In this document: positions 1 through 64,000 of the stretch, piece by piece | Numbering within the stretch: position 1 is the stretch's first letter | Layout of the letters: every line of letters starts with the position of its first letter | Source: Hysterium pulicare CBS 123377 | Taxonomy: Eukaryota; Ascomycota; Dothideomycetes; Hysteriales; Hysteriaceae | Assembly: GCA_000467715.1 (NCBI GenBank) | Contig: AJFK01000008.1 | Coordinates: forward strand, 1-64,000 | Length of the DNA stretch: 64,000 bases | Reading direction: 5' to 3' | Program-made: the position numbers and the translations under genes | Notes under the pieces: generated by a model | Databases searched by the model: none | What the model was told of the DNA's origin: nothing | Seen by the model: the letters and a program-made list of their open reading frames with translations, nothing else

Positions 1-463
1 TTTTATTATTTCTTTTCTACTCTGCGCTAGCAGACTATTAGATAATATAGTTAATAGAGGTAGGCCGGCAGAACCCCGGCAGTTAGATAGCTTTATACTT
101 AGATAGCACTAAGAGATCTTCTTTCAATTAACAATCTACTATCTTTGCACTAACCAAGCTTTCACTGTTGTGTTACAACATAGGGTGATGGACGGCGTAA
201 AAATGCCGACCAATGCCACAGAGGCTAGAACTACCAGAGCCCCAGATACCGATCACGGAAGCAAAGCCAACACTGGCTGACGATTCGGCGCAGGCCGAAA
301 TCGTGGTCATATACTTTTGGCCAATGGAGTATATTCGTCGTTTTGCTAGACCTGATTCTATAAGAATTTGTGGAAGATCGTTTGTTATTGAAGCGGCCCA
401 GCTTCGCGAGTTCGCGCCTCTTTCAACGAACACGTCAAAACCCATGGCATTCGTATATTCTCC
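1..463. other. Left-edge region without a recognised gene
   Basis: AT-rich opening (T-rich first 30 bases) followed by mixed sequence. Open frames here overlap each other on both strands and show no recognisable domain. It lies downstream of the GPHR-like gene, so part of it may be that gene's 3' UTR. Confidence 0.5.
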
Positions 464-2155
464 TCAACTCATTTTACCCAGTTCCACGTCGCCTTCTCCT
501 AAGTCTTCATCATCATCCCATCCAGACCCTCGAATTCTTCTTCCAATCCAAATACCCAATGCTGATATTGCGCTGATTGTGAGAAACCAGCCTTCAAACC
601 ACCTTTCTGTAAAGCCAGGTTCAAGAGGGGCGCCAATAGCGTCTGATATTACACTCCTTACTTCGCTCGGGACATTGCTTCGCAGAAGAAGCGCAGAACT
701 AATGACGTAGGTTGCACTTATCTGTGAGATAAGTAGGGCAAAATTGGCCTGAGCATGGTGAAGGATCCCGGGTACGATCCTCGCGAAGAGCAGAAAGGTT
801 TGAAGGACGCTATTGAAGGATGCAAGTAGCATGACGCCAGATAGAAGAAACGATATTTGTCGACTCCAGGCTACACGATCGAGCGAAGGGTCCCAATGTT
901 TCGCTAGAATGGCAAGGAAATTGTTAATCGGATCGCTGTTCGAAAAACTAGTGTTTGGTGATGAGAAGCGCCGCAATGTTGTATACGTCGTGGCAGAGAG
1001 ACGGTACAAACAGTATAGTGAGAATATGTAAGAGAAAAGGTTGAGGAGACGACCGTATGGCGTATGAGCGCGTAGCTGAGCTTGCCTTCGGTTCTGGAGG
1101 GTAAAAAGCGAGTTGGAGAGGGATGTGCGCATGGTCTCTAGCCCCTTAATCTCCAACTGAAGTGTGCTACGTTCTTGTACATCGACATTGCCGCGCAGAG
1201 TGCCGACTACGCGTGTCATAAATCCTTCTTGAGGGGTTTCAGATAATTTACGTTGAATGGCACGAAGACGGCTCTCTTTTGTCAAAAGCATTTCATTAGT
1301 GGCATCAAGTCCGGTCTGCTTTCGAGCAATATCTGATTCCGTCACCTGAGTGGTGTTAGCGGAAGTCATCAATGGAATTCTAAAACTTACCGGTCGAAAC
1401 TTAACACCAAAGTTTTGCCATAGCGAGCTAACAGCTGCAAATCCAGCAAGCGATGCCATCAAGCTGATCCCAATGATTCCAATCCTTTCTAAGCATCCTT
1501 CACTGATGCTGTGATCTCGTACGTACGATTCCTCGTGTAAGTACGATCCAAGCAGACCTTTTCCAAGATACCAGAAGCCTGTCAGCCACATACCCAGACC
1601 AGTGCCTTCGAGAAGCCAGGCAACTCTTCTTTGTCCCTTCCGAGCTCCACCAAAGCTCCATCCTGCCGCAGATATGATCGAGTGCAATTCCAAAGCTGGA
1701 GTAGCGATGACGAGAAGGAACAGGAGGGATGAAAGAGTGACCTTGAGTGCCAAAGTCCGCACAGCGGGATTCACGGTATTTGAGATCTCGCACAAAATAA
1801 GTTCCACCAAAACCGCCGCAAGGGCGATATTACTCGAGAACGTTATGCTAGCAAGTGTTCGTGCTGAAAATCTCCCCAGTATTCCCGATATCGAAGCCTT
1901 CTCCCGGAGGCTGAAGGTTGCCGTGGGCAGGCCGACATTATGGTCTTTTCGTGTAGTTCGCCCCGAGAGTATGGGGAAGAGCTTATGCGACACGGCTACG
2001 GCTACAATGAGAAAGGTGAGAATGAAGGGCAAGAAGGAGAAAGCTAGGGTGGACGGCCTCCGTTTGACATAATCAGGTACGCAGTCATCGCAGTCGTCGG
2101 AAGGAAGCATATGGCGGGACTCGGCGTGAAGCTTTTGAATGCTATGGGTTTTCAA
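464..2155 (-). CDS. Golgi pH regulator (GPHR/GTG-type) multi-pass membrane protein
   Basis: The frame is open for 563 codons but contains a likely 45-nt intron at 1346-1390 (minus strand: GTAAGT donor, GCTAAC branch point, CTCAG acceptor). Its length is a multiple of three and it has no stop, so spliced (548 aa) and retained (563 aa) products are both in frame. The protein has about nine hydrophobic segments: one near residues 35-60, several between 80 and 250, then a charged coiled-coil-like loop (about 270-360), and a last set from about 370 to 530. A loop between two membrane blocks and a conserved C-terminal half are typical of the GPHR/ABA-GPCR family, proposed to be Golgi anion channels that set lumenal pH. 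The fungal proteins are of similar length. The C-terminus is acidic (about 20 residues rich in D/E). It is first on the minus strand of a run that includes the stress protein upstream, with no sign of shared control. Family assignment rests on topology and remembered similarity. Confidence 0.75.
   Translation of the reverse strand: MKTHSIQKLHAESRHMLPSDDCDDCVPDYVKRRPSTLAFSFLPFILTFLIVAVAVSHKLFPILSGRTTRKDHNVGLPTATFSLREKASISGILGRFSARTLASITFSSNIALAAVLVELILCEISNTVNPAVRTLALKVTLSSLLFLLVIATPALELHSIISAAGWSFGGARKGQRRVAWLLEGTGLGMWLTGFWYLGKGLLGSYLHEESYVRDHSISEGCLERIGIIGISLMASLAGFAAVSSLWQNFGVKFRPVSFRIPLMTSANTTQVTESDIARKQTGLDATNEMLLTKESRLRAIQRKLSETPQEGFMTRVVGTLRGNVDVQERSTLQLEIKGLETMRTSLSNSLFTLQNRRQAQLRAHTPYGRLLNLFSYIFSLYCLYRLSATTYTTLRRFSSPNTSFSNSDPINNFLAILAKHWDPSLDRVAWSRQISFLLSGVMLLASFNSVLQTFLLFARIVPGILHHAQANFALLISQISATYVISSALLLRSNVPSEVRSVISDAIGAPLEPGFTERWFEGWFLTISAISALGIWIGRRIRGSGWDDDEDLGEGDVELGKMS
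1346..1390 (-). other. In-frame 45-nt intron of the GPHR-like gene
   Basis: Minus-strand GTAAGT...GCTAAC...CTCAG, 45 nt, no stop codon. It interrupts the coding sequence just after the FGVKFRP stretch and before a Val-Thr-Glu-Ser continuation. Confidence 0.75.
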
Positions 2156-2779
2156 TTAAGAGCTTGAATTCGTCGAAGAAACACTTTGCAGCAGATCCCA
2201 TTGATTCGACTGATTGGAAATGCGTGTTCATGGCAGAGGTGAGGAATGCAAAGTGAGTAAAGGACGTCCTTGCATCACCACCTGGCATTAGGAACGACGA
2301 CGCGGCGTTGTTGCCAAGCCTTGTGTAGTCACCCCACCTTCGTCATTGCAAGTATCACTATATTTATCTCACTTTCGTGGGGCTATTTCGAAGCAATGGT
2401 CTGCGGGGGCCGTAATCCATAATTCATCAAATCCATCTCTACTCTTCTATTTAGGATGCACTCAACTCCTCCCATTGTGCAAAGACCATCGCAGGGTTGT
2501 TGGCCGTCTTTGGCCTTTGTGTGTATTTCTCTTGCATGATTGACGGCCCTGGAAATGTAAAGCTCTACACGGTGCTGTCTCTCTTGTCATGAAAGCATCG
2601 CATGGAATAATTTAGGAGGATAAAGAGAGCCCACGCCGGACAATTATCCGCAAGCCTACTGTGAAACAGGCCGCTTTGCCTTCAGTACAGCCATTTAAGG
2701 TTGACTCCTATGCATTCTTCGAGGAACTTGAGTATTTTGTAATTGATGTGGTATGAAGTCAAGCTGGCCAGATTGGGCT
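2156..2779. promoter_or_regulatory. Promoter of the GPHR-like gene and 3' flank of the stress-protein gene
   Basis: About 620 bases between two minus-strand genes. It holds only short overlapping frames without domains. The segment next to 2155 should carry the GPHR promoter and 5' UTR; no specific element was recognised. Confidence 0.4.
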
Positions 2780-4338
2780 TTAGTTCTTGTCCTCGGTAAC
2801 GTGCCCCACCGATTTGTTGACGGTTGATAGATTGGAGGTTGTTGGGACCCCCCCGTGATCTTCGGTATCATCATCGCTGCTACTAATGTCACTTATTGGA
2901 GGGCTCTCCAGGTTTTGAAGCTCTGGGCTTTTCATGACCACACCAGGACTTCGTAGATACTCCGGAGATTGTTCGCCTCGTGCATAGCCTGAACTGGGAC
3001 TATCTGGTGAGACTGGCTCAACATCTTCAGGCGGCAGGGTCTGAACCTGTACCAGTGGGCTACTGTCAAGAGATGGGCGGTATCCGATTGCTGCAGCCAC
3101 TGCGGCGGCTTCGTTTTCTGAGGCCGGCTGGTGGTCTTCCTCGACAATAAGGCTATGCCTGTGAGTCGCGTCGAGCAAATGACCCCCTTGAGAGCCACTC
3201 TTCTCCAAAAGTTCCTTATAGCCGTGTCTGGATGGGTCCTGGGCGCGCTTCGTTCTAGCTTTATCTCGTTTATAAGTAGGTCGAACTACAATGACTGGAA
3301 CAGGAGAATGTTGCAAGCAATACTTCGATACCGATCCTGGCAATAGGCCTTGAAAGCCACCAAGACTACGACCCCGAGTACCAACTACAAGGATGGCAGG
3401 CTCGTAAAGATTGATCTAGATTGCGTTAGCCTCGCTATTGTTTCTTGAGGGCGAACTTGAAATACCATGTCATCAATAACTTTATTGACCTTCCCAACCG
3501 CAAATTCTAATATCAAATTGATGGCCTTGTTCTCGTTATTCTTGTTTTGTATTTGCTTCATCAACACCTCTGCCTCAGACCGATACCGGCCTTGTTCAAC
3601 GCTGGGATCTGCGGCAATATTCGAATCCTTTTCCACAACCCTCAGACACACAATCTCGTCGCCATCATCCACGAGCTCATCGATAAGCCATTGCAATGCA
3701 TACTCTGAATACTCATTGTCATCGCAACCACAGAGAAAGGTTCGGGATCTTTTCGTGTACTCATAATCTTTGTGTTTGGCAACGAGTGTGAATGAATTCT
3801 CTTCGATGAAATCAGCAGGCCTGTCGAAAGTATCGAATGAAACGCGGGGCCGAAAGACTCTGTGAGATAACGGTTAGCACATGACCAAAGTAACGGTGGC
3901 ATTGAGAAAGGGTGTAGGAGGCAACCAAGCCGGATTGTATCTCTTGCAGCCACTTGGAGATACTCGTGAGGCATACTCCGCCATACTCATCGCTCACTAT
4001 GATTGGAGGAACACAAGCAGGGTACAGAACTTCGATATGTATAGAAATCGAGCTCAGAGGCAAAAGGAGGCAATATAAAGTACTCACGGAGGGGGGGGGG
4101 GTGATGACATGCGGCGCGAAACGCGGCCTAGTTTTGGGCTCCCTCTGGGAAGTCCAGCCGTAGCATGCGACATAAACTGAATGGATGGCCGTCGGACATC
4201 TTGTGCTTCTTCGCCAGCCGCTGAGGGGAGGTGAAGGCTCACAGCCTGACGAGTAGGCGCGTCAACGTGGGTCAATGGTGATTCTTTAGGTTGTGCTGCG
4301 GGCGCAGAGGTTGGGGAATGCGTGGGGGAGGGCCCCAT
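2780..4338 (-). CDS. Universal stress protein (UspA domain), three exons
   Basis: Exons (minus): 4338-4088, 3859-3466 and 3415-2780, together 426 aa. Intron 1 (228 nt) has a GTGAGT donor and CTAAC...CACAG end; intron 2 (50 nt) has GTATTT...GCTAAC...CTAG. The N-terminal 90 residues are low complexity and end in a proline run. The core then shows the fungal USP signature: VFRPRVSFDTFDRP, a first beta strand (RTFLCGCDD), the ALQWLIDELVDDGD helix, and near the C-terminal end of the fold the ATP-binding loop VVGTRGRSLGGFQGLLPGSV. The G-x2-G-x9-G-S/T type glycine pattern suggests a nucleotide-binding USP. A 110-residue Ser/Pro-rich acidic tail follows. The family is linked to stress resistance; no partner is known here. 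The start is the first Met in the frame, and an additional upstream exon cannot be excluded because an acceptor-like CAG lies just before it. An 11-base G run (C on the coding strand) sits beside the first donor. Confidence 0.82.
4091..4101. repeat. 11-base G/C homopolymer in coding exon 1 of the stress-protein gene
   Basis: An uninterrupted run of 11 G on the plus strand encodes prolines at the end of exon 1, three bases from the splice donor. Length changes here would shift the frame of the whole USP domain. Confidence 0.85.
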
Positions 4339-5179
4339 TGCTGATCTCCGATTGGTATCTAGGCAGTATTAGAGGCACGAGATCGTTTGCAGTATCCTTT
4401 CGCAGACGATTATTACAATCTGGAGCCTTTCCCGCTTGTGAATCCTTGCGCGCAACGTGCGTCCTCACAGGTGACCAGACTGCAGAATGTCGTGGTCAAC
4501 GGCGCTCGGTGTGGAGACCCCTCCACGATGCGGGCAACTGGAGACGTTCGCAATCGGTGAAGCCTGCAGACAAGCCTTTTGAGAGTTCAGTGTAGGAGAG
4601 ATTGAGAACGGAGCGCAGACAAGGGCTGATATAGACTTATGTGATGTAGCAGAGGCAGTCGCATCCGAATTTGGCGGGCCAAGCTGCCATGTCGCATCTG
4701 TGTGGCTACCTTCGACAGGGTTGGTTGAATCTGGAGAGGCTGGGCAAGTCTTGTCAAAAGCGTGATGGTGATTAATTAGTGCAATAGAAAAAATACTTTT
4801 GGAATGCGGTCACACGAGAAGGAGACGTTGAACGTCTTTCGTCATGGGCGTCTGTGCTGGCAAGTGTCTGGGCAATGTGTCGAACAGGTGAATAAAGACC
4901 CACTTCAGCTTGATGCTACACCCAACTTTGAGAGAAGAATCTCACCAGCAAACATTTTGGAGACTTCGGGCTGATCAGCAAGAGCGTGTGTGCAACTCAT
5001 AGTCCTGGTGTAATTCCGTTAAAAAAAAGCAATTACCCTAGTTCAGTTGCTGCATATCAATAACTGCGGATCTAATCCGCCGAATTCTGAAAATACAAAG
5101 GCTTCAGTGTAGGCAGGACAAAAGAACCGTTCAAAATTGCTTTCTATCATATGTGACTGACAGCACGAGTGAGTCCGAA
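4339..5179. other. Intergenic: USP upstream region and zuotin 3' flank
   Basis: About 840 bases with no domain-bearing frame. It should contain the USP promoter or leader, possibly with non-coding or short coding exons. A purine run (gttaaaaaaaagc) lies near 5020. Nothing else was recognised. Confidence 0.4.
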
Positions 5180-6628
5180 TCATCCCGAGAATGACTTTGC
5201 TTCACCATCTTTCAGTTTGCCAGCCTGGACCAACCTCTTTACTTCATCCTGGAATATCTGCTTGATTTGGCCGGCATCCTTCTTGCCATTGAGCTTGGCC
5301 GTTAACGTAGCCAACTCTTCGTTGTCGATCTTAGCGATGATGAGGTCCACGTCGTTCAATACGGCGTCAATCTTTGCTGCGGAGGCATCTCCAGCGCCAT
5401 GGAAGTAGTTGGCATCCTTTGCGCTGCCTCTAACAACTCTCTTATTTTTCTTTGCGGCGTTCTTTGCAGCTTCCTTGGCTTTCTTACCCTCGGCTTTTTC
5501 TGCCTTCTCCGCGGCCTCTTTTTCTGCCTGAAGTCGACCCTCCTCCTCCTTAGCTTTCGCAGCCTCTTCAGCCAAACGCTTTGTCTCCGCCTCCTTCTCT
5601 AGTCGACGTTTATTTTTCTGGGCGTTTTCTTGCTTCCGAAACTGCTTGATACGTTCATCGAGTGCCAACGCATCATCTACCAACTTCCGCAAGCGTGCAG
5701 TATCTTCCGTCTTCTTCTTCCGGCGGGCGTTTTGGTTCTTCCGTTCAACGTGTCGCTTTTGATCACGGTTCTCATTGTCATCCGGAACATCTTCATCTAG
5801 ATACTCAAAGGTTCGCCAACTGTCAAAGTTGTACCAGAAGTTGTAGAAATGCTCTACATCCACTTTGGTACTGTTTTCATTGCCAAGCTTTGGCACCGGT
5901 GTAACCTTTGAGAACCGCCCTTCAGAGTCGAAAACTTTGCCCCAGAGTTTGTAGAAGTTCCCTTTTTGTGTTTCTTTCTTCGTTGGAGGCTCTACATCCG
6001 CATTCTCATCAACTGAGTCGTACTGCCGGCGCTTGACTGGATCTAAGAGAACTTCTGTAGCTTTCTGTATACATTTAAAGAACTGGTCATCTTCGGTATT
6101 GCCCGCAGCTGCCTTCTTGTCGGGGTGATGTTTGAGGACTTTCTTGCGGTGGGCTCGCTTGATCTGATCCTCGGTAGCACGGTATCGGTACTTTGACAGC
6201 CCGAGGACAGCGTAATGATCTTGGCCCTGTAGGGAGTTAGCACGGATCTTAAGAGACTGCTCGTGAGGCGCTATACCTTCCAATCTTTGGCTTCCCTTTG
6301 AAGCATGAGCGGATCCTCAGGCTCGCTGATCTCACCAGCGTCATCGTCTTCCACTTTTTTAAGATTCGCCTGAGCCTGGATGCGGTCGTCCTCCGAAAAC
6401 GTGCGCTTGTGACGTTTCTATATGCCGGTATTAAGCTTCACTATGTATGATCATAGAGAAACGAGACGACAAACTTACCCTCCTGGCATGAGCAAGAAAG
6501 TGAGGGCCAACAGGCTCAATGTTCCGATCAGTGGCCTGACTAAGTTCTCCGATGGACTTGAAGTCCTTCTCCGCGGTCCATCCTGTGGGCAGAACCGGCA
6601 AAGGCAGAGAGATTTGAACGGTCGCCAT
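5180..6628 (-). CDS. ZUO1: Zuotin (DNAJC2/MPP11), ribosome-associated J-protein
   Basis: Exons (minus): 6628-6479, 6417-6277 and 6226-5180, total 445 aa, with all introns in phase 0 (61 and 50 nt, GTAAGT/TAG and GTATAG/CAG). The yeast protein is 433 aa. The J domain begins at about residue 98 (DHYAVLGLSKYRYRA) and carries the essential HPD at about 131-133. It is followed by the zuotin homology segment (FYKLWGKVFDSEGRFSKV, and later YNFWYNFDSWRTFEYLDED), a long Lys/Glu/Arg/Ala-rich helical region, and a C-terminal bundle. In yeast zuotin pairs with Ssz1 in the ribosome-associated complex at the peptide exit site and stimulates Ssb. The upstream region is shared with the golgin gene (208 bp, divergent). 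Every landmark of the family is present. Confidence 0.95.
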
Positions 6629-6836
6629 TGTGCGGATTGGTGAAGGTGAGCTGCGAAGAAACTGCGAGGAAGTTACTAATTTTTAGTTCGCTTCGGGCCG
6701 ACTCCTGTCTCCGAATCTTGGCACTTCCGCTATTGTTTCAATAGAGTCTTTTACGTGTCAACGAATGTAAGATTATGATTATGGCAATTAATTATGATCA
6801 GACACTCGGGATACAATCGCATGTAACACAGTGAAC
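6629..6836. promoter_or_regulatory. Short divergent promoter between zuotin and golgin
   Basis: Only 208 bp separate the two start codons on opposite strands, so both promoters and 5' UTRs must be packed here or overlap. No TATA-like or named factor site stands out. Confidence 0.55.
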
Positions 6837-9800
6837 ATGTTCCAAGGATTCCAGGTACAGTTACTCTCCCGCATTGTAGTTGTCAAAGCTGACCGACTGG
6901 TTTGCAAAGCGTATCAAAGGTGCTCTTGAGCGAGTCGACGCTCGAATAGCTGAAGAACAGGCGAGGCAGAAGTCTACCCAGCAGCCGCCCTCTAGATCAG
7001 GTTCCTCCGCAAGACGTTCCAGCTCCCGGAATTTGTCGCCCTCCAAACGGACTATTCGATCTAAGGATCAAGATAATGGGAGCAAGGCTCCCGCGACTGG
7101 AAAGGGCCCTGATCCCTCAGAGTTTGATCCCGAATTTGTTATAGGAGAAGATGATGAGCCTAGCCGTGCTGGAACCCCTCGGCCCAAGGAGAAGATTGAT
7201 GCCCCGGAATCCTCACAAGCAAATGGCAAGAATGAAAAGGAGCAGAATGGGTCTGGGCAAGCTGCAGAGGCTAAGGCTGGCAGCCAAGCTGAATTTTCAC
7301 CAGAAATTCAGGCGCGGTTGCGGAAATTAGACAAGCTCGAGCCTAAATATTCTGGTAGATTGTTGTCAAGTTTCCGCTTTACATGCCGGTCATTCTGACA
7401 TCCCTTGCAGAACTCCTACGCTCGTATCGAATTGCTCATGCCAGGGTTAGCGCCATTGAAGCCTTCGAAGCTTCCCTGCGCGAGAATACTCCTTTGACCT
7501 CTATTACTGAACCTACCGCTTTTGTAGAATACCTCGGTCAGATAAACATTAAGGGGGATATGGTCATGGAGGAACTGAAAAGGGTCTCAATGGAACGGGA
7601 CGAGCTAAACAAAAGACTTGAAGACTCGGAGAAAAGGGCCAAAGAAGCCTCAGATAAGGTTTCTCGATTGCAGGCGCAAACGCCTACGTCTACTGTACCG
7701 TTGGCTGCATCCATTGACGCAGAGGATTCTCAGCAAGGAGCAAAGGAGCACTCGAAAGTCGAATCAAAACCGGCCGATGCCAACGAAGACGAGGATTTTT
7801 TCTCTTACGACAGCGAGCTACCACGTATTCAATCGCAACTTCAGGAGAAAGAACAAAAAGTGGAGGAACTCGAGGTAACAAATAAGGCTTTAAAGAATGA
7901 CTTGGCTGTAGCTCAAGAATCCGCCGAGCAACTTGTACAAAATCTAGAGACGGCAACTAGAGATCTGCAAGCACTTAAAGACATGTCAGAGCGCTCGACA
8001 AAGGAAGCGAACGATCGGCAACAGACTCTCGATACTACGATTGATGAACTCAAGTCCAAGTTAAAGAGCGCGGAGCAAGAGCTTCAAATGCGCTCTGAAG
8101 AGCACGGTAAACATGAAACTACTGTTGCAGAGCTGCAGAGCAAGGTTGAAAGTGCAAACAAGGAGTTAGAAGAGTTGCATGCTGCTAGCGGAGAGCAATT
8201 GTTGGAAGGCGACGAACAGGACAGGCTACGAGGTCAGGTTGAACGGCTTGAGAAGGACCTTTCGGCACTCCGTGAGACACAAACGAAGAATGAGAAACGG
8301 AACGAAACGTTAAATAACCTAGTCAGTAGTCTACGAGACCAGTTGAGAGATACGGAGTCGAAGAAAGACGAAGCCGTAGCCGAACTTGAGCATGCCAAGA
8401 AAGAATTGGAATCTGGTCCCAAGACCTCTGATGCTAGTCAACCCATGCTCGCCACAGAAGCGCAGAGTTCCACGGCTAAGGTGGACGAATCTGTCCCATC
8501 TAAAAAGAGGAACAAGAAGAAGAAGAAGGGAGGTAAAGCTTTGGAATCTGTTGCGGAGGCATCAAACAACAAGAGCAGTATCGGTCATGTTGCGAGCGCA
8601 GGTGACTCTGCTCCCACAACGTCACTAGAGGAAAGCCAAGGGACGTTGCCTCAACTCAAGGTCGATCTAAATAACAAGCTAACCATGATCGAACGTTTAG
8701 AAGGAGAACTCGCAGAGAAGGAAAATGCTCTAGAATCGATACGCAAGAAATTGAGAGACCAGGACGATTTGAAGGAGGAAATCGAAAGTCTTCGAGACGA
8801 TCTCATTAATGTAGGACAGGAACATGTCGAAGCCAAAGACAAGATCAAGGAACTTCAAACAGAGAAGAGCGCCCTCCAGGAGAGCATGAAAGCCATCGAA
8901 AAAGAAATTGTAGACCTTCGCACAAGTCAAGCCGCTAACGGTACTTCGGAGCAGGAACGGCAATCTTTGGCTGCCGAATTCGAAGAGTTGAAGACGAAAG
9001 CGGACTCTCTTCAAACCGATCTCTCTGTCGCTCAACAGCTCGCTGCTTCGAGATTCAAAGATCTCACTGATATGAGAGAAATTATTCAGAAAGCTCAACC
9101 GGAACTGCTATCGTTACGCAACGAAGTCACTGAGCTGCGCACCACGAAGGATGATCTCGCTGTAAAAACCGCAGAGCTTCGTCGTTTGGAGACAAGGGAA
9201 CAAGATCTCAGGTCTGAAATTGCAACCTATAAATCTCAGATAACTGATAAGGACGGTGATATCCGAACACTCAACGAGAAGGTTAAGCAAGAAACCTCGC
9301 AGAGATTGGCGCTTGAAGAGACTAATAGAAAGGCGCAAAGAGATATGCAGCGGTCTGAGAGTGATCGAAAAGATGCCGTCGACGCTCGAGATAGACTTTC
9401 GAAAGACCTCGCCAAAGCACAGGAGGACCTCAAAACCTCACGAGGATCGGTCCGTGATTTAGAGCAAGAAGTCGCCAAATTGAAGCGTGACACCGAAAGC
9501 TTAAGGGACGAGATTCAGCTCAAGTCAGCCCAATATGCAAGTGCTCAGGATCTAATGAACAGTATGCAAGACCAGACACAAGAGATGGGCACCCAAATGA
9601 AAGAAATACGCGCAAGGAGCGAGAGTCTTGAGGAAGAGCTCGCCGATGCTCACAGGCTTCTGAGCGAGCGGAGTCGAGAAGCCGAGACTATGAGAAGGCT
9701 TTTGGCTGACGCCCAAGGTCGAGCCGACTCAAGAGTCAGAGAAATGCAAGAACGGCTCGATCTCGCCGTTGAAGAGCGAGAACGAGCTGAGGAGCAAGCG

Positions 9801-10557
9801 AATAATTTCAGTCGTCGCCGTGCAAGAGAGCTAGAGGATTTGAAGCAAAAAGTTCGAGACGCCGAGCGTTCTCTTTCTCGAAGTGCTGAAGACAGAGACG
9901 ATCTTGCGGCATCAGAAAAGGAGTTACGCAGGCAGAAAGAAGATCTAGAACGCAGAGCTGCGCAAGCGGGTGAAGAGGTAGCTGAAGTGAGGCAGGCTAT
10001 GAGCCAGCTCCGTGATGCGTTAGATGACAGCGAAAAGCAAGCTCGCGATCTGGAGAAAGAGAAAGCTGATATACGCCGGGCTTTTGATGAAACGCAAGGT
10101 CGTCTGGAAAAGTTACAGAAATCGAGCAAGGTGAGTTCGCTCCTCCACGATTTTAATAGTCATGCTAAGCTTTATTAGACCATGTCCGAGGAGCTGCGAG
10201 CCCTCCAAACGGCCAAGACTCGTGCTGTTGACTCAAATGTGCAGTCCTCCAGAACTTCTATCGAGTCCTCGCCCTCTCGGTCACGCCTTGCATCCCCCAC
10301 ACCGAAGGCTCGGGCACTGTCCAGTCAGTCTGCCGACACAGCTGCGTCGAACTCCCTGGATTACGTGTATTTGAAGAACGTTCTGCTGCAGTTCTTGGAG
10401 CAGAAAGACAAGAAATACCAACAACAGTTGATACCAGTCTTGGGGATGTTATTGCATTTCGATAAGTATGTCACCTTCCTTCTACACTTCGTCCCATATA
10501 CTGAATTTGAACAGGAAGGATGAGCAGAAGTGGACGGCTGCAATCACTGCCAGATAG
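6837..10557 (+). CDS. GRIP-domain golgin, Imh1-like
   Basis: Five exons: 6837-6854, 6910-7354, 7411-10130, 10179-10465 and 10515-10557, total 1170 aa. The first exon is only 18 nt (MFQGFQ) and joins in phase 0 to RIKGALERVDARIAEEQAR, the N-terminus typical of fungal Imh1 golgins. A Ser/Pro/Gln-rich stretch follows, then about 850 residues of nearly continuous coiled coil (Glu/Lys/Leu heptads, about 190-1000), with one break containing a Lys cluster (KKRNKKKKKGG). The C-terminus, spliced from the last two short exons, is a GRIP domain: DYVYLKNVLLQFLE, then LIPVLGMLLHFDKKDEQKW, ending ITAR. GRIP domains bind Arl1-GTP at the trans-Golgi, where such golgins tether endosome-derived vesicles. Without the terminal mini-exon of 43 nt the GRIP domain would be incomplete. 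Confidence 0.92.
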
Positions 10558-12046
10558 TCAACCGATGTACGTCCGTGACATATCAGGCCTTCCGAAGGCA
10601 TCGTTCGATCCCTTATATCGATTCCTCTGTATCTATACTTTCGGCACAGCCCACATATCCCTATCTAATTCGATGATTTTTGTATTCGGGTTAGTTGTAT
10701 TTTTAGCTTGAATGGGCAGATTTTCTGCTTTGAGTTTGGTTCTACCTCTAAAAAAATCGGAGAAGATATATTGTAATGATTTCTCAGAACGAGAGGCAAG
10801 AACACTGGTGGCGAAGACTTTTAGCTGCACAAGATCTTCCGGGTGGAGTCCCGGAACGTTCGGGAGCTGGCTCGACAGGAGAGCAGCTGCACAAGCGCCA
10901 TATTTTATTCCCATTGTACTGTATTATTCTGGATACAAATGGATGGAAGAGAGCAAATCCGCAAAGCTGCGCCTCGGAAGGAGCCTTCACGGATCACTGA
11001 GAGTGTGAATCGTGGTGCATGTTGATAGGTCAAATTCACTCATAAGATGTATCCGAACTGTTGTGACGGGCAGAGATGACCGCCATAATCCTCAATTCTG
11101 ATCCATTTTCCAGCTCCCTCACAACTAGATATTCTCCAAGTGTTGTTGTTCGGGAAGGGTTCGAGTAGCCTCTTCCGCTTTGGCTCCTTCACCATGTCCA
11201 AAGCATCTACGTAGACTGGTAGCAGCGAAGAGTGCACTGGTGTGCATAGCCTCAAAAAAGCCGAGAACCACTTCACTCACTATATAGAGTGTATATAGTG
11301 TATATGCTAGAGATGGTATGATACGAACAGGTTGATGTTCAATGACGATTGTTGTTTAACAGCCCGACTTTCAAGCGAAGTGGCCGAAACAGGCACGAAT
11401 TCAATGCATTCATGACATGTTCAGCCCAACAAGCTGCCAGTACTTGCCTTCCGTCGCCGGCCCTGCAAAGCCTTCCTCAGTACTTCCAAGAGCTCTGCAG
11501 ATCCGGAGTAAAACCTGCAACCCACACTGCGTTGACCACCAACCTCTGTCTCGCACGCCTTCTCTTGCATCATCGTCCCCCAACTGCCGCCGGACTTGTT
11601 CTGGTCGCTACAGCTGACCGCCTCAATCAAAGCTTGCAGCACTGCTCAACCTTCATCCGCACTCGGATTATCCCAGATTGTCCCTCTCACCCGCTTCACA
11701 AACCGCGACCAAACCTGCCCTCCCTTCGCCTTTCGTCACACCCAGAGCACCAGAGCGTCTGTGAGCGCGCCCTGGGCAAACCACCCCTCCGCCACCAATC
11801 AGGGGTTTATGAGCCAGGATAGGCCCGACGAAACGAGCGGCTAAGACCATCACCAGCAATTGAGAATTCGCTGCTCCCCGCGGCCGTTTGAGCGTGGCCT
11901 CACTGTCCAGAAGTCCTTCACCAACAATCGTTGCACTTCCATGAGTCTCGCCCGACGCGCCTCGATCGCTTGATCGCACCCAACGCTTCTTCCGACCCTC
12001 CTCTCTCCTTCTCTCTGCACACCAAGTCGGTGGCGGGGAAGACAAT
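10558..12046. other. Long intergenic region, golgin 3' end to SRPK leader
   Basis: About 1.5 kb. The first third should contain the golgin 3' UTR; a short TA-rich repeat (tatagagtgtatatagtgta) lies near 11281. From about 11400 to 12040 the plus strand is pyrimidine-rich with CT runs just before the kinase start, typical of a fungal core promoter and 5' leader. Several 70-157-codon frames overlap on both strands without recognisable domains; I do not regard them as genes. Confidence 0.45.
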
Positions 12047-14116
<2,070 letters not shown>

Positions 14117-15218
14117 TCATTGCAATTGCATTCTACTAGCAAGAGCTGGGGCGACCAACTGTTGTCTTTGCAGTTCACTTATTTCTCCTTCCCAAGTTAG
14201 ACTTGTCGAGTTTGCGAGTTCGGCGTTCTGTCATAACGGCATACTGACATTGTTTCTCCCTCCCTCCTTCATTGACCTCCGACTTTCCTTGTCTTCGTTT
14301 TTGCTCATGTGTCTCTACATTCGAACGCATCCGATATAAATCATGATGTTGGCTGGGTGTAGCGAGGGTGAATCTGGAAATGTAAGTTCAGGCAGACCAC
14401 CCCGAAAGGGTCGACCTATCATTATACGTGTCGATTCTTGGAACTTTGCGGAGCTGTGTTTGGGTATGGGGTTTGACGAGTCCTAGATGGTCAAAGTGTT
14501 GAAGGAAATGATGTTTTTGACCAAGACCTTTCAGGGCGATAAAGGAATAGGGTGGATGCATGTCTGATTGGTACATTTTACGAACGAATGAACGGGTCAA
14601 GTGTTACCCCTAGCAATATTACGATGGCCCCAGTGTGATTATTATACAAATTATGTTGATCTTCATGCAGATCTCCTAGAAGCGCTGCTCATCTATAATG
14701 CGACAATGAACATGACAGCTATAGGAACTGCTAGACTTCCTTACTAAACCTAGCAGCAATTGGTGTCTGAGTGCCTGAGTGCGTTGGCCCCTTTTGCCAG
14801 AAGCCTGGTTCCAAAGAAGACTACTGCCATATAGAGATAGGGGATTGAGTACTTATCTCAATACGCTTGAGCTCCCTTTCTAGTGCAAGTCCAATATTTT
14901 TATCTCATTCCTTTTCGAATAAAATGAGGGTCCAATTCCCATTTCCTCGCATTTTCCAAGACACGTGAGTGTCAACAATGTATGATCGCTGACGAATCCT
15001 TTTTATAATCATTTTTGCCTCGTTATGAGGTAACTTTCGCGCCAAATATAATCATGGTCCCAACAAGATACTCCAAACATCAAAGGAACCCTAGAGAACT
15101 TGTTCCTCTTTCCTTCACCATCCTCATCGCCTGCGTCTCCAAGCAAATCATCAACCGCCCTACCAGAAAAGCGCATCCACCAAACCACCACTCACATACA
15201 GAGCAATAATCATACGGA
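14117..15218. other. Intergenic, SRPK 3' side
   Basis: About 1.1 kb. The first few hundred bases are pyrimidine-rich 3' UTR-like sequence. No frame has a recognisable domain. Confidence 0.4.
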
Positions 15219-15809
15219 ATGGGAATCTTCTGCTCCAAACCCGCACACTTCCGCGTCCCTTGCAGCGACATCCAAATCATATACGACACGCATGAAGACA
15301 TCCCTACAACACTCCCAAGCCGCACGGCAGACACCTTCGAAGTGCGCCAGTTCCTCTACAGCATCCTAACCCTCAGTGCGTACGGTCTCTCCGTCGACGC
15401 GCCCAGTCTCGTCCGCAAACTCGTGGAACAGTGGTTCGGCACGGGCGTCGAGTTGCGCGAACTCACAGTCTATGAACTCTACTACGCACCGCGAAACAAG
15501 TTCGACATGCCACCGACAGATTCCCTCGACATGCGAAAGGGATTTCTCGGACTAGATTACGACGTTCTCCGTTCCAGAGATAGTATTAGCAGAACGGCGA
15601 GAGAAGCGGCGCAGATGGCGCTGTATAAGATTGTTGGGGCATTGTTGATGGAAGAGGAGGCAAGGGAGAGGGTTCTGAAGGATGGGAAGTATAAGGCAGC
15701 CTTGGGGTTGCGTGTGGAGGAAGAGAAGGAGGAGAAGGAAAGTAAAGAGGGAAAGGCATGTGGCCATGATTTCGATCTTGGTGATGATGCTTTTGAAGAG
15801 ATTTTGTGA
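15219..15809 (+). CDS. Small hypothetical protein with predicted N-myristoylation signal
   Basis: A single exon of 196 aa, with no domain I recognise. The N-terminus reads MGIFCSKP: Gly at position 2, Ser at 6 and Lys at 7 fit the N-myristoyltransferase consensus, and Cys5 could be palmitoylated, which would place the protein on a membrane. The middle is helical, with conserved-looking motifs FEVRQFLYSILTLSAYG and VELRELTVYELYY. The C-terminus is a Glu/Lys-rich helix ending in an acidic segment (DFDLGDDAFEEIL). Strong codon bias towards C-ending codons in the first half supports real coding; the second half is richer in G. Long gene-free DNA lies on both sides. It could be a lineage-specific membrane-associated protein. 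Existence is likely, function unknown. Confidence 0.6.
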   Translation: MGIFCSKPAHFRVPCSDIQIIYDTHEDIPTTLPSRTADTFEVRQFLYSILTLSAYGLSVDAPSLVRKLVEQWFGTGVELRELTVYELYYAPRNKFDMPPTDSLDMRKGFLGLDYDVLRSRDSISRTAREAAQMALYKIVGALLMEEEARERVLKDGKYKAALGLRVEEEKEEKESKEGKACGHDFDLGDDAFEEIL

Positions 15810-17211
15810 GGTGGGTGCGTACCACGGGCTACTTCGGGAAAGTTTGATCGTGTCCGGCATTCGAGTGCTGATTGACTGAGGAGGCACAAAGCGGTAGACT
15901 TCCATCACCATCACATGGTTTCCCAAGCTCGGAGTGGTCAATCATGGTTCGATGCATTTTTAGTTTAAGAATATTTATTCCTTTCCTCCCCACTCACAGC
16001 TAGACACCTGCCAACCAGCTATAATCACCTTCCAGAAAGCATCTTTCAACAACGTCGCACGTTATCCCAAGCAGATAGCTCCCTCCAACTACTTCTCTTA
16101 ATAGTTTCCTTTCAACCTTTAAGAGGTAGAAGCTCTGCAAACTCCCAAAGCTGCCCTAAACTCCTCACCCTCTTTCCCAGAGCATGAGTTGCCTCCACTC
16201 GCTAATCTCTTTCCTCCTTGCACCTCCTCTTTAACCCAAATCCAATACAGTAAACTAGTTGAAAGACTACAAAACACGCTCCACTCATAACATTGCAACC
16301 AATGACCAGGCTCTTCGAATTCGCATTATCTCCTCGAAAGCACTATTAATCCTTTCCCGCCTTCTTTCATATCCCCTTATCCTACACTAAGCATTTAGAA
16401 TTGTGACATATCTGGAGTCCCATATCTCTCTTCTTACCTGCCGAATCTTGATGTTGGAGTACTCCGGTGTGAGTAGGTTGCGCGTTGTTTAGTGGGTGGG
16501 TAAAGTAGTGGAGTAATGACACTTCGGTGCGCGGTATTTGCGGGAAAAATTGAGGGAGAACTCTACCTAAGGATGTGAGGTTGTTTCGTTGGTTTGGAGA
16601 ATTGGTAGGAGTGAAAAGGAGCTTTGGCGGTGGAAGAGGGTGAATTTACGGACGTTGGGACTACAAGTAGAATATCTTAGGGCCACAGTAGTGACAGGAG
16701 CTTGGAAAAAAGGAACATGAAGCTATGGCTGGTGGATCTAATGACTTTTGCTGGATAGCACTTTGGGATTTTGGACTTCGCGAAGCGCATTGAATGGACT
16801 TGCCTAACCTAAATAGGGCTACAGGTAGCATTATATCATATACTTAGTATAGGATTAGTAGTAAATAAGATATTTATAAATAAAGTGAAGAAGGAAGTTG
16901 GAAATTGGAAGGTGTAGCTGAGGTTTATGAATGGAATCTTTTCCTAAGAATGATCCCAAACAAGTTTGGATTTTGCGAAAGGCATCGAATGCGACTGACC
17001 TCCTTGTGAAAACCCGCATAGTCATGTCAGATCTAAATCCTGATTTTGTGTTGAGAGTTTAGTAGTAAGTTTGGCTACTATAGGTTGAGGGAATGTTGGA
17101 AGTAATATAAAATGCGTAGTGTTTAAGAAAGTAGATATGTACATTAAAGAGTTTCAATGCCACTGCTTAGACAATGCTATGCTAAAAACAGGTCATGTGG
17201 TCATGAGAGGC
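15810..17211. other. Gene-free region between the myristoylated protein and the hydrolase fusion
   Basis: About 1.4 kb, pyrimidine-rich on the plus strand to about 16450, then AG- and AT-rich, with an AT-rich patch near 16840-16890. No credible frame on either strand. Confidence 0.5.
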
Positions 17212-19515
17212 TTATGCCATGCTTTCCTCAAACCTCCGGGCAATCTCCAATGTTGTCGAGTCCATACGAGAACCTCCGAGGAAAGTGACACTGAAAGGTA
17301 GCTCCCCTTGATCATTCTTGTTACCAGATAGCTCGGCTATTGGGAATGTCCCAGCGGGCACCGTGACGCCGCAAAGATCGAGTACGTTGCCACAATGAGT
17401 GAACTCTCCAAGCATGCTGTTCTTCTTGATGGGGTCTGCAAGTACCTCCTCGATCTTCCATTGCGTTGGGGCCGTAGGTACTACGATCACATCTACACCC
17501 GAAGTTGCATATGCGAACACCTTCTCTGCTTGACGTGTATATAGAACCTTGGCTTGTAAATCACGATAGGCTTGGACAGCTGTGCTTTGCCTTGCGACCA
17601 CCCGGTCCATGAGTTCTACGATGACGGGGTGTAGGACGCCCCGATTCTTCTCCAGCCAGTTGTCTGGTAGGCTTGCTAGTCTCTCGGATACGAAAGTCCC
17701 GTCGTAGAGGAGGTCGCCAGCTTTCTTAAAGGGTGACCAGTCGATAGGCATGAGTGTTCCTCCAATGGACTGTAGCTGTTTGATTGTCTCATTGAACAGC
17801 CGGCGATGGACATGTGAGCAGATATTAAGAGTCTCTGGAGGTGGGATGCCGAATTTGAAGGATTTGGCTTCGGAGCCTATCGAGTTGACATGACGTTCGA
17901 AGGCGATCTCTGGTTTAGCATAGCTGTCTTCTGGATCATATCCTTCAGTAAGCTGCCACACTGTCCGAGCGTCGCTAACATTCTTTGAGGTGATGGCTAT
18001 ACAGTCCAAGGATAAACACGCAGGAGTCACACCCCGGAAAGAAATAAGTCCTCTTGTGGGCTTGTAGCCGACTATGTACCGTTAGTCATTGGACTTTCAC
18101 CGGGCCGGCTTGGGTGTTAAAGAAGCTTACCGACGCCATTGAAACCACAGGGAACTCGTCCAGACCCAGCAGTATCGGTCGCCAGGGAAAAAGACACCAG
18201 GTTTGCCCCAACGCTCACTGCATTTCCACTACTCGATCCACCGCTGATGTAGTCTTTGTGGAAAACCGAGTGTGGGATGCCATAAGGGCTCCGGCATCCT
18301 GTCAGTCCTGTTGCTAATTGATCAAGGTTTGTCTTTCCGATGAAAATCGCGCCTTCAGCAATGACCTTGTCGAACACGACCGCGGAAGCGGATGGCACAT
18401 GCGCCAAAGGTGGGCACGCAGTCGTAGTTGGTAAACCAGCGATGTCGATACTATCTTTTACGCTGAACGGCACCCCAAATAGCGGAGGAAGCGCTGTCCG
18501 ATCCTTGAACCTTGTTGAAAGAAGTTTAGCTGTCTCTAGGACTTTATCTCTAGATTCGAGATGAATCCAAACAGCAGGGTCGATCTTCTGATAAACTTCG
18601 ATCTTGTTGTAGAGCGCATCTACCAATGTGACAGGTGAAAGTCCATTCTTGAAAGCTTTCTGAAGACTACTGATGGTAAGATCACCATCAAAATCGGGAG
18701 GTGTATGTGGAGGTGTGGATTCGACAAGAGGTTTGCTTCCGAGAGGTGTTAAAGCATCCAACAGAGGTTGGAGGCTGGCGATGAACCCAAACAACCCTTG
18801 AGACCAATGGATCATGTCCAATGTAGCGCATTTGAAGTTCGTGTCATTATATCCACTCGTCGCTTCTTCAATTCCGCCTGGATGGAGTCAGCCTCTACAC
18901 CTTGTATTTAGCTTCTCCCAAGGAGGGCCACATACAGCATTCGAAGCCTCGATCGTTAGCCTCCCTAATCGAAGTGGCGAAGCAGCATTCTGTGGTAACA
19001 CCAGAGACAATTAGGTGAGTGATCGCCCGAGCCTTCAGCTTATGCAAAATAGTAGTATTCCAGAATGACCCCTTTCCTGGCTTGTCAATAACGACCTCTC
19101 CAGGAAGCGGCTTTAGCTCATCAACTATATCATGGCCGTATTCGCCTCGAACGAGGAGCCTCCCTAGTTCTCCTCGATCACCTATGATAAGCTTATGCTG
19201 AGTGTTGTCTGGCGCAGCTGCTTGCCTGACCAGCTTTGACGATGGACAGTCGGACAGGTCGGGGACATGGCCTTCTCGAGTGTGAACTACGGTCATTCCA
19301 ACACTTCTACATGCTTCAAGTAGCTTCTTCGTCGGGACTATTGATGCTTGAACTGCCTCTAGGTTTCCACCTTGAATCTCACCAAAGCCCTTTGCCAACA
19401 GAAAATCTCTTTGCATGTCGATGACTAGCAGAGCAGTGTGCCGAAGAGGAAAGGTGAACGCATAGGGCTTAGCGTCAATCGAAAGCATCGAAAGAGCATC
19501 TTTGGATGTATTCAT
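17212..19515 (-). CDS. Fused isochorismatase-type hydrolase and allophanate-hydrolase-type amidase
   Basis: Exons (minus): 19515-18936, 18877-18131 and 18071-17212, total 728 aa. Intron 1 (58 nt, GTATGT...CTGAC...CCAG) joins the two domains in frame; intron 2 (59 nt) lies inside the amidase. Residues 1 to about 205 are an isochorismatase-fold cysteine hydrolase with the expected triad: Asp33 in LLVIDMQRDF, Lys145 in VVIDKPGKGS, and Cys178 in SGVTTECC. Residues from about 215 on are an amidase-signature enzyme with Lys334 (VPFSVKDSIDIAG), Ser about 408 (ISGGSSSGN) and nucleophile Ser432 (TDTAGSGRVP). NLDQLATGL, SPYG and KPTRG-SFRGVTPACLSLDC match allophanate hydrolases (AtzF, the Dur1 part of urea amidolyase). 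The C-terminal decarboxylation-type domain of AtzF is absent. Biuret hydrolases belong to the first family and make allophanate, the substrate of the second, so a two-step nitrogen-releasing enzyme is an attractive inference; other ureide substrates remain possible. Confidence 0.88.
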
Positions 19516-20253
19516 GATGGAACTGAAGGTAACAATGTTTCCCTTGGAAGATGAACAGAGACCTAACCGAAGCCGAACAAACAGCTTTCAGAGCGAGAGA
19601 TAATGGACAGAATTTTCAAAGGGCAACAACATAGGAAACGCGAACACGTCAAAAATAATCTTTTGATATCCAACAGATCGCCCCGCATTTCGGCAGCTTC
19701 GCGCGACGACGTGGGCCGGTGGCCAGAGCCGGCGGCGTAGGAGAGATAAGGTGTTGATGAAGACGATGTGCATAAGGTAAGACGCTAGTGCGAATGCGGG
19801 CGCGCTAGCTCTGAATATGCACACCCTGGCCAGCTTCATCCAACTCCAAAGAAACCACACATATCGACACTCTATTCTAGCCCTCTGTCTTACCCCACGA
19901 GATCTACGCCACGGTCGCTTGGGAGATGGTCCATCAGATCACTGGTCCATCAGAGAAGTCTAGCCTCCGTGAAGTGTATCAAGATGCCTAGGGCTCCCGC
20001 CACTATGGAGGGCCGTAGGCAATTGCTATCTTCCTGTTTCTTGGGTATCAGGCCTTTACCTATAGCTGAAGATATCTAGGACTTATGAACGTCACACAAG
20101 ATATATCTATGGGCAAGGGACCCAGGTAGGCTTGACCAAGTCGTTTCAAGCAGTCAACTGTTCCATACATTCTTCGATATATTCTTGCTCTCAGAGCTGT
20201 CCATCTATTCTGTCCATCTGATATCCAATTAAGAGCTTGAACTTGCTTCAAGA
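19516..20253. promoter_or_regulatory. Divergent control region between hydrolase fusion and NCS1 permease
   Basis: About 740 bp separates the two divergent start codons. HGATAR matches (AreA/GATA-factor type) occur at 19598, 19744 and, on the minus strand, 20026-20031. Three matches are close to what chance gives in this length, so they are only compatible with nitrogen regulation. A 90-codon minus-strand frame inside has no domain. Confidence 0.45.
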
Positions 20254-22301
20254 ATGTCTATCCTGTCTCCAAACCGCTTGAAGGCTAAGATTGCCCCTCA
20301 CCTTCACTGGAGGGTACCTTTCGAAAGTGGAAAATATGGATCTCGCTGGTCTAACAAAGGTAGGAACAGTCTCCCAGAGCATCTGACAATATAATATTGA
20401 TAACCTTAGATCTTGATCCTATTCCACCAGAGGAGCGTACTTGGGGCGGAATCGATTACTGGGCGTATTGGTGCTCAGACATGCTTGCCCCACCGCTAGC
20501 ATCTACAGTGTCTGGCGTCATGTCTCTCGGCTTCACTGCACGCGAGACTATCCCCATCGTCTTCTTCGGCTTCTTGATCTGCAGTGTTGTTATTACATTG
20601 ACTGGGAAAATGGGTATGAACTCTGAACCCTTCTGACTCTTATCGGAGTGTGGCACTGATAACCTCCCCAGGCGCGACATATGCTGTCCCCTTTCCGGTC
20701 ATTGTGCGTAGTATATTCGGAATGTATGGGTCGTTCCCGGCCATTTGCATACGAGGTAAGCACTTCTTGGTCAGTACCTATAAATGACACTAACATAGTC
20801 CAGCTTTCGTCGCACTGATGTGGACTGCTATTCTTACTGTGCAAGCTGGAAATTTCTTGCAGCGCTGCCTTGAAGCAATCTGGCCAAGTTTCATCCACTT
20901 TCCTAATCACCTCCCCGCAAATGCTGGCATTGACTGTAAGTGACTCATCATATTGGATTGTTCATTATTAAACTTTGTATAGCTGCTGGACTACTCTGCG
21001 TTTTCCTCTATTGGTTCATCCAGACTGCTCTCGCTGTCATGCCAATCCGAAAGCTGAGGATCTTGTTTTGGGTCAAAGGTGTCATTGTAAGTAGCCGAAA
21101 GGGCGTGGTATAACAATTTAAACTGACATGACATAGGTTCCACCAACATTTTTTGCCCTTTTCCTCTGGGCTGTTATCGTCACCCATGGGTATGTTCCTA
21201 CCTTCAAAAGGATCAAACTCATTTACTAATCCTACTCAGAGGTGGCCCGCTTGTGACAGGCAAGATGAAGCTCACCTCAACCTACATGAATACGGCGTAC
21301 TCTTCTTTGACCGGTCTTAACGCTATCATTGGCCTTTTCAGCTCGATGGCTGTGAATATGCCTGATTTTGGACGTTTCTCGAAGAACCGACTTGGCGGCT
21401 ACCACCAGTACTTCGCTCTTCCTGTTATTGGTTAGTGTTATGGGACACACCCTCGATTCTGTGTGCTTACTAGAAGTAGGAACACTTGGCGCTCTCACAC
21501 CCATTTTCGTCACATCTGCGCATTCAGTCATCTGGGGTGACTTCCAATGGTACATGCCTGCCGTTATTGCAGACTTCGATTCTCGGGCCGCAAAATTCTT
21601 TGTGTCTTTCAGCTTCATCCTCGCCACTATTGGGAACCAGGTTGCTGCGGGTAAGTTGATACTTACTGAGAACAAAACTTACGCTCGCTTACATCAAAAT
21701 GGCAGGTACATATCCCTTTTCCAATGATATCACCGGTATGGCCCCGAAGTACATCAACATCCTCCGAGCTACCTGCTTCATCTCTATCTTTTGCATCGTT
21801 TCGACACCCTGGAATATCGTAAAGAATGCAGCAGGTCTGCTTGCATTTCTTTCTGGATACTCGTGCCTCATGGGACCGCTTGCGGGTACCATGGTCTGCG
21901 ATTATTACATTATCAAGAAGCGTAAGCTCGACGTTGACCAGTTGTACACCGACCGTGGTATCTATTGGTATAGCGGCGGCTGGAACTGGCGGGCGTTTGC
22001 TTCTTTCTTCCTCGGATTCGCTCCATTGCTACCCGGCTTCGCAAAGGCTATCCATCCGGCACTTAACGTGGGAGGCGCCTGGAAGATCTATTCGTTTGCC
22101 TGGATCTTTGGTTTCGTTATCTCTATGCTAGTATACTATGTTATCTGCACCTATATCTCTGTTCCGACGGAGTCGATTATCGAGGAAGCCGTATACCCGC
22201 CGCAGAAAGGAGATATTACCCCACCATCTATTGACGGAGAGGTTGTCGACGCTAAGGAGGATTATGTTGCGAAGGAGAAGGAAATTGGCGAGATGGTCTG
22301 A
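20254..22301 (+). CDS. NCS1-family nucleobase/ureide permease
   Basis: Nine exons: 20254-20359, 20410-20613, 20672-20755, 20804-20935, 20983-21086, 21137-21189, 21240-21430, 21480-21650 and 21706-22301, total 546 aa. All introns are 47-58 nt with consensus ends. The product has about 12 hydrophobic segments. NCS1 hallmarks are visible: the N-terminal LDPIPPEERTWGGIDYWAYW, ATYAVPFPVIVRSIFG, the ANAGID loop, MPDFGRFSKN, and PFSNDITGMAPKYIN followed by ILRATCF and CLMGPLAGTMVCDYYIIKK. Members of the Fur-type branch import uracil, allantoin, uric acid or related compounds with protons. The C-terminal tail is hydrophilic, with Lys/Glu that may serve in ubiquitin-controlled turnover. It is divergent from the hydrolase fusion, suggesting uptake of that enzyme's substrate. 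The exact substrate cannot be read from the sequence. Confidence 0.92.
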
Positions 22302-23760
22302 TATTGGTCGGTTGCTTAGATATACAGGAAGGCTTTTGCCATTTCGCGCGGAGTAACGGTACCCTTGACAGCTCACCTTCCTTTGGCGCAACCATTAAGT
22401 CATATACCAAGTAGTCGTTCAATGCAAACTTCAATGCAAAGCTACAACTCTCCAAGCTGTGCTGTTCAGTCTGTGTGCTAGAACTGGCACAATTGAACGC
22501 AAGGCTTTATCTAAAGTCCGATCCATCAATACATTATGTCCTTTCGTACTAGCTTGGTCAACGTGCATTGATGTTACGAGGGAATCTAACCACACCCTTA
22601 ACCGCATACCCAAATTGCAGTGATGACTCAAGCAGTTGTGAAAACCTTTATTTTTTTGGTCCAGTAAGACAGTACTACTCTACAGAAACACTATACTGGT
22701 GGACTTTTGATTATGTGTTTTAAGCAGCCTTGCCTAATATGACTAGCGTGGAGGTTCCGTTTTCCCATTCCAAGGTTTTCGCTTACTTGATGAGATGATT
22801 CGTGAACGATGTGCATCTTATCTTCAACCCCAGAACGCCATCAACGTTGACTTCACCAAAGGCCCAGCAGGCCCGCCGGTCGCCCGCCTTCTCAGATGCC
22901 ATCATTCTATCGCAATGCCGTCAGAGCAACTTTTGGGCCCAGCACCACGGCTCTGGAAACCTCATTAAGAGCACACGACAGTTAGAGTAGTATTCTTGAA
23001 GTCAGTCAGGTTTGTTTCCGCCATCAACTCAACAAGCCAAATCATTCAAAGGACGATTCACTTTTACGTCCTTGGCTCTCGGCAGAGCGATCATCCTCCA
23101 GGGTTCTCGCGTACCTATCGATGCAGGGAGATCATGGCCAGCTAGGTGGCGCATTTTTCCAATCAAGCCTTTACCTCCGATCCCATACTATTGGTAAGTG
23201 GAGCCCGTCCTTCGCAGTGTTTGCTATCACGTGTTCGTCTGCCTATGCTGTTGATACTTTTTACCTTCTTGTTTCTGCTTGACTTCTATGATATTCTGAA
23301 TCTGTCTCTGCCATGTTTGTGTCTGTTATTCCTTCTGGCTTGTATGGAACGCAATTGCTCCAGCTGCCAATGGCGGATAATTTGTTTAGCTTTCCATCTT
23401 AAGAAGCGTCTCGGCGTGGAAATGGAGAGTGCAAGCCAGTTCTTACTAATACCTCACCTAATTCGGCACGTTTGGGTCTTACTGCATGTGACCTCTGACT
23501 TGTAGTTTCGTATTCTTGCTTCAAGGTCTTCGCTAATGAGATTATAGGGAAAAATTGGCTAGAAACCTAAAGTGAAGACTCCAAAGGGGACATTTTTGTG
23601 ACAATTCCACGTCCTGGTAGGAGGGACGCTGACATCGGCTGCAAACCATCGACTTTGCTTCAAGTAATTTCACGAAGCTCGACCTATCGGCACACAACGA
23701 CTAGACATCATAGAACGTATCGGATAGTTCACCGACTAATTGCCTATTTGTTCGGGCAGC
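22302..23760. other. Intergenic between permease and Zn2Cys6 regulator
   Basis: About 1.46 kb. It contains the rRNA-like relic described separately (about 22440-22640). The remainder is permease 3' flank and the promoter of the regulator; the last 200 bases before 23761 carry no clear element. Confidence 0.45.
22440..22640 (-). pseudogene. Possible large-subunit rRNA fragment (organellar-type relic)
   Basis: On the minus strand this stretch contains CTAGTACGAAAGGACATA, which matches the universal sarcin-ricin loop in the form (GUACGAAAGGAC) found in mitochondrial LSU rRNAs. A Val-coding or protein reading is not needed to explain it. Downstream it has a small hairpin (TGTGCCAGTTCTAGCACA) in the place where bacterial-type LSU rRNA has a stem, then GAGAGTTGTAGCTTTGCATTGAAG. 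Upstream the sequence GGTATGCGGTTAAGGGTGTGG could correspond to the preceding helices. If correct it is a nuclear copy of mitochondrial DNA (NUMT) or a decayed rDNA piece. Only the loop match is strong; the extent is approximate. Confidence 0.4.
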
Positions 23761-26393
23761 ATGAATTTCCGGCCTGATCCAGGTGTCTCTCCAACCGAAG
23801 GTTACGTTGGAAATAACGATCTAGCTTCAACAAACAAGAGCCGGACTCGCCGTCCTTGCGACTCATGTCGTCGGCGCAAATCTCGATGCGAAATGACTGA
23901 TGGGTCACCTCCTTGTGTGCTATGCATTTTCCATCGCCAGGAATGCACTTTTCTCGAAGACCCGCAACCAAGGAAACGGAAAGCAGCTTCACTCAGCGAG
24001 GAAGAGAGCAGCAACCTAACTAGGGATCCTTCACGCAAGCCCCAACCGACACTTGATAGAACTTGGCTTTCCACTCGATCCTCCAGTGACTTGTCCCATA
24101 AATCTCCGCATCCCATTCGACAAGCTCCGCCCATTGACGACTATGCAAACCTGAAAGGGCCTTCTCTGTTAAAAAAGACGCTGGGCCTACAGAATCATCG
24201 GCACAGTCGACTTATAGGTTCAACGTCAGAGTACGAACAGTTACTCCTCGAACTCGACTACAATGACAAAGACGAAGTCCCGGTCGGTCACGCGGCGCTA
24301 CGAAAGGTCAATGCCGTGGATGCATTTATCTTGTCTCCAGATGAGGGCACACGGAACCACGAAGAAGAAATCACTGATCTTGATGCTATTGAGATGCTGG
24401 TTGCTCCTCATGGGCAAGCACTCATCCATCTCTATTTTCGAATTATCCATCCAAGTTTTCCTGTCCTCCACAAGAAAGTCTTTCTGGAAAAGTATCAGCG
24501 AACTCACAGAGAATTTTCACCCCCTTTGCTTGCCGCCGTCTATATCTTGGCCCTGAACTGGTGGTCGTATAACAGTGAGCTTGCCCTTCTACCAAAGCCG
24601 GATGTGCCAAAGTTGGAGAAATTGGCTTCGAAAACTATGAACGATATTATTCATCGCCCAAAGCTCTCCACGATACAGGCCGGCCTGCTTATGCTTCAAA
24701 GGCCTGAAGGCGACTCCTGGGCTTTGACAACCCAACTTGTCGGCTTGGGTCAAGATCTAGGCCTACACCTTGACTGCTCCAGCTGGAGAATTCCGGGCTG
24801 GGAACGTGGTTTAAGAAAGAGACTTGCGTGGGGACTATTCATGCAAGATAAATGGGGATCACTGGTTCATGGAAGGCCATCTCATATAACCACTACCGAT
24901 TGGGCTGTGCAACCACTACAGGAAACCGACTTCCCCGAGAGCGCTGCGGATGAGGATGATGAAGATGGAAGTACGGAAGTGGAAAAAGGGAGGGCCCTCT
25001 TTTGTGAGATGATCGAACTCACCAAGATCCTCGCCGGAATTCTTACAGACTTTTATACCCTCAAAGCCGAAGAGGACTACCGTACACATGCTCGCGATGG
25101 CGTACGTTGGATACTTGATTTAGCTAAACCTAGTCAGCTGGCTTTGAAACAATGGTACGCTCAGATGCCTGTTTCTCTAAAAATGGAAAATGTAACCATG
25201 AGAAAGCTATCATCAACTGGTAAGCTAGCTACTCCTTCTTATGTCATGATGTCTGGCAACGTTTATGGAGAGGGCATCAATCCATTTCCCTTCCTACCCA
25301 AGATCAAGCTTAGGGACAAAAGCCCTTTGTGAAAACTTCTCGAGGCCAGAAAAGACACTCGCACCTCTTCCACGAGCTCAGATCTGTTCTGTAGGCCATA
25401 ATAGTCGTGTTATGATGGGTCAAGCATAGATAACATGTTACTTACAAAACTCATAGGTTACCTGCACCTTGGCTACTATGCAGTTGAAATCACCCTCCAC
25501 AGACGTATCATTCGGTCACTTTCTTCCGTCGACGACCCAACGCATATCTCGGTCTTACGTACTGCTGCACGGGCACGACTGTACGTAAAGTCCCGGTACA
25601 AAGTCTATGTCTCCGTCTTTGTACTTTTCGCTTATAAGCTTACTACCCACATCCCACTTAAGTGGTGTCTAAAGATTAGAACACTATAAGCAGAAGTATT
25701 AAGCGGGTTCTGGCAGTACCAAAACCCCTTTTCGAACATCATGCTAATTGTACTCCCACCTTTAGCCTCTCCGCAATGGACTTCGTGCAGGGATTGCGCC
25801 CCGAGCATCTCCAATCATTCTGGTATTCTGCCTCTAAGTACTGTTTTGCGCTCATTGGATCCTTCGTGTCCTTATTATGGGCAACATCGCTGGAAAAGAA
25901 GGAAGCAGATTTCTATAAAGCCAAGTTAGACGAATATAGGTGGACTTTACGTCTGTCCTCCAAGTCAGCAGACTTTCTGGAGCGCGCGATTAGTATGCTT
26001 GCAACTTCAACTGGCATCCTGGTCAAGGCTGTACCGGAAAGGCCCATCTCGGATTTCATCTTAAATCGGCGTGCCAAGAGCTTGTCAATGCATCCTTCAA
26101 CGGCACCTTTCGTAACCCATTCACATTCTGGGGCTCCGGAATATTCGGAATCGGAGACGTACGAGACACATACTCCTGACGTTACAGAGACATCACCTGC
26201 AACAGGTGATTCAAGTGACTTCATCACGGATCACATGTGGTTTTCAAATGCTCAAATGCATGATATGGATACTGTCTATGGCCAGAGTACTGATCCAGAT
26301 ATGCGGCATGCATACATGGAGGACCCAAATATAGGCGAAATGGTGGATGACTATGACCCTACCAACTTTGGTGCTCCTAGTCTACAAAGATAA
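23761..26393 (+). CDS. Zn2Cys6 transcription factor resembling TamA/Dal81
   Basis: Exons 23761-25219, 25457-25580 and 25766-26393, total 736 aa. The introns are long for this window (237 and 185 nt) but splice in frame. The start is the first Met; the frame is open a little further upstream without ATG. The binuclear cluster has cysteines at 33, 36, 43, 52, 55 and 62 (C-x2-C-x6-C-x8-C-x2-C-x6-C), with an arginine/lysine loop (RRRKSR) and the linker ECTFLEDPQPRKRK. The middle-homology region follows: ALIHLYFRIIHPSFPVLHK, SPPLLAAVYILALNWWS, RPKLSTIQAGLLMLQRPEG, LVGLGQDLGLHLDCSSW, and RLAWGLFMQDKWGSLVHGRP. These are the pattern I associate with TamA/Dal81 regulators of nitrogen catabolism; in yeast Dal81 is needed for allophanate-induced DUR gene expression. 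The C-terminus is acidic and Ser/Thr-rich. The location beside an allophanate-hydrolase-type gene is suggestive. Confidence 0.85.
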
Positions 26394-27198
26394 TCGGGAG
26401 TCTCGGGAGAGGCTTCGAAGTCAGTTGCGTTCTTGAAGAAAATTTGAAGCGAAGTAGAGTAAGTATATCCTGTTTCACCACTTGTGAAAAAAGCTTATAT
26501 TGGCAGAATCTTAAAATAATGCCCAGTATCTGACCATTTGGCAGATGGGTGTCTCTTCAGCGACTTCGAGAGACCTGCCGGGAAGAAGGAGTCCAAAGAC
26601 AGATGCATAAGCGGGCTTGCGATGACAACCTATTGTTCTTGATAGTGTTTATAGGTGGCCTCTGATCTGAGTACTGGTTTGGGTTGTTGGTAATTGTTTT
26701 GAGTTTTAATATAGTAAGGAACAGTCCAAGGCAGAGAATAAAAGTATTAAATATATAAACACTTCCAATCTGGCTAATAAGAACTTTTTTATCTTTATCT
26801 TTGTCTCTTTATAATAGACTATATTATCAGAAGTAGGAGACCTAGGTAGTGGAACATCAGGAGAGAGAGCCTAACGCCTCTACCCGTATTGCATGCATCT
26901 AACATCGATTTATGTGAATCATCTAGTCAACGAATTACTCAAGCTATCATTTACAACAATACATACAAAACGCTGTTGGCGTTCGAGTGAACTGGATGAA
27001 ATTTCAAATGGGTCCAGGCGATTCACCATCATATAGGTAGTGAAGGCGTGCCAGCCGAAAATCTTGGTGAAGGCTTTCCTTCTTCTGCACGAAATGCTTT
27101 AAGATCTTTACAATTCATCCTCAGCAGGAACGATAGATTTCGTAGATTATTTGATAGTCTTCCGTTTTGAGCGATCGTTAACTCCGTCTTGTCCGAAG
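26394..27198. other. Intergenic, regulator 3' side to ARP8 promoter
   Basis: About 800 bases, with an AT-rich segment around 26700-26830 (runs of TTTATC/TTTATA). No credible frame. The last part should be the ARP8 promoter. Confidence 0.4.
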
Positions 27199-30164
27199 AT
27201 GGCGCCAACCGAAGAGCAACACCAAGATCCTAGACAGCATGTGCGGAATAATCACAGGCCAATACAACAGACCCCCACACCAAACCGACCTATTGCCAAC
27301 GGTGTCGCAACTCCTTTTTACCAGCTCAATCCATCGAACGGAGACTTAGCGCAATCTCGAGACTCAACACTAACAGCTAATAGTCAAGATCATATTGGAT
27401 ACCCAACCTCTCGACCAGCGGTGTTGAGCGATTCACGGAATTCTAGAAGTCTTTCCCAACGAAAGGCGTTCTACGATCCAGCTCGAGATTTATACAATTT
27501 AAGTAGCGTCACCACTGCCCCCATCCTACCCCCAAAGCCTCTTCGCGGAGATCTTCGACACGCTCTAAGGGCAACTCTTGAAGGCGTCCTCGACGCAGAT
27601 CAACCATATACTCAACCGGAACCAGAGCCTTCGCATCGCGCACCATCTCGAAGAACCAGACAACAAGTAGGAAGTGAGCAAACTCGCAGTCGTGAGAGAA
27701 GCTCTGAGAGCCGTGGGGTTGAAACACAGAAATCGCCCCGAAAGAGAAGAAGAGCCAGTATGGTTGGGAAGAAGTCTGCCAAATCTCTCCTTCGGGAGGA
27801 GGGTAGGAATTCTGATTCTTGGGTAGGGATTTTGCTAATGGGATGTAGGTCTTGAGAGGACGGATAACAATCTAGACCTCACGACATGGCCTCAAGTGAA
27901 TATGATCAACCAGAAGAACTATTACACGTAAGTTTTATACAATTGATAAATGGATAGCAATGCTCCTGTTGGTATTGCTAACGTTGTGCCTAACAGAGAA
28001 TTCCTAAAGCGCGACGACCAATTCCTTGCATATCGTAGCCAGACAGAAGAAGCTCGAAATCGTATGGTGCGGGAAGCCAGAGACAAAGACCGAGCCTTGG
28101 CCCATGGCGGTCGTGAAGATGGTGCTATGGACCTAGTGGACGATACTGTAGTGGAAGAGTCTGCGGCGGCCATTGGGTCGAAGGAAGCCTATGCCTCGAA
28201 GCTAATAATATTACATGTCGGTAGCCAGAATCTTCGGGTAGGGCTAGGTACAGATGCGCTACCGAAGGCAATACCCATGGTGATAGCAAGAAAATGGAAT
28301 CAGAATGAATCCGAGGAAGATGGAGGAGAACCTAAGCCGAAAAGAGTCAAAGTGGATGGAGTTGTCCCAGCCGCGGCCTATCCCGAGAAGTGGTTTGGCG
28401 AAGATGTAGGTGGCATTTCCATTCTGCTTTATTCAATGATATCCAAAGACTGATAGGAACACAGTTTGCGAGTCAATATGGAACTATGTCCTCTGAATTG
28501 AGGATAAGAATGCGCAACAACAAGCGTAGAGTCTTGCCGAATTCCAAGGAGTTGGTTATCAATTACAACCGCAGGACCCCGCATGATACGATTTCCGAAC
28601 ACAATGATCCTAATAGGATTGACTGGACTGAGTTGCCACGGAATCCTAGAGAAGCACCAGACTCTTTTACAGGCAGTGATGCGCTTCGTATTGCAGAGCA
28701 ATCGAAACCTCGCTACAAGCTGTTTTGGCCGATACAATACGGGTGGTTCAACGAAAAGGACTACTCGAATCGGAACCAACTGTATCACGACATTTCCAAA
28801 ATATTCGAGGACGCTTTCAAAAGCCAACTGGGAATAAATCTCAAAGATCTGGCCAATTATAATTGCGTTTTTATAATTCCGGACCTTTATGAGCGGACTT
28901 ACGTTACCATGATGCTCGACATCCTTATCCGGGACCTTGGTCTTGGAAAGGTCTGTTTGCAGCAGGAAAGCCTATCTGCTACTTTTGGAGCTGGATACTC
29001 TATATCCTGTATTGTGGATATTGGAGCCCAAAAAACTTCGGTGTGCTGTGTAGACGAAGGCCTGTGTATAGAGGAATCGCGAGTGAACCTCAAAATGGGC
29101 GGGGCGGATGTCACGGAGACCTTCATCAAGATGATGCTTTACGATCATTTCCCATACGCGGAAATGAATTTGAAGCGAAGATACGACTTTTTACTTGCAG
29201 AAGAGTTGAAGGTAAAGTACTGCACCATGAATGAGCCGGAAATTGTTGTTCAGACATGGGACTTTCACCTCAGAGCACCAGATCAAGATACGAGGAAGTA
29301 CTACTTCAAGACCTATGATGAACCTATGTTGGCTCCTATGGTAGGCGTGATCCATTCTTGGGTCGAATTTTTTGGCTAACTCAGTTCCAGGGCTTCTTTA
29401 AACCGGCAATATTTGACCATTCTCCGAAATTGGAGGCACGGAGGAAGGTCATTCCTCGATCCGTTGATCTCTACGATGGCTCACCCAATGACCCCATATC
29501 GACAGCACAGATAGCAGTTATTGAACATGCTGCGGGTAAGCCTGCCACTACAAACGGCACCGCAGGGGAAGCCTCCAGCACACCACAAGTGAACTCAACG
29601 CCCAGCCGGCCGCAGCCATATAACCTCCTCAGCCGACTGAACGATGCTGAGGTCACGCCTCGATCGTCTGTAGCGGGTTCCCCTGCCCCGGAAGGGACCC
29701 CGAATCCAGATAGAGATACACCAGCCGTTGGCGATTCTGACAAACCGTTGCTATTCTACGATCCGGTCCTAGAGAAGACAAAGATTGCGGAAGAACGCGA
29801 CAAGATTCTTCCCGTAATTCCACTCGACCTAGCTATCATCGAGAGTATTTCGCAAGGGGCACGTGGAGATGAACGCAAGATGCGAGATTTCTTTGGCGGC
29901 ATCATGCTTATTGGTGGAGGGAGCAAGACTCCAAGTTTGAACGTCTTTCTGGAGGAACGGTTGCGCGAGTTGAAGCCTGGGTTTCAGAAGGAGATATTAA
30001 TTGGACCACCGCCACGAGAGCTAGATCCTCAAGTGCTTATATGGAAGGGAGGTAGCGTATTCGGAAAGCTGTCATCGAGTGGGAATGATAGTTGGATAAG
30101 TCGTTCAGAGTACGACATGTTGGGATCTAGGCTCTTGGTTAACAAGTGCATGTTTGCTTGGTAG
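27199..30164 (+). CDS. ARP8: Actin-related protein 8, INO80 complex subunit
   Basis: Exons 27199-27802, 27849-27927, 27997-28405, 28465-29340 and 29391-30164, total 913 aa. The first 180 residues are low complexity and basic. Exon 2 gives LDLTTWPQVNMINQKNYYT, the conserved entry to the Arp8 actin fold. Later landmarks are HVGSQNLRVGLGTDALPKA, RRVLPNSKELVINYNRRT, a central KLFWPIQYGWFN, the actin-like phosphate loop region CIVDIGAQKTSVCCVDEG, and near the end GGIMLIGGGSKTP, then QVLIWKGGSVFGKL. A Pro/Ser/Thr-rich insertion of about 100 residues precedes the last subdomain. Arp8 sits with actin and Arp4 on the Ino80 HSA region and binds histones/linker DNA in chromatin remodelling. For intron 3 a second donor/acceptor pair (GTGGCA, phase 1) is also possible; the pair chosen has the stronger donor GTAGGT. 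Confidence 0.93.
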
Positions 30165-30512
30165 TAATTGCTCCAAGACGATGGGCAAACAATTTTCCAT
30201 AGTTGTCGAATACTAGCGAGGAATAGCTATAAATAGATAGAAGCTTATCGAGCCTGTGTGTTTGAAGTTTGCATGTTGCACTAATATGTGTTATTCTATT
30301 CACCGTGTTATCTCAATTATATAGAGATTGCACACTCGTTCACTTCTGATTGTCTTGGCATGAGATGAATGTGGTGAACAGGGGCCTCGATTCCAGCCGC
30401 AGTGAAGCCGAAGCTTCGACATTCTCACGGCGCGTTCCTTTCAACTCAACTTTTCTGAAAGACCTTAGACCTCACCACCACCACATCCACTCCAGAAGAT
30501 AACGGAGCAGAC
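30165..30512. promoter_or_regulatory. ARP8 3' end and PAF1 promoter
   Basis: About 350 bases between two plus-strand genes. No element recognised beyond pyrimidine/CA-rich sequence just before the PAF1 start. Confidence 0.4.
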
Positions 30513-31932
30513 ATGGCAACGTCCGGACGTCCAACTTACCATCAAGACTACATTGCACGCATTCGATACTCCAACGTTCTACCACCTCCACCATGTCCTC
30601 CAAAGCTCCTCGAAATCCCAAATACTGGACTAGCAAGTGGGCAATACACCGAACCGGCCTTTGCGTCGAGGCTAGCTCGAGAGCAGCCTTTAAATATTGA
30701 GGCCGATGCGGAGCTTGGAATGCCTATAGATCTTGTTGGTATCGAGGGGGTCTTCAATGGCAATGAAAGCCGTACGTCTCTGCGCAAGCTTCAACTCTCA
30801 CATTGGACTCACGAATCCTCTAGTCATTCAAGCCCCAGACGCACCACCTCAAATAGATCCCCGTGATCGAGCTCTCCTCCGCCCTCTCGCCGCGCTGGGT
30901 AAACCCACTTCAAGCACCTCGGGCGTTTCTTTCCTTCGAAGAACAGAATACATCACCTCAGTCGCAGCAGGAGGCTCTCGCTTCGAATCCAGCAACTCGG
31001 GCAACACAATGCGGCTACGAGGCAAGCGACGCCGAGGCGACATTTCCAAAGACGACCCCATAAACATCATACGCCACATTACCAAAGGCTTTGACATCGC
31101 CTACCCTTCAGACGCATATACAGGTCCAGACACCGACACTCAGATCCGCGGCGCCGAGATCTCGCCCGAGGAAAAGAAAGCTTGGAACAAACCCATCCAT
31201 CCCAACAAAGACGTCAAGCTCGTAGACGCTTACCCCATCCTCCCTGATCTCGACGCCCTGCCTGATACGGGCAGCTACACCATGTACAAATTTATGGTTC
31301 CACCGATCAAAGATCCGCGCGGGAAGTACGATGAGAGACTCGAAGTCGCCATGCTGCGACCCATGGCGCAAGCACCAGATGAACAAGACAAATTCAAGGA
31401 AGAAATGGCGGCATACGAAGCGGATCCGACCGACAAAATCATGCCAGCGCCGCGCTTCCAATTCGAATTCTTCCTCCCCGCGCACGCCGAAAAGGTGAAA
31501 TCTATTAAACGCAATTTCAGCGCTTACGCCGAGGAAAACGACGAAGACATAGACTTCGACACCGCAGATACAGAACTCGGCAAGGAATCTTTCAAATACG
31601 AACACATCCGCGTGTATGAAACAGCACAGCAAGCTGGCGATCCGGCGGATGAGTGGGGGGATAGCGTCGCTATGGCGTTGCATGATGCCGACGCACCGGC
31701 CAAGAGAGATGGCACACTGCAGAAGGCGGCATACATCTATCCTATTGTGGGTAGGACGATGATTAGACCTAGACGTAATGTGGCGAGGCAGGTTGTTGTG
31801 AGGAGGGAGGATGGGGAGGAGGGTGTCGAGCCGAGGGTTGATATTGTGGAGGCTAGGGGGAGGGATCCGAGGGATGAGGTGGAGAAGAGGAGAAGGGCGA
31901 AAGCGAGACTTGATGTTGAGGTTGAGGGTTAA
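30513..31932 (+). CDS. PAF1: RNA polymerase II-associated factor Paf1
   Basis: Exons 30513-30771 and 30824-31932 (52-nt intron, GTACGT/CTAG), total 455 aa, close to yeast Paf1 (445 aa). The N-terminus has the family motif HQDYIARIRYSNVLPPPPCP with KLLEI, then RDRALLRPL, FLRRTEYI and the basic RLRGKRRRGD. Next come HPNKDVKLVDAYPILPDLD and the MYKFMVPPIKDPRGK region. The C-terminus is Glu/Asp- and Arg-rich. Paf1 is the scaffold of the PAF elongation complex, coupling Pol II elongation to H2B ubiquitination and H3K4/K36 methylation. It is followed tail-to-tail by a minus-strand gene 322 bases away. Codon use shifts to G/T-rich third positions in the last 200 bases, as in several genes of this window. 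Confidence 0.93.
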
Positions 31933-32254
31933 AGGGTTGGTGATGGTGGTGGTGGGGAGAGAGGCCTACGGGATTGATGCGTTATTTCGGTCACTGGAAG
32001 GGCGCGTGAGGCATTCTGGATTTCGATTCTGGAAAATCCTGAGCGTGGCGTTAGAGGACCTATATATCTTGGATATGTCTAAGCTTTAGAATACCGAAAC
32101 TCACAAATATTTCTTTAGCAATTAAACCAAGACCAAAATCAGAGTTGTTCTGTATCATGATTCATATCTCCTTTCGCTCATCTATCAGACGTAATGCTCC
32201 TATATCTCATCTACCCATGCATGCATCATGTATCATTGACCTTCGCGCATTCAC
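31933..32254. other. Convergent intergenic between PAF1 and the UFD1-like gene
   Basis: About 320 bases between two converging genes, so the 3' UTRs of both lie here. A GGTGGT repeat follows the PAF1 stop; the rest is AT-rich. Confidence 0.45.
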
Positions 32255-34609
32255 CTAATTAACCTCACCCCTCTGCGGAGCCCACCCCTTCAACCAAGCC
32301 CTCGCCTTATCCAAATCCCCGCCCTCCACCTCCAACGCCGCAACACACCACTCCAAAGCATACCCACCCTTCCCCTCGACACCCACCTCAGCAGCCAACA
32401 TATCCGCGACGCCTCTCCTCCGCTGGCTCCCCTCATCGACACAGAAATGCAACTCGGTATCATACCCCTTGCCGTCCATCCCCTGCAAAAAGGGTCTCAC
32501 CATGGGTAAAGCATCCTTAGTCGCCACAGCTTTATCCTCACCACCCGTATTCTTGCGCCCAGTACGACAAAAAGGGTTCCGACACCATTTCTTCCCACAG
32601 CCAGTAAGCAGTTGAGAGAGGTATCGACGCTCCACTCGCCTCTTCAGGGCCTTTCCTTCGGGGTCGTAGAGAGACACGTAGAGCGGACCGAAACATACAC
32701 TACAAAGGCCGATATCATTCCCTGGACCCTGGCCCATGCGTGTTCCGGCGCGGGTATCGCCTGTTTTGCTGGCTCCGTCTTGTGTTCGGCCGCAGTTTAT
32801 GTTACGGCAGAGACGCGGTGGGGGTCGTGATAGACGCTCGAGATCGTGGTGCCTGAGGTGGGTGGACATGTCTCTGAGACGCACGATCGTGTTGCAGAGG
32901 TGGCATTCTGTTGTTCGGGCTCCGTCGGCGAGTTCGTGTGGTGTTAGACCTGAGAGGAGGAGTTCGGGGTTTGTGGGGTCGGTTTCTTCTTGGGGTACTT
33001 GCAGGTGGCAGAAACGACAGAGAATTAGTTTGCCAGAGCAGGTGGTTGTGCGGTGTTGGGCGAGGGTCGGGATTGAGGGGAGCGAATTTGAGCAGGAGGG
33101 ACAGGTTTGGGGCGTGTGGAAGAGGGCGTCGTGCTTGGATTTGCTGAGGGCGGTGTTGCCGTGGTAGGTGTCATGGGGACAATGCCAGTGGTTTTGGAAA
33201 GCTGGGGAGCGTTTTTGGAAGACGGTGCCGCAGCCTTGAGGGCAAAGGATATTGTTTCGGAGGCAGAAGTTTTCGTGGAGGAAGAGGGAGCGTTGGGGGA
33301 TCCATTGATTGCAGTTTTTACATTGGACTTCGTCGGGGTTATGGAGTGTATCTGTCGAGTTCGAGTCGTTTGGTCTTATTTCCGACTTCGGATCAAAGAC
33401 TGAAGCCTTGATGTGGTATTGTTTTGGTGTATTGAAAGGGGTTTCAGAAGGATACGCATGAACGGATATCCACACTGCTTCTGCTTCTTCTAACTCTACG
33501 TTGGTTGGTTGTAGTCGTATCCGCTTCGGATATCTGCTGGAGATTTCAGCAAAGACATAGTCATCAATTCTCGGTCGTACTCGTTGTCGAGATGCGTAGG
33601 GGCTGACGAATAGGTCAACTTCATCCTCCTCTTCCACTCCATTAAGCTCAATTTCTAAGCCTTGAGATCGATCCCACGAAGATAGTTCATAGTCCACATA
33701 TTCTCCTTCTACAACCTGACCATCTTGACCGCGAAATAATTCCAATTTGCCCCCAATGGAGCTACCTTCGGTGGTTCCTGGCGTTCGCTGAGCTTTTGCC
33801 GCTATCTTCTTCAGGGTCTCACGGGCTTGATCTTCGTTTAACGCCTCGATATCCACCTCGAGATCAGTATCGACAACGCATATGCCGTCTCCTTCTGGCT
33901 TGAATCCATCAACCAGAAATCTAAATTCCTCTCTCTTGCCACCTACCCCCCGACCTCCATATACCAGCAGGACTTCACCGTGGGTCAGTGTGGTAAAGTT
34001 GGATCTTAGATGCTCCTCCAGGAGTGACTTCCAATCTTCCGGATCGTAGCCTGCTTCTAAGGGCCGAAGCTTTACAAAGGTTCCTTTCGGCAATTGCCTA
34101 GCGTGAATTGTAATCTTCGGAGAGGTAGCTCCGTTGACAGCAAGTTCTTCGACCCCATTTACCATAGCCTCATCGTGATCTCCATTTATCGGCTCTGATT
34201 TCGTGGGCGATTCTGTTACCTCGAGACCGAGTGACTGGCGCAGGAAGTCACTAAGAACGACCTCGCCATCCTCGGCGGAGAACTCTCGAATTCCTGCGTA
34301 TACGACCCGACCATTCTCCGGGTTTACTAATCGAAACGTGAGTGGGTGAGGAAGCTGTTGCTGTCGGTCTTGGAACTGTGCTCGGGCTTGTCGCTCGGCG
34401 GCGAACGTGTAGGGATTATAAGGGTCGAAAGAGGTGGTATGTGGCCCTGAAAAGGAATCCGAAGTGACGACGGGAGCTGCAGCAAGGAGTTGTTCTAAAG
34501 CAGAGGGGGGCAGTAATAGCTTATCCCCGGGCAGAGTGCTTGTCCGCGACCGAGGCGCGACTGTGAACTGCGACGACCACGTTAAAGTAGTAGGGTCGGT
34601 AGGCGACAT
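32255..34609 (-). CDS. UFD1-fold protein with zinc fingers, AZUL-like module and C-terminal UBA-like helix
   Basis: An intron-less gene of 784 aa. The start is the first ATG (MSPTDP) of the frame. Residues about 10-240 resemble the UFD1 double-psi barrel: PGDKLLLPPSALEQLL, PLTFRLVNPENGRVVYAGI, DGEVVLSDFLRQSLGLEV, KGTFVKLRPLEAGYDPEDWK, LTHGEVLLVYGG. A charged linker follows. Then come Cys/His-rich fingers (CKNCNQWIPQRSLFLHENFC, CPQGCGTVFQKR, CPSCSNSLPS, CRFCHLQVPQ, CHLCNTIVRLRDMSTHLRHH). After these is a segment TGCGKKWCRNPFCRTGRKN that matches the AZUL zinc finger of UBE3A, and a last helix set (YALEWCVAALEVEGGDLDKA) like a UBA domain. Canonical Ufd1 is about 350 aa and lacks the zinc part, so this is a different, ubiquitin-linked family. 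A role with Cdc48 or a ubiquitin ligase is inference. Confidence 0.8.
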   Translation of the reverse strand: MSPTDPTTLTWSSQFTVAPRSRTSTLPGDKLLLPPSALEQLLAAAPVVTSDSFSGPHTTSFDPYNPYTFAAERQARAQFQDRQQQLPHPLTFRLVNPENGRVVYAGIREFSAEDGEVVLSDFLRQSLGLEVTESPTKSEPINGDHDEAMVNGVEELAVNGATSPKITIHARQLPKGTFVKLRPLEAGYDPEDWKSLLEEHLRSNFTTLTHGEVLLVYGGRGVGGKREEFRFLVDGFKPEGDGICVVDTDLEVDIEALNEDQARETLKKIAAKAQRTPGTTEGSSIGGKLELFRGQDGQVVEGEYVDYELSSWDRSQGLEIELNGVEEEDEVDLFVSPYASRQRVRPRIDDYVFAEISSRYPKRIRLQPTNVELEEAEAVWISVHAYPSETPFNTPKQYHIKASVFDPKSEIRPNDSNSTDTLHNPDEVQCKNCNQWIPQRSLFLHENFCLRNNILCPQGCGTVFQKRSPAFQNHWHCPHDTYHGNTALSKSKHDALFHTPQTCPSCSNSLPSIPTLAQHRTTTCSGKLILCRFCHLQVPQEETDPTNPELLLSGLTPHELADGARTTECHLCNTIVRLRDMSTHLRHHDLERLSRPPPRLCRNINCGRTQDGASKTGDTRAGTRMGQGPGNDIGLCSVCFGPLYVSLYDPEGKALKRRVERRYLSQLLTGCGKKWCRNPFCRTGRKNTGGEDKAVATKDALPMVRPFLQGMDGKGYDTELHFCVDEGSQRRRGVADMLAAEVGVEGKGGYALEWCVAALEVEGGDLDKARAWLKGWAPQRGEVN

Positions 34610-35353
34610 GCTGAATCTATGCAGAGACAAGAAAACGCAAACGGGTATCACAAAGTACTCGAAGGAAAAGGGTTAACAAAGCGAGTGAAAGTAGAGGAGA
34701 AGTGATTGAGTATGTGCGAAGATTGCTGACTGATGATTGAGGCTCTTCTCGAAGCTTCAATGGCGTCGCCCTACACGCTTACACGTGATGATGGACTTGC
34801 GTAATTGCCATCACCATAGATTTGCCCCACGGTCGCGGCATCAGATTGAGCTAGTCTCAACCTTCTGTAGAGCCTTCGGTCGCAGTCCGAGGGCCAGGCC
34901 TGCCGCTGTGCAACGCAGTGTGTCTATTCAAAACTACAAGACCTTCCAAAGACCTTCCAAGAACTTGGCTTCATCCGCTGCATCTGGAAGATGTCCTGGA
35001 GAGTAGGCCCAAGGCATGTCAATTCTCTTTATACCGGAATCCGCATATGGACCCTGTCAATCATTGTCCGAAGCGATGCCAGGCAGGGATGCGAGCATGC
35101 GTCACAAGCAGCATGATGCGACCATCCCGCATTATCCAAGCCAACAGAATTGCTTCCCTCTGCACAACACGTCTCAACACTTGCGTGCCATTGCTTTTCC
35201 ATATCCACATCCATCTCACCTTGCTTTGTCTTAGAGCCAGCTGGCACGTGTACTCCTGGCGGTCGGATTTCCTTTAAGGCTCCCGTAAGTTCTTATTCCT
35301 AACCCTCTGCTTTTTTAGTATGCATACTTGGGTCAATTGGATGTCGACTTGTC
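34610..35353. promoter_or_regulatory. Divergent region between UFD1-like and F-box genes
   Basis: About 740 bases between divergent starts. Overlapping short frames on both strands, no domains. It should hold both promoters. Confidence 0.4.
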
Positions 35354-36712
35354 ATGAGTCCTCTTTCGTCTTCTGATGCTACCATGCCGACCACCCTCCT
35401 GGATTTTCTATCCAACACCCTGGTTTTCCGCCAGACCGTACCCTATCTACCAGTCTCCGCCATCTATGCCCTAGCATCCACCTCCAAGCCGTTTCGCAAC
35501 CTCATGCATCAATCTCCCGATGTCTTCCGCTACCTCGACCTATCAAGCCTCAAATCCTCTGTCGTACCCTACGAACCACTGGACTCCGGAGGGATAAGCT
35601 GGCGGGCAGAGCGCATGGATGAGTCCTTGACGGAGGATGAATTCTACTCCGGCCCGCTCCGAGGTATCTTCTCGAAACTCGAACGAAGGCGCCTTTTGAG
35701 GAACGTGCATACAATGGTGCTAGATGGCCTGAGTGTACCTGCAGATCTGGTTCGGGAGATTATCGCCGAAGATAGGTTCAACGTTCGCCTGCTCTCCATA
35801 AGAGAAGCCAAGAACCTCAACGAACGGAAGCTCATGCAAGTGTTGAGATATGCCGTTCGACCCACAAGACCGGAAGGCACACCGCGGATTAAGGGCATCT
35901 ATTTATTTGGTCCGCGCGAACGTCACGCTACTGAGCAGACGACACCAGACAAGAAGAAGCCTCCTCCCAAAGTCTTTCAAGGGGTGACGAACTCTCAGGG
36001 TGCTCAAATTGGCGCAGAGTGGAATCATCGCTCCACGGATGCTCTCAACACTGCTCTGACAGGCACCGAAGATAAATGGTATCAAAGTTCTGGCCGAATG
36101 ATCTCCAAACGCCCTTCCCTCGAATGGGCAGAGACGTTGAAAGCTTGCGAGGGCACCATATTCTTCGATGCTGTTCTCTGCCGGGGGCCCCGACACGATC
36201 CACAGACGGCATATCACAGCGAGGGACCCTCCACTGGTGTTCCAAATCCGTCTTCATATCTCAACCTGGCCATTGCTACCATTGCCCTTGGGCCATCTGG
36301 CTGTTCCAGTTGCCACTCCTCCCCGGAAGGCCCGGCACTTATTGGACAATCACCTCCTTCCCATTTCCCACTTCTCAGCCCATTACCACTCCACTCAGCA
36401 TCCATACGTACAGCCCAAATGCCACGTACGATTGGAGGCGCCAGCGCACCTTGTTTGATCGCGCGCTGTGAGGACTGTCTTCGGGGAAGGTGGTGTGAGC
36501 GATGCCACAAGTGGTGGGATGAGACATGCTATGCTGGATCTGCGATTGCTCAGCGTACGGAACTGCAGCAGACTGAATTTATGAATGAAGCCAATGGAAC
36601 TCTCCAAATCAAGAGTCGCGAGAAAATCAAGGTACATATGGGTCTTTGCGTTGATCAATGCCTCGTTGGCGAGATGATGGCCGGCGCAGGTAGTAACGGG
36701 ATGTGGGGATGA
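35354..36712 (+). CDS. F-box domain protein with C-terminal Cys-rich region
   Basis: 452 aa as one open exon. The N-terminal 60 residues form an F-box-like helix set (LLDFLSNTLVFRQTVPYLPVSAIYALASTSKPFRNL). The middle is mixed, with a variable loop, and the C-terminus has paired cysteines (CSSCHSSP, CEDCLRGRWCERCHKWWDETCY) that suggest zinc binding, ending GAGSNGMWG. F-box proteins are substrate adaptors of SCF ubiquitin ligases; the substrate is unknown. Downstream (36908-37195) three further exons with perfect phase-0 junctions encode another Cys-rich module. A GTACAT donor at 36632 would splice codon 426 directly to them. Either the stop at 36712 is the true end and the downstream exons are an alternative C-terminus, or they are part of the main product. 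The Met used is the first in frame. Confidence 0.75.
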   Translation: MSPLSSSDATMPTTLLDFLSNTLVFRQTVPYLPVSAIYALASTSKPFRNLMHQSPDVFRYLDLSSLKSSVVPYEPLDSGGISWRAERMDESLTEDEFYSGPLRGIFSKLERRRLLRNVHTMVLDGLSVPADLVREIIAEDRFNVRLLSIREAKNLNERKLMQVLRYAVRPTRPEGTPRIKGIYLFGPRERHATEQTTPDKKKPPPKVFQGVTNSQGAQIGAEWNHRSTDALNTALTGTEDKWYQSSGRMISKRPSLEWAETLKACEGTIFFDAVLCRGPRHDPQTAYHSEGPSTGVPNPSSYLNLAIATIALGPSGCSSCHSSPEGPALIGQSPPSHFPLLSPLPLHSASIRTAQMPRTIGGASAPCLIARCEDCLRGRWCERCHKWWDETCYAGSAIAQRTELQQTEFMNEANGTLQIKSREKIKVHMGLCVDQCLVGEMMAGAGSNGMWG

Positions 36713-36907
36713 AAGAACCTCCTTGGCGCGATGAAGAAAGGTCCTATCCCAAGCCGCAGTTATATGGTAGTTGGATTCCGGATGCCAGCCTTCCTGGCTG
36801 ACCCAGGAGCCTAACTATTGACTGACAGCATCTTGAATCCGGTCCTGGCGCGCCAAGGTATGTTCTTAGTACTGTCACAAGGAATAGGCTGACACTTCTA
36901 CTTACAG

Positions 36908-37195
36908 ATTATCGGCGTCAGAAGAGACTGTTTTGGCTGCGGCCATACTGTACGTACCAATTCACTACCTACTGAATCACAGCTAATGTTGAGCAGTGTG
37001 CAGATTGCAAGGATGTCTACATCAGGCAATGTGGGCGATGTCGAAACGAGTATTGCATTGAAGACAACGATGCTTCCTCGGAAACCAGAGTATGTTATCT
37101 ACTTGATGCCTTTCTCGTGAGGATTAGACAGCTAAGTTATCCTTTAGTGTGACTGGTGTAACTACACCTCGCGACGTACAGTTGAGTTATATTGA
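36908..37195 (+). CDS. Three Cys-rich exons, probable alternative C-terminus of the F-box protein
   Basis: Exons 36908-36949, 36997-37089 and 37148-37195 (stop TGA at 37193-37195). The introns between them have GTACGT/GCAG and GTATGT/TTAG ends, and every junction is phase 0. The product reads VRRDCFGCGHT, then CADCKDVYIRQCGRCRNEYC, then CDWCNYTSRRTVELY. The CxxC pairs (CFGC, CADC, CGRC, CDWC) imply a zinc-binding fold seen at the C-terminus of many fungal F-box proteins. There is no credible start codon of its own in the 200 bases upstream, which favours its belonging to the preceding gene. The upstream acceptor is TTACAG at 36902-36907. Which donor is used is unresolved; 36632 fits the frame. 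Confidence 0.6.
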
Positions 37196-37956
37196 TAGCG
37201 GCTTGCACGTTAGCTGGGATGATGGATGACTTAACGAACCTTCTTGGTTGAGAATTGCATAGCGACGCTTGGGAAAGGAGCACAGGAAATGGGAGCACCG
37301 CCGTCCTTCATGATTTGCGTCTTCTTGTCTTGGGCGTTCATGGTCGTACACTCTTCTCATCATTCTTTTGAATCCAAAGATACCCCGCTCAGATCTGAAA
37401 CATAATTTTGTACTTGTATATTCGTGATTTGCCATATGCGAACTACCATACCTCACTCGTCTAAACTATTCTCTTGTGATGCGCAAAGACATCTGGTTGA
37501 GATACCGGAACTTGAGGGGAAATGAATCACGAGCACTCAGTGTGAAATAGATCTGGTAACGTTTCATCCCAATTATGCTGCCTGGTGTTTTCGCAAGGTG
37601 GTCTCTCTAGAACAATTGCACGTGACCGGGATTACTTGGTGTCGGCCTAACCTCCGAAACGACCACGAATAAACAAGGTGCCTACGAAATCACAGCTTCG
37701 ACAATTGCCCATATTTCTGCTCTCTAAACAACACTTTCTCTGACTACTCATTTCTGTGATTCTTCTTTTCGCCAATCACACAGCGCTCCACGACGTATCC
37801 AGGGACCCTGGCACGCCTGGCTTAATATTTCCTCATTTTGAAGAACAATTAGGTAGTAATATATTTTGCCGCCAGAGCTATCACAGCGCCTACAGCCTCG
37901 TTCACCTAACTACACAACCTCCTCTATCGGCGCCCGGTACTCATACCTTGGCCAAG
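37196..37956. other. Intergenic before YIP1
   Basis: About 760 bases. A frame upstream of the YIP1 Met is open for 60 codons without any ATG context that fits the family, so it is treated as 5' leader. No other element recognised. Confidence 0.4.
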
Positions 37957-39175
37957 ATGGCCCAGTACGGTTATTCACAGAGTCCGCCTTACGGTGCCGG
38001 TGCACAAAACCTCCAGTTCTACCCTTCCTCCTTCGCAAACCAGCCAGTATCCGGACACACAACGCCTTTTCAAGCGAACTATGGTGCTCCACAAGCACAA
38101 TCATATCCTTCGAGCTATGGAGCTGGATTTGGAGCTCCTGGTGTTAGTGGACAAATGGGCGTTGGTACTTCTGGATTACGGACAGGTTGGCTCGCTGCTT
38201 TCGGAACTGAGGGGTATGTCAGTTTCAATAGGTCGAAGGAATTTAGCTAACTGGAACAGATATGAAGGAGAGCCGCCATTATGTTAGTATATGAGTTTAC
38301 GGACCTACCTGTCATGGATCTAACAACTTCTAGTGGAAGAATTGGGAGTCAATTTTGGGCACATAAAAGACAAGGTGAGTCAAGAGCCTGCTTTGATAAC
38401 TGTGCCAGGAGTGCGGCTGCTAATATTCGAATACTGGCAGACTCTAGCTGTTCTCAATCCTTTTGGGAGGATCGATCAACACATAATGGATGACAGTGAT
38501 CTCGCCGGACCGGTCCTCTTCTTCCTGCTTTTTGGCACGTTTCTACTCGTACGTGGCATAGAGCAAGCAATAGATCATAAGTCAATTGACTAATCTCTGA
38601 TAGTTCTCCGGAAAACTGCATTTCGGATACATATACGGTATGCTAAGTCTCTCAACCTCATGCATTGCCCTCTCATTGACGACTTCTCTAGGGCTGGCAA
38701 TTGTGGGCAGCTTAGCATTACATAACATCCTCTCTCTCATGACTCCTTCACTCACCGCTGCTGAAGCGGGTGCAGTGCACGACCACCCAGGTCAAGGGGC
38801 ACACTTATCATCTTCACTCACATACGCACGATCGACTTCGGTATTGGGGTATTGTCTCCTGCCATTAGTTCTCACTTCGCTAGTTGGCATCGCAGTGCCA
38901 ATGGACGGCCTCTTTGGATACCTCCTTACCAGTTTAGCAATTATCTGGTGTTCGTACAGCTCTAGTACGATGTTTACGGCCGTGGGTGAGTCTTCCATGT
39001 TGACTTCCCTTCTTCCTTCAGCTCCAGCTAAATCTTCCTTCCAGGGCGCATGACGTCGATGAGAGGACTAGTAGCATATCCAATGGTGTTATTCTATGGC
39101 AGCTTTGGCATTATGGCAATCTTCAGTTCGAGAGGGACAGGACAATTGGCAAAAGTTGCGGCGACTGGCGCATAA
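37957..39175 (+). CDS. YIP1: Yip1 family Golgi/ER membrane protein
   Basis: Seven exons: 37957-38213, 38260-38282, 38334-38374, 38441-38548, 38604-38637, 38692-38985 and 39045-39175, total 295 aa. Exon 2 is only 23 nt; joining exons 1-3 yields [22 protein letters not shown], the signature region of Yip1/YIPF5. The N-terminal 80 residues are Gln/Tyr/Gly/Ser-rich and cytosolic. After the signature, [20 protein letters not shown] and about five hydrophobic segments follow (first [16 protein letters not shown]). Yip1 binds Ypt1/Ypt31 Rab GTPases with Yif1 and acts in ER-to-Golgi COPII vesicle formation. The Met was chosen because the product then starts MAQYGYSQ, matching the usual length. It is the second Golgi-trafficking gene in the window after the golgin, but they are 27 kb apart. 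Confidence 0.9.
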
Positions 39176-39536
39176 ATATGGTCCTAAAGACGGAAAAGGC
39201 ATTATCGCATTGGTTTATTCAGTAGGATAGAGGGCATGATACCATGGATGTACACTCAATACGAGATCTTGCAGAATCAATCAAAAAGAGAGTCTTGTCC
39301 CATGCACAGCGCCATTTTGGGAATATCAACGTGCCAATGAAGCGAAAGCAAATCATGACAACGATTCATGACCCTAGTTTGGCCGAACGACGCCAAAAAG
39401 TTCTCGCTTCTCCGTCCGCCATCATCACCTCTCCCCCGACAATCTCCGCCACCCCTTCCCAGCTTCTGATACTTATACTGTTAATTCCAACTCCGTCTCT
39501 TGCACATCACGTAAATTCCTGCACATCACATTCGCA
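39176..39536. promoter_or_regulatory. Heme lyase promoter
   Basis: About 360 bases between YIP1 and the heme lyase, rich in pyrimidines before the start. A 127-codon frame starting at 39244 runs into the heme lyase exon in another frame and has no domain. Confidence 0.4.
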
Positions 39537-40606
39537 ATGGGTTGGTTCTGGGCAGATACAACGGCTCCTCCCTCAGCGGCAACAGCTCCGCATCCTCTCC
39601 CCAGAAATGGAGCCACACTTCCTGTAAATATGCCATCTTCTCCTCCAACAAAACAGCTGTCTAATCTTTTCTACAGCCAAGCTGCCCGATGCACAATAAA
39701 ACCTCGAAGCCGCGCCTCCCAGATACGGCATCAACGCCTCCCGGCGCATGTCCCTACAATCCCCCAGATGTCCCGACTCCCGCGTCATCCTCATCCACCG
39801 CTACCTCCCCTCCAGCCTCCACCGGTCTGCTCTCCCGCCTAAACCCCCTAAACAACATGCCTTTCCAGCTCTCGAATCAAAAGTCCGCAACCCAAACTGT
39901 CGATCTCCCCCTCGAGCGCGAAACCTCCACGATACCCAAAGGCGACGGCTCACTCTGGGAATATCCCTCCCCACAACAAATGTACAACGCCATGCTACGA
40001 AAGGGGTATACAGATACACCGCAAGATGCCGTCGAGAGCATGGTGGCAGTGCACAATTTCCTAAACGAGGGCGCATGGGCCGAAATAGTAGGATGGGAAG
40101 CCAGATTCGCACGCGGTCTATCCCGAGGCTGGGAAGTTTGTAAACGAGGGGAGGAGAATGCAGACCGTACATTACGCCGCGAACCAATGTCTACAGATTG
40201 GTCTCTGGACACAAGCGAAGACAAAGTGCCCCCACCCCAACTCGTCCGCTTTACAGGCCGCCCCAATGACCCAACTCCGAAATCGCAACTCCTACAACTC
40301 CTCTCCAAAGCCGCGCCCAAGACATTTGGCGGCGAGCCGCCCTTTGATCGCCATGATTGGTTCGTGAAAAGATGTGATAAAGAGGGTGCGTGTAAGGAGC
40401 TTAGATACGTGATTGATTATTATGAGGGGCCGCCGGAACCGACGGGCGAGCCGGTCTTCTATCTCGATGTTAGACCCGCGGTCGATGGGCCGGGCCAGGC
40501 GATGGAGAGGTTGATGAGGTGGGGTGGGGATTGTTGGTGGAGGGCTAGTGGGGGAGTTGTTAGGGAGGAGACGAGGTTGAAGGAGAAGATTAAGGCGAAG
40601 AGTTGA
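39537..40606 (+). CDS. Holocytochrome c / c1 heme lyase (HCCS family)
   Basis: Exons 39537-39623 and 39677-40606 (53-nt intron, phase 0), total 338 aa. The start MGWFWADTT is the usual fungal N-terminus of this family. Just after the splice is the heme-regulatory CPMH motif (about residue 32), then a Ser/Pro-rich linker with a second Cys-Pro (ACPYNPP). The conserved core follows: [70 protein letters not shown] (with the catalytic-region His), [34 protein letters not shown] and [14 protein letters not shown]. The enzyme sits in the mitochondrial intermembrane space and attaches haem to the CXXCH of apocytochrome. Whether it serves c, c1 or both cannot be told from sequence; yeast divides the task between Cyc3 and Cyt2. 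Confidence 0.93.
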
Positions 40607-42257
40607 AGAGATGGAGATTATGTGTGGCATATTTGGTTTAGCTAGGATAGAGTGGGTTTCGATATTCTCGCGTTAGGCATTAGGGAGTTGGAAAACCATG
40701 ACGGGCGTTTTCTGGGATATTGGCCGGGCTGTAGAATATGGGGTTAAAACATTTTTGAGCTTTTCAACTTGTTCATTTCGGTTTCTCTTTCTTTTCTTTT
40801 CCGAAGTTGTTTTGAACTTATCACTCTCCTCTCCAATTTTCTCTATCCACCTTTCTATTCCTTCTTGAAAGCTGAAGTTAACAAATGGGTTCAAAGAACC
40901 ACATAGATATATTTCTAATAAAATGGCCGGAAATCATGGCACCATCCATCATTCAACAAACAGCGCCGGTAAGGCATCTGAGTTCACCTCTCCAGCCTCC
41001 TCGTTCCCCTTCAAAATCGAAATCCAACCACCCTTCCACCAAAATTGTGTGGCAAAGCCTAGCCTGATGCTTCGCTGGCCCTCCTGCGGTTGCAACTATA
41101 CTACTGACTTTTACGGCACTCGAACTAATAAGTGGAGCATATGCTAGATACTGGGTTTTGGAAGATAACATATTTATCTGGGTGTCGATAAAGTTTGGAT
41201 GCTTAAAGATGGACTCTTCGAGGTCACGCTTGAGGAGCGTGTCTAGAAATGTGGCTCTGTAATACTCGGAGGTCAAGATGTGTTCTTTCTCTAGCTCGAG
41301 CTTTTTAGTTGGGAGGTAGGAGAGAGGTTGAAGGTGTAGTTGTGAGAGGTCTTAGTATCTGCGGGTGGTCCGAGGAGCTCGAGGCAAGAGCATTGGGAAG
41401 CTGCAAGGAAGGTAGATGTAAGGAGAAGAAGCCTTCGAGGTACAAAGATAAGGAGCCGAGGCAAATGAAGGAATCGTTAGGCTGAACAAAATGTAAAAAG
41501 AATAAGAGGCAGCTGGGCTGGTAGCTTAATAGAAGTAGTCCGGAGAGCGTAAAGAGTCCGTAGGTACAGACAACAAGTACATCGATATTATCATTCTCCC
41601 ACTCGCACGTGTAGCGTCCTATCACATCGCAATTTTAAATATTCCGAGAGCTTAAAACGGATTAGAAGATTGATACCAGGATATCATTTCAGTACATGCT
41701 GCTAAGTAGGATTCATGGGCCCCATAAAAGCAACATATACCCTTTGGTAAACGTACAAGGACACAAGCATTCCATTCCACCCCATTAGAGCCCGATCAAT
41801 AAACAAAATCACACAAACACCCCCGCCACAGGGCTACTTGAGCTCATGCTTGACTGCATGAGTAGAGTAGAGCAGAGCATCGAAACATAATCGCTAAAAG
41901 ACAATAAGGTAGGACAACATCCCACAGTTTTCCCTACCCCAGTTAAGGCCACTCCCCAGAATGAAGAAAAGAAAGCATAATGTAAACAGATAGTGGGGTA
42001 CTCAGTTTCCGCTCCTTGAACGCCGATCGTGATAGGATGACAATGTGTGAGAAAGGGGTGGGATGAGGAGAATCTGTATCATGCATGATGTCGTGTGACA
42101 ATGGAGTCCTGAGTTGATGGCAGTCCTTCTATACATCCCGAGAGAAACTGGTGGGCTTTTGGAGACATGAAACGGAAGTAGATGCTTCAAATCGAGTATT
42201 GAGGTCAACAAGATTAGATGTTGAGTTCAAAGATCCGAAGCCCGAGACCGGAACACG
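40607..42257. other. Convergent intergenic between heme lyase and KapC
   Basis: About 1.65 kb between converging genes. Short frames on both strands lack domains and codon bias. It may include long 3' UTRs, especially for the bZIP gene. Confidence 0.45.
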
Positions 42258-43443
42258 TCATGGTAGGTTGGAAAATGGTTTATACACCGTTTTCAGTGCT
42301 AGTAGGTACTTGGCTGGTATGAGGCGCTGGAATAGATCGTGTAAGATTTTGCATGTAGAAGAGGGTTGGGCCTGATATTTACCTGATACAGACGGAGTTT
42401 CCTCAACCTTCTGACGCTTGTCTGGGTATTCGGAACCAGGAAGATATTGTGCTTCCTCGTGATGATGCTTGCCGTTGTTGTTTATGTCTTGTCCGTGCTC
42501 CGTTGATCCAGCTTGGGCAGCAGCTTGAGCAGCGGCCATTCTCAGCTCACCAATCTCTCGCTCTGAGAGTCCACCTGTAGCGGACGAGCCTTGTTGTCCC
42601 TCGCTAGACTGGGGTGGCGGTTGGTGGTTCGACGGCTCTCCGTGTGAGCGCGAGAGGTCGACACCGGCAGGAGCTGGTGGGATTTCGCCCTGAGTCTCGA
42701 GAAGCCGAGATTGGAGATTTATGATATAGTCGCGCAACTGGTAGTTCTCCGATTGGAGGGTCTTGTACATCTCACATAGTTGCTCGAATTCCTTGACCTG
42801 GTCCTTGAGCTGCTTGATGTATTCTTCTTTCCGCTGACGGAATGCACGCTACATAATCGTGTTAGTCAGCTCTTATGAAACCGTGTCTCAGGAAAACAGT
42901 TGGTCAGCGCGGGGAGCTTCACATCTCCGCGCAAACAACTTTCACCACGACTCGACTTGACTAACGAACTACATACCTGTGCGGCACGGTTCTGAGCTGC
43001 GCGCTTCGACGTAGACAGCTCCCGACGACCTTTCCTTCCCTCGCTCATATGGCCGTCACCACCACTGTCACCACCACTCATCTGGTACGGGCCTCCGGCA
43101 ATAGCAGGATCAATGGCTTGGTGTTGACCGCCGGAATGTTGTGGATGTTGCGGAGTTTGCGGCGGCGCAGCAGGCTGGCCTGCTCCAGCAGCGAGGAGAT
43201 GCTCTCTTAAGCCTGTGTCGCGGAAGACGCCAAGTTAGTGACATGTTGGACGCGGTACATAATCAGCAAAGAGAAAGGTTCTTGGGTTACTAACTCATTT
43301 CTATTGTCGGCTTGTGCTCCTGGGAACAGTCAGCATTGGATGGCCACTTTGACAAGTAAGCAACGGCTCTCTCAGCTTACCTGAGCACCACCCGGTTGCA
43401 TAGCGTATGGATAGGGAGTCAGGGCAGGCAGTGCGCGCGGCAT
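42258..43443 (-). CDS. kapC: KapC-like AP-1-type bZIP transcription factor
   Basis: Exons (minus): 43443-43381, 43319-43295, 43212-42977 and 42848-42258, total 304 aa. Exon 2 is just 25 nt. The N-terminus is Pro/Gln/His-rich and contains IDPAIAGG, as in KapC. The basic region spans the third intron: KRAAQNRAAQ joined to RAFRQRKEEYIKQ, the AP-1/Yap type. It is followed by the leucine zipper FEQLCEMYKTLQSENYQL. The region after it, INLQSRLLETQGEIPPAP, is characteristic of KapC. The C-terminal tail is Ala/Gln/His-rich with LPGSEYPDKRQK. A GTAAAT donor lies at the end of exon 4 (minus, just before KYQAQPS), so the last 40 residues may be an intron-derived tail and the true C-terminus may be different. 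The leader seems to hold a further 5' UTR intron (GTAAGT donor at 43771). Confidence 0.85.
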
Positions 43444-45038
43444 CAAATTGACTTGTCCGATGCAGCGGCGCCCGATTAAGTCACTCTCTCGAGGGCGAGG
43501 AGAGGCTAGCAGACGGATTGAACTCGATACGGTCGATGGGTGTGTGGCGCTTGATTATTGAGCAGCGCTGGCGTGGGATAAGTGGTAGTCTGTCGCAAGA
43601 ACAGACAAAGTGGAGGCTGGGTGGGTGGCAGGAAAGCGCTCCCTGACGTCGACGATTAGTATCATGATGGGCCCCGATGCAACAAAGCCCAGTTGCAGCA
43701 AAAACACAACCGGCGGAGCATTTCCAGGGCTCGTCGCGCGCAAAGTGGATGGGAAAAGGTCGCTGACTTACCCTTGGTGATGGTTGTCTTGGTTGGTCGA
43801 GATGCTGCTCTCGTAAGAAGTGAGTAAGCCAAGGGGTGGTGGAGGGGCTGCGACGCTCTTTAAAGGGCGGCCTGCGAGTGCTGTTTCGGCTGTCGGATGA
43901 TGCAGCGCGCTCCCGAGAGGCAGCGTATCACTGTCCCCTTCTCCTTTTCCACCAAGAAGAGCGAGCAGCTCCAGAAGACAAGCCTTAGTGATGAATGAAT
44001 AATTGCGACAGCGAACGGCCTGCGCCGCTTATAGTGGCCATTTACCCCCTTCGGCAATAGGGAGCGGAGTGATTATGTACAACAAATCATCGAGTTTCCG
44101 CCACGACGACCCAAGGCGCACAGCATCAACCTCCGCCAGCCGCTTGAAGGGCCCTTTTTGTAATTGACGGCAAACGAGGCAAGACAGACTGTCGGATTCA
44201 TGCCAGCTGACGTGCTGACCAATGCATCTTGCCCGTCCTCGATCGATGCCCGCCATTCAAGTAGCCATTCAAGTACCCCCATCCGAAGTGACCCGTACGC
44301 TCCGCATCAAGATAGAGCCAAGGCATGGCATGACTTATCATTGTAGTCAGCTCTCGGTCGCTATTTCTAACGGCTGGCACAACGTCAACCATCATCTCCG
44401 AGCAATCCGCACTCGCTGCCTGTATCTTGCCGTTGCCGCAAGGGGGGAATGGTGATGAAGTAATCCACTTCACTACCGCATCGGGATAGAGTAGAGGCCA
44501 TGTTGGTTCCTGTCGGCAAAAATTCACCATGTTGGAAGCCAGGATGTAGATATTAATTGCGGCAAATGCCAGAGAAACGCTGAGTCTAATGCGCCGCAGA
44601 CTCGCAGTTGCGCGCTCCCTCTCGCGCCATGCATCCAACAGTGGCTCCAAAAGCGGGAGGTCGGCGCAGTGCACCATAGAGTGAAGAGGATTCTCTGCGC
44701 GGGAGAGCGACTGCCAAGCACCGACGGCTCGGCCACCATAATTGGACCGGATGACGAATGAATGTTGCGAGGTGCCATCTCCGAGCGCAAGCTGTTCTTG
44801 TCATCCCCACATACGGTGACATGCCAAATGTTGACACTCACTACGAACTGCAGGAATCCCAACATGCGGCCTGGTTAAAAATGCTTAGGCGTTGACTTGC
44901 TTTGTTTCAGGCACTCCAGTACGAGCTCTCCAATGCTTTACCTAATCCGGGCAACACTGCGGACCTGCAAGCCTCCCATCACATCGCGATTATCTCAGAA
45001 CTTTGTCTGACTAACAGGTCATTATTTACCCCAGAATA
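43444..45038. promoter_or_regulatory. Long divergent region between KapC and pterin dehydratase
   Basis: About 1.6 kb between divergent starts. The KapC side contains a spliced-looking leader (GTAAGT on the minus strand at 43771). Two 110-160-codon minus-strand frames (44198-44865) overlap one another and have no domain; I treat them as chance. Confidence 0.4.
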
Positions 45039-45575
45039 ATGGGTGAAAGTTTCTACCTTACCAGGATGCCGTCTCTCATTCATCGAACTCTGCAAATATC
45101 AGCATGCGTGCGTCCAACCACCGCGCGCCCTGCCGTTCCTGTCCGAGGTGCATTTTGCAATCATCTGTCCACCTCTCATGTTGACGCCAGCGAGACAGCG
45201 ATACGTGATCGCGAACCCGAGTCGAATCCAGGAAAATTAAAGCGCACCTTCGCTGCTCCAATATTCTCCGCAGACTCTCCAGCCGACTTGCCCAACCGCG
45301 TCTCCTCCCTCCTTCAAAATACACCATGGACTCTGACGTCGTCTCAGATGGGTGTGTCCCGCAAGTACACATTCAAGACTTTCGCAGCGGCCTGGAAGTT
45401 CATGTCTCTAGTCGCTGACGAGTGCAAGACTCAGCGCCATCATCCTTCCTGGCATAATCTCTACAACGAAGTCAATGTGGAGTGGACGACACATAAACCG
45501 CAAGGATTGAGTGTCAAGGATGCGGATATGGCAGAGTTCTGCGAGCGTACCGCGAACGAAATAGGGCTGAAGTAG
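45039..45575 (+). CDS. Pterin-4a-carbinolamine dehydratase (PCD/DCoH)
   Basis: 178 aa in one exon. The C-terminal 100 residues carry the family signature: a hydrophobic strand-helix (YTFKTFAAAWKFMSLVADECK), the catalytic HHP, then YNEVNVEWTTHKPQGLS, with the third His in TTH. The enzyme dehydrates 4a-hydroxytetrahydrobiopterin, the by-product of aromatic amino acid hydroxylases. The N-terminal 60 residues are unusual: Arg/Ser/Thr-rich, few acidic residues for the first 45, consistent with a mitochondrial presequence (SLIHRTLQISACVRPTTARP). Family enzymes of bacteria and animals are about 100 aa. A second Met at 45066 would shorten it by nine residues. Both starts keep the basic presequence. 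There is no biopterin-related neighbour. Confidence 0.88.
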   Translation: MGESFYLTRMPSLIHRTLQISACVRPTTARPAVPVRGAFCNHLSTSHVDASETAIRDREPESNPGKLKRTFAAPIFSADSPADLPNRVSSLLQNTPWTLTSSQMGVSRKYTFKTFAAAWKFMSLVADECKTQRHHPSWHNLYNEVNVEWTTHKPQGLSVKDADMAEFCERTANEIGLK

Positions 45576-46105
45576 GCAGCGGACGATGCACGCCCGCACG
45601 CCTGGCAAGCAGAGCACAAGACTGGGAATGTGGCTGGAAACACGGGTTCATCAGTGAGTTGTGAGCCGATGTAACTCGAACATCCTACAACAATGCGCTG
45701 TGCATATAAGTGGAAGCGAAAAGGCCTGGAATTGAGACGCTGGTTTCACAGCAGACGATGAGATGCCTCAACCGGCAGTATCTAATGTGGGTATGGAGAA
45801 AGGTGTCAGTCCGCGCCCTATCAATCTCCAACGTCATGCGCATTTCCAAAAGAACCAACACGATCCCTTGCCACGAGAATAGTATGTGGGAGGTTTCCGA
45901 TGAGTCATCCAATCTATTCTGGAAACACAAGTTCATCTATCTTCCTATTAATCCAACAATGGCCTCATACACTTTTGCAATCCTGCTAGGCTCCAAACCA
46001 GGCCACTCGCTCCGCTGGCGAGCTCGCCGCACCGCAGGATCGGTCAGCCAACGCATCTTCTCCATAGTATGGATTCGGCCCCCTACCTATAAGATGTCTT
46101 TCTAG

Positions 46106-46131
46106 GTAAGACATGAGTAATCATGTCTTAC
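46106..46131. repeat. Perfect inverted repeat (11-bp arms, 4-base loop)
   Basis: GTAAGACATGA at 46106-46116 is the exact reverse complement of TCATGTCTTAC at 46121-46131. It could be a hairpin in RNA, a palindromic binding site or a relic terminal repeat. Confidence 0.8.
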
Positions 46132-47855
46132 GGCATCAATCCGAACGCCGGCCCTTTTTTCTCACCATCATCGGCATGCCTGATTAGGGCATTACCTGCC
46201 CACTATCTATCTCGCGAGTTACGATTACACATTAGAATGCGCCAATTCAAGTTAAAACTAATCATGTATTGCGCTGGATTTATCTTGTCCTGGATTCGGC
46301 CTCTAGTTGATTGATTAGTTGCTCGCTTCTGATGACGCTAGCAAGGTGTGTCTTGAAGCGAGAGTTCCAAGGTTTATGAAGACCTTGTAGTACTATCGCG
46401 AACCCGAAGTGACTGGAGCAAGAGTGCTGCTCTCGTCTATCGAGTCCGGAGATCCGGGCTATGAATTGAGAGATGGTGTCAGGTATTTTCGTTAGATGGA
46501 GTAGTCATTCAAAATGCAGCAAGAGGAGCAATTCTAGCATCTCAACCCAGTGTATATGTACCTAGGATACACAGGCAGGGATGCTGCGCTCACCATGACC
46601 GCCACCAGCGACTTCTTTCTTACTGCCCTTTTGGGTAAAAGGTCATTTGTACATACGCTCATATTAAGCATGCAATATGTCTTCCTATCGCAATCATCCT
46701 GTGTACAAACCGTAGAATAATCGATACTCGTCTCAATTTATCAATATCGGGAAAGCATCCATTGACTATCCAATTTCACTATCCAAGCAAGCTGCCAAGC
46801 AGATTCGCAAAAGTACCTGATTCAACATCCAAACTACCACATTTGTAGGGAGATTCTTCCGAGGTTGCGAAGCAGGAATAAATAGTCATCATTATCCAAT
46901 TTCACTCTTCTTACTGATCCCTTTATAATCCCACTCTCCCACCGCAATTCCACATACCGCCCTAAACATCAGTGCCTGCCTAGAGCAGACGTCGTGTACC
47001 ACTTCAGCACGCTCTACTGAGACTTTCTCATCCCATCATCCAACCATTACAGAAGTAGTCAGTGGTGTTTCTTCCTTTTACCAATCACAAGCTAGGCACT
47101 TACTAATCAAAGTTCATGTCGACAGCTTTTACCTTGTTTTATAGATGTGCCCTTTATCATTTAATTTTCACGTGGTCTATCTTTAGGTTCTAGATTGTTC
47201 AATATGATGGGGGGAAAAAAAGAAACCGCTCGCCTTGATAACAGTCCTCAAGGACTATAGATATTCTCTAGCCTGTATTCGAGCAAGACTCGCTCTAGAA
47301 ACCAAACCACCTCCCCAGGCATAATCGTTTCTAGAGTTCATAAAGAAGTGTCGTAATACATTAGGTCTTAGTTTCACTTTTCCTACGCAACTAATAACAG
47401 AAAGCTGTGCAGACAACAGCTTTAACATCTGCTGAGGGATAGATAGTCCCTTACAGTTACAATACTAAGGTCAACTGGTGTAGGTCCGCAGCAAGAAGAG
47501 TCGTTATGAGGCTAATGCGCAGCCCAGTGTCCAATGAATTACCTACCACATCCGTTATGAGCTATAGGTTGGAGGATTGTTAAACTCCGAAAGCTCGGCG
47601 CTTTAAGTTACGAAACACGAAATATCTTTATAGGAAACTATTCTTGAATTATTAGGTCTTGAGTATTTATAATCGTCCGTCCCACCAGCTTGCGCTTGCC
47701 TGCCCCTGTCAGTTCCCCCAGTATTTACACCACCATTTCTGTCTTGTCCATACACTACTTTTCCGCATCCACCCATTATTACTTTCTGTAGTCTTTTCTA
47801 TTGAAAGATCTAAAACAGCAGCAGCCAGAGGATAGTGATAAAGTGAATATCTCCA

Positions 47856-48002
47856 ATGGCCGACCATAAAGACGCCAACCCTATGCAAAGCGTCCTGTCT
47901 AACAGGATGGAAGAAGCAACGAAGATTTCGAACGCGACAAAGACGACAACGGCGAAAAAGTCCGACCGCCAGATAAAATGGGCTACAGCTTCAGAGAGAT
48001 AG
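47856..48002 (+). CDS. Possible short ORF, 48 aa
   Basis: An ATG-to-TAG frame encoding a polar Lys/Thr/Ala-rich peptide (starts MADHKDANPMQSVLSNR). It follows a pyrimidine-rich stretch that looks like a fungal leader and ends 70 bases from the converging ERG25 stop. It could be a small gene, the first exon of a larger one, or chance. No similarity is recognised. Confidence 0.22.
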   Translation: MADHKDANPMQSVLSNRMEEATKISNATKTTTAKKSDRQIKWATASER

Positions 48003-48071
48003 GATCCTAGATTCTAAGCCTTCTGCTTTTCCTTTAGCTCGACTACCGATCCCCTCTAGCCAGCGAGCTCT

Positions 48072-49155
48072 CTACTGCGCCTTCTTGACCTTTGCGAGTT
48101 TGCGCTCCCTCCTCCTCTTTGAGGCCTCAGGCCCAGCCTCGGTGTCTAAGACATAGTCCCACCACCTGAAGCTGGAGGAGTAGTTACCGATGAAGCGCTC
48201 GTGATGCGTATCGTGGTGATCAGCGCCAGCCCAGAAGGGGAGCACGTGGTGTAAACTCCAGGGAAACTCATAGCCACTGTGGGCATCGATAGCTTGGAAA
48301 AGGCGGAACACGATCCAGAGGTACATGGTCAGGATGTGGAGGTCTTTGGTGATAGCGCACCAGAGGATGGGAGAACTGACTGTGCCTAGGCCTAGGATCA
48401 TGACTTCGATTGGAGAGGCGTATTCGGCGGCTAGGCCAAAGGGCGCGGAGTATTGGTGGTGGATCTTGTGGATGTTTTTATAGAGTGGGCCCCAGTGCAT
48501 GGCGCGATGTGTCCAGTAGTGCCATGTATCCTCCATCACGAAGAAGACGGCGATTTGGAAAGCCATTTTGTAGATTGAGGGGAAGGGGACGCCGGTGTCG
48601 AGGCCGAAGTATTGGCACATGGGGTGGAATAACCTAGAATGAGATTAGACATGGTAGTTTTGTAGATTCGATATCATTCTGCATACCAGATCTGCGGCAG
48701 TTCGACTGTGAAGTGACTGAAAAGAACGAGCATCGCACATTGCCATTGTTCGTATGCCGTGGGGATTTTGTGCTATAACATGCAATCAGCCAGATTCATA
48801 CCATTGAGTTGGAATCATAGAAAACATACCTGCTGGATCTTATATTTCCTGAAAAAAGGTATGGCGTCGATTATTATCCAAGGTAACGAACGACCAAAAT
48901 ATACCGTTTCATGCATAGTAAAAGACAGGATCCCAGTGGCGAGCACATCGTTCTGCATGTACATGTACCAGGCGGCCCACAAGCGCTCGAAGAAATTGAG
49001 GGAGACATTGTACTTTGATATCTCTTCAAATGAGGCCCAGTACGTGTCCGGAGTTATCGCGGGTGCGGCGAAAAGGGTGGTGGAGTTCCTGGAAGGCAAT
49101 CAGACATTGGCGGTGAAGTTTATGATAAAGGGACCCTAGTCAATGGTACGTACAT
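48072..49155 (-). CDS. ERG25: C-4 methylsterol oxidase (ERG25)
   Basis: Exons (minus): 49155-49154 (AT of the start codon), 49088-48830, 48772-48687 and 48633-48072, total 302 aa. The long exon 2 frame has no ATG at the expected N-terminus. However, a GTACGT donor follows an AT, and the CCAG acceptor is followed by GAACTCC, so splicing makes ATG AAC TCC (MNSTTLF...), matching the usual fungal N-terminus. The protein has four or five membrane spans ([37 protein letters not shown]) and the three di-iron histidine clusters of the family: HRAMH, HKIHH, and HHDTHH. The diagnostic AEYASPIEV and HSGYEFPWS lie between them. ERG25 removes the C-4 methyl groups of sterol intermediates with Erg26/Erg27 in the ER. 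Fungi often carry two or more copies. Confidence 0.9.
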
Positions 49156-50144
49156 CCTGGTTCCCCGAGCTCTGCACTGGCAGGTAGCTCTCAATTCCAC
49201 GAAAGGTATGCGAGCGATGAGAGGGAATGTGAAGGCAAGGGCGAGAGAAGAAGGTGGGTGGTAAAAGAGAAGCTCGGGGGTGTTATCAAAAAGGTTGTTG
49301 AGAAGCGACCACACCACTTTTAGGACTCAGGAACACGCCTTTTCCGAGACGCGGCAGAACCGCTAGCCTCATCACGTGGCAGTGAGCTAAATCTCCTTTT
49401 ACGTAGACTCTTTTGCCTCCGCCAAGCATTGTTTGAGTACGCGATCTGAAGTCAACCGTTCGACATTTCGCCCTGCGGAATCTTCCACTTCCGATTTCTT
49501 GGATAATCCACGCGTCTTTTCGGATGCCATCACACTATGTCCATGCCACTGTGGTTCTATCATTATTGGAGCAAACACGCTCGTGTTGTGTGACGGCTAT
49601 TGCTTTTCAGTCGCGGCGACGAGGAAACAAGCAATTCGTGCGACTGTGCCAATCAACGCCACCATGCAAATAGACTGCATGCGCATGCTCTTTACCAGGG
49701 TCCAGCAGATAGCGAAAAGAGTCAGTCTGTCGTATACATCCTTCGTTACATAGATGATAGCAATCGATTCGTCTGGTAAACATGGTTTGGCTCATTCCAT
49801 CACTTACTCTTCTCCCTTCTCGTCCTGCTGTGGCATGGTGGCTGTGAGGCTCCAAAGCTCCAAGATGATTTGCTGGACAGCCTCACTGATATCATTGGTT
49901 CTAATTCTCAGCCTTGGGGAGACCGCGAGCATGAGGGCCTTGGTCGTGACGATGCACTAGCATATTCTTCCTGTCTATCTCATGTACGAGCCCATTCTCA
50001 CTTTACTTTGATCAAGTCTTCGTATGTCTAAGCGCTTCCGGATCTCTCACACGATAGAGTACATTCTACATGGTATCTGTATTGGGGAATTTTTAACCTC
50101 GTCATTCCTAGCACAGCCTTGAAGCATTTTTTTTTGCGTCCAAT
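49156..50144. promoter_or_regulatory. Divergent region between ERG25 and the kinase gene
   Basis: About 1 kb. The 160 bases next to ERG25 are CT-rich on the minus strand, as expected for its leader. A poly-T tract lies just before the kinase start. Frames in between lack domains. Confidence 0.4.
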
Positions 50145-53100
50145 ATGGTCACTTTGGATAGCCCCGAAGTGCTGTCTCAGTTTCATCCGCTTTCAACGAG
50201 CGAGATGGACCATATCGTCTTGCCAAGAGAAAGCCAGCTGCCGTTAATAAGCATAAGGCCTCTAGGCGAAGGGGCCCAAAGCAGTGTTGATGAAGTCGAA
50301 CTATTCTGTTCGTCCTATGCTAGGAAGGTATGGAACGACTGCGGGGAAAGTAACCGACGTCGATTCTTAGAGGAGATCAAGCTCATTAAACGACTCCATT
50401 CACACCAACATGTTGTAGAAATCTTTCGGACCTACACGAGAGGCTCCGAGTTAGCGATCCTCATGCGGCCTGTGGCGGACGGCGACCTATGGAGCATACT
50501 GCAAGAGCCGGAAGAGCAACGGAGGCATTTGATTAGCGACGAATCTTTGACCAGAGCCTTGGGATGCTTGTGCACTGGTCTTGCTTTCATTCATCGGGCT
50601 GATATCCGACACCAAGACATAAAACCACGAAACATCTTAATTCACCAACAGACTTTTCTCTTCACGGACTTTGGCTTATCAAAAGATCTAATGAATCTCA
50701 ACCAATCCATAACGGAAGGAACAGTTGCAGGAACTCCTAACTATCGCGCGCCAGAGGTAGAAAGTTGGGACTCTCGGGGACGATCTGCAGATGTGTTCTC
50801 GCTGAGCTGTGTACTCATGGAAGTCTGGAGCGTCTTGAGGGGCCATGGTTGCGAAAGAGGCGACCCCGCGACTTTCTCCTCCATGGCTCCATTCTCTCAA
50901 AATATCGATGGTTGCCTCAAATGGATAGATGGCAAGTCGCCCAAAACAACCGAACCTTTGGATACCGTGTGGCTGAAGCTATGCCGGACCATGCTACAAA
51001 GCAGCCCTGATAATCGGCCCAAGATGAAGGACGTCCAAGGTATAATTATTTCGGACTTGGAGGGAAAGGCTGCCGGGTCGGCATCTTCTTTGTTCTGTGA
51101 CCGGTGCTTGGGTGTCAGGTCGGATGATGGAACAAGCGCCACAGTCACGAAAGCTTGTTCTCCGCCAAAATGTTGCGAGGAAACCCAAGAGCTACACCAG
51201 CAATTTCTCGAGCTCAATGGTCAACACGAGCCAAGAGCGAATCTCTCTCAAAGAGACCACACCAAAACTACCCCTGAGAAGGTGTCCCAAGGGGTCCAAG
51301 CTAACCTTATGAGCGAAAGCAACGCCACGGTTCCCGAATCACATCTGAAGATTACGGCCGTAAATGACGACGAATTCCCAGGTGTCGAGAAAGCCACAGT
51401 AGAGGAAGCGAAGGTTCAGCAGTCTTATATTCGCGAAATAGGAATCGAAGAGGAGTCTTTGGTTGAAAAGCTGGGTTCGTTCCTAAAGGCTATGTGGGGA
51501 GCAGCGGTAGGCCACCAGTTCGATCCCAAGCTATCTGCACTCCACCCAAAACGCTCTTACTTAGTTTTGACGTCTCATGAGCTACCAGACACGTGCGAGT
51601 TCTGTGTACAACTGTCAAGACTTAACATAAAGGTGACTTGAAACTCCTGCTAATGTGTTCTAGTCCGAGATAACTACCTCTGCTCGATCTGTTCCAACAT
51701 ATTCCCAAACGCATGGACCATCTCTTAGCATCGCAATTGGTCAAAGGCCCCAATACCTTGGCTCAACCATAATGAATTTGTCAATGCAGCCTTCTACAAC
51801 CCAGTCCGCTAAGCACCAAGCATGTGGCCATCCTCTGGATATGGACTTCTCGGGCCATGCAATGAAACATCAGTTATCTTCCGATTCGGTCACTCTAGTC
51901 CAAAGCGCACCCAATAGCCAAGACTCCTCAGTTCTGTCTACAAACTCTGGCACTCTCAACGTCCACTGCGCTTCCTCGTTGCACCAACCTGGCACACAAA
52001 TATCCGACACTCTCTTCGAGGGTGTCAATCAGGGACCAACATGCCAAGTTGATTCCATTGATACACCTGATCTCCGTACATCAAATGAGCATAACCTTTC
52101 TCGTCATAAACTTCAAACGGAACTCTATCCAACAGCACCATTGCGCTCTGGGGATGTCAATCGATCCTCCTACAAGACAACTTCCAGTGATGAGGTACCG
52201 TTTAGCACACAGACACCTGTGTCACCTAAGCCTACATCCAGAATAGAGGAACTATTCGAGGATAAGATGCCGTCTCAAACTTCAAATCCTATTGACCAAG
52301 ATCTCGTAGTAGTTGGGAACCCGCTACAACAGCCGCCTCCTCGTCCGCCTCCTTCGGCACATTGGAATTCAATAATGCCCTACCCCACTGCTGCACGTTC
52401 TCAACTCCATATTTCTCCAATTTACTCTATTACAGATGTGTCTATGGCTCCTCCTACGATACCGATACCCCCATCATGTCCGCCTCAGGTCCCTCAGCAC
52501 TCCGCCTCAACCTCGCCTCCACATCTACCTACAATAATGCAGTGCCCTAACGATACATACATTCAGCCGCCGCCTTCCCCGCCGATGATGCCTTGGCAAC
52601 ACAAAGAATATCTTAGAGAAGTCTCAAAACCTATGCCGCTCAGCCCACCACTTTCACCACCTCCATCTCCGTCTCCGCCGCCGCCGTCAGCTCCAATATC
52701 TCCTAACCAGGGAAGGAAAGCCAAGGACGCATTGCATACTATGGCTTATCCTCCACCGCCGCCACCTCTGCCCCCAAACATGTGCAACTACGATTACGCA
52801 GTTGCTTCGCCACTGCGACCCCTATCTCCTTCTTTCCCGCAATGCTTAAACTCTATGCAACCCCCAGAGTTCTATATACCACCTCCACCTCCACCTCCGC
52901 CGCCTCCTCCGTCCCCAGACATCTACAATTACAAACACACGATTACCTCGCCACTGCGACCCCTTTCTCCTTCGTCCCCGCAATGCTTAGATTATATGCA
53001 ACCCATCGAGTTCCATGTACAACCTCCACCTCGACCTCCACCCCCTGTTCAACCCCTTGAACAAGAAAATAAGGTTTTCAGAGCACGGGATTCTAATTTA

Positions 53101-53553
53101 CCACCTCTGCTTCCGCTTCTGCCTCCACCTCCGCCGCCACTTTCTTCGAACGGACAACACCCCAATTACTCAAGCTTCGGACCTCCCCCTCCCCCTCCGC
53201 CACCACCACTACCTCCTCCTCCTCAACATCTCGTTGAACACAGCAGGAGCAGGAAGGAATCAGATTCTACTCCTCCGAAGATTGCAGACTCGGGGACCCA
53301 GGCAAAGCCAGCACTGCGTCCCCATTCCACAAAATTAAAACTTGCTTCTGCCGCTTCTGCTCCTTCTATTGCTCTACATCAGGATTTTCGTGATCCAATG
53401 CACTTGCCTAGCAGCGCAACCACTGCTCTGAAGCAAGGTCCACACGCTGTTAACAGTTCTTTCAATACGGCAAAAGACTGTACCCAGATGACTCCCGAAG
53501 CACCTACGGGCAGAAAAACTGTCAAGCGTTCTATTTTCAAATCTCGTCTTTAA
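50145..53553 (+). CDS. Protein kinase with polyproline (FH1-like) C-terminal extension
   Basis: Modelled as exons 50145-51605 and 51664-53553 (58-nt intron, GTACAA donor, TGCTAATG branch point, TCTAG acceptor, phase 0), total 1116 aa. If the intron is not used, the first frame ends at 51641 (498 aa) and a separate start at 51772 would be needed only 130 bases on. Kinase landmarks: Gly loop GEGAQSSV (41-48), Lys61 in YARKVW, the catalytic HQDIKPRNIL (Asp158), TDFGLSKD (Asp175), and GTPNYRAPEVESW. It is therefore expected to be active. From about residue 490 the protein is Ser/Thr/Pro-rich, and beyond about 690 it contains runs of up to 11 prolines like formin or WASP proline regions, including a 47-residue tandem duplication. 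Such runs bind profilin, SH3 or WW partners. No FH2 or WH2 module follows. A signalling-to-cytoskeleton role is inference. Confidence 0.7.
52750..53019 (+). repeat. Two-copy coding tandem repeat, 141-nt (47-codon) period
   Basis: Both copies contain the block SPLRPLSPS.PQCL..MQP.EF preceded by a proline run and a Asn-Tyr pair. The matching codons (tcgccactgcgacccct) start at 52807 and 52948, 141 bases apart. Nucleotide identity over the shared block is high, so the duplication looks recent. Confidence 0.8.
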
Positions 53554-53668
53554 GGATCGACGCCACTGTGTGCAAACCCTTCGTAGAATAAATTCCATTC
53601 ATCAATCTCATACGATTATCGCCTCACAATCATCTCAACTTCCCCCATCCCTAAGCCTAAACCTGCAC

Positions 53669-55149
53669 TTACCAAAGCGGCAAAAGAGACTTAGCCTTGT
53701 ACAACTCCTCCAAAGCCTTCACGTCCTCCTCACTTAGCTCCAACCCAACACACTCTACCGCCTCATCAATCCTCTTCTTACTCCCAAGTCCCAAAATTGG
53801 ATTGACCCCCTTCCTCAAGCTCCAAGCCACCGCGACTTGAGACATCGGCTTGCCCAACTTCTTCGCACCCTCTTCGAGCCGATCAACAAGTTCTTTGTCG
53901 TTCTCGCCGATCATACTCTGCGTGAACTGGTCGGTTTGGGACCGCTGAGACGACTTATCTGCCCAAGGGCGTGCGAGAGTGCCCCGTGCGAGGGGGGACC
54001 AGGGAATGAGGCCGACGCCAGTATGGCTGCAATAGGGGTGCATTTCGCGTTCTTCTTCGCGGTAGATGAGGCTACTATAGGTTAGTCGAAGCGGAATGTC
54101 ACGAAGGACACAGGAAAATACGCACCTATGGTAATTTTGCATACTGATGAATTTGTGCCAGCTGTTCTTTTCAGCAATATTTTGCAGCATTTGGAACTCC
54201 CAAGCTGCCATCTATTTCTAAATGTTAGAAATTATGCTTCAGGAGGTTTCAGGGCTACGTACCGAGCTAGCTCCTATGTAGCGTACTTTACCACTCTCCA
54301 CGACGTCGTTCAAAGCTTTCATGATCTCTTCAAACGGAACTTCGCGATCCAATCGATGGATTTGAAGGACATCGATATACGTCCCCAACCTTGTCACTAT
54401 TGTTAGTCACTACATTCATAAACCCACTCTCCTCAATCTCCTCTTATTTCCATGAAGTACAACTCACCTAGCACAACTAGCATCCACAGCATCAAAGATA
54501 TGCTTCCGACTCAATCCCACCCGGTTCACCATGGGCCCATCATTCGTCATACTCATATGAAAATCCACCTTCCCGGTCTCTTTATGAATCAAATCATCAT
54601 CAACACCAAAGAAGCATTTAGTAAGAATGACGAGTTTCTGTCGCGGGATGTTGAATTTCTTAATCGCCTTCCCAATAATCTCCTCGCTGGCACCTAGACC
54701 GTAGACATCGGACTGTTCAAAACGTTAGTAAATGGTTCTCTCGCAACGTGGTTGATTAGAAAAGGAGGTTTTGGTTTTTGGTCGGGGAGAGCGAAGAAGG
54801 GGATTGGGGGAAAAGATGGCGTACGGTATCCCAGGTGTTTATGCCCATCTTGAATGCATGTTCGAGCAAAGGCAACGCTTCCTCCTCTGGCATCGCCCAT
54901 TCCTCGACTTCGGGACGGCCGTAGGACATGCCGCCGAGAATTACTTTTGAGACTTTGAGGCCGGAGCGGCCGAGTCTGCGGATTGAACTCTGTCAGCATG
55001 TGGGATATTTTGTTGGAGTAGGTTTGGGAGATAGAGAAGAGAGCATAGTGGAGGAACAAGTACCTGGTGTATTGCATTTTAGGAACTCCATCTTCTTTCC
55101 CTGAGATACGCATATGGGAGATGGCATCTTGGAAACCTTGCGTCGTCAT
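53669..55149 (-). CDS. Aldo-keto reductase
   Basis: Exons (minus): 55149-55064, 54975-54825, 54712-54468, 54389-54263, 54211-54126 and 54071-53669, total 365 aa. Fold and catalysis are clear: the strand start [22 protein letters not shown], Asp-Tyr of the SDVYGLG segment, Lys in [10 protein letters not shown], His in DVLQIHRLD, and ASSMAAWEFQ. The NADP-binding C-terminal part is [13 protein letters not shown] and, at the cofactor end, [15 protein letters not shown]. It resembles the fungal AKR9-like or aryl-alcohol/versiconal reductase group; the substrate is unknown. The last acceptor is a tandem TAGTAG (ending 54075 and 54072); the downstream one gives [11 protein letters not shown], the length seen in the family, the other adds one Ser. 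It converges with the kinase gene 115 bases away. Confidence 0.9.
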
Positions 55150-56192
55150 TGTCGATGATTTAGTTTTCGAGGTAGGTAATTGGAATTGGATAGAAATAGA
55201 ACAGATATTTATGGACTGAACTTAGGGGATCGATCAGCTGTTATGATTGAAACTCAAGTGTTGTTTGATTTACTTTAACTGTTGCTCGAACAGAGGAGGG
55301 GGTCCTTTCTACGTTTATATCTATCTGGTAAACCTCTACAGCTTGGTCGAACAAGGCCACCAGTATCCTAAACTACACCTAACACCGGCTCTACTACATC
55401 TTCTGTGTAGGCGGAGTTAATGGCCCTTTGCCTACAGCCCCGGTACTTCCATGATTGTTGGTGCGAGGCATATATGGAGGGCAATAGATGGAGGCCTTAC
55501 GTCCGTCGAATGTCTAAAGACGCCAAGGCTAGTGTGAGCTAGACTTGGGACACCTATCAAGCTACATAGCATAAGCTCTAGGATATAGGTGCATCAACTG
55601 GCGGAGGAGCTATGTTATTGTAGCGAAACCCACTTTCGTCCGCTGAGTAGCGGGTTTATGAGGCGCGGAGTTTATGTAGTGCGGGTAGGAGTTTGATTGT
55701 CGGGAGGAATTTTGGTCCGAGAATTTAGTCCGCCGATGCTCAACATGTTCGTTCGATCGAACGTTAAGGACGGGAGCAGTTGAAGGATAATCCTGATCGA
55801 CAATTTTGGATGTGTGGTTATGTTTAGCTTTAGTAGCTTGATATATCACGTTTAACTTTCTTAGCTTTCGATATTGTATACCAGGTAATGGCTCTGAACG
55901 CGTTCATGAGCATGGCGTGTGTTGGGGTTACTAAAGGAGGACAGGAGCGGAAGGAAGGAGATATAGATTTAAGCAATTCAGGACGAGTAGTCCCTAAAAT
56001 AAAAAGTGCTCTTGAATAGAAGAGTACAAATGATATATGCCGTTGGTAGGTATAAAGTCTTCCCTTAGCACCGCTCACGATACAACTGCCAACACCAAGA
56101 CTCCTCCAAAATCAACAACTAACCAACAACGACCACGCTTCAAAAAACCACATAATGCTCTTGAGGTTTTTGAATAAGGCAAAGAAGCACAT
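55150..56192. other. Gene-free region between AKR and LRR genes
   Basis: About 1 kb between two minus-strand genes. It contains the AKR promoter and downstream sequence of the LRR gene. Two 80-codon frames near 55610-56078 lack domains. Sequence near 55370-55520 looks like non-coding repetitive DNA, but I cannot name a family. Confidence 0.35.
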
Positions 56193-59100
56193 CTAAAACT
56201 CCTCAACCGCAGCCGCAGGAATCCTATCCCTCAACCAAGCCAACACAGTATCCGTTCCCTTCTGCAATACCATATAATTTGGCACTCTAAACGTATTTCC
56301 CTCCACCTCGAAACTCGTCAGAGTGCCAGAGAGGAGACCTATTTCCGGCGGCAAGCGACCGATATCGTTGTTGCTTAAATTCGCGATTTTCAAGCCTTTC
56401 AAAGCTTCGGCGGAAATCTCGGAGATGGCGTTGTCGCCCGCCATGAGGAGGAAGAGTTCGGGGAAGGCTTCTCGGAGGATGGGAAGGCGGCCGGATATCC
56501 GGTTGTTCGTGACGTCGAGGTGTTGGAGGGAGGGAGCGGAGAGGTGAGTTATGAGAGAATTGAACGATTGGAGTTTGTTGTTTGGGAGACGGAGTTCTCG
56601 TAGACGGGGCAGGCTGAGCGATCTGCTGAGAGGATTTATTATGCTGTTCTTCGACAGATCGAGGACAGTAAGGTGATTGAGTTGAGAGAGTATGGATGGG
56701 ATTGCTACGAGGTTATTGTGCTGGAGATAAAGCTGTCGCACATCGTGAATTTCAGCGAATGAGATGAGCTTGGTTTCATCGAGCTCGGATAGGTTCTTTG
56801 ACGATAAGTCAAGCGTTCCAGATGGTTTGAAAATCCAGTCATTTGGCGTAGAATCATGGCCATCTCCGAGGATATCAGCACCAGCTTGTGCGGTTTCAAC
56901 AGTACCTGGTTCCAATCTTGAGAGGAGATCTCTCTTGATATCTTGTGTGTTCATGGTGAGAAATTTGCGATCTCGTAGTGGATTGGCCGCAACGGTCAGG
57001 TTTTCTAATCCCTCCATGAGAGCAATCTGTCCGTCCAGCTTCGTCAAATCGTTCCCAGTAAAATCAGCATTACGAAGGTTTTGTAATGTAGTAAACCCCC
57101 CCGGAAGCGAAGACAACTTGTTGTCCCCCACCAGTAATGTAACTAGGCTCGTCCAGGTAGACATGTCAGGCAGATTCGTAACACGGTTACTTGAGATATC
57201 AAGTATTTTAAGTGCCGGCATTAAGATTGTGCCAGCTTCGCATAGAGAAGAGATCGAGTTCGCAGACAATTGGAGGGTCTGAAGATGAGGTACGGTATCC
57301 ACAACCTGTGGGAAGAACGAGCCACTAAAGGCATTCTTCCGAGCGTGAAGCTCGATCAGAGGCACGCTGTTAAACAGACCTGTGGGGATGGTCCTCAATT
57401 GGTTGTCAGACACGTTTAGTGTTCTAAGGTGCACCAAATCTTGGATTTCGTCCGGTAAACTGGAGAGCTTGTTGCCTTGAAGTTCGAGGACTTCAAGTTG
57501 GCGTAGCTGCCCTACACATGCCGGCAAGCTACCCTGCAGACTGCTGTCTGCGAGTTTTAGATCACGAAGTGAGCGAATTTGCGAGATGACTTCCAGGGCG
57601 CTATTTGAAAGTAAATTTCGTGACTAGATTAAGGCTTAGTGTTGAATTTAAAAATTCAGGAAGCTGTAAACGAACGTACAAGATTAAGCTTCGTGAGTTG
57701 ATGTAGTCTCCGCAAACCTAAGGGAAGGTCTCGAAGTGTATTTCCATGGAGATCGAGCGTCTGTACTCCTCCAAACTGAGGAGTGTTATCGTCTTCGAGG
57801 TCGTCTGACTCATTAATGTCCATGTCCGGGAACAACTCATCTGGAATCCTTTCAAAATCATTGTCCGCTGCGATTATCACTGTAAGGTCAACAATATCTC
57901 CCCAGGCAACGGTAGAGTCGTTGGAGTCGAAGCGATACATCTTCACAACATCCTCGGGAAACTCATCCAGACCCATGGCTGCAATGTTCAAGCGTCCGTC
58001 CATCCTCGCAGCGTCTATGCGCTTTCGGAGGAGCGAAACACTGCCTTTCGAGTGTTGTTTGAAAGGATCTTCATCTAGGCCGAAGTCGAACTCGGCGATT
58101 TCTGCTGGATCAGGCACGATCCCATGTTCATTTTCAGTAACAGCAGGGAATTCCCTAGTTAGGTCTCCTGACTTCTTGGAAGTTGCTGCACGGCGTGCTG
58201 CCTCCTTAGCTTTAGCTATTTGCTCCCGAAGGGCACCCGAAGAACTAGATACTTTCCGTGAGGATTCTGGAGATTGCATAGTTCCAGTCGAGCCATGTGC
58301 TGCCTTCGATTTTGCTGTTTGGTCTCGAAGTGCTGCTGACGAGTTTGATAATTTTCTAGCTGTTATAGGAGAGTCATTTTCATCCGCATTCCTTCCACGC
58401 GGACTGGGCGTAGTAGGCACTAATGTGTCTGACGGAGAATTAGTTCCACCAAATGCGCCCGCCAGAGGAGGGCGGGCTTTCGGAGTCCTCGCATTCATTG
58501 TCTTACTCCCAGAGAGTGGACGAGTCTTGGACATGCCTTGGACATTTTGCAACTGCGTTAGGGGCTGTTTGTTCCCCTGAATCGCTGGTCTCGTCGATGA
58601 AGCCAATTTGCTTGGTGTTGACGAAACGTTTGGTAGGGCGGCACTCACGCTTCTCTTTCCCGGAGCTGTTAAAGACCCTCGCTGAGAGAGTCCAGGACCG
58701 CGCCTGGAAGGAGTTGTAGGTGTCATTTGTGAGGTTCCATCACTAGTTACCGGTCGTTTATTGTTCCCAAGGGCGGATGCTGGGCGGGCCGGAGGTGGCA
58801 TAGGGCTTTCTGCTGAAAAGAAGCTTGATCTCCGTCTCCCTTTTCCAGCCGGCGAAGACGGTATTGAGGCAAGACTTTCGATAGTGCGATCAGACAGCGA
58901 CGGTCTAGACTTTCTCGGTCGTGGCTCTTGAGATTCCTCAGCTCCTTCCTCACTTGATATTGCATAGTCCTGCTCATGCTCCCGAAACCCTTGCCGGGAC
59001 GAGGCACGCGACGATGAACGGAACCCCTCCAGTGCGCCAAGCCCGTCATCTTCTTCTCGACTTGTGCTTCCGTTTGACGATGCGGTCGTCGGTTGTTTTA

Positions 59101-59506
59101 ATTGGCGTGATGGAGGTCTTGATTGACGTGACGGAGGTCGTGCAAACGGTTTTTTGAACACTGCTTCATCATTACTCGATGGTTTTTTGGGAGCGATGTT
59201 CGAGACACCGCGTTTTGTGGCTGATGGCGCTGCCTGCAGGGATGCTCGAGGAGTATTCGAAATACTGGAGATGCTGGTTCGTGATAGAGATGTTCTTGAC
59301 AGCTTCTTCTGCAAATCTCGCGCATTCTGTGCTGGCTGAGCGGGTTTGGCCAAGGTGGCATTTGATATCTTCTTTCGCAGCTGCTCTGAAGACCCGGCGC
59401 TTCGCAGTGAAGATTGGCTCGCCGATGCTTTAAGCACGGGCAGTCTGCTAGCAGGTCGCGGGATGCCAGAGGGCCTGGGGATTAAAGAAGACGATGAGGA
59501 GTCCAT
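56193..59506 (-). CDS. Large leucine-rich-repeat protein, LRRC40-like
   Basis: Exons (minus): 59506-57680 and 57623-56193, phase 0, total 1085 aa. The first 430 residues are Ser/Pro/Arg-rich and disordered, with many SR/SP sites and basic patches. Residues about 440-500 are acidic. Then LRRs begin (VQTLDLHGNTLRDLPLGLRR; LEVLELQGNKLSSLPDEIQD; LRTLNVSDNQLRTIP) and continue, with two interruptions, to near the end, giving about 15-18 repeats of the typical LxxLxLxxNxL type. The intron interrupts one repeat. The closest pattern I recall is the LRRC40/Shoc2-like class, which acts as a scaffold. The tail NYMVLQKGTDTVLAWLRDRI is a cap resembling the LRRC40 end. No enzymatic domain. The start is the first Met; upstream lies a CT-rich divergent promoter. 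Confidence 0.85.
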
Positions 59507-60164
59507 TATTTACCAGATGTCAACTCAGACACGACGATAGCCAGGGAGTGTCTCGGATATCGAGAGCCCCATGTCCAAGCAGACAGGCGCGTGGGAGTAA
59601 TTTCTCGCGAGATGGGCAAAAGGAATCTGTATTTTGGCAGCGGACGGAGCCTCTCCTGCGCTTGGCTCGCAAGATTCACCTGGCGTCGGGGCGTTTGACG
59701 TTGGGCGTTGGTTGCCCTGGCTACGTTCCGTTACGGAAGCACCGTTTCATATCGAGGTCGGTGCGTCCCGGCCTTTCGAGTCTCCAACCTCCTCACGACT
59801 CCATAACAATATTGCATCTCTCGCTATTGAGCCACGTCAACCCCGTCTTCGTGTGTCCTCTCCCGTGGCCGCATCGGTCGCATAGGTCGCGCGATCCACC
59901 TTCGCAAAGCGCGCATCGACGCGACACCCCGCTCCCGCTGTGATCGCTCAGAGCTCCTCGGCGAACCGTACCGGGACCCAATCCACATCTTCGCGTTTGG
60001 CCATCGAGACGCCGACTCGCTCCAGTGGCATTCTTCCGGCTTCTGGCAATTGTGGAGAATAACGCAAACGTTTTGCTTCTGTCGCGACTCACTACTACTG
60101 CGTCTGCATTTCTGACGTGTCTTTGGAGGCTTGGACCACCATTCGCACTACCTGCCTAGCCAGA
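59507..60164. promoter_or_regulatory. Divergent promoter, LRR protein / coiled-coil protein
   Basis: About 660 bases between divergent starts; GC-rich with overlapping frames on both strands. No recognisable element. Confidence 0.4.
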
Positions 60165-61733
60165 ATGGAGGCTACCTTTTCCCAAGGCTCACAGGATTCT
60201 CTTGTACCTTCTTCTGAAATCTCGCAGCCTGCTACCCCCAAGCGTCGTGCTGCTTCAAGATCAGACAAGTCTGGTTCTCCAGGCCATTCCAACATGCCCG
60301 CTGCCCTTACACCTGAGCGGGTCAAGTTCTCTTCTCCACCACCTCCAACAACGTCTTCAATGACCCCTCCGCCGTCCTCTCAAATACCGACCACTCGTGC
60401 TGCCGCAAGGACTCCTACTCCACCAACACCCCAGCTTTCTTCGCCGCCTCCGACTCTAAAGTTGCCCAATCAACCTTCCAACCTGGCGGACTCCTCGGCC
60501 ACTTTGTTTACTCCGGATCAAGTCGACAATGCCTCAGCGGATGAGCTGCGGTCTATGGTCAATGAGCTTACTGTAGCCTTACGGGATGTTCGACTGTCAG
60601 CGGCACATTATAAGCTGCAGTACAACATGCTTGTCATGGAGAGTCAAGAATCAGCAAGTCGCATGGCTGTGGAACTGGCAATGGCTCAACGCGAGGTTGA
60701 TGTTTTACAACAAGCGGAGGAGAAACGCCGTAACACTATGGTCTCTCCTGCTCAAAGCTTTCATGAAGTCCCTGTGAACCCAGCCAATGCTATTATGATG
60801 AACGAGATAAATCGACACTGTCAGATGCTGCAAAACGAAAACGAAGAACTCAGAGACGTGATTGATCAGCAAAAGAGAGTCACAGAGCATAGAGAGGGAG
60901 AACTTGCCAGTCTGATGGAGGAGAACGACCGTCTGAAGACTCGCATTAGAAAGAATCGGGATCATATTGCTCCCTTTTTGCCATATCTGGAACAGATGAG
61001 CGAGCAAAACTCTCCCCGCTCACACTTGGGCACACCGCATTATGCAACTCCTCGACGGCATGGTAGCGGAAGGATACCTCCTTCTCTGCTCGGTGACAGT
61101 GGCCGCAGGGAGCAGCCTTTCGAAGCGCTGCTTCTCGCCGATAAAATGTTAAGTCAAGAATCTGCTACTGCTCCATCAACACCTACGAAGAGCCACCCTC
61201 CGAAACCACGCTTCGGCCATACACGGAATACGCATTCAATGTCGTCCTTACCCCAGACACCGACCCGTGCTCGTGTCACCCATCCCCATCCAGACTTACT
61301 CCGTACGCCACCAACTTTCTCCGCAATAAATGCACCTCAATCTGCCCCTGCAGCACATTATCTACCTAAACCGAACCACGTGCGCAGGGAAAGTAGTAAC
61401 TCCACTATAACAGCGTCGAGCGTAGATGGAGAAGACGCTTTCTCTGACCGAGATCATGACGAAATCCCGGAATCTCAGGCTAGTCAAATGGCCACCAGCT
61501 TACTCCGAAGGGCACCGCAACCTAAGTCACAGATGTCTGCCCCGTCATCGCAATCATCTAATGGTTTAATCCAAAGTAAGATATTCGGGCACGTGAAAAA
61601 GGCGGGCATCAGTCGGCCCGGAGACTTTGAGAAGAGGAGGCTAGATGCGGCTGACACACATGGCAGCCCGACGAAGAGAGGGAGGCTGAATGAAGCTGTG
61701 GGATTAGGAATTGGGGGTCTTCTTCGGGATTGA
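60165..61733 (+). CDS. Coiled-coil protein of unknown function
   Basis: One exon, 522 aa from the first ATG (MEATFSQGSQ). The frame is open to 60117 without ATG. The N-terminal 110 residues are Pro/Ser/Thr-rich (SPPPPTTSSMTPPP). Residues about 125-270 are predicted coiled coil: ADELRSMVNELTVALRDVRL, RMAVELAMAQREVDVLQQ, LQNENEELRDVIDQQKRV. The rest is Ser/Pro/Arg-rich with SP/TP sites, ending in a short conserved-looking tail (GRLNEAVGLGIGGLLRD). I do not recognise the family; proteins of this build often act at spindle poles, septa or in cell-cycle control, and many minimal CDK sites (SP/TP) are present. Function is not assignable from sequence. Confidence 0.7.
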   Translation: MEATFSQGSQDSLVPSSEISQPATPKRRAASRSDKSGSPGHSNMPAALTPERVKFSSPPPPTTSSMTPPPSSQIPTTRAAARTPTPPTPQLSSPPPTLKLPNQPSNLADSSATLFTPDQVDNASADELRSMVNELTVALRDVRLSAAHYKLQYNMLVMESQESASRMAVELAMAQREVDVLQQAEEKRRNTMVSPAQSFHEVPVNPANAIMMNEINRHCQMLQNENEELRDVIDQQKRVTEHREGELASLMEENDRLKTRIRKNRDHIAPFLPYLEQMSEQNSPRSHLGTPHYATPRRHGSGRIPPSLLGDSGRREQPFEALLLADKMLSQESATAPSTPTKSHPPKPRFGHTRNTHSMSSLPQTPTRARVTHPHPDLLRTPPTFSAINAPQSAPAAHYLPKPNHVRRESSNSTITASSVDGEDAFSDRDHDEIPESQASQMATSLLRRAPQPKSQMSAPSSQSSNGLIQSKIFGHVKKAGISRPGDFEKRRLDAADTHGSPTKRGRLNEAVGLGIGGLLRD

Positions 61734-62189
61734 GACTAAGTTAGATGTTGAAGACGTTGGAATATGAGTGACGAATCTAGGACACGTGGAGTTTGGATAA
61801 TCATCAATATTCTTGATGTCGAGTCTCGCCTAATACATTGTCGCTTTTGTACGCGCTCTTGATCTGGCAGTTCTATATCTTCGACCTTTGGGTGGGCGGC
61901 TTTGGATGCGTTTAGGTTAGGATATGACATGATTGAATTGATATGATATGGCGGAACAGATAGTTGCGACTAGTACATAGCTTTCCTCGAATAAATGATT
62001 AATTTGAGAATGAACTGTTTTGCGCGTTCATCATCCAATCTCGCCAGTCGTTAAAGGATCACGTGGAATTCATGGCGGAAGAACTTACCTCCGAAGTTAA
62101 GCGAATTGTCGAAACACCACACCAATTTTCTCGCGATCTCCAGCGCATACGAACAGTGTAGTCGACCATACCAACGACAACTCTACACG
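61734..62189. promoter_or_regulatory. eL13 promoter region
   Basis: About 450 bases between the coiled-coil gene and the ribosomal protein start. AT-rich in the middle. Ribosomal-protein promoter elements could not be identified with confidence. Confidence 0.4.
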
Positions 62190-63122
62190 ATGGCGATTAA
62201 ACACAATCAGCAGTTAACGAAGAATCACTTCCGGAAAGATTGGTATTTTCCCATTCTCATTTCCCTGTTCTGTACCATAACAGTCCTTACCACTCCTGTT
62301 CCCTCGTTCAATTCGACATGCTTCTTCATGCTAACAGTGAAATAGGCAGCGTTACGTGCGCGTTCATTTCGACCAGGTAATTCCCCTCTCATCAAGCTTA
62401 TGAGAGTTAGTGGCGCCTGTGGTCCAGATGTTGACGGCCTGAATATAGGCTGGACGTAAGAAATCGCGAAGGAATGCCCGTGCTGCTAAAGCCGCGCACC
62501 TTGCTCCTCGTCCCGTAGACAAGCTCCGACCTATTGTCCGATGCCCAACTATCAAGTGTATGCTTAGAGTCTTCTCAATGATGCGGAGCAATTTGACTGA
62601 CCCTTCCATTAGACAACCGACGTGTGAGGCCAGGACGCGGCTTCTCCCTTGCCGAGCTTAAAGGTAACTACACTCAGCCGTACGCTTGGTTCAATAACTC
62701 ATATATCTTTCTTTCTAGAAGCCGGAATTCCTCGCAAGCTTGCGTCGACCATTGGTATCTCAGTGGACCCTCGCCGTCAGAATCTCTCTGAGGAGAGCCT
62801 CAAAGCCAACGTGGAGCGTCTTCAGGAATACAGGAAGAAACTCATTCTCTTCCCCCGCCGCAACGGCAAAGCGAAGAAGGGTGACGCTTCCGCCGAAGAC
62901 GTCAAGGCTGCCAAGAAGGGTGAGAACCTCGTCAGGTTTGTTGGCGAGGTCTTGCCAGCGAAGACCATTCTCGAAATCGAGGAGCGCCCCATTAGCGATT
63001 TCAAGGGAGAGGAGAACGCATACAGGAAGCTTCGCGAGGCTCGCTCCGAGGCTCGTCTTGTCGGTGTGCGTGAGAAGAGGGCCAAGGCCAAGCAAGACGA
63101 GGCGGCTGCTGCGAAGAAATAA
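62190..63122 (+). CDS. RPL13: 60S ribosomal protein eL13 (L13e)
   Basis: Five exons: 62190-62242, 62346-62376, 62449-62557, 62613-62663 and 62719-63122, total 215 aa, the normal family length. The N-terminus [18 protein letters not shown] is invariant in fungi; exon 2 is just 31 nt ([10 protein letters not shown]). Then come [14 protein letters not shown], a tyrosine codon built across intron 3 (AAG T + AC), [39 protein letters not shown] and a C-terminal [20 protein letters not shown]. eL13 is part of the large subunit near the peptide exit side. High intron density towards the 5' end is typical of fungal ribosomal protein genes. Introns of 103, 72, 55 and 55 nt are consistent. No paralogue in the window. 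Confidence 0.96.
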
Positions 63123-63396
63123 ACAACTTCCGGCAATAGTGGTATAAGCCTCTGAGACACCAAATCAGGAACAAGGAATGGCACTACAGTCATGGAACAC
63201 CAAAATCATGCATATGAGGCGTCAATGGACAGGGTTTGGGAGATATAGCGAATGAACAAATGACTTCTAGTCATTCTCAATCTTAACTCTCCATGCCTCG
63301 TTCTCACTGAATTCGTATCTCATCGTGAAAACTTAAATGGAGTATCCCCTTGGCCTACATAACATAATGTTCTCAGATTCAACAACCAAAGCACCT

Positions 63397-64000
63397 TCAA
63401 AGCCAATCATAAACCTCCCGCACAACCCACTCCATATTCCCATAATTAGCCACGTCCCCCTGTCTCACCGTCGCTGGATTCTTAAACGTAACCGAACAAG
63501 GCAAAAATCTCTCTCCTAGTCTCACCCGTCTTGTCCAATCTCCATCCAACTCCTCCTCTCCTGTCAGCCCGTCCTTCCTCACAGCCACATACTCCCACCG
63601 CTCTACCGTAATTTCTTCCCCACACATCAACAACCCTTGACACCATTGCCCAACTCTAACAATCATACCTCTAATCCTTCTCTGGTCGTCGGCGATCGTA
63701 AGTACGACACAATATTTGGCTTGCTCTGAGCCGCACACGATGGGCGTGATATCCCGCCACATTTCCGCGTAGGGGGTTAAGCGGCCTGTAGATGGATGTA
63801 TCATTTCTCCCCTTTCGAGCGTGCGCCCATCGGGTTGCGGATACATATCTCCTTCGTCGACTTCGGTGTGCGAGTCCCATTGGGTGCTGGGGATGCGGGA
63901 GTCAACCCAGTGCTGCCAGGTTGAGTGTTTGACCCCTTCTTCCCCTCCACCTCCCGCCTTCTCATTTGTGGACTCGCGCCCCGGAATCAAGAAACTGGAA
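63397..64000 (-). CDS. Hri1-like protein, partial at right edge
   Basis: The minus-strand frame runs off the window; 200 or so C-terminal residues are visible, ending EWVVREVYDWL. Visible motifs are TWQHWVDSR, EVDEGDMYPQPDGRTLERG, HPSTGRLTPYAEMWRDI, RIRGMIVRVGQWCQGLLMCG and the C-terminal ERWEYVAVRKD...LPCSV. These match fungal Hri1, a small soluble beta-barrel-type protein reported to interact with the protein-translocation machinery in yeast; its activity is unknown. There is no ATG near 63990, so the true start is outside the window. A TTCCAG at the edge could be an acceptor. The gene converges with eL13, 274 bases away. Confidence 0.75.
   Translation of the reverse strand, partial: SSFLIPGRESTNEKAGGGGEEGVKHSTWQHWVDSRIPSTQWDSHTEVDEGDMYPQPDGRTLERGEMIHPSTGRLTPYAEMWRDITPIVCGSEQAKYCVVLTIADDQRRIRGMIVRVGQWCQGLLMCGEEITVERWEYVAVRKDGLTGEEELDGDWTRRVRLGERFLPCSVTFKNPATVRQGDVANYGNMEWVVREVYDWL

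Follow-up and report, generated by a model that had tools for sequence, protein, structure and literature searches.

The breakdown of biuret and triuret has been worked out in bacteria. Urea fertiliser is a source of both compounds, and the oxidation of uric acid yields triuret as well (PMC7948467). The described proteins closest to the enzyme presented here are the bacterial triuret hydrolase TrtA (PDB 6XIX/6XJE), the biuret hydrolase BiuH of Rhizobium leguminosarum (PDB 6AZQ), and allophanate hydrolases such as AtzF. A synthetic selection gene for plants, BA2H, joins biuret hydrolase and allophanate hydrolase activities through a self-cleaving P2A peptide link, leading from biuret through allophanate to ammonia (PMC13155557, available part). 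For fungi, Strope et al. 2011 (PMC3073912) mark with an "A" three Dothideomycetes (S. nodorum, C. heterostrophus, and M. graminicola) in which an allophanate-hydrolase-type amidase stands alone, and PMC7948467 states that trtA exists in some, mycorrhizal, fungi.

The locus in question lies in the window, a 64,000-nt stretch of DNA from Hysterium pulicare CBS 123377, an ascomycete with a genome of 37.2 Mb, and comprises three genes, all with clean spliced models.

17212..19515, minus strand: fusion enzyme gene (CDS including stop), three exons (19515-18936, 18877-18131, 18071-17215; stop codon 17214-17212), 728 aa, GT-AG introns
18936..19515, minus strand: enzyme exon 1, most of the ureidohydrolase domain, with the equivalents of the triad D36/K142/C175 and of K145 (BiuH numbers)
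18131..18877, minus strand: enzyme exon 2, end of the ureidohydrolase domain (motif MIHWSQGLFG), linker, and first amidase half
17215..18071, minus strand: enzyme exon 3, second amidase half, with the motif LLYDGTFVSER
Enzyme residues about 13-236: isochorismatase-fold (cysteine hydrolase) domain
Enzyme residues about 259-727: allophanate-hydrolase-type amidase without C domain
19516..20253, no strand: enzyme/permease spacer between the start codons, 738 bp, candidate bidirectional control region
20254..22301, plus strand: NCS1-family permease gene, nine exons, 546 aa
22302..23760, no strand: spacer from permease stop to factor start, 1,459 bp
23761..26393, plus strand: TamA/Dal81-like Zn2Cys6 factor gene, three exons (23761-25219, 25457-25580, 25766-26393), 736 aa

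The layout agrees with a sequence-only reading, which had described a divergent enzyme/permease pair over a region of about 740 bp and a TamA/Dal81-like factor 1.5 kb away. The 738-bp spacer holds two HGATAR matches and one YTATCD match, about as many as we estimate for chance, and no recognised regulatory motif was found in it, while an Rfam scan of the window gave no match. We estimate a probability of roughly 0.7 that the trio forms a nitrogen-scavenging module, in which a ureide would be taken up and broken down via allophanate to ammonia under the control of the linked regulator.

The 120 listed homologues of the enzyme are 63-87% identical to it over 86-100% of the query, and each carries both PF00857 and PF01425. 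When their first 270 residues were aligned, a procedure that is itself the source of some gaps, the whole triad D36/K142/C175 was found in 114 of the 120, the other six having one gapped position and none a substitution, and the equivalent of the substrate lysine K145 was found in 116 (two Arg, two gapped); the roles of the triad, K145, and Q215 are those given for BiuH in the available part of PMC5806882. Against solved structures, the N-terminal domain scored 209.6 bits with TrtA (51% identity over 213 aligned aa), 168-175 bits with BiuH-type enzymes, and 80.7 bits with RutB, and it reached 217.6 bits with the NCBIfam BiuH equivalog model, under the cut-off of 370. In the tree, the fungal clade nests among bacterial TrtA-type sequences, outside the BiuH-type clade. 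Judged from these comparisons, the N domain is of the TrtA lineage, not of the BiuH lineage, and is no standard biuret hydrolase.

With BiuH the fungal domain has the fold, the triad, and K145 in common, but it lacks Y47, Y53, D173, and Q215. With TrtA it shares the triad, the substrate lysine, and the residue types found at F35, E160, and Y187, but, apart from having an amidase fused on, it differs at Q202 and N41, which position triuret. The place of BiuH Q215/TrtA Q202, where an intersubunit Gln contacts biuret or triuret at its distal amide end, is Ser in all 118 readable fungal sequences (two gapped), including the MIHWSQGLFG motif of the window enzyme, and is followed by Q in 106 and E in 12; the N41 position is Gly in 114 of the 120 (Ala in three, Ser in two, Asp in one). 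Bacterial TrtA-type sequences, in contrast, keep Gln and Asn in 79 of 79 readable cases, and the substitutions Q202E and N41Y in TrtA cost over 90% of its triuret activity (PMC7948467, available part). Because of these two changes, neither biuret nor triuret is assured as the substrate, and the TrtA-type placement together with the missing distal Gln makes "biuret" a guess among short ureides. The predicted structure of the enzyme, made from 29 sequences, has a mean pLDDT of 75.5, but the stretch that holds the Gln-to-Ser change (residues 204-222) falls below 50, and the model was therefore not used on this question. A Foldseek search with it put allophanate hydrolases on top, and the best 50 matches were all of the amidase family, none of them for the N domain.

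The second domain bears out the proposal of an allophanate-hydrolase-type amidase. AtzF was its best match among solved structures, at 335.8 bits, with other allophanate hydrolases next, whereas the amidase-family biuret hydrolase reached just 90.4 bits. Over the amidase domain, identity is 38-39% with AtzF and the Granulibacter enzyme and 32-33% with K. lactis allophanate hydrolase, and the motifs of these enzymes are kept. The amidase-signature Lys motif FSVKD and Ser motif SGGSSSG are encoded in exon 2; SGGSSSG is present in 120 of 120 listed homologues, and LLYxGxxVxER, whose Tyr and Arg we take to be the allophanate-binding residues known from the Granulibacter enzyme, in 118. A feature added by the present analysis is that, unlike these allophanate hydrolases, the enzyme has no C domain and carries an N-terminal ureidohydrolase instead. 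Exon 3 stops at the point where that domain would begin, the NCBIfam allophanate hydrolase models give 448.7 bits against a cut-off of 487 and 422.7 against 511, with the match ending at model position 447 of 600, and PF21986 was not found in the genome by a search whose control was positive in 2 of 14 genomes. The sequence thus marks the amidase as an allophanate hydrolase truncated before the C-terminal domain; the isolated amidase domain of AtzF still had amidase activity (PMC3944691). No other allophanate-hydrolase-like gene was found in the genome, where the remaining amidases are at most 36% identical, and a urea amidolyase was rejected because the C domain was not found there.

At 24 of 80 bacterial loci, several of them incomplete, a relative of the N domain lies near an allophanate-hydrolase-like gene scoring over 200 bits, and the two enzymes that are fused in the fungi therefore also occur together in bacteria; at the other 56, no such gene above 200 bits was seen. 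None of the 80 loci showed a fusion, as 15 adjacent pairs within 250 nt were all out of frame or separated by a stop.

The permease matches PF02133 above its cut-off and TIGR00800 at 273.1 bits (E 3.8e-81), under the strict cut-off of 353.1. It shares the NCS1 family with fungal Fur-type permeases and with the hydantoin permease Mhp1, the sole solved relative found by sequence search, but differs from them at the Mhp1 positions Q121, N314, and N318, which read L, Q, and G. Among 120 listed relatives, the Q121 position is Leu in 79, Ser in eight, Thr in two, Phe in one, and gapped in 30, and the N318 position is Gly in 107, Asp in 10, and gapped in three; the paralogues at C217 and C230 have Gln and Asn there. 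We take Q121 and N318 to be canonical NCS1 substrate residues, and the window permease, as aligned, is without them. The relatives listed for it are uncharacterised, bear the label uracil/allantoin permease, and have the altered positions in common, and in this listing, which is not a tree, the permease does not visibly fall into a characterised clade with an unrelated substrate, an outcome that would have spoken against the proposed module.

The factor combines Zn_clus (PF00172) with Fungal_trans (PF04082), as do TamA of Aspergillus and Dal81 of yeast, and several of its homologues bear the name "nitrogen regulatory protein OTam." Unlike TamA/Dal81, it is linked to a catabolic pair, and the genome holds a second gene, C436, which is 47% identical to it and whose zinc cluster we take to be the more TamA-like of the two. 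All 120 listed factor homologues resemble the window factor more closely than they do C436. As far as these alignments go, the window factor is a paralogue of the more TamA-like C436, and for this reason the argument that had been drawn from Dal81, which yeast needs for allophanate-induced DUR expression, is no more than an analogy.

Linkage in relatives, the check that had been proposed for the module, was read from identical lengths of the gene-bearing contigs and from consecutive gene numbers, and it was found to be kept. Fourteen species occur in each of the three protein listings, and in all 14 of them enzyme, permease, and factor lie on contigs of identical length. For the three gene pairs, lengths were identical in 27 of 30, 23 of 25, and 21 of 26 species, where random placement of the second gene would give 1.15, 0.76, and 0.92. 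In seven species (Pleosporales sp. CAS-2024a, Geoglossum simile, cf. Caloplaca sp. 1, Chaenotheca, Rusavskia, Piccolia, and Letrouitia subvulpina), the genes for enzyme and permease bear successive numbers. In the three, two, and five species in which the contigs differ in length, nine of the ten exceptions involve at least one protein cluster with several members, so that strains may differ; Lineolata rhizophorae, with single members for factor and permease, looks like a true exception. That the three are unrelated genes and neighbours by chance would fit the flanking genes with a Pfam match (kinase, actin-like, Paf1, and zuotin-like), which are unrelated, but such placement is contradicted by the conserved linkage, seen also on contigs as small as those of Melanomma (53,903 bp) and Polyplosphaeria (117,456 bp). 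We regard it as very improbable, and what is left of it is a conserved neighbourhood without common function.

From these results we infer the substrate, the order of reactions, the transported compound, and the regulation as follows. The NCS1 permease would import a small ureide, and the N domain, a predicted Cys-Lys-Asp amidohydrolase of TrtA descent, would take ammonia off a short linear ureide, for which biuret is our first guess, triuret the second, and another carbamoyl-ureide the third. The product, directly or after spontaneous decarboxylation, would be allophanate, which the amidase domain would convert into ammonia and carbon dioxide, and the TamA-like factor might turn on the divergent pair when an inducer is present. 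A dedicated module for biuret or another ureide, as proposed from the sequence, is supported by the conserved linkage and the permease relatives, but the TrtA lineage and the missing distal Gln leave biuret itself a guess. Counting against such a module is a urea-carboxylase-like protein at C51, which could be an alternative source of allophanate.

Bacterial TrzF is reported to act on biuret as well as allophanate, and if the fungal amidase did likewise, the enzyme could serve a triuret pathway in which the N domain forms carboxybiuret and, by decarboxylation, biuret. The TrtA-type sequences around the N domain, its 51% identity to TrtA, the TrtA-like residues at F35, E160, and Y187, and the triuret genes mentioned for mycorrhizal fungi agree with this, but we consider it unlikely in view of the Ser and Gly at the Q202 and N41 positions. 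Moreover, bacterial TrtA-type loci often have a separate BiuH-type gene (41 of 80), and the sole BiuH-like gene found here, C488, is altered, with Arg for the substrate lysine and Glu for Q215. If the amidase half instead served mainly urea metabolism, with the N domain as a minor add-on, its allophanate would come from the C51 protein, which has biotin carboxylase and carboxyltransferase parts but no amidase, and the missing C domain would also suit this. The C51 gene, however, lies on another contig, divergent from a LamB/YcsF gene in what we read as a 5-oxoprolinase-type context; the genome has urease; and the conserved partners of the enzyme are the permease and the factor. In fungi, moreover, the presence of a stand-alone amidase does not go with that of urea carboxylase, Mycosphaerella graminicola having the amidase without urea carboxylase and A. 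nidulans the reverse (PMC3073912), and a role mainly in urea metabolism seems quite improbable. The uracil/allantoin labels of the listed permease relatives, the recognisable similarity to RutB, and an active site unlike BiuH and TrtA at the distal end might point to a pyrimidine or purine catabolic cluster, with the N domain acting in a RutB-like manner on a ureidoacrylate-like or uric-acid-derived intermediate. RutB is nevertheless much farther away than TrtA or BiuH, and the permease has lost the Q121/N314/N318-type residues that its C217 and C230 paralogues keep. We also know of no role for a fused allophanate hydrolase in the Rut pathway, and give this explanation little chance.

Elsewhere in the genome, C217 brings together a TamA-like factor, an NCS1 permease, a hydantoinase-type amidohydrolase, and a nitrilase-type hydrolase, and is, by gene content, a parallel locus to the window cluster, which speaks for the module. 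The factor/permease pairs at C289 and C420 were rejected as linked loci because their translated factors are ordinary Zn2Cys6 proteins, which leaves C217 as the only further one. Cyanuric acid was rejected as an entry point; the AtzD/TrzD family (PF09663) had no match in the genome and is likely absent from it, in a search that matched 0 of 14 control genomes and 2 of 12 bacterial genomes, one over the cut-off (2.2e-138).

In the accessible literature, which we searched for biuret hydrolase in fungi and for the fusion, no account of the fusion or of the cluster came up. To that extent the module would be undescribed in fungi, as had been supposed, but the stand-alone amidase and a fungal trtA are in print in the sources cited at the outset. 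The amidases of Strope et al. 2011 (PMC3073912) are probably the same proteins as the window-type enzyme, although neither "isochorismatase" nor "biuret" occurs in the available text of that paper. In the accessible part of a Neocosmospora paper, the biuret-hydrolase work consists of docking, and that of PMC2409186 does not connect isochorismatase with allophanate hydrolase.

A more far-reaching idea, which we offer tentatively and hold to be doubtful, is that ascomycetes have an ancient ureide module which started from a bacterial gene of the TrtA type. This gene would have been fused to a truncated allophanate hydrolase, and its active site re-tuned (Gln to Ser, Asn to Gly) towards a ureide that is not a substrate of any characterised family member; the permease would then be the first eukaryotic carrier of such linear ureides, and the TamA paralogue a pathway-specific activator. 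If this were true, duplicated TamA-like factors paired with NCS1 permeases (C6 and C217) would be the way in which fungi generally arrange their genes for ureide scavenging. The fusion would be a natural counterpart of the synthetic biuret-hydrolase/allophanate-hydrolase pair built for plants, but while BA2H is man-made, the fungal joining is natural and its first domain is of another lineage. For testing, the locus offers a single clear candidate each for enzyme, transporter, and regulator, and a natural two-step hydrolytic fusion that has a permease and a regulator to itself and is retained in several ascomycete lineages would bring these fungi into the biuret/triuret nitrogen route.

The cluster lies on contig C6 of a 37.2-Mb genome assembled in 596 contigs, which the closest protein relatives place among the ascomycetes. 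Spliced gene models in the window confirmed the coordinates of the sequence-only reading, which had proposed that the linked enzyme, permease, and regulator form a nitrogen-scavenging module for biuret or another ureide.

Genes of the cluster in the window
minus strand, three exons, 728 aa: fusion of an isochorismatase-fold ureidohydrolase (N domain) and an allophanate-hydrolase-type amidase domain
+ strand, nine exons, 546 aa: NCS1 permease, 738 bp from the enzyme start codon
+ strand, three exons, 736 aa: TamA/Dal81-like Zn2Cys6 factor, 1,459 bp beyond the permease

Nine flanking open frames were scanned, and the Pfam matches found in five of them (zuotin-like, protein kinase, actin-like in two exons, and Paf1) included none related to ureides, so the cluster appears to comprise these three genes. 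In the 738-bp spacer between enzyme and permease, GATA-type sites were no commoner than chance by our own estimate. Elsewhere in the window, a 939-aa open frame (7359-10178, + strand) has no Pfam match and lies where AT skew is strong (0.318 at 8001-10000), and a strong local GC skew (-0.373 at 52001-54000) covers the terminal part of an open frame of 629 aa.

Linkage in relatives was assessed by a proxy, in which the longest contig (bp) of each listed protein and, sometimes, its gene number were compared per species, using 65 enzyme, 57 factor, and 53 permease rows. Enzyme and factor were on contigs of equal length in 27 of 30 species; the figures were 23 of 25 for the enzyme-permease pair and 21 of 26 for the factor-permease pair, against 1.15, 0.76, and 0.92 expected when the second gene of a pair is placed at random, or about one match per pair. 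All three genes were on contigs of equal length in 14 of 14 species, which bears out the conserved linkage; equal lengths are taken to imply the same contig, and the species are related, so the matches are not independent events. A single Melanomma contig of 53,903 bp carries all three genes, and enzyme and permease occur together on contigs of 25,848 bp in Chaenotheca and 29,871 bp in Rusavskia. Gene numbers are consecutive for enzyme and permease in seven species and close for enzyme (087310) and factor (087330) in Neocucurbitaria VM-36. In nine of the ten exceptions a protein comes from a multi-member cluster and strain differences may be responsible, while Lineolata rhizophorae (factor versus permease) may be a real exception. 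According to class labels that we assume for these species, the three genes were observed together in Dothideomycetes and Geoglossum, and in lichen fungi just the enzyme-permease pair was. A Pyrenula assembly contains an 853-aa protein with both PF02133 and PF04082 (P0303), as if permease and factor had been annotated as one, in keeping with their adjacency.

Co-function is further supported by a parallel locus at ~62-71 kb of another contig, C217 (L027 6266-9998, L028 1141-5232), where an NCS1 permease and a TamA-like factor, ~26% identical to that of the window, accompany different ureide-type enzymes, namely, an amidohydrolase resembling hydantoinase/dihydropyrimidinase (the finer enzyme names were assigned by eye) and a carbon-nitrogen hydrolase. 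A lipoxygenase gene directly precedes this locus.

A search with the enzyme scored 8,000 proteins, 7,993 of them significantly; the best 120, which were examined, contain both domains, with 63-87% identity over 86-100% of the query, and every organism named among them is a fungus. Among solved structures, the N domain is nearest to the triuret hydrolase TrtA (209.6 bits), followed by enzymes of the biuret hydrolase (BiuH) type (168-175) and RutB (80.7). In a tree of 135 N-domain rows (midpoint root for drawing only), the 12 fungal rows form a single clade (support 100/100) with a long stem (1.6), and this clade is separated together with TrtA-type rows from BiuH-type rows (99/90), adjoining within the former a set that comes chiefly from proteobacteria and cyanobacteria (97/94). 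The bacterial sample favors TrtA-like rows because the patterns used to pick it were derived from TrtA and the fungal domain. A stand-alone BiuH-like isochorismatase of the same genome (contig C488, L012 1387-2169), in which BiuH K145 and Q215 are replaced by Arg and Glu, sits on a long branch of the tree, and an amino-acid-permease-like gene (by eye) lies upstream of it.

Active-site residues were compared with those described in the available parts of the BiuH (PMC5806882) and TrtA (PMC7948467) papers. The catalytic triad is complete in 114 of the 120 listed fungal N domains, the other six having one gapped position and none a substitution; the substrate lysine is retained in 116 (2 Arg, 2 gaps), and Phe, Glu, and Tyr of TrtA occupy three positions distinguishing it from BiuH. 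In these enzymes, a glutamine from the neighboring subunit (Gln215 in BiuH, Gln202 in TrtA) grips the distal end of the bound biuret or triuret (PMC5806882, PMC7948467). That position is Ser in all 118 readable fungal rows, and 114 of 120 rows have Gly where TrtA has N41; both Gln and Asn are retained in all 79 readable bacterial TrtA-type rows. The residue following the Ser is Gln in 106 fungal rows and Glu in 12, and a one-residue shift of the glutamine is conceivable, though it would not be uniform. We read the N domain as probably descended from a bacterial TrtA-type gene with its pocket re-tuned.

The amidase domain is nearest to the allophanate hydrolase AtzF (335.8 bits), then to other allophanate hydrolases; 6C62, a biuret hydrolase of the amidase type, scores far lower (90.4 bits). 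It stops short of where the allophanate hydrolase C domain would begin, and that domain was not found in the genome by a search that was positive in 2 of 14 control genomes. Its loss need not abolish function because the isolated AtzF amidase domain was reported, in the section available, to retain amidase activity (PMC3944691).

Among 80 bacterial loci, several of which end early at contig ends, relatives of the N domain lie near an allophanate-hydrolase-like gene (>200 bits) in 24, near a second, BiuH-type gene in 41, and near both in 12, and no fusion of N domain and amidase was found in the neighboring gene pairs checked. In the excerpt available, Strope et al. report stand-alone amidases for three Dothideomycetes, one of which has no urea carboxylase at all (PMC3073912), so a urea pathway by itself does not account for the amidase. 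The genome of the window also encodes urease. Contig C51 carries a urea-carboxylase-like biotin carboxylase/carboxyltransferase gene divergent from a LamB/YcsF gene, and C180 a second LamB/YcsF-carboxyltransferase locus (the LamB/YcsF label is by eye); both possibly belong to 5-oxoproline or carboxylation pathways that lack an amidase.

The permease matches NCS1 models clearly, yet under strict NCBIfam cut-offs, and Mhp1 was the sole solved relative found by sequence. At Mhp1 Q121, N314, and N318, which we take from Mhp1 and Fur studies to be substrate-binding, it has Leu, Gln, and Gly, residues shared by 79 (30 gapped), 115 (3 gapped), and 107 (10 Asp, 3 gapped) of the 120 listed homologues, respectively. 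Paralogues on C217 and another contig, C230, retain Gln, Asn, and Asn. These alterations suggest that the clade probably carries a substrate different from the usual uracil or allantoin. A 69% identical permease (P0286), which lies on a contig of 96 Mb and is recorded for the plant Mikania micrantha, seems likelier to reflect contamination or misfiling than a plant gene.

The factor is 47% identical to a second such gene, on contig C436, whose zinc cluster presumably resembles canonical TamA more closely. As all 120 listed homologues are nearer to the factor than to the C436 gene, it is, judged by similarity, a separate, conserved paralogue, and the role of yeast Dal81 in DUR induction would bear on it as an analogy only.

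The lost glutamine, the family scores under cut-off, and the missing regulatory motifs speak against a ureide-scavenging module, but that reading of the cluster is well supported. Biuret is the favored candidate substrate, at a probability of roughly 0.4; another ureide is a slightly weaker contender, and triuret is the least likely of the three. No paper on the fusion or the cluster was found in the library searched, and the occurrence of trtA in some fungi is mentioned in passing in the part available of one report (PMC7948467). The component parts are of known kinds; the fused domains, the changed active-site pocket, and the conserved arrangement of three genes set the cluster apart.
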